A stretch of DNA of 22,582 nt from a virus. How positions within the stretch are numbered: position 1 is the first letter of the stretch; each line of letters opens with the position of its first letter. Location of the stretch: IMG/VR virus record IMGVR_UViG_3300031576_000278, positions 1 through 22,582 of that record; one strand, 5' to 3'. A program made the translations under genes and the position numbers. This document shows positions 1 to 22,582 of the stretch, piece after piece. The notes beneath the pieces are model-generated. The model saw only the letters and a program-made list of their open reading frames with translations, had not been told where the DNA came from and made no database searches.

Positions 1-438
1 CGCCCAATAGGTGTAGCCGCTGCCGCCCATCGCCTCCGATTCCCCCTGCCACCAGAGCAGTCCCTTGACGGGGCCGGTCACGCTGGCCTCCCTGGCACGG
101 GTCAGCATGGACCCATAGAGGGCGGTCCGCCGCCAGTCCCGCCGCCATTGGTCCATCGTGTAGCCACCCTTGGCACACGGCACGAGGCCGATTTCGACTC
201 CGGGGGTCAGCTCCGCCAGCCGGTCGCCGAACGCCACGCAAGGCCCCACCAGGGCTTCATCGTCCGATACCTGGTCAATCTGGCCTGCCGAAGCGTCCAC
301 GGGCTCTGTGGCCGGATTTTGCCACGTTCCCGCGTTGGTGTAGGTCCAAACCCGCCCGGCGTTGGGGAACGCCGGGGCCGGCAGGGCACCGCGGCCGCTC
401 ATGTTCGACTGGCCAGCGCAGATGAAATTCCACCGCAT
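1..438 (-). CDS. SGNH/SASA-type carbohydrate O-acetylesterase, N-terminal part
   Basis: The first 146 codons of a gene cut by the left window edge. Translation from ATG 438 gives an immediate AGQSNMSGRG block (residues 8-17, candidate nucleophile Ser11), then GLVPCAKGG (84-92) and LLWWQGESEA (127-136). These three blocks are the hallmark of the sialate O-acetylesterase/acetylxylan esterase (SASA, PF03629) branch of SGNH hydrolases. The catalytic Asp/His block would lie beyond the edge. GGAG sits 8 bases before the ATG. It follows two fibre/chaperone cassettes, so it is probably a virion-borne enzyme that removes acetyl groups from host surface polysaccharide. That role is inferred from context; the family is seen in the sequence. 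There is no signal peptide, which fits a virion protein better than a secreted host enzyme. Confidence 0.85.
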   Translation of the reverse strand, partial: MRWNFICAGQSNMSGRGALPAPAFPNAGRVWTYTNAGTWQNPATEPVDASAGQIDQVSDDEALVGPCVAFGDRLAELTPGVEIGLVPCAKGGYTMDQWRRDWRRTALYGSMLTRAREASVTGPVKGLLWWQGESEAMGGSGYTYWA

Positions 439-483
439 GATTTACACTCCGGGCCGTGGCAATGAAAAAACCGCTGCCTTGTT

Positions 484-747
484 TTACTGTACGAACCTGT
501 AAGGATCGCTTACAGGTTCATGTTTCCTCCGCATCGTGCGGTGCTCCTGCTTCTCGCGGGGCAGGCTGCGGAGTTTTTGCAGGGGCCAGTCCGACTGCAC
601 CCCAGGCACCGCTGCCGGATCGACGTAGCAATGCCGCCCGCCGATCCGCTCGTACAGGTCCAGGCCGTCCAGCAGCAGGAACGGCATCTCCGTGGAAATC
701 ACCTGCAGGCCGTCGGCCGGGCCTCCATTCAGAGTGATCGAATCCAT
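484..747 (-). CDS. 87-aa phage protein with LNGGPADG motif
   Basis: A small soluble protein that I cannot assign to a function. It begins MDSITLNGGPADGLQV; similar GGPADG openings occur in small uncharacterised phage and bacterial proteins. The rest is charged, with an Arg/Lys-rich C-terminus (residues 59-87) and no membrane segment. The ATG lies one base after the stop of the upstream fibre-chaperone gene and GGAGCC precedes it, so it is translated as part of the tail-fibre operon. Its last codons form one arm and the loop of a perfect hairpin (493-519). A role in fibre or adhesin assembly is possible from position only. Confidence 0.7.
   Translation of the reverse strand: MDSITLNGGPADGLQVISTEMPFLLLDGLDLYERIGGRHCYVDPAAVPGVQSDWPLQKLRSLPREKQEHRTMRRKHEPVSDPYRFVQ
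493..519. other. perfect 11-bp hairpin at the end of the 87-aa gene
   Basis: GAACCTGTAAG and CTTACAGGTTC flank a five-base loop. It covers codons just before the stop of the 87-aa gene and lies 55 bases upstream of the esterase start. A T6 run follows only about 30 bases later, so it is not a standard terminator. Confidence 0.6.
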
Positions 748-748
748 G

Positions 749-1273
749 TCACGGCTCCTGGGGCCAAAGGGGTTGATACGCCTCGGCCTGGTCTGGAGTC
801 AAGGTCGAGAGGTCGGCCTGCACCGTCGCCGGCAGATCCCGCAACGCCTGCCGGTAGACCCGATAGGCGGCGATCTGCGCGGCGGTGCCCACGTCGTCCA
901 GACGGGCTTTCACCCGGTCGCTCTTGTCCAGGCGAACGTCCCGCTCCGCACGGATTTCCTTCAGACGTTCAACGCGGCAGAGAGGAACGGCTGGGCTGAT
1001 CTGACCGCCGATCAGCCGCCAGTGATTGCGGAAGCGGCGGCTGGGCAGAGAGGCTGGCTCTACGTTCGGGAGTCGAATACATGTCGCCAGACGCGGATCG
1101 GCGTTCAAGGCACGCAAGGCCACGCCGTCAAGGAACATGGCCTCAGACTCGCCTGACGCTGGGACGCCGGCTGCTGTCGTGACGATCAGGGAACCGACCG
1201 GGTAGACGATGGTGTTGCCAGGTGTCACCGTCAGCACTTCATCCGCCACACGTTGCCAAACTATCTTTTTCAT
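749..1273 (-). CDS. tail-fibre assembly chaperone, copy B
   Basis: A 174-aa protein paralogous to the product of 1852-2334. Shared blocks include RLPNVEPASLP, RNHWRLIGGQ, ERLKEIRAERD and VYRQALRDLP, followed by a C-terminal PLWP. The RxxRD...YRxxLRDLP...WP layout is typical of small phage tail-fibre assembly chaperones of the DUF4376/Phage_tail_APC kind, which usually sit directly after the fibre they help fold. Here the ATG overlaps the stop of the fibre gene (ATGA at 1270-1273) with GGAG upstream, so production is coupled to fibre B. Copy B carries extra residues near its N-terminus (about 14-36) compared with copy A. Paralogy is clear; the chaperone role is inferred from family and order. 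Confidence 0.78.
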   Translation of the reverse strand: MKKIVWQRVADEVLTVTPGNTIVYPVGSLIVTTAAGVPASGESEAMFLDGVALRALNADPRLATCIRLPNVEPASLPSRRFRNHWRLIGGQISPAVPLCRVERLKEIRAERDVRLDKSDRVKARLDDVGTAAQIAAYRVYRQALRDLPATVQADLSTLTPDQAEAYQPLWPQEP

Positions 1274-1848
1274 ACCTGGTCTCCGAAGCCAACCATTTGC
1301 ACCGTGTCCATGTCGGTAGCGGTACTTGAGAGGTTAAAGTTCGTGATCCGATACGTTCCCGCCGCGTGCATGAACCCGGTCTGGTGCGGGATGCCGAACG
1401 AGGTGGCTTGGTACCAGGCGTTAGTTACGACGCAGTAAGCCGTACTGCTGAAGTCGGTGCCGATGGTCACCGTGGTATCGCCGGTCCCGTTGTCCGCGAT
1501 GCTGTCAACGTTGTAGGGGGTACCGACAATTGCCTGTGTGCCGATCTGCTCGAAATTTACCCAAAACTTTGCGGCACTGGGATGGAATTTCTGCACCCCC
1601 GGCGTCACGGTCAACGTTGTACTGGTGCCCGTCTCCTGTTCACTCTGGACTGCGTTCTCCTGCTTGCCCTTGACGGTATCGCTGGCGTCAGGGATTAGGT
1701 TGGTCTGCTGCATCTTCCGGTTGGCCGCTGCACTCACGTCATAGATCGGAACGAAGTCGCCCGCGGCAACCGCAGTCTCCTCCGTCAACCCGTTAATGTT
1801 CGGGCTGCTGATGATCTTCTTGCGACCAGCAGAATCGATGACATACAT
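1270..1848 (-). CDS. tail fibre/receptor-binding protein, copy B
   Basis: A 192-aa protein. The N-terminal part (1-55) resembles fibre repeat/linker sequence (ETAVAAGDFVPIYDVSAAANRK). It is followed by ASDTVKGKQENAVQSEQET and VTPGVQKFHPSAAKFW, which match the 161-aa protein at 2334-2819 block by block; both also end in GDQ. The AVQSExET...VTPG block is a familiar phage tail-fibre module, and the C-terminal part is Thr/Ser/Gly-rich and beta-like, as in a fibre tip. GAGGGA precedes the start, four bases after the previous stop. It is the second fibre in a duplicated fibre-chaperone pair. The receptor is unknown, and divergence in the C-terminal half suggests different binding specificity. Confidence 0.75.
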   Translation of the reverse strand: MYVIDSAGRKKIISSPNINGLTEETAVAAGDFVPIYDVSAAANRKMQQTNLIPDASDTVKGKQENAVQSEQETGTSTTLTVTPGVQKFHPSAAKFWVNFEQIGTQAIVGTPYNVDSIADNGTGDTTVTIGTDFSSTAYCVVTNAWYQATSFGIPHQTGFMHAAGTYRITNFNLSSTATDMDTVQMVGFGDQV

Positions 1849-1851
1849 CGC

Positions 1852-2334
1852 TCATCCCTCCACCGGCCAAATCGGGTTGCAAGCGGCCACCGCGTCGGGC
1901 GTGGCAGCAGCTGCAAGGTCGGTTTGGACCGCGATAGGCAAATCCCGCAGGGCCTGCCGGTACTGATGGTGAGCTGCAATTTGGGCCGGCGTGCCGATGT
2001 CGTCCAGTTTGACTTTCGTGGCGTCGGCCTTTGCAAGCCTGGCATCACGCTCCGCCCTGATTTCCCGCAACCGTTCCGCTCGACACAACGCCACGTCCGG
2101 CTGTACCTGTCCGCCGATCACCCGCCACTGGTTACGCCAGCGTCGATCCTGGGGCAGGGCCGACGTGTCCACGTCCGGCAGCCGGGTGCAAGCTGCAAGC
2201 GAGGGGTCTGCTCCGACGGCGTGCTGGGCGATCCGGTCCAGGTAGGCCGACTCCGTCTCGCCCGGCCGCATGGGCTCGCAGGGCACCGTCACCAGGACCG
2301 AGCCTTCCGGGGCCTGCCAGAGTATGCGTTTCAT
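1852..2334 (-). CDS. tail-fibre assembly chaperone, copy A
   Basis: A 160-aa protein beginning MKRILWQAP. An alternative ATG lies one codon upstream at 2337 and forms an ATGA overlap with the fibre stop. I chose 2334 because it aligns with MKKIVW of the paralogue and has the same 7-base spacing from GGAG. Conserved blocks are RLPDVDTSALP, RNQWRVIGGQ, AERLREIRAERD, QYRQALRDLP and a final IWPVEG. Similarity to the copy at 749-1273 runs over most of the length and is plain by eye. From the family, these proteins assist trimerisation or attachment of the preceding fibre and are often absent from the virion. The function is therefore inferred, with fairly good support from the gene order. Confidence 0.78.
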   Translation of the reverse strand: MKRILWQAPEGSVLVTVPCEPMRPGETESAYLDRIAQHAVGADPSLAACTRLPDVDTSALPQDRRWRNQWRVIGGQVQPDVALCRAERLREIRAERDARLAKADATKVKLDDIGTPAQIAAHHQYRQALRDLPIAVQTDLAAAATPDAVAACNPIWPVEG

Positions 2335-2819
2335 CATTGATCTCCATAGGCAGCAATGGACCCGATGGCCGTGTCCTGCGAGTCCTGGGTACCGATCCGC
2401 ACGGTTTGGATTGCCAATGCCGTCGTCGTCGGAGCTACGCCGTTGCGGAAACTGCATGTGCAGTACTCAGTCCCGGCCCCGGACGAATTCACCCCCGCCG
2501 CCGACCCGACGGCATACGTCGCTGCGCTGAAAGCCGTCGTGAAATTGACCGTCACGAGCCCGGTCCCTGCATCGGTGAGCGAAGAAACATTGTGGGTCCC
2601 AACCGTCGTTACTGCACCGCCGGCCACGGTCCAGAGTGCCCACGCCTTCGCCACCCCGGGATGATACTGCGTCCGACCCGGTGTCACGGCCCGTGCCACG
2701 TCCGTCGCCGTCTCCATCTCGGACTGCACGGCAAGTTCGATGATCCCGGCCGCCGTGTCGCTGGCGTTGTCCGGGGTCATGTCGTATTTTTCTTCGCCGC
2801 TGCTGTTCAGCACTTTCAT
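2334..2819 (-). CDS. tail fibre/receptor-binding protein, copy A
   Basis: A 161-aa protein with ASDTAAGIIELAVQSEMET (residues 20-38) and AVTPGRTQYHPGVAKAW (44-60). This is the module seen in many tail fibres and in the 192-aa neighbour. Residues 61-161 are rich in Thr, Ala, Gly and Val, predicted as beta strands, and hold a Cys pair (EYCTCSF). It is short for a stand-alone fibre, so it may be a tip that attaches to the 677-aa or 111-aa protein encoded upstream. The start lies three bases after the upstream stop. A fibre role rests on the recognised module and on the chaperone that follows; receptor specificity cannot be read from the sequence. Confidence 0.75.
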   Translation of the reverse strand: MKVLNSSGEEKYDMTPDNASDTAAGIIELAVQSEMETATDVARAVTPGRTQYHPGVAKAWALWTVAGGAVTTVGTHNVSSLTDAGTGLVTVNFTTAFSAATYAVGSAAGVNSSGAGTEYCTCSFRNGVAPTTTALAIQTVRIGTQDSQDTAIGSIAAYGDQ

Positions 2820-2822
2820 GCG

Positions 2823-3158
2823 TCAACTCACAATCAGGTAGCTGATCGTAAACCGCAGCTCGTTCGTCGTCACCGCCCCCGCCAGGTCAACCTGCCACCG
2901 CTCGTCCGTTGCATTGCAAGCCGACAGCTCCCCGGCCTCCCACCGCAGACTGTCCCCGGCCTGCAAGGTCACGACGCAGAGAAGGAACGTCCCCGCGCTG
3001 GTGATCTTGTGCAGCGTCACGATAGCGGCCACGGTATCCAGGTTGTGAACCATACCGGCCCCAGGAACGTGGACATTGCTCCCGGTCGGCACCGGCACCA
3101 GATCGACGGCCGTGGTGCCGTTCGTTGTGCTCGTGTTTTCGCTTACCGTCTGCGCCAT
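2823..3158 (-). CDS. 111-aa virion structural protein
   Basis: A small protein with no family that I recognise. It is rich in Val, Thr, Ser, Ala and Leu in alternating patterns (for example VAAIVTLHKITSAGTFLLCV and NELRFTISYLIVS), which suggests a compact beta sandwich. No signal peptide or clear membrane segment is visible. The ATG follows the stop of the 677-aa tail protein by a single base, and three bases separate its own stop from fibre A. Position suggests an adaptor or collar between the tail tip and the fibres. That is inference only. Confidence 0.65.
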   Translation of the reverse strand: MAQTVSENTSTTNGTTAVDLVPVPTGSNVHVPGAGMVHNLDTVAAIVTLHKITSAGTFLLCVVTLQAGDSLRWEAGELSACNATDERWQVDLAGAVTTNELRFTISYLIVS

Positions 3159-3159
3159 C

Positions 3160-5193
3160 TCAGAACCCCATGTAGTGGGTCAGCAGGGACACGTCGCTGC
3201 TACCGCCGCCGCCAATCCCTCGCTGCGTGAAGTAGTTCGTTCCGTCGCTGAAGATCCTGACGCCCTGGTTCGTCGTCAGGGCCAGCGTTGCCGCCCCGTC
3301 AATCGTGCTGGTCGTCGGCGTGATCGTCGCCGTACCCGCGCCGCGGTTCTGAAAGTCGGCCGACCAGCCGCGAAGGAACAGCCCAGAGGCCCCGGCTTGG
3401 GGCAACATCACCGCAACGGAGCTGGCGTTGGTGAGCGTCACCAACGCCTTTTCGTCATGCGTCGTCACCGTGTAGGACGTGCCGGTCTGGGCGTTGACGA
3501 GAGACTTCCGCCCCTCGTCCACCACTCGCCAACGGCCGTTGAACGCCTTGAAAACAACCCAGTCGCCAGCCGTGTACCGACGCGACGTCGCCTCACCGCC
3601 CGGTATCGTCAGCACGCCGCTAAGTTCGACGTAGCTGGTCAGTTCGGCCGTGCAGACGAAGCCGATGAACTTGCCGTCGTATCCGGTGGCGTCAAAAAAC
3701 GTCAGAGTGTACGGCCCGGTTCCAGTGAGCCGGTTCCAGGCGTCGCCATTGGCCACGTAGGTCAGCGTGCCCGACGACAGATGATTGATGTTGACTTCGA
3801 GGTAGACTTCGGCCGACAGCCAGTCGTGCGGAGTCCCCCCGGTCATGTTGGTGAAGGTGACCGCTTTCGTAATCGTGCTCGCCAGCGTCAGAAACGCTTC
3901 GGTAGGCGTGCTCGTATTCTGCACGTCAAGGCACGTTGAATCCGCAGTCACGATCCAGGTGTTATCGACCGTCGTCGGCGAACCGGCGTCATCCCGGACC
4001 TTCAGCCACCAGGTTTCCGCGGACTTAAACGGCGCCGGCCGCGGCCCGCGAATCACCTCGGTCTTGTACCCCGCGCCGCGATCTTCCCAGGACGTTCCGA
4101 GGATGATGCTCGCCGGCCGGAGCCCCGCCTCGCCGAAGCTGTTGCCGTAGATCCTGTGCAACCGGCCCTGCCCTTGCCACAGGTTCCGGTAGTAGTCCGT
4201 CACCCGATCGGTGGCTCGCGTCGTCAAGGCCGCCGCGTTCTGAATCACGCCGCTGGCGTTGTACAGCGCGGGCAGGTCGTCATAGAGCAGGGCCTTGGTG
4301 CTGCTCTCCTGGCCGGTGGTCACCGCGTCGGCCGTCGGGTCGGATTGGTCCACCGTGTACCACGGTGAACTGCCCGGCGTTTGAGGCTGCTTGGGGAAGT
4401 GGACCCGGACCTGCGCTGGGATCCGGGCACGCACGCTCTCCAGCGGGTAATCGTCCCAGATCTTGGTATGGTCGCTGTCGTGAGTGTCGAGAGCGGCCGT
4501 TGCCGTGGCGTCGGTCGCGCCCAGCCGGACGATGGTGAAGGCATCCGTGATCGGATCCAGCTTCAGGGCGCACGCCAGCCGGGCCAGCACGATGCCGAGC
4601 GAGTCCCAGGCGGACGCGCCGTAGAAGATGAAGTTCTCTGGCGAACCGTCCGGCGAAAACGGCAGACCAGCATAGGCGCCCAGCTTCGATGTACCGATGG
4701 CCTCCCAGATGTTCTGCACCATCTGGGTCCAGGTCCACTGACTGCCGCCGGTGAGCGTGCCACTGTGAAAGCTGCTGTTGCCCGGCGCCTGGCGGACGTT
4801 GTAGGCCGCGTTGATCGGGATGTTGCGATACAGCCGCCGCCGGTCGGCCAACTCGACCAGGTAGGGCGTGTCGCTGCCGCCGCTGGCGCCCGGGGAGACG
4901 GCTTCGGCGTGGACGACGACCAGGTTCTTGAGGGTGACGGACCGGACCGCGGCATCGCTCCCGGCCACGTTCTGGTTGCTGAAAACCAGGTCGTGCAGGT
5001 CGTTGATGCTGGACAGACTGTCGATGCTGGCCCGGTCGAGCAGGATCCACCCTTCGCCCGGCTCTTGACCCAGCAGGCACCGGAAGCTGTTCGGCCGGCC
5101 GGCCCACCAGCCGACGGGCAGCCGCTGCTGCTGGCAATCGGCCAGGAGCGGCAGGGGATCGAGACATCGCTTGCCGCCGAAAGTGATGCTCAC
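3160..5193 (-). CDS. large tail-tip/baseplate protein
   Basis: A 677-aa protein. I chose the GTG at 5193 because it overlaps the stop of the MuF gene (GTGA) and the protein pattern changes exactly there; an upstream extension to 5352 would only read the MuF gene in another frame. Residues about 1-380 contain mixed alpha/beta sequence (WILLDRASIDSLSSINDLHD, LVELADRRRLYRNIPINAAY) like a baseplate hub. Residues about 400-677 are beta-rich. The C-terminal part, ending GVRIFSDGTNYFTQRGIGGGG, resembles segments found where fibres attach. It lies between head-morphogenesis and fibre genes, the usual place for a tail-tip protein. No enzymatic motif was seen. The structural role is probable and the exact part is unknown. 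Confidence 0.7.
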   Translation of the reverse strand: MSITFGGKRCLDPLPLLADCQQQRLPVGWWAGRPNSFRCLLGQEPGEGWILLDRASIDSLSSINDLHDLVFSNQNVAGSDAAVRSVTLKNLVVVHAEAVSPGASGGSDTPYLVELADRRRLYRNIPINAAYNVRQAPGNSSFHSGTLTGGSQWTWTQMVQNIWEAIGTSKLGAYAGLPFSPDGSPENFIFYGASAWDSLGIVLARLACALKLDPITDAFTIVRLGATDATATAALDTHDSDHTKIWDDYPLESVRARIPAQVRVHFPKQPQTPGSSPWYTVDQSDPTADAVTTGQESSTKALLYDDLPALYNASGVIQNAAALTTRATDRVTDYYRNLWQGQGRLHRIYGNSFGEAGLRPASIILGTSWEDRGAGYKTEVIRGPRPAPFKSAETWWLKVRDDAGSPTTVDNTWIVTADSTCLDVQNTSTPTEAFLTLASTITKAVTFTNMTGGTPHDWLSAEVYLEVNINHLSSGTLTYVANGDAWNRLTGTGPYTLTFFDATGYDGKFIGFVCTAELTSYVELSGVLTIPGGEATSRRYTAGDWVVFKAFNGRWRVVDEGRKSLVNAQTGTSYTVTTHDEKALVTLTNASSVAVMLPQAGASGLFLRGWSADFQNRGAGTATITPTTSTIDGAATLALTTNQGVRIFSDGTNYFTQRGIGGGGSSDVSLLTHYMGF

Positions 5194-6314
5194 GCGGGCC
5201 CCTCCGGCGTGCGCCAGCCGGGCGACGGCTCGAAGACCGGCATCGGAACCCAGGCCGGCCGGGCCGGGGGGGCGCCCGCGTGAAGCCAGTCGATGGCCTC
5301 CTGGATGCCGAGTTCGGCGGCACGGCGGATGCTGACGGGAGAAAATCCACACCGGCAGTTCCAGTCCCAGGGTGGCCGGAATTTCTTAAAAACAGGATCA
5401 TCCCGCCTGTAGACGTTGGTCCCCTGAATGCCCAGCTGCTCCAGGGCCCGGTGTTCCGGCCGCGAGCGGTCGTCGTGGATGGCGAAATACTGGACATAGG
5501 GGAACAGGGCCCCCACGATTGGTTTGTCCAGAATCCGCTCCATCCCCTCCGAGTACGAGCCGTAGACGTTGGCACGGAACACTGTCTCCATGTGCTGGGG
5601 AGACAGGAACGCACCTTCCCCCACCACGGCCTGAACTCGCTCCCCAAACGCATCCAGGGTCTCGCCACGGGCGGTCACCTCGGTCAGCTCCGCCTGGATT
5701 TTCCCGATGGCCGCGTGCCCCAGATTTCCCGCAACCGTGAACGCCTTCCGCCGTGCCGTGGCGTCCAGGTCCTGATACTCCTGCTTGGTCAGCACCTGGC
5801 GGTCTTGCAGGTCTTGGACCGCGCCTTCGATCAGTGGCAAGTTCACGGGATGGGGCGGTTGTCCCGCGGGGATCGCCCCGATTGCCGTCCAGGGCGGTTG
5901 TGGAGTAAGGGGCGGTGCTGCGGCCGTGACCGCTTCCGGGACGTGCTCGGTGACCCGCTGCATTCCAATCAGAATGCCGGCCAGCTCGGTGGCAGCCAGC
6001 GTCCGGGCGATGCCGGGCAGGTGGCGTTCCAGGGCCTGCCGAAGCCTCTGCTGACGGCCGAAGGGCGATGGCTCGCGGGCGGCTACCAGCAGGGCCTGCC
6101 GGAGGTCCTTCGCCCGGCGGGAGTGCTCACGCAAGGCCCGCTGGACCAGCTCTTCAATTCGGCGGTCGTGAAAGTGGGGAATGGGGTCCACGGCAAACTC
6201 GTGCCCACCGCTGGGCGGTACGGCGACGTCGGCGTGCGCACCGTCGCCGAGGTCTACGCGGTGCGTAAACACGTCGTCCAGCCACTGCTCGGGAGCGTCG
6301 TTCACTTCGGCCAT
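5190..6314 (-). CDS. MuF/gp30-like head morphogenesis protein
   Basis: A 374-aa protein from ATG 6314, which overlaps the end of the 1419-aa gene by 13 bases. The C-terminal half carries the classic MuF signature: DDRSRPEHRAL (residues 281-291), then PVFKKFRPPWDWNCRCGFSP (307-326), including the paired Cys of NCRC. In Mu, SPP1 and relatives this minor capsid protein binds the portal and is carried into the head. The middle (about 150-250) is helical. Codons upstream of 6314 are open, but they read the preceding gene out of frame, so the longer form is rejected. MuF normally follows the portal gene directly, which supports the portal call for the gene before it. Confidence 0.88.
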   Translation of the reverse strand: MAEVNDAPEQWLDDVFTHRVDLGDGAHADVAVPPSGGHEFAVDPIPHFHDRRIEELVQRALREHSRRAKDLRQALLVAAREPSPFGRQQRLRQALERHLPGIARTLAATELAGILIGMQRVTEHVPEAVTAAAPPLTPQPPWTAIGAIPAGQPPHPVNLPLIEGAVQDLQDRQVLTKQEYQDLDATARRKAFTVAGNLGHAAIGKIQAELTEVTARGETLDAFGERVQAVVGEGAFLSPQHMETVFRANVYGSYSEGMERILDKPIVGALFPYVQYFAIHDDRSRPEHRALEQLGIQGTNVYRRDDPVFKKFRPPWDWNCRCGFSPVSIRRAAELGIQEAIDWLHAGAPPARPAWVPMPVFEPSPGWRTPEGPA

Positions 6315-9300
6315 AGCCCGTGTTTCTTCCAGACTGCGGCACAACGGGGGAAGTGCCTTTCGATCTTGGCGGCGCCGTGATCGCTGGCCCAAGCCAGCCG
6401 GGCGAACTCGGCAAAACCCTCGCTCGCTTCCGTGGTCGCGTACCGGCTCAGCTTCCCGCCGGCGATCTCCGCCTTGAAGGCCGCTTGCCACTCCAGGCCC
6501 CCGCTGATCTCGTGCTTGGGGCCGTCCACTGCATGGGCGAACTCGTGCGCGTAAGTGTGATGGGCCGACGCCTCGTTCTTGCTCCGAAAGTGCTTGCTGG
6601 TCTCCTGAAGAATGTTGCCGTCTAGGTGAAACTGTCCTTTGCTCGGCTGATAGGCGCCGCCGATCTTGCCGCCTTGGGCTACCAGCTTCTGGATGGCCGG
6701 GTGCCGCGCGGAGAAATACTGGTTCAGGGACTGGCTCGTGTCGTGGAACGTGAATCCCTTGGCGTGCTGGGCAAATCGCTTCAAGGCCGCTTCCGGCATC
6801 CGGCCCAGGACCTTCTTCACTGATTCGCTGTAGTGCTTCTTGTTCGCGGCGCTCAGGTGGGCCATGCCCTGGATCTGTGCGTCGATGTCGCTGTGGATCT
6901 TGCCAGCAGGAGACTCGTGGGTCGGCGTCTCCTTGGGCTTTGCTGCGACCGCCTCCTGCTGTGCCATCTTGACCATCTCGACACAGGCCCGCAGTTTCTG
7001 CACCGCCGCGCGGTCTTTCGGGTTGGCCTTCAGAGCCATCAGGGCGTTGCCGGCCAGATGGTGAACGGCGGTCGAAATACTCGTGCCGCTGGCCTTCAGC
7101 TTCTGGTATGCCTGGGCGGCCACCTGCTTGGTCTTCGGTCCCAGGGGCAGGGCACTGACCTTCTTCAGGGCACCAATGGCCTCCTGGGGGTTGGCCGTGA
7201 CTTTGGCGGCGTGCGGCCCAGCGCGCCAGATGTTGCCTCCCCTGGAACCCGTGCCGACCAGGACCCACCCCGGACCTGGGGCGCGGGGACCGTGGTACTC
7301 GGCGGCGAATTCAAAAGGGCGGCTCTGCTCATCCTCCTGCAGGGTGCCGGCCTCTCGCTGGGCCTCGGTGGAAAACGGAACACCGCTGTCCTCTGGCGAC
7401 TCCTGCTTGTGCTCCATCAGGTAATCGAACGCCTGTGTGTAAGCCTCTTCCTCCGTCATCGGCTCCGGGTTGCCCTCGGACAGCATCTCGAAAAGCCTCT
7501 CCTGCGGATCATGCCCGGCAAACACGTCGGGGTAGCGTTCCGCCATGCGCTCGGCAACGTCGTCCAGGCCGCGGACTGAATCCGAATCGACCCGGCCGCC
7601 GGCAATCCGGGCCTTCAAACTGGTCAAACTGCCGTACCCCAGTCCTTCGCTGGTCTTCCTCGCCTCCTGCAGGATCTTGGTCCGTTCGGCCTTGAACGCC
7701 TTGTCGTGGGCCAGCACCTCGGCGGCCATCTGGTGAAGGTGCTGGGAGTTCAACCCTTCTTGTCTGGCCTTCTTAGCGAAGACGGCGCGGGCGTAGCCCC
7801 TGGACTGGCTCAATTGCTTCCGATGCCCATCTTCTTCCGCTTCCTCCTGGAGGGCATCGATCCGTCTGCCTGTCAGGCTCGGATGGCCCTTCACGATCTT
7901 GCCGCCCTGTACGAAAACCGGACTGCCCCCGTGGCTGTTGCCGTCTTCGCCTTTGCGCCCCCCAATCGTGATCCACCGGCCTTTGCCAGTGGCGGTTGCG
8001 AACAGGGACGCCCGGCTGGCGCCGCCGATCAGCCGGAATGGTTCCGAGGCCATTCTCCCCGCCGGCTTGCTGCTCACTGGCTTCGCCGACTCCTTGTGCT
8101 CGCCCCGGTCGAACCACTCCGAAAAAGAAAGATCGTGCTCACCCAAATCTTCCTTGAGCTTTGCCCATTCCTGCCGGGTCTTGGTCACCGTGTACCCGTG
8201 CGCGGATTGGAGCGTTACCGGCTCATCTGGCTCCCGGCCGGCAAAGGCCACAATCTGTCCGATCCCACGGCCAAAGGACTTGGCCTTTTGCCGGCCGCCC
8301 TGGTCAACCACCGTTAGGTCTTCGTCGTGGTCCAGGTAGACCCGGCCGCCCTTGTCGGTCCGCAGCCGGGCCAGTTCGTCCGGGTGGACCTTGACACCGC
8401 CACCAAGGACCACATGGTGGCGGATCGTGCGGCCCGAGGCAGCAGACTGAACCGGCTCGCCGCGGTGAATCTGGAGGTTGCCCGCCCGCTGTTGCTTCTT
8501 CGCTTCTCGAACGTGCTCCGCCTTGACCCAGGTGCCGTCGTCGTCTCGTGGGTGGTCGGTCTCGTCGAACAGCGATCCCAGCTCCCGGCCAAGCCAATCG
8601 TCGATCTGGGGCAGCTCCGTCGGCCCGCTCGGCAGCTGGAACAGCCGCTCCCGCGGAATCGGCTGCTTGGCCCATTCCATGATTTCCGACAGATCGATGG
8701 GATAGAGCTTCCCCTGCCACTCCAGGGCCCCGGGTCGCTCCTGGCCAGCCAGGCCGGGGATCTGCTCAATGGCCTTGTTGCCGAGATAGATGGTGGCGAA
8801 GTTCTCCGCCGTGTCGCCGTACCCGGCAATCCCCCAGGCGTTGACCCGCGAGGACTGACCGATGCCCACCAGCCGCATGGCCCCGTGCCGGCCGCGCTGG
8901 GCCAGCCGACGGATCAACAGACCTGCGCTGTCGGGCAGCTCCGAAACCGTGTCAGGCACCTCGTCGAACACGATGGTCAACGGCTCGAAATCGTGAGTGC
9001 CCTCCTGCAGTTTCCCACCACGGCTGCGCATCTCGTCCAAGAGGCCCTGGATCGCCGTGTCGATGGGGCCGCACTCGCCTTGCTTGCTAACGGTAACGGC
9101 CGGCAGGTCACCCCAGTGGCCTGGCTCCCAAACGGGATCGATGACGAACAGCATGCCCTTGGCCTTGGCGGCGATCGCCTGGGCGATGGTGCTCTTGCCG
9201 CTCCCGGTGTTGCCAATGATCCGCACATGGGGCGCCACGTTCGCCACCAGGTCGCCCCAGCTGGTGGGCTCGGCATCGGCCAGCGCCATTTCCTTGCCTC

Positions 9301-10561
9301 CCTTGTCCAGCCCGCCCAACAGATTGTCGAACGGCAGGGCCTGCCCTGGTTGCTCGCCTTGGCCGGGCGGTCGTCCTGGCGGCGGTCCTCCCTGCCCCGG
9401 TCCCTCTTCTCCATTCATGATCTCCGGAATCGTCAGCTCAACTTCAATCTCGAACCAGGCCTCGGGGCCGTAGTTCCACGCAACCATTGGCTTGCCGAGC
9501 TGGACCGACCAGGCCCAGACGATGGCGCGGGCGTTCTTCAACTGGCCGGCGTAGAAGCCGATCAGCGGCACCTTGCGGCCGCTGTACCCACTGCCGGTCT
9601 CGCTGGCTTCCAGCAGCTCCGGGGGCACGCCGATACCGCAACTGATCTGCTTCTCGAGGTAGTCGCTGTAACCGATGAGCGGGCCGACGTCCAGGACGTG
9701 GTCGGGCCACTCATATTGCCATTCGTACTCGCCCCTGTCGTCGCGAGTGCCGGGCAGCGCGGTACTGATGCCCGCCTTGGCCTGTTCGGTCCACTGGCGG
9801 GCCTTTTCGCGCGCGGCATCGAAGTCCGTGGTGCCGTCGTTCCGGCGGAACGCTTTGACGGGGTAGCGCATCGTCGGCCCGCGGTAGGCGAAGCGGTAGA
9901 AGCCGCCGTCGATCACTTCTTCACCGCCGTCGGGGTAAGCCAGCCGGCGCCAGGGCCGCCAGGCTCCCAGCAGTTGCGTCCGGCCATACCAGCGGTGGAA
10001 TCGCCGGTTGTGGGCGAACCAGAACGCTTTGCTGGGCCAGCGCCCGGGGCCCCACAGGTGAACCTTGCCCTGCGCCCCCTCCACGTTTTGCACGCTGATG
10101 CCGCGGTACTGCTGTTTCTCGGTCCGGACCCACACGTCCAGGGGGAAGAAGTCGATCAGCGAATCGTACTGGAGAAGGCCCTGCTCGTCGCAGTAGCTGG
10201 GCTCGCCACCGATCCAGCCGTAATCGTAGCTATTCTGCGCCTGGGACAGGGACCGCTCCCAGAACCGGCTGATTTGCTTCTGGACGAACTCCCCGACTTG
10301 GGAACTGCTGGCCTTGATCTTGAACTTGGCGGAGGCGATGCCAGCCCGGTAGTAGGCAAGAGGGAGGGCGACCTTGGGGTGCAGCAGCATCGCCTCGATG
10401 TCGGGCAAGATGTTCGTGACGTGCTGCCCGCCGCGGTTCCAGAAGGACGTGACGGGGAGCCGGGGCCGGTAGCCCAAGGTCAGGGGCTCGCCGGTCAGAA
10501 CACGCGCGGCTTCCGCCTGGGTGCGCGGAGCATCTTGGACGGTGCCGTTCAGTGTGTCCAT
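6302..10561 (-). CDS. portal-like / FtsK-HerA-type ATPase / metallopeptidase fusion
   Basis: One uninterrupted 1419-aa frame. Residues about 20-385 look like a portal of the Mu gp29/DUF935 kind (GGQHVTNILPDIEAMLLHP, GIGVPPELLEASETGSGYSG, then an aromatic-rich segment), and MuF follows. A Gly/Pro linker (384-410) leads to a P-loop ATPase (about 430-650): Walker A GNTGSGKST (450-458), Walker B LTIVFDE (528-534), and RGRHGAMRLVGIGQS (556-570), as in FtsK/HerA ATPases. Residues 660-1220 are of unknown function and include a basic linker and GGSPVFVQGGKIVKGHPSL (878-896). The C-terminus has HEFAH (1339-1343) and a downstream EGFAEF (1381-1386), a gluzincin-like zinc site similar to lethal-factor-like domains. 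Typical portals of this kind are about 500 aa. No strong ribosome-binding site precedes the ATG. The domains are seen; their joint function is inference. Confidence 0.85.
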   Translation of the reverse strand: MDTLNGTVQDAPRTQAEAARVLTGEPLTLGYRPRLPVTSFWNRGGQHVTNILPDIEAMLLHPKVALPLAYYRAGIASAKFKIKASSSQVGEFVQKQISRFWERSLSQAQNSYDYGWIGGEPSYCDEQGLLQYDSLIDFFPLDVWVRTEKQQYRGISVQNVEGAQGKVHLWGPGRWPSKAFWFAHNRRFHRWYGRTQLLGAWRPWRRLAYPDGGEEVIDGGFYRFAYRGPTMRYPVKAFRRNDGTTDFDAAREKARQWTEQAKAGISTALPGTRDDRGEYEWQYEWPDHVLDVGPLIGYSDYLEKQISCGIGVPPELLEASETGSGYSGRKVPLIGFYAGQLKNARAIVWAWSVQLGKPMVAWNYGPEAWFEIEVELTIPEIMNGEEGPGQGGPPPGRPPGQGEQPGQALPFDNLLGGLDKGGKEMALADAEPTSWGDLVANVAPHVRIIGNTGSGKSTIAQAIAAKAKGMLFVIDPVWEPGHWGDLPAVTVSKQGECGPIDTAIQGLLDEMRSRGGKLQEGTHDFEPLTIVFDEVPDTVSELPDSAGLLIRRLAQRGRHGAMRLVGIGQSSRVNAWGIAGYGDTAENFATIYLGNKAIEQIPGLAGQERPGALEWQGKLYPIDLSEIMEWAKQPIPRERLFQLPSGPTELPQIDDWLGRELGSLFDETDHPRDDDGTWVKAEHVREAKKQQRAGNLQIHRGEPVQSAASGRTIRHHVVLGGGVKVHPDELARLRTDKGGRVYLDHDEDLTVVDQGGRQKAKSFGRGIGQIVAFAGREPDEPVTLQSAHGYTVTKTRQEWAKLKEDLGEHDLSFSEWFDRGEHKESAKPVSSKPAGRMASEPFRLIGGASRASLFATATGKGRWITIGGRKGEDGNSHGGSPVFVQGGKIVKGHPSLTGRRIDALQEEAEEDGHRKQLSQSRGYARAVFAKKARQEGLNSQHLHQMAAEVLAHDKAFKAERTKILQEARKTSEGLGYGSLTSLKARIAGGRVDSDSVRGLDDVAERMAERYPDVFAGHDPQERLFEMLSEGNPEPMTEEEAYTQAFDYLMEHKQESPEDSGVPFSTEAQREAGTLQEDEQSRPFEFAAEYHGPRAPGPGWVLVGTGSRGGNIWRAGPHAAKVTANPQEAIGALKKVSALPLGPKTKQVAAQAYQKLKASGTSISTAVHHLAGNALMALKANPKDRAAVQKLRACVEMVKMAQQEAVAAKPKETPTHESPAGKIHSDIDAQIQGMAHLSAANKKHYSESVKKVLGRMPEAALKRFAQHAKGFTFHDTSQSLNQYFSARHPAIQKLVAQGGKIGGAYQPSKGQFHLDGNILQETSKHFRSKNEASAHHTYAHEFAHAVDGPKHEISGGLEWQAAFKAEIAGGKLSRYATTEASEGFAEFARLAWASDHGAAKIERHFPRCAAVWKKHGLWPK

Positions 10562-10602
10562 GTGGGCGAGGATAGCCGGGGAGCGGGTCCGGGGGCAAAG
10601 AA

Positions 10603-10830
10603 TCAGGACAGTGTGGGCAGGTTATTTTTTCCACTGTACAACGGTTTGGGTGCCCCGATAAACGTCAGTCCTCTGAAGGGGGTCGCCTCATCTGCTCCAG
10701 GTGGAGCAAGGCAGATTTGGCCATTCCACTGGCACAGGCACTCGATGGCTCTGCCGGGTGGAACGGCGTAGGTCTTGCCGCAACCAGGACACGTCCAATA
10801 CAGGAGGAAGCCGAGAAGGTTTTCGCTCAT
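10603..10830 (-). CDS. 75-aa zinc-ribbon-like protein
   Basis: A small protein with TCPGCGK (Cys14, Cys17) and ECLCQ (Cys31, Cys33), plus Cys40: a likely single zinc-binding ribbon or knuckle. The ATG overlaps the stop of the frameshifted chaperone (ATGA at 10827-10830), so it is coupled to that gene. No membrane segment or enzymatic motif is visible. Its place between the chaperone and the portal fusion suggests an assembly or regulatory factor. I cannot name a family beyond zinc ribbon. Confidence 0.72.
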   Translation of the reverse strand: MSENLLGFLLYWTCPGCGKTYAVPPGRAIECLCQWNGQICLAPPGADEATPFRGLTFIGAPKPLYSGKNNLPTLS

Positions 10831-11341
10831 AGCCCGTCCATCTTACCCGCCCGCATTTCGTCCAGCAACCGCTTGGCCCAGGCGTCGGTCGCGTCTTCTT
10901 CGCTGGCTCCTGCCGCTACCATCAGGTCCTTCATCGCGTCGGCCTGCATTTGTCCGCCCCGCTCGCGCAGCAGTTCTTCCGCTTGCAGGGAGTTGATGTG
11001 CAGCTCCAGGGCTTGCCGCTCCTGGTCGCTCAATTGGAAGGGGTTGACACCGAAGAATCGGGCGATGCGGGCGTGGGATCGTGTTTTTTTTTAATCCCCT
11101 CCACGGCGTCGCTGACGCTCGCGGCAAAAGCAATCGCTACCTGCTGCGAACAACGAGGCAGGCCCAGAGACTCCATGAGAACGACGACTGCCTCATTGTT
11201 CTCGTGGGCCGGGCGGCCCTCGTGCTTCTTGTTGATCTCGCAAATGCGGCTGTTGACCTCGTAAACGTCCAGGACAACGGACACCTCGCCGATCTGGACT
11301 TCCAGGAACCCGTCGTCTTGGTCGAAAACTGCCTTCTGCAT
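10827..11341 (-). CDS. tail assembly chaperone, long form made by -1 frameshift
   Basis: A 171-aa product made of 86 residues in frame 0 (11341-11084) and 85 residues in the -1 frame (11084-10827). The upstream part (MQKAVFDQDDGFLEVQIGEV...) ends at IKKK, encoded over nine A residues. The -1 frame is closed by TAA overlapping the first A residues and opens directly after it, reading TRSHARIARFFGVNPFQLSD and then a helical tail. This matches the layout of lambda G/GT-type chaperones, where the extended form binds the tape measure during tail assembly. The -1 segment has no ATG near its beginning, only a TTG, so it is unlikely to be a separate gene. GGAG precedes ATG 11341. Transcriptional slippage on the A run could serve the same purpose. 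Confidence 0.82.
11030..11341 (-). CDS. tail assembly chaperone, short (frame 0) form
   Basis: The 103-aa product made when no frameshift occurs. After IKKK the frame continues for 17 residues rich in Pro, Ser and Thr (HDPTPASPDSSVSTPSN) to a TGA at 11030-11032. That disordered tail fits the unshifted G-type product, which in lambda is the major form. An in-frame extension is open upstream of 11341, but ATG 11341 has GGAG five bases before it and is the better start. Confidence 0.78.
   Translation of the reverse strand: MQKAVFDQDDGFLEVQIGEVSVVLDVYEVNSRICEINKKHEGRPAHENNEAVVVLMESLGLPRCSQQVAIAFAASVSDAVEGIKKKHDPTPASPDSSVSTPSN
11084..11102 (-). promoter_or_regulatory. programmed -1 frameshift site with upstream SD-like element
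   Basis: On the minus strand GGAGGGG (11102-11096) is followed by ATT and nine A residues (11092-11084). In frame 0 the codons are ATT AAA AAA AAA CAC, which contain the canonical slippery heptamer A_AAA_AAA. The SD-like GGAGGGG ends five bases before the heptamer; such internal sites stimulate -1 shifting in dnaX. No clear downstream pseudoknot was found by eye. Confidence 0.78.
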
Positions 11342-11416
11342 GGTGGCTCCGGATTTTTCTTGCGGCCCGCGGGGGAGGTTGTTCAGCTGAAAGCCAACCA
11401 CAGGGAGGCCGCCCCG

Positions 11417-11878
11417 ATGATTCGGTTCAAGTGCCCGTTCTGCTCCGCTACCATCAAAGCATCCGACGCAGCCGTCGGCACGTCGGTCAAGTGCCCTTCC
11501 TGCACCTGGGAATTCGATGCCCCCGGAGGGTCGGCCGATTGGGAAAAGGAACCGCCGCCCGTTCGACGGCCAGACGCTCCCGAACTGGCTGGGCTACCGT
11601 CCGAAAACGTCACTGAATCGCCAGCGGTGCCGGCCCAAGATTCGGAACCGGTTTTCCATCAACCAACTTACTATCCACCGGTGCCGGTGTACGCGGTCAA
11701 CCCAGAGCACCGGTCATCATTCAAGCAAGCCTTTGGCTGGGGATGCGGCCTTTATCTTGGAATAGTGGCCGCTGCCGTTGCAGTGACGCTGGCAAGCTGG
11801 CTGCTTTGCTGTGGCGGCCTCCATTTTGTTGGCCACTGGATCGGCAAGACGAGCCAGACTACCTCGCGGGCTCGCTAG
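11417..11878 (+). CDS. zinc-ribbon membrane protein, moron-like
   Basis: A 153-aa protein and the only accepted gene on the plus strand. It begins MIRFKCPFCSATIKA and has KCPSC at 25-29, giving a zinc ribbon with Cys6, Cys9, Cys26 and Cys29. A Pro-rich low-complexity linker follows (about 45-100), then one hydrophobic segment (about 110-132, GIVAAAVAVTLASWLLCC) and a short basic tail. GGGAGG lies 8 bases before the ATG. Zinc ribbons of this opening are very frequent in planctomycete membrane proteins, so the gene may have been taken from a host. It sits as an island in the late operon and its stop overlaps that of the opposing 595-aa gene. A lysogeny-expressed host-modifying role is possible but unproven. 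Confidence 0.78.
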   Translation: MIRFKCPFCSATIKASDAAVGTSVKCPSCTWEFDAPGGSADWEKEPPPVRRPDAPELAGLPSENVTESPAVPAQDSEPVFHQPTYYPPVPVYAVNPEHRSSFKQAFGWGCGLYLGIVAAAVAVTLASWLLCCGGLHFVGHWIGKTSQTTSRAR

Positions 11879-13662
11879 GCCACCCCTGCCGTGTCCAGTG
11901 CCGGGTTGGCGATCACTGGCAACGAACGCGGGGCCGATGGCAGTTCGTAGAACAAATCCCACGTTTTGTAGTGAATCGGAATCCCGCCGACCGCCGACGC
12001 CACCCCCTCGTCGATCACCTGGTGGGCCAGCGTTGCCCGAACCCCGCCGACGGTCTCCAGATGAGGCGTTGGAACGCGGTGGGCAAGGCGCAGGGCCCGG
12101 CCGGTCATCCGGACCATTGGGGTGGGGCTGGAGCGGCGCTGCAAGATGTCCGGGACGGGCGACGAGGCCGCTGCCGGCGGGTGATCTTGCGCCAGCGCGG
12201 CGGCCGCGGGGTTGCTCGGCTGGTTGGGCGGCGGGGCAACGACGACCTCGCTTGCGGCGACCGGCAGTGGTTTCAGGCGGACGATACTCTCGTCTTCAAC
12301 AAAGCGGATGTTGCACCGATAGGCGATCCAGGAACTGGCCGGGTTGATGAGCCGGTTGGCGTTGGCTCCTAGTATCTGGATGGGCCGCAATATCGCCTGC
12401 CCGGCCGGCCGCAGGTTGCCCGGGCGCAGAATTGCCTGCCCCAATGTGCTAAGGCTCGAAGTGCCGGCCGTCAGCGTACTAGTGCTGCTGCTCGCCAAGC
12501 ACAGATCGATAATCGCGTCCATCTTCGGGTCGAACTTGATCTTGGCGGAACCGCGAATATGATGTGCCGTCTCCGCCATGCTGGTTTTCCAACGCTCGAA
12601 GGTAATCCCCTCAACCCGCGTGAAAAGCCCCGTGAACTCAATCAGCCGGTGGATCGGTGCGCCGATGATCCGGTAAGTCGTGACGAAGTCCACCGTCCGG
12701 CCGAACATCTCTTCGTCGATTTCGAGACTGTCGATGAAGACCGCGGGTTTCTCGTTTTGGACAGCCACTACCAGCCCGTTGATCCGGTCCCGGCTCTGGT
12801 GGACGCGGCTATTGACGATCACCTTCCATTTCTCGAACGCATGGGCAACCGGCTTGTCGGGGGCCACTGTCAGGCTGCCGGAAATCGTGGCGAAGATGTA
12901 GTAGGCGTCCTTGCCGCGGTTCCAGCGGACGCGGTGCCGGACGCTCGCGTAGGTGCAGCCGTCCGGCAACGGGTAGGGCAGCTCCGAATCGACCCAGGAG
13001 AAATCGAGCCGGCGACGGTTCTTGGTGAGCTTGTACGTCCCGGGTTCACGCCGGAATCCAAGCGGCACGTCGGACGCTAACTTCTCCCGGTAGAAGTCGG
13101 CCACGTCTGGAATATCACGGGTGCCGGTCGGCCGCGAGGCGGGTACTTCCAGATAGCCGCTCACCATGATCTTGGACATGCCGTTGCCGTCAACGGTGTG
13201 CTGCCAATCGTAGTTCCAGGCCATGATGGCTTTTTCGTACTTGCCGGAGTCGGCGCAGTAGGGCACGCGGGTTGAGCAGCGCCATTCGACCAGGGCGGCT
13301 TGTTTGTCGCCCTCGGGGGTGAAGCTGAGCACCTTCGGCTTGGGGCCGTAGTCCACATCCTTGGCCGTGCCGCCAGCGGTGTTCACCTGAAGCGTTCCCC
13401 AGCCCTTGCTGGTGTAGGTGAGAGCGAGGCCCGGGGCCTCCAGTTGCTGGTGGACCGTGGCCATCGTGGTGTCGATGCCGCTGTCGGATTGGACGTGCCC
13501 GGAGAGGTAAATCTCGTGTTCGACGGCAACGATGGTCCGGCCCGCTTCGTCCCAGATCGGCGTGGAGGTGACGTTGGAATGAAACAAGGTCCCGAACACC
13601 ACGTCGCCGTACTGCGCGGTGCCGCCCGCAGGCAGGGAGTGAGAGCCGATGGTGGTCGTCAT
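11875..13662 (-). CDS. 595-aa tail structural protein
   Basis: No family is recognised with certainty. Residues 1-390 are mainly beta-type sequence with many Trp and Tyr (VRWNRGKDAYYIFATISGSL), as in tail or baseplate proteins. About 395-430 is a Ser/Thr/Leu linker with a short internal duplication of GQAILRP. About 470-510 is Pro/Ala-rich and probably disordered. The last 90 residues form another small domain. The ATG overlaps the previous stop (ATGA at 13659-13662). It lies after the tape-measure-like gene, where distal-tail proteins are normally encoded. The structural call is by position and composition. Confidence 0.68.
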   Translation of the reverse strand: MTTTIGSHSLPAGGTAQYGDVVFGTLFHSNVTSTPIWDEAGRTIVAVEHEIYLSGHVQSDSGIDTTMATVHQQLEAPGLALTYTSKGWGTLQVNTAGGTAKDVDYGPKPKVLSFTPEGDKQAALVEWRCSTRVPYCADSGKYEKAIMAWNYDWQHTVDGNGMSKIMVSGYLEVPASRPTGTRDIPDVADFYREKLASDVPLGFRREPGTYKLTKNRRRLDFSWVDSELPYPLPDGCTYASVRHRVRWNRGKDAYYIFATISGSLTVAPDKPVAHAFEKWKVIVNSRVHQSRDRINGLVVAVQNEKPAVFIDSLEIDEEMFGRTVDFVTTYRIIGAPIHRLIEFTGLFTRVEGITFERWKTSMAETAHHIRGSAKIKFDPKMDAIIDLCLASSSTSTLTAGTSSLSTLGQAILRPGNLRPAGQAILRPIQILGANANRLINPASSWIAYRCNIRFVEDESIVRLKPLPVAASEVVVAPPPNQPSNPAAAALAQDHPPAAASSPVPDILQRRSSPTPMVRMTGRALRLAHRVPTPHLETVGGVRATLAHQVIDEGVASAVGGIPIHYKTWDLFYELPSAPRSLPVIANPALDTAGVA

Positions 13663-14504
13663 CGCAAGGCCATGTTCGGTTCAAGTTCATCGGGGGGCCT
13701 GGGGCCCACTCGGCCGCCCGCCATCCACCTGCGACCTTCCGCCGTCCAGTCCAGCCAGGGCACCTCGAAGCGTGCGAGGTCGTTCATGAGAACGTCCTGA
13801 ATCTCCTGTGGTTGCGCCATTCCAGCGCGGACCGCATTAGCAATCCGGTCCGGAAGGCCGGCAATCAACCGCCACGCGGTAGGAAGTTGAAGCGTCACCG
13901 CTCGAATGATGATTTCCGGAAGAGCCTTGAGAGTTTCGCGGATGCCGATGAGGATCTCGCGGATTGTTCGCAGCGCGGCGACAACAAACTCCATCGCCTG
14001 GGCAAGCACTTCGACGATGTACTTCTTGATCGGCAGCAGAATCTTGGCAATCTCGTCGCTGGCCCGGCTCTGGGCATCAATGAACTTCCCCAGCGCCGGC
14101 CCAAGCTCCTGGGCCTCGCGCATCTCCGCCCTGGTCGAACGAACGTCGGCCGAAGCCTGCGCGCGGGCCACGTCCGGGCTGAACTGCTGCGCGCTGCCAA
14201 CCATTTCGTTGGCCATCCCGCGTGCTCCGTTGAATGCTGAAACACCCCCTGCAAGAGCAATCCCAGCAACTCCACTACGGGCTAGCATGTTCTCGAACGG
14301 TGCCCGCACCCCCGCAAGGCCGCCTCGTGTGATGTCAGCCATCGACCCACCTGCCACTTGAGCGGTCTTCGCCCCTGCGAGGTAATTGCCCGCCGGGTTG
14401 AAGGCACTCATTGCTCTGGCAGTCTGACCAGCCTGCTGCGCCGCCTGCGCCGCGACATTGGCGTTCTGCGGGTCTTCACTGAGGATGATCTTGAATTCCG
14501 GCAC
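13659..14504 (-). CDS. short tape-measure-like tail protein
   Basis: A 281-aa protein from a GTG at 14504, with GAGAGGA seven bases upstream. The N-terminal third is Ala/Gln/Gly-rich (NANVAAQAAQQAGQTARAM). Residues about 70-95 are Gly/Ala hydrophobic. Residues about 115-205 form long amphipathic and hydrophobic helices (IAKILLPIKKYIVEVLAQAM, LRTIREILIGIRETL). Helices with internal hydrophobic stretches directly after a tail-tube gene suggest a tape measure. It would be unusually short: at the usual 0.15 nm per residue it implies a tail of about 40 nm. It could instead be a tail-tip or membrane-active ejection protein. Confidence 0.55.
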   Translation of the reverse strand: MPEFKIILSEDPQNANVAAQAAQQAGQTARAMSAFNPAGNYLAGAKTAQVAGGSMADITRGGLAGVRAPFENMLARSGVAGIALAGGVSAFNGARGMANEMVGSAQQFSPDVARAQASADVRSTRAEMREAQELGPALGKFIDAQSRASDEIAKILLPIKKYIVEVLAQAMEFVVAALRTIREILIGIRETLKALPEIIIRAVTLQLPTAWRLIAGLPDRIANAVRAGMAQPQEIQDVLMNDLARFEVPWLDWTAEGRRWMAGGRVGPRPPDELEPNMALR

Positions 14505-14516
14505 CGTGCGATCCTC

Positions 14517-15017
14517 TCACGTCTGGGAAAACCAGCCGTAGGTACTGCTCCCCAGATCGTAGGGGAACAGGATCTGGCGGATGGGCACCTTGCGGACTGT
14601 CGGGCCGTAGAGCAGTCGCGTGTTGTACCCGGGCGGCAGGATGGCCTTGGAGGCGGTCAAGCTCGCGGGTGAGCTGGCGGCAGGCGTGCCGGCGATGGAC
14701 GTCAGGACCAGGGCCGCGGCCAGGTCATACCAGTGCCGGCCGATGATGCCCATCGCTCCCATCGAACCAAACGGCCAGAAGGCGCTGATCGGACCCGCCT
14801 TGTACTCCATGCAAACATAGGTGGCAAACCAGTCGCCGCCCTGGTAGATCGCGGTGATCATCGACTTGCCCCAACGGTCGGTGTTGTTCACCGGCTCGCC
14901 GTGGGGACTGTGTTCGATGGTCGGCACCCCGCCGTCGCCCTCCATGATGCCCATAGCGACCCCGCCGTAGGTCACCGTGTACTGCCCTGCCAGAATCGTT
15001 TCGCTGCCGGCGCTCAT
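14517..15017 (-). CDS. major tail (tube) protein candidate
   Basis: A 166-aa protein with an excellent GGAGGTGA ribosome-binding site before ATG 15017. The first half reads ILAGQYTVTYGGVAMGIMEGDGG, a typical start of tail-tube subunits, where two short strands carry a YxVTYNGxxLG-like pattern. Gly- and aromatic-rich beta sequence follows (SAFWPFGSMGAMGIIGRHWY). Both size and position (after connector and terminator genes, before a helical tape-measure-like gene) fit a tube protein, and the strong RBS fits a high copy number. No sheath gene is seen next to it. Confidence 0.65.
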   Translation of the reverse strand: MSAGSETILAGQYTVTYGGVAMGIMEGDGGVPTIEHSPHGEPVNNTDRWGKSMITAIYQGGDWFATYVCMEYKAGPISAFWPFGSMGAMGIIGRHWYDLAAALVLTSIAGTPAASSPASLTASKAILPPGYNTRLLYGPTVRKVPIRQILFPYDLGSSTYGWFSQT

Positions 15018-15057
15018 TCGTCACCTCCGCGGCGGCACGCGCCGCCCTCCTTTATCC

Positions 15058-15435
15058 TCACGGCCGGGGTCGCAGGATTTCCTTGGCGGCCCGGTCCATT
15101 CGCTCTACGGCCTCGATTTCCGGGAACAGCTTGGCCATGTCCCTGTAAGCCGGGGTGCCCTTGCAGCTGGGGCAGGTCACTTCTCGCGGGTCGGGGGTTG
15201 CGGCGAACGTGTCCGCCGGGTGCCTGGCCAATCCGTCCCGCTTCGGCTGGCACGCGACGTGTTGCCGGCCTTCGATGCCGAGAATGGGGCCAGCCTGGCT
15301 CATGACGATCAGGTGGACATCGATCAATCGCAAGAGCTGCATCACCCCGCCACACTGGGGGCATTGTGGATAGTCTGCCTCAAACTCGAAGCCTCGGGGC
15401 GGCGGCAGGCACTTGACACAACGAAACCGGGGCAT
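15058..15435 (-). CDS. zinc-ribbon protein with two CxxC pairs and a third CPSC
   Basis: A 125-aa protein. Residues 6-28 form a ribbon (Cys6-Val-Lys-Cys9 and Cys25-Pro-Gln-Cys28). A second possible zinc site is made by His59/Cys62 (HVAC) and Cys88/Cys91 (CPSC). The C-terminal 30 residues form a charged helix. The start is three bases after the tail-terminator candidate stop, with GGAG nine bases upstream. Zinc-ribbon proteins are not standard tail components, so its function is unknown. It may be an assembly factor or a metal-stabilised minor virion protein. Confidence 0.72.
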   Translation of the reverse strand: MPRFRCVKCLPPPRGFEFEADYPQCPQCGGVMQLLRLIDVHLIVMSQAGPILGIEGRQHVACQPKRDGLARHPADTFAATPDPREVTCPSCKGTPAYRDMAKLFPEIEAVERMDRAAKEILRPRP

Positions 15436-15438
15436 GGC

Positions 15439-15981
15439 CTAGGTCTCCGTAAACAGCGCCTGAATCCGCCGCGCCTTGCCGAACCGAATTCGCTGGGCGA
15501 TGCCGACTTCCGGCCCGCTGTCCGGGTTCGCCTTGAACCAGGCGTTCCCCACTGTCTGAATCGCATCGAACCCATCGAACATCAGGGCTTCCCGCCAGCC
15601 GATAGGCTGGCTCCCCGTCTGATCGAACTCCGCCAGGACGGCCGCCGCCCGGCAGATCGCAAAGTTGTACTGGTCCTTGTGGATCAGGGCCCGGATGTCG
15701 TTGGCTCGCAACTCCAGCTCGTCCCGATGCTGCACCCACTGGTCAAACGGCCTGGTGAGTCGGATCGTGAGGGTGACATAGACGCCGTGGACCTCGTTCA
15801 AGCACGTCCGCATCTCGCTCGTCCGGCCGCCGTCGTGCCAGACCGAAGCCCAGACGTTGCCACAGCGCGGCGGCGGCTCACCGTCGAACATCCGGCCACT
15901 GTCCTTGCTGGTGTAGGCCAGGTCTGTCCGGATGCTTGCAAGAACGGCCGACTCGAGAGCAGCCTGGGGTTCTTGCGCCAT
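15439..15981 (-). CDS. tail terminator/completion protein candidate
   Basis: A 180-aa alpha/beta protein. Features include an N-terminal helix (ALESAVLASIRTDLAY), then VWASVWHDGG, a long strand (HGVYVTLTIRLTRP), the helix DELELRANDIRALIHKD, and a C-terminal strand region. This resembles tail-terminator proteins of the gpU type in size and order of elements, and it lies between the gpG-like and tail-tube genes where terminators are normally found. The start is one base after the previous stop. No diagnostic motif exists, so the assignment is positional. Confidence 0.6.
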   Translation of the reverse strand: MAQEPQAALESAVLASIRTDLAYTSKDSGRMFDGEPPPRCGNVWASVWHDGGRTSEMRTCLNEVHGVYVTLTIRLTRPFDQWVQHRDELELRANDIRALIHKDQYNFAICRAAAVLAEFDQTGSQPIGWREALMFDGFDAIQTVGNAWFKANPDSGPEVGIAQRIRFGKARRIQALFTET

Positions 15982-15982
15982 C

Positions 15983-16726
15983 TCAAGCCACCAGCCTTTC
16001 CACCATCAGCGCAATGCCGTCTTCCAGGACGCCTTGCAGCCGGTCCAGCCAGGCTTGCGGCCACTTGCCCTCCGCTGGCCAGAGCGGGCGCCGGGCATGG
16101 AACGGGCCGGCATAGCTGACGTTCGTCCCGACGGCCACGGCGCCGAGTTCAGGCCGCAGGACCTGGTCCGGGTGGTTGGTGCCCGGCGACAGGCTGTTGA
16201 ACAGCCGGCCGGTGTCGCGTCCGATCTCGACCGGGGCGGAAGAGTATTTCTCGAAGATCGTCACCGCTCCCTCGGCCTTCAGGACGGTCCAGGCAATGGC
16301 CGCGGCGTTGCCTTGGTGATAGCTCGTGACCATTCCGCCGCCGGACTGCCGGCGCAGTGCCTGCGCGTAAATCTGCCGCCAGCGTTTGTCCTGGGTGTCG
16401 GTCAGAAGCCCGCGGGGCCGCTCGCCGGCGTGCTTCCGCTTCAGCCCGGGGTGTCGCCGGCCGTAGGCGACGTAGCGAGGCGACAGCGGCTCCCAGGTGA
16501 TGCCAGCCGCGTCGGTCCCGCCAATTGCCTGCGCGGCATCCGTTCCACCTCGGCTCTTGGCGATGAACGCTTCCTTGACGATCGCCAGTGCCTCGGTGCC
16601 GACCGCCAGCTGCAGCTGCCGCGCCAACCCCGTCGAGTCACCTGCCCGGCCCGCCAGGATGGCGCCGACCTGGGCCAGGGCGGCTTGCACCTGGGGGCGA
16701 GACAGTCTGGTGTGGAGAGTTGGCAT
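15983..16726 (-). CDS. gpG/HK97 gp10-like virion morphogenesis protein
   Basis: A 247-aa protein. The N-terminal helices are followed by GITWEPLSPRYVAYGRRHPG (residues 75-94), which matches the W-x-PL...T/Y pattern of Mu gpG and HK97 gp10-like neck or tail-completion proteins. The middle carries DTGRLFNSLSPG (170-181), a typical LxxSL region of the family, and GTNVSYAGPFHARRPLW (199-215), similar to the final Y/A-x-xH-x-G-R block. It lies directly after the gp36-like connector, as in Mu-like and many siphophage genomes. A 130-base gap with a palindrome separates it from that gene. It is likely to act at the head-tail joint. Confidence 0.75.
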   Translation of the reverse strand: MPTLHTRLSRPQVQAALAQVGAILAGRAGDSTGLARQLQLAVGTEALAIVKEAFIAKSRGGTDAAQAIGGTDAAGITWEPLSPRYVAYGRRHPGLKRKHAGERPRGLLTDTQDKRWRQIYAQALRRQSGGGMVTSYHQGNAAAIAWTVLKAEGAVTIFEKYSSAPVEIGRDTGRLFNSLSPGTNHPDQVLRPELGAVAVGTNVSYAGPFHARRPLWPAEGKWPQAWLDRLQGVLEDGIALMVERLVA

Positions 16727-16856
16727 GGATCACGGCTCGACGAGGTCGCAGGTCGCCCTAGAGGACCAGGGCCGCACGCCCCCAGTTCAATGCGGCCGGG
16801 TGCAGACGTCTGCACCCGTCGTAGGGAGCGGCAAAAATGTCCGCTTTGCAGGTCGC
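16727..16856. promoter_or_regulatory. intergenic region with 22-bp palindrome and direct repeats
   Basis: The 130 bases between the gp36-like and gpG-like genes hold a perfect 22-bp palindrome at 16797-16818 (core TGCAGACGTCTGCA). The 10-mer GCAGGTCGCC occurs at 16748-16757 and again, exactly 100 bases later, at 16848-16857. It could be an operator, an RNA hairpin or a dispersed REP-like element. No -10/-35 pair was convincing. Confidence 0.5.
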
Positions 16857-17381
16857 CTACGGCTCGACAAAAATCTCACTCGGGTAATCCCGGTGCTGCG
16901 GGTACGGTGTCGCCGATGGCTCCGAAATCGGCCGTTCGACTCGGACCTTCTTCACGATGTTGAGCGGGTCAACCCGAACGTTGCTCCACGCCGGCCAGGC
17001 GGCGTTCCGCTGGCCGATGTCCGCCAGGGGGTGCCCGCCGTTGCGGATCTTCTCCAGCCGCTCCATCGCTTCCTTGCAAGCGTCGGCGATGCTGCCCGGC
17101 GACGGGTTGCCGCGCCTGATCGACAGCCACTTGGCCGCCAAGACAATGGCGACCTCGTTGATGACCCAGGACGTGGCCAGATCCGCCGCGGTGTAGAGGG
17201 CCAGGCAAAAGTCGTTGACCTTGGCCGTCGCCCACTGGATGGCGCTCGTGATATAGCCCGTCTCGGTGGCCGACAGGCTGCCGCCCGCGTCGTCATCGAC
17301 CCGGCTTTCGACGCCCGTCACCGACAGCAACGCCTCGATGTCGGCCTGCGTGCAATAGGTGGTGCTGATCGTAGTCGGCAT
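16857..17381 (-). CDS. Mu gp36-like head-tail connector (DUF1320)
   Basis: A 174-aa protein. It begins TTYCTQADIEALLS, then DDDAGGSL, YITSAIQWATAKVNDFCLALY, VINEVAIVLAAKWLSIRRGNP and a C-terminal helix AMERLEKIRNGGHPL. This order (YxTxxDI, helix with paired Ala, RRG, EL..I..G) is that of DUF1320/gp36 connectors, which ring the portal and form the neck. The ATG lies eight bases after the U-tract of a terminator, with GGTGA three bases upstream, so expression needs read-through or a start within the terminator region. Confidence 0.8.
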   Translation of the reverse strand: MPTTISTTYCTQADIEALLSVTGVESRVDDDAGGSLSATETGYITSAIQWATAKVNDFCLALYTAADLATSWVINEVAIVLAAKWLSIRRGNPSPGSIADACKEAMERLEKIRNGGHPLADIGQRNAAWPAWSNVRVDPLNIVKKVRVERPISEPSATPYPQHRDYPSEIFVEP

Positions 17382-17389
17382 GGGTCACC

Positions 17390-17436
17390 AAAGACAAAAG
17401 GAGCGGGCAGGCTCGGAGGTACGCCTTGCCCGCCCC
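17390..17436 (-). terminator. intrinsic terminator after the capsid module
   Basis: On the minus strand a GC stem (GGGGCGGGCAAGGC pairing with GCCTGCCCGCTCC, one bulged A, 10-base loop) is directly followed by TTTTGTCTTT. It sits 20 bases after the stop of the 153-aa gene and ends eight bases before the next start codon. Confidence 0.8.
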
Positions 17437-17456
17437 GCGGCCGGAGGACTGCCTGG

Positions 17457-17918
17457 TTACTTCTTTCGGGCCGGCATCGGCATCTGCTGCGGTCGGATCC
17501 CGGGGTTATCCATCTCCTTGACCGGCGTCATCACCGGGATGACCACCGATTCGGCCTTCGGCGGTTCGGCCGGGACACTGGCGTTCACGCGGGCCCGGCC
17601 GTCATCGGGTTCGACGACCACGGCCGGCTTGTCCATCAGTCGCTTTCCCGCTTCCGCCAGGTCGTGCTCGCTCATCAGGCCGGAGAAAATGTCCTGTTCG
17701 GTGGCCGGATCGGTCCAGTCCGGATGCCGGCCCGCCACGATGTTCTTGCACTTCCGCAGCGTGGTTTCGCCAACGCGGTCGGGGCGCTGGGCCAGAGCCG
17801 CCAGGACGTCGATGTCGCTGGCGTTGCGGGTACGGCGAAGGGCCTCGATGCCGATTTGGAGCTTGGCTTCGCCGGTGCCCGAATCGCGGAGGCTCCTCAA
17901 AAGGTCCAGACCGTTCAT
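17457..17918 (-). CDS. 153-aa protein following the capsid gene
   Basis: ATG 17918 has AGGTGAG upstream; a TTG one codon earlier is less likely. The N-terminal 100 residues are helical and charged (LDLLRSLRDSGTGEAKLQIG, ASDIDVLAALAQ). The C-terminal 50 are Pro/Val/Ala-rich and probably disordered, ending MPMPARKK. I do not recognise a family. By position (between major capsid and connector genes) it could be a capsid accessory or neck protein. An intrinsic terminator follows directly. Confidence 0.68.
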   Translation of the reverse strand: MNGLDLLRSLRDSGTGEAKLQIGIEALRRTRNASDIDVLAALAQRPDRVGETTLRKCKNIVAGRHPDWTDPATEQDIFSGLMSEHDLAEAGKRLMDKPAVVVEPDDGRARVNASVPAEPPKAESVVIPVMTPVKEMDNPGIRPQQMPMPARKK

Positions 17919-17942
17919 CAACTCACCTTTCAGTTCCAGGGG

Positions 17943-17974
17943 GGGGGCAAAACTCCCGTCTGAATTTTGCCCCC
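17943..17974. other. intergenic hairpin after the major capsid gene
   Basis: A perfect 10-bp inverted repeat (GGGGGCAAAA / TTTTGCCCCC, 12-base loop), starting 20 bases after the capsid stop. On the minus strand no U-tract follows, so it is probably not a terminator for the capsid message; on the plus strand a T-rich run follows. It may protect the capsid mRNA 3' end or attenuate the next gene. Nine G residues (17939-17947) overlap it. Confidence 0.65.
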
Positions 17975-17993
17975 TCTGTTTTTCAGGGGATTC

Positions 17994-19094
17994 TTACGGC
18001 GTCGTGTCGGCAATGAACATCGCGTCCGGTGTCGTCCAGACCGGCAGGAAAGTGTCGCCGTGGTGCAGTTCGGCTGTCATCGGGTTGCTGGTCGGCACGC
18101 CGTAGGCGAACATGCCTTGCTTCAACTCGAAGCTTTCCTTCGCCGCTTGCAGGCTGGCCATCGGCTGGAACGAGGTCGGAACCGGGTAGGTTCCTTCCAT
18201 CCAGTGGAACAGCATTTCCTCTGGCTCCGGGATGAACGTCACCTGGTCGGCGTCCCACCAGTTCTGAATAGTCGCGTCCTGGTCGCTGAAGAACGCGCCT
18301 TCCTGCACGGGGATCCAACTGAGCCCGAACAGGCCGTCCGGCAGTTCGCCCGTGGTCAAGAAGTGATCCTGCATCCGCGGATTGCGGTAGAAAAACTCCT
18401 TGACCTGCGTGTTGCTGGCGAAGTAGGTCGGGATGTTGCGGCCGTAGAGCGCGTACTTGAGCGGGTGGCCCGTCCGGCGCACGCTCGTTTCCTTGATCTT
18501 GCGGATGTGCAGCGGGATGTCCGTGCTGGCCGTCGCCCAGCTCGCCGTGATGATGGTTGCGCTGGCGACGTCCAGCAGCGTGGTCCGATTCGCGGCCGCG
18601 ATCCCGTAATCGACCGTGACGACGGCGCCCGAGCTGGTGGGCAGCAGATTGCCGTTGCCATCGAAGTAGATGTAGCCCAGGGCGAACATACTGTAGAGGG
18701 CCGACAGTCGCGTGTTGTCGAACAGCCGCCGGAACTGAACCGCCTGCCGGTCCACCTCTTGCTGCCCGAAGTTCTGCGGCTGGTAATTGTCGTAGCCGCG
18801 CAGGGACTGGTAGAGCTTCACATCGAGCGTGAGATGTTCAAAGAAGTGCATCAGTTTGATGTCGAACACGCCGACGGCGGACAGGGCACGCCGCATGGAC
18901 GGCGCCCCGTACTCGACACGTCGGGCCGTCTGTCGAGTGCCGGCGTAGCGGGTGTAGCGCCCCTGGTCTCCCAAGGTGCCTTTCTTGTTCGCCCAGAACT
19001 TGGGGGGAAGCACGTCCGGGATGCCGGTCTTGACATCCTCGACGATGCCGCACAAGTAGACATAACCGAGGACTTGCTCCAGTGTCTTGGCCAT
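17994..19094 (-). CDS. major capsid protein, lambda gpE-like
   Basis: A 366-aa protein. I start it at ATG 19094 (MAKTLEQVLGYVYLCGIVED), because the in-frame extension to GTG 19169 would run through a strong hairpin. It shows features of the Phage_cap_E family: an early proline-rich region (TGIPDVLPPKFWANKK), a long central helix and loop (YDNYQPQNFGQQEVDRQAVQ), an RLFDNTRLSALYSMFALGYIYFDGNGN segment (given in part), FLTTGELPDGLFGLSWIP-like spine strands, and a conserved end where MTAELHHGDTFLPVWTTPDA fits the C-terminal strand. Length is close to the usual 340-370. The Shine-Dalgarno is weak, so translation may depend on RNA structure. It is preceded by a decoration candidate, in the lambda D-E order. 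Confidence 0.87.
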   Translation of the reverse strand: MAKTLEQVLGYVYLCGIVEDVKTGIPDVLPPKFWANKKGTLGDQGRYTRYAGTRQTARRVEYGAPSMRRALSAVGVFDIKLMHFFEHLTLDVKLYQSLRGYDNYQPQNFGQQEVDRQAVQFRRLFDNTRLSALYSMFALGYIYFDGNGNLLPTSSGAVVTVDYGIAAANRTTLLDVASATIITASWATASTDIPLHIRKIKETSVRRTGHPLKYALYGRNIPTYFASNTQVKEFFYRNPRMQDHFLTTGELPDGLFGLSWIPVQEGAFFSDQDATIQNWWDADQVTFIPEPEEMLFHWMEGTYPVPTSFQPMASLQAAKESFELKQGMFAYGVPTSNPMTAELHHGDTFLPVWTTPDAMFIADTTP

Positions 19095-19139
19095 CTGCCG
19101 GGTACCCGAACGCCCCTGCGGAGGCGATCTGCGAAGGAA

Positions 19140-19180
19140 GCGAGCGGCCGGGGTGCTCGCAGTCAGCACCCCCGGCTCGC
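19140..19180. other. intergenic hairpin before the major capsid gene
   Basis: The arms CCGGGGTGCT (19148-19157) and AGCACCCCCGG (19165-19175) pair around a 7-base loop, with outer GCGAG/CTCGC pairs (19140-19144, 19176-19180). It lies between the stop of the 74-aa gene and the capsid ATG. No U-tract follows on the minus strand, so an mRNA processing or attenuation structure is more likely than a terminator. Confidence 0.65.
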
Positions 19181-19209
19181 GAAGCCGTGCCGCTCAGGTT
19201 TTCGTCGGT

Positions 19210-19434
19210 TCAGTCGTTCTTCAGGACTTCCGTCAGCCGGTTGCCGTTCGTGGAGGGCTCCGGGCTTGCCGGCGGGATGATCGTCCAGCTTCGGGCGTCC
19301 AGGTTGACCTGGACGCTTTCGGCCCGGACCTCTCCGATCTTGATCCGGTGAACCAGGGACAGCAGGTTGAAGTATTCCTGCTGGAGGTTCGCCAGCTGCT
19401 CTTCCTTCCGGCCGTACAACTCGTAAATCGTCAC
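19210..19434 (-). CDS. 74-aa coiled-coil protein between repeat protein and capsid genes
   Basis: Starts at GTG 19434 with an ideal GGAGGA six bases upstream. A longer frame to 19566 exists, but it overlaps the upstream gene and lacks such a site. Residues 2-30 (YELYGRKEEQLANLQQEYFN) form an amphipathic helix or coiled coil, followed by a short strand region and a Pro/Ser-rich tail. No family is recognised. Possible roles are a scaffold fragment or a capsid assembly factor, by position. Confidence 0.68.
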   Translation of the reverse strand: MTIYELYGRKEEQLANLQQEYFNLLSLVHRIKIGEVRAESVQVNLDARSWTIIPPASPEPSTNGNRLTEVLKND

Positions 19435-19471
19435 CGCGACTCCTCCGAGATAATTGCGAGCGAGGGGACTC

Positions 19472-20950
19472 TTAACTGATACGGTAGCCGACCCAGGTGT
19501 TGGCCCCGGTGTTGCGGAACCGCCAGATTGCCGAGCCAGGGGAGGTCCCCGCAACGATTGGACCAATCGTCACAGTGCCGATGAACGTAACGTTGCCGTC
19601 GCCTGCCGTCATGGTCAAAATATCATCGGCGCCAGCACTCCCGATCAGGACCACATGGACGTTGAAAGCATCTCCCACGGCCAGACCAATACCGCAAGCA
19701 GCAGAGAGTTGCGCGCCGGTTGGCGTAGTCAACGTGCGTCCCGTTGTGACATCACCGGACAGGATGCCATTGACGAACTGCGCCGCAGTTGGAGCCCAGT
19801 TACCATCAGCGATCGCGGTCGTCGCCGCCGTCTGTTGCGAGAAGATGAGGCCGGTAGGCGAGCGAAGGTGCAGGCCACCGTTGACGCCTGTGCCAGTCAA
19901 GGCGCCGGGGGTGATGATGACCGCACCGCCCGAACCATTGGTGGAAGCCGCCGCGCCGCCGGTGACCGCGACATTGCCGCCGTTGCCGGTCGCGCCAGCG
20001 CCAGAGGCCCCGCCGATCAAGCTGGCAACCGCGCCCGCAGCCGTGCCCTGGCCTGCCCCGGCGGTGACCGTGGCCGCGCCGCCGATGGCATCGGTCGCAC
20101 CGCCCAGGCCGCCCGTCAGGAGGGCCGCGCCGCCGGTACCGCTTCCGGCACCGGCGCCGCCGATGGCTCGGATCAAGCCACCCGCAGTGTTGGTCCCGCC
20201 CGCGCCACCGGTCCAGATTACCGTTCCTGCCGCACCGGAGCCGATGCCCGCGCCGCCCGTGCCACTCAGAGCACCGCCGGCCCGGTTGGTGCCGACGCCC
20301 GCTGCGGGATTGATCGTGATGGCGCCGCCGGCCCCGTCCACCGGGGTGCCGGTCGCAAGGGCCAGGTCGCCCGAGGCCCCGGAAGTGGCGCCGCCGGCGC
20401 CCGTGGTGACCGTGGTCGCGCCGCCGGTGCCGGTCGCTCCGGCAGCCCCGCCACGCACCGTGGTTGCGCCGCCGGCCGCCGAACCTTGCCCTGCGCCACC
20501 GGCAACCAGGGCCGTCCCGCCGGCACTGTCGCCCAGGGTGCCGGCCCCGCCCCTCATGATCGCGGCGCCGCCAGTCCCAGAGGTTGCGCCGCCGGCCCCA
20601 CCTGCCAGCGTTACAGCTCCGCCCGCCCCCGTCGCGCCGCCGGCCCCGCCCGTATTAGTCACGGCCCCGCCAGCGCTGGAGCCGGAACCAGCCCCGCCCG
20701 TTTGGGAAGTCGCTCCGCCGGCCGAGTTGCCGGCCGTCGCCGCACCACCCACCAGGGAGGCCGCACCGCCTGCCCCAGAGGTCGAGCCGCCGACACCGCC
20801 CGTCACGCTGATTGCCCCGCCGGCCCCCGTGTCGGCGGGGAGCGGACCAGCGCCGACCAGGGTCAGCGTCGGGTCCTGGCCACCGAAGGCCGAGACGTAG
20901 GCCGTCCCGGTGACGACGATGTTATCGAAGTATTGAGTGATCGCAGCCAT
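19472..20950 (-). CDS. glycine-rich solenoid-like virion protein
   Basis: A 492-aa protein. Residues 1-40 are ordinary. Residues about 43-360 are low complexity with strict periodicity: a GGA-xxx-h-x-GG unit recurs at about residues 60, 77, 93, 109, 126, 143, 159, 175, 224, 240, 256, 272, 289, 323, 340 and 357, so every 16-17 residues. This suggests stacked turns of a solenoid or polyglycine sheet. Residues about 365-492 form a compact beta domain (TTGRTLTTPTGAQLSAACG, GDAFNVHVVLIGSAGADDIL, WRFRNTGANTWVGYRIS) of a kind found at the ends of phage fibres. GGGAGAAA precedes the ATG. It is likely a head fibre or capsid appendage, as it lies between decoration and capsid genes. Confidence 0.75.
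   Translation of the reverse strand: MAAITQYFDNIVVTGTAYVSAFGGQDPTLTLVGAGPLPADTGAGGAISVTGGVGGSTSGAGGAASLVGGAATAGNSAGGATSQTGGAGSGSSAGGAVTNTGGAGGATGAGGAVTLAGGAGGATSGTGGAAIMRGGAGTLGDSAGGTALVAGGAGQGSAAGGATTVRGGAAGATGTGGATTVTTGAGGATSGASGDLALATGTPVDGAGGAITINPAAGVGTNRAGGALSGTGGAGIGSGAAGTVIWTGGAGGTNTAGGLIRAIGGAGAGSGTGGAALLTGGLGGATDAIGGAATVTAGAGQGTAAGAVASLIGGASGAGATGNGGNVAVTGGAAASTNGSGGAVIITPGALTGTGVNGGLHLRSPTGLIFSQQTAATTAIADGNWAPTAAQFVNGILSGDVTTGRTLTTPTGAQLSAACGIGLAVGDAFNVHVVLIGSAGADDILTMTAGDGNVTFIGTVTIGPIVAGTSPGSAIWRFRNTGANTWVGYRIS
19871..20824 (-). repeat. tandem 48-51-bp degenerate coding repeats
   Basis: About 19 imperfect in-frame units encode the 16-17-residue Gly/Ala motif of the surrounding gene. 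The DNA is correspondingly rich in GCCGCC, GGTGGC and similar runs. Copies are diverged, so recent expansion by slippage is unlikely. Confidence 0.7.
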
Positions 20951-21021
20951 CGCAGCTTTCTCCCGCTAAATGTCTCGTGAGCCCAGGTAATTCCGAAGCC
21001 CGGAGCAAGCCGGGAGGACCG

Positions 21022-21723
21022 TTAATAGCTGTCGTCGAAGACCCACTTGCCGGTGCCGTGCCGGCTCATCTCCGACTTGAGCCACGCCTTCAGGCTGGCG
21101 TCGGAGGGGTAGTTCACGATGTTGGCGGTGATGAGGATGCCGCCGACCGGTATGACCGGGAACGGCACGTCCAGGTTGGTGGAGCCGTCGGTATCGGTGA
21201 CCTTGATCCCGTAGCCGTCCGGGATGAGAGAGAGGACGTCCTCCGACCCATCATTCGGCATGATGTACGAGCCGGAGAGGTACGAACCGGCCAGGGCCGT
21301 GATGGTGACGGTCGTGCTGGTCGGCAGCGCTGAGAAAGTGACCGTCTCTTCGGCCATGACACCGGCGGCCGCCGGCGGGCCGACGATCCGGAACGTTCCG
21401 GAACTGCCGATGCGCCGACTGATCTCGGTGACCGCCTGGCTCGTCAGGGTGAGAGTCACTCCGCCGGCCGCGTAGGCCGAGTTCAAGAGGCCGATGATCG
21501 ACGGCGCGTAGAGCCCACCGGAGGTCCGCTTGCCCATCAGGAGGCCGGCCCGCAGGACGTCGATGTCCCCGGTGTTGTCCGGGTCGCGGGAGACCGAACC
21601 CTTGACGACCTTGCCGCCGGAGAGGGCCGTGTCGAACTGGCCGTCGCGGAAGACGATCCGGTGTGTGGCGTTGACGCGGCTGCCGATACGGGGCAGGCCG
21701 GGAACATACCCAGGAAGAGACAT
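21022..21723 (-). CDS. head decoration protein candidate, lambda D-like
   Basis: A 233-aa protein. The N-terminal 60 residues include VRAGxLxG-like sequence (IDVLRAGLLMGKRTSGGLYA), as in D-like decoration domains where a short loop is followed by LG-x-x-T-x-x-G-x-Y. Residues 90-150 are a Thr/Ala-rich beta insertion. The end (VPFPVIPVGGILITANIVNY, then ASLKAWLKSEMSRHGTGKW) again resembles the D C-terminus. It lies between a scaffold-like gene and the capsid region, the lambda order. The decoration role is fairly likely; it is larger than lambda gpD (110 aa). Confidence 0.62.
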   Translation of the reverse strand: MSLPGYVPGLPRIGSRVNATHRIVFRDGQFDTALSGGKVVKGSVSRDPDNTGDIDVLRAGLLMGKRTSGGLYAPSIIGLLNSAYAAGGVTLTLTSQAVTEISRRIGSSGTFRIVGPPAAAGVMAEETVTFSALPTSTTVTITALAGSYLSGSYIMPNDGSEDVLSLIPDGYGIKVTDTDGSTNLDVPFPVIPVGGILITANIVNYPSDASLKAWLKSEMSRHGTGKWVFDDSY

Positions 21724-21834
21724 TCTCTCACCCAGGCACTACTGCTGACGTGCAACCGCCGGTGAACAGCAGCCAGGCCCCGCGGTATCGGGCCGGTTCG
21801 GGTCGCGCTCCCTAGACTGCTGGAGAATGTTCGT
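21724..21834. other. intergenic leader with nested inverted repeats
   Basis: The 111 bases between the scaffold-like and decoration-like genes contain an 8-bp outer pair (21767-21774 with 21815-21822, one G-U) and an inner 5-bp stem (21776-21780 with 21790-21794). No promoter could be assigned. The structure may be chance in GC-rich DNA. Confidence 0.3.
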
Positions 21835-22578
21835 TCAATCGGCCGTCGCCACGGCCTTTTCTCTGCCGACCGACAATTCCTTGGCCCGCTGCCGGGCCTC
21901 CTTGCGGATCTCGTCCTTGTCGTCCACCGAGGCCGGATGCTCCTCTTCCTTGGTGGTTGCCAGTTCGACCGGCGACGGCAGGGCGTCGTCCAGGAGCGAA
22001 AGCCAGAACTCCTGATCTTCCCGATCCACCGGTTCGCCGTGGGCGTCCAGGGACAGTGAAAAGCCGGTCAAGACCTTTTGGCCCAGCCGGTCCCGCAGCT
22101 GCTTCGGCAGCCGTTTGCTGATGCTCTGCACTCGCTTCCGCCGCTTCTCCTGGTGCTCTCGCTCCAGGCGGACGAACAGGTTACGGGTCAGGGGGTCGGT
22201 GCAGTCCGACAGGCTCATCAGGATGGGCCGCGATTCCTCGGTGCCCTGGCCCTTGGCCGGCGGCTCGTTTTCGGTTTCCTTGTTCTTGTCCATCTCTTCG
22301 TGATGGAATTTGGTTTTGGCCGCGATGCAGAACGCCTTCATGAACTCCCTAGGAGACTTCAGGTCCTCCGGAAGCACGAGTCCCATCCGGGCGGCGTCGG
22401 CCAAGGCTTCCTTCATTTCCTCGTCGTCCCCGCCGCGCTCCTCGGCGGCGATTTCTTCGGGAGACAGCTCCTCATCGTCATCTTCGGCCGCTTCGCTGTC
22501 CTTGCCGACGACGTCTTCGTCATTGAAGAGTTCGTCCTGGTCCGTGCCGTCGTCTTTGCCTTTTGTTTTCTCGCCCAT
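21835..22578 (-). CDS. acidic scaffold-like protein
   Basis: 247 residues from the ATG at 22578. The frame stays open for the last four bases of the window, so the true start may lie beyond the edge. The N-terminal 65 residues are extremely acidic (DDDEELSPEEIAAEERGGDD), the centre is helical and basic (REHQEKRRKRVQSISKRLPK) and the end is charged and helical. High charge, predicted helices and a position before the decoration and capsid genes suggest a scaffold or prohead assembly protein. No protease motif was seen. It could also be a minor head protein. Confidence 0.65.
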   Translation of the reverse strand: MGEKTKGKDDGTDQDELFNDEDVVGKDSEAAEDDDEELSPEEIAAEERGGDDEEMKEALADAARMGLVLPEDLKSPREFMKAFCIAAKTKFHHEEMDKNKETENEPPAKGQGTEESRPILMSLSDCTDPLTRNLFVRLEREHQEKRRKRVQSISKRLPKQLRDRLGQKVLTGFSLSLDAHGEPVDREDQEFWLSLLDDALPSPVELATTKEEEHPASVDDKDEIRKEARQRAKELSVGREKAVATAD

Positions 22579-22582
22579 GTCG

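Follow-up and report, generated by a model that had tools for sequence, protein, structure and literature searches.

A Mu-type portal protein with a C-terminal FtsK/HerA-type ATPase domain and a zincin metallopeptidase in a probable phage genome fragment

The locus and its long open reading frame

The stretch of DNA analysed here (the window) is an entire IMG/VR record of 22,582 bases, which is probably a fragment of a phage genome. Positions 6302..10561 of its minus strand hold an open reading frame of 1419 codons without interruption, which encodes a portal domain, a linker, a FtsK/HerA-type ATPase domain, a middle region and a metallopeptidase; the plus strand has stops in the same interval. 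Judged from base composition, a frame of 1419 codons would be expected to contain ~34 stops by chance, and the probability of finding it open is about 1e-15. The GC3 value is 0.862 in the portal part and the ATPase part alike, with 0.825 for the other genes; it drops to 0.69 across the short Gly/Pro linker and is slightly reduced, at 0.78–0.80, in the middle region. As codon usage is equal in the portal and ATPase parts, a chimeric assembly is judged unlikely, and portal, ATPase and peptidase very probably constitute a single fused reading frame as drawn.

The frame lies among head and tail genes. A MuF-like minor head protein (5190..6314, minus strand; PF04233, 4.7e-8; phrog_220, 3e-31) is encoded directly downstream, as expected for a Mu-type portal, and its likely start at 6314, placed by inspection, overlaps the end of the portal frame. 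Further genes on the minus strand encode a protein that is conserved upstream of the portal in related phages (11875..13662), a Mu gp36-like head-tail adaptor (16857..17381; phrog_195, 2.7e-5; PF07030, 1.2e-4, just below the cut-off) and the major capsid protein (17994..19169; phrog_29, 1e-14; PF03864, 1e-6).

Within this minus-strand late operon there is a lone plus-strand frame (~11420–11878), which encodes a zinc ribbon and a hydrophobic stretch and gives a weak LysW-like match. The minus-strand gene at 19472–20950 specifies a 492-aa Gly/Ala-rich protein built of degenerate GGA-type repeats, for which there is neither a family match nor a tandem repeat in the DNA. A cassette at 749–2819 (minus strand), composed of a tail-fibre-like gene and a tail assembly chaperone (PF16778), is duplicated, and the corresponding genes of its two copies (2334–2819 with 1852–2457, and 1270–1848 with 749–1273) are 38% and 51% identical. 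Adjoining the fibre genes is the start of a SASA-type carbohydrate acetylesterase (1–438, minus strand; PF03629, E = 1e-30), which is cut by the contig end.

Domains of the fused chain

Residues 1–385 (9407..10561, minus strand) form the Mu-type portal domain. In direct profile searches of the N-terminus no library names it as a portal, and the domain itself does not match Portal_Mu (PF06074). Relatives were found using the neighbouring MuF protein as query, which gave three records with a homologous portal, and a profile made from these returned 24 loci, ~20 of them distinct. Two of the homologous portals, L003 and L010, score above the Pfam cut-off for Portal_Mu. An AlphaFold model of the portal, built from 21 sequences (pLDDT = 79.5), is confident over residues ~15–385, except for 37–48 and parts of 211–330, and its best match to a solved portal in a Foldseek comparison is the G20C portal (E = 4.6e-13), with the phage Mu neck also recovered (E = 4.2e-8). 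Since the relatives are homologous to Portal_Mu and the predicted fold resembles those of solved portals, residues ~15–385 are identified as a Mu-type portal by homology and fold. A portal-like N-terminus (~20–385) had been proposed from the sequence in an earlier note, and it is borne out by this indirect route. In the Mu gp29-type portals (PF06074) the portal fold is likewise present and a MuF gene likewise comes next, but they are devoid of a 1000-aa extension, and the gene described here differs further in sitting downstream of the capsid and tail genes. Searches of IMG/VR contigs and phage records with the whole protein gave no match, and a fold search of BFVD returned no named portal fusion.

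The portal is followed by a Gly/Pro/Gln-rich linker (residues 386–424; 9290..9406, minus strand) that is modelled with a pLDDT under 50, and L003 and L010 have comparable linkers behind the portal. A Shine-Dalgarno-like AAGGGAGG with an in-frame ATG at codon 425 (9287..9304, minus strand; −11.3 kcal/mol) is the strongest such site among the starts examined, and this ATG coincides exactly with the start of the ATPase. A separate ATPase-peptidase product of 995 aa might possibly be made from it. Going further, the ATPase-peptidase part might be mainly a separate protein, produced from this internal start or split from the portal in reality, with a lost stop or an assembly fault having joined two neighbouring genes; most of the relatives do have a bare portal that stops at ~400–445 aa. 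We regard such a separation as unlikely. The fused relatives have Shine-Dalgarno-like sites of equal strength at unrelated places, so that the start at codon 425 is a lead and not the preferred reading. Moreover, the linker is like that of other fused portals, the frame is open throughout, codon usage is uniform, C-terminal fusions are recurrent in the portal clade, and a single frame of L008 encodes this portal together with this peptidase.

The FtsK/HerA-type ATPase domain (residues 425–656; 8594..9289, minus strand) was assigned by homology and motifs. On the same strand are its Walker A motif GNTGSGKST (residues 450–458; 9188..9214), its Walker B motif LTIVFDE (residues 528–534; 8960..8980) and the segment RGRHGAMRLVGIGQS (residues 556–570; 8852..8896), which contains a conserved Arg 558 and the sensor Gln 569. 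Residues 425–656 are most closely related to ATPases that cyanobacterial plasmids encode as separate proteins (best E = 1e-20), and the homology covers the full domain, more than the P-loop alone. With FtsK/HerA-like ATPases of cyanobacterial plasmids and phages, such as those of Pseudanabaena pPg_01 (WP_281009589.1) and Nostoc pDU1 (WP_011666303.1), the domain has in common the Walker A and B motifs and the Arg and Gln motifs, and K456, D533, E534, R558 and Q569 are all retained at 24–32% identity. Those proteins differ in standing alone and in possessing a hydrophobic N-terminus and further C-terminal parts; because these membrane and C-terminal parts are absent from the fused chain, the function of its ATPase may differ.

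FtsK_SpoIIIE and DUF87 are the top Pfam families for the domain but score below the cut-offs (18.4 bits for a cut-off of 24, and 18.9 bits for one of 23.2). The same holds for the majority of the plasmid relatives, of which L030 alone attains the DUF87 cut-off. The ATPase model is of low confidence (pLDDT = 54.6); among PDB structures it comes closest to the FtsK motor and EssC. Membership of the FtsK/HerA group thus appears well supported by motifs and homologues, and less so by the fold. Similar stand-alone proteins of 419 aa were found in IMG/VR contigs, and a query of viral contigs with the ATPase alone gave no match. The genome contig match L041 was rejected as an ATPase relative, as it is an ABC transporter. 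Among the stand-alone ATPases, L058 and L060 (6001–7323) match L037/L039 almost exactly at the N-terminus and the C-terminal end, yet diverge strongly in the ATPase core between them, which gives the impression of a core exchange.

The ATPase fusion comes from one metagenomic contig only, and the domain might for that reason be seen as a plasmid ATPase that was inserted recently and does nothing for the phage. This is very improbable given that all five residues named above are kept at such low overall identity. In addition, codon usage already matches that of the portal part, which argues that the ATPase is not recent and is probably under selection.

Beyond the ATPase, a middle region (residues 657–1218; 6908..8593, minus strand) resembles, over residues ~753–1030, the extension of the L004 portal (E = 6e-6). 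The chain ends in a zincin metallopeptidase domain (residues 1219–1419; 6305..6907, minus strand), which is homologous to the C-terminus of the L008 portal (34% identity, E = 8e-32 to 3e-34). There is also weak similarity (E = 0.004–0.012) to L003, which itself resembles a PHROG peptidase in its C-terminal region (E = 1.7e-6) and gives a sub-threshold match to Pfam ATLF there. The active-site motif HEFAH (residues 1339–1343; 6533..6547, minus strand) is accompanied by D1346, the His of GQFHLDG (1309–1315) and the Glu of EGFAEF (1381–1386). In the survey of polyvalent proteins by Iyer et al. 2017 (PMC5512222), a phage-type peptidase clade is described as having HExxH, an Asp three residues on, an upstream His and a later Glu, all of which are present here. 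Taken together, homology and motifs, and for the portal the fold, uphold the earlier description of a portal, a FtsK/HerA-type ATPase and a metallopeptidase in one 1419-aa chain, with GNTGSGKST, LTIVFDE, GIGQS (566–570) and HEFAH at the residues originally given for them.

Related portals and the source of the packaging motor

Extensions at the C-terminus occur in 6 of the ~20 distinct relatives. They consist of a MuF domain with HEMGH (L003), a MuF domain (L010), a region with HELGH (L008), a 2H phosphoesterase (L026) and two unassigned regions (L002, L004). The L026 gene (9812–12007) fuses the portal to a 2H phosphoesterase-like domain that matches PF13563 at its cut-off. A search of the 21 related records with an ATPase profile found nothing, fused or separate, and the same domain order, which had been put forward as something to look for in other planctomycete phages, did not recur in these relatives: none of the about 20 distinct portals carries an ATPase. 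Since L008 has the portal and the peptidase in common with the target, without the ATPase, the ATPase was probably inserted into an extension that was already there; within the sample, this lineage alone acquired it. In this Mu-like portal clade, the C-terminus appears to be a site where cargo domains are exchanged.

There is no terminase in the window, as the earlier note had remarked with the proviso that one could lie outside it, and only 3.4 kb of the contig lie upstream of the capsid gene. L002 and L004, which have the same gene block and the same portal, encode ordinary large terminases at distances of ~7 and ~6 kb, respectively, upstream of their own capsid genes, that of L002 belonging to phrog_38, and phrog_2 was matched in 10 of the 21 related records. 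As the position of TerL in the relatives lies beyond the contig end, the absence of a terminase is uninformative, and we would expect packaging to be performed by an ordinary terminase encoded outside the fragment.

FtsK/HerA-type ATPases package DNA in other viruses, and an ATPase covalently attached to a portal, in a window without a terminase, could for these reasons be thought to replace or assist the terminase as a portal-tethered packaging motor, as had been suggested. Several observations make this highly unlikely. Syntenic relatives with the same portal have a normal TerL 6–7 kb upstream of the capsid gene, past the end of this contig, and the phrog_2 matches in related records point the same way. 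The ATPase is attached at the luminal C-terminus and not at the external clip: the C-terminal crown of the portal is inside the capsid while terminase docks on the outside, and the crown of the Mu-like phage JBD30 is likewise inside (PMC6702177, PMC11445458). A large terminase needs an RNase H-like nuclease in addition to its ATPase; no nuclease domain was found in the frame, whose sole match to a terminase profile is at the P-loop (residues 443–473, E = 0.024). Finally, sister phages carry unrelated domains at the same site. A HerA/A32 packaging ATPase of the kind found in membrane-containing jelly-roll viruses was also considered, but does not fit this virus, whose capsid is of the tailed-phage kind and which has portal, MuF, adaptor and tail genes.

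A proposed role for the extension

On balance we favour, with some reserve, a portal bearing a polyvalent cargo extension, in which a FtsK/HerA dsDNA-translocase domain derived from a plasmid- or phage-type ATPase is followed by the middle region and the zincin metallopeptidase. That the extension is luminal cargo and not a packaging motor is likely, whereas its ejection and action in the host are put forward tentatively. Residues 15–385 form the portal and, because portal C-termini face the capsid lumen, the whole extension would be expected to project into the head next to MuF, by analogy with solved portals. The peptidase might cut the disordered linkers, either at maturation or after infection, and so free the ATPase. 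As the least certain step, the freed ATPase may enter the host with the genome and, for instance, move, segregate or guard the incoming phage DNA.

The cargo pattern is suggested by the unrelated domains (MuF, metallopeptidase, 2H phosphoesterase) that occupy the same attachment site in sister phages, and an exchangeable enzyme site, together with disordered linkers and the peptidase, is best explained by cargo freed to act on DNA in the infected cell. However, the head would have to accommodate a large load of additional protein, ~12 × 1000 aa, and the cargo reading is further weakened by the restriction of the fusion to a single contig, by the low pLDDT of the ATPase model and by the Pfam FtsK and DUF87 scores below the cut-offs.

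Alternatively, the ATPase could stay attached as a ring round the portal channel inside the head and drive or gate DNA at ejection or late packaging; 12 portal subunits could give two hexamers. FtsK/HerA motors are hexameric dsDNA pumps, the catalytic motifs are intact, and the ring would be coaxial with the DNA channel. If true, two otherwise separate viral DNA-translocation machineries would be merged in one protein that moves DNA from the head side. This arrangement seems improbable, as ATP would have to be available within the head or virion, the presence of a long disordered linker together with a peptidase points to release, and the other fused relatives have non-motor enzymes at the same site.

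The cargo reading has precedents, in that fusions of portal and MuF proteins to enzymes with zincin peptidases are known already. In the sections available of the polyvalent-protein survey, enzyme domains fused to portal or MuF are described, and processing by the peptidase followed by injection is proposed (Iyer et al. 2017, PMC5512222). The present chain, with an ATPase and a peptidase as disparate enzymes on a portal, resembles those proteins in joining a virion protein to unrelated enzyme domains and to a zincin metallopeptidase that has the same additional active-site residues, and in its location among the head genes of a portal-terminase phage. It differs in its FtsK/HerA ATPase domain, which is not among the domains described in those sections, where FtsK is represented only by its wHTH and the translocase is SWI2/SNF2 (PMC5512222). 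In the MuF polymorphic toxins of temperate phages a head protein at the portal similarly carries a C-terminal enzyme, metallopeptidases among them (PMC5576092); here it is the portal that acts as carrier, MuF is encoded by a neighbouring gene of its own, and no immunity gene was identified.

A text search of the literature, with subscription journals mostly outside its scope, found no portal fused to a FtsK/HerA ATPase. For dsDNA viruses, terminase-portal machines and HerA/FtsK machines are regarded as two alternative routes of genome movement. The polyvalent-protein survey contrasts phages that use one with phages that use the other (PMC5512222). A HerA/FtsK motor on a portal would place both types of machine in one chain and widen the list of enzymes that phages may carry in the head, and the apparently swappable C-terminus of the portal could serve to find other effectors of early infection.
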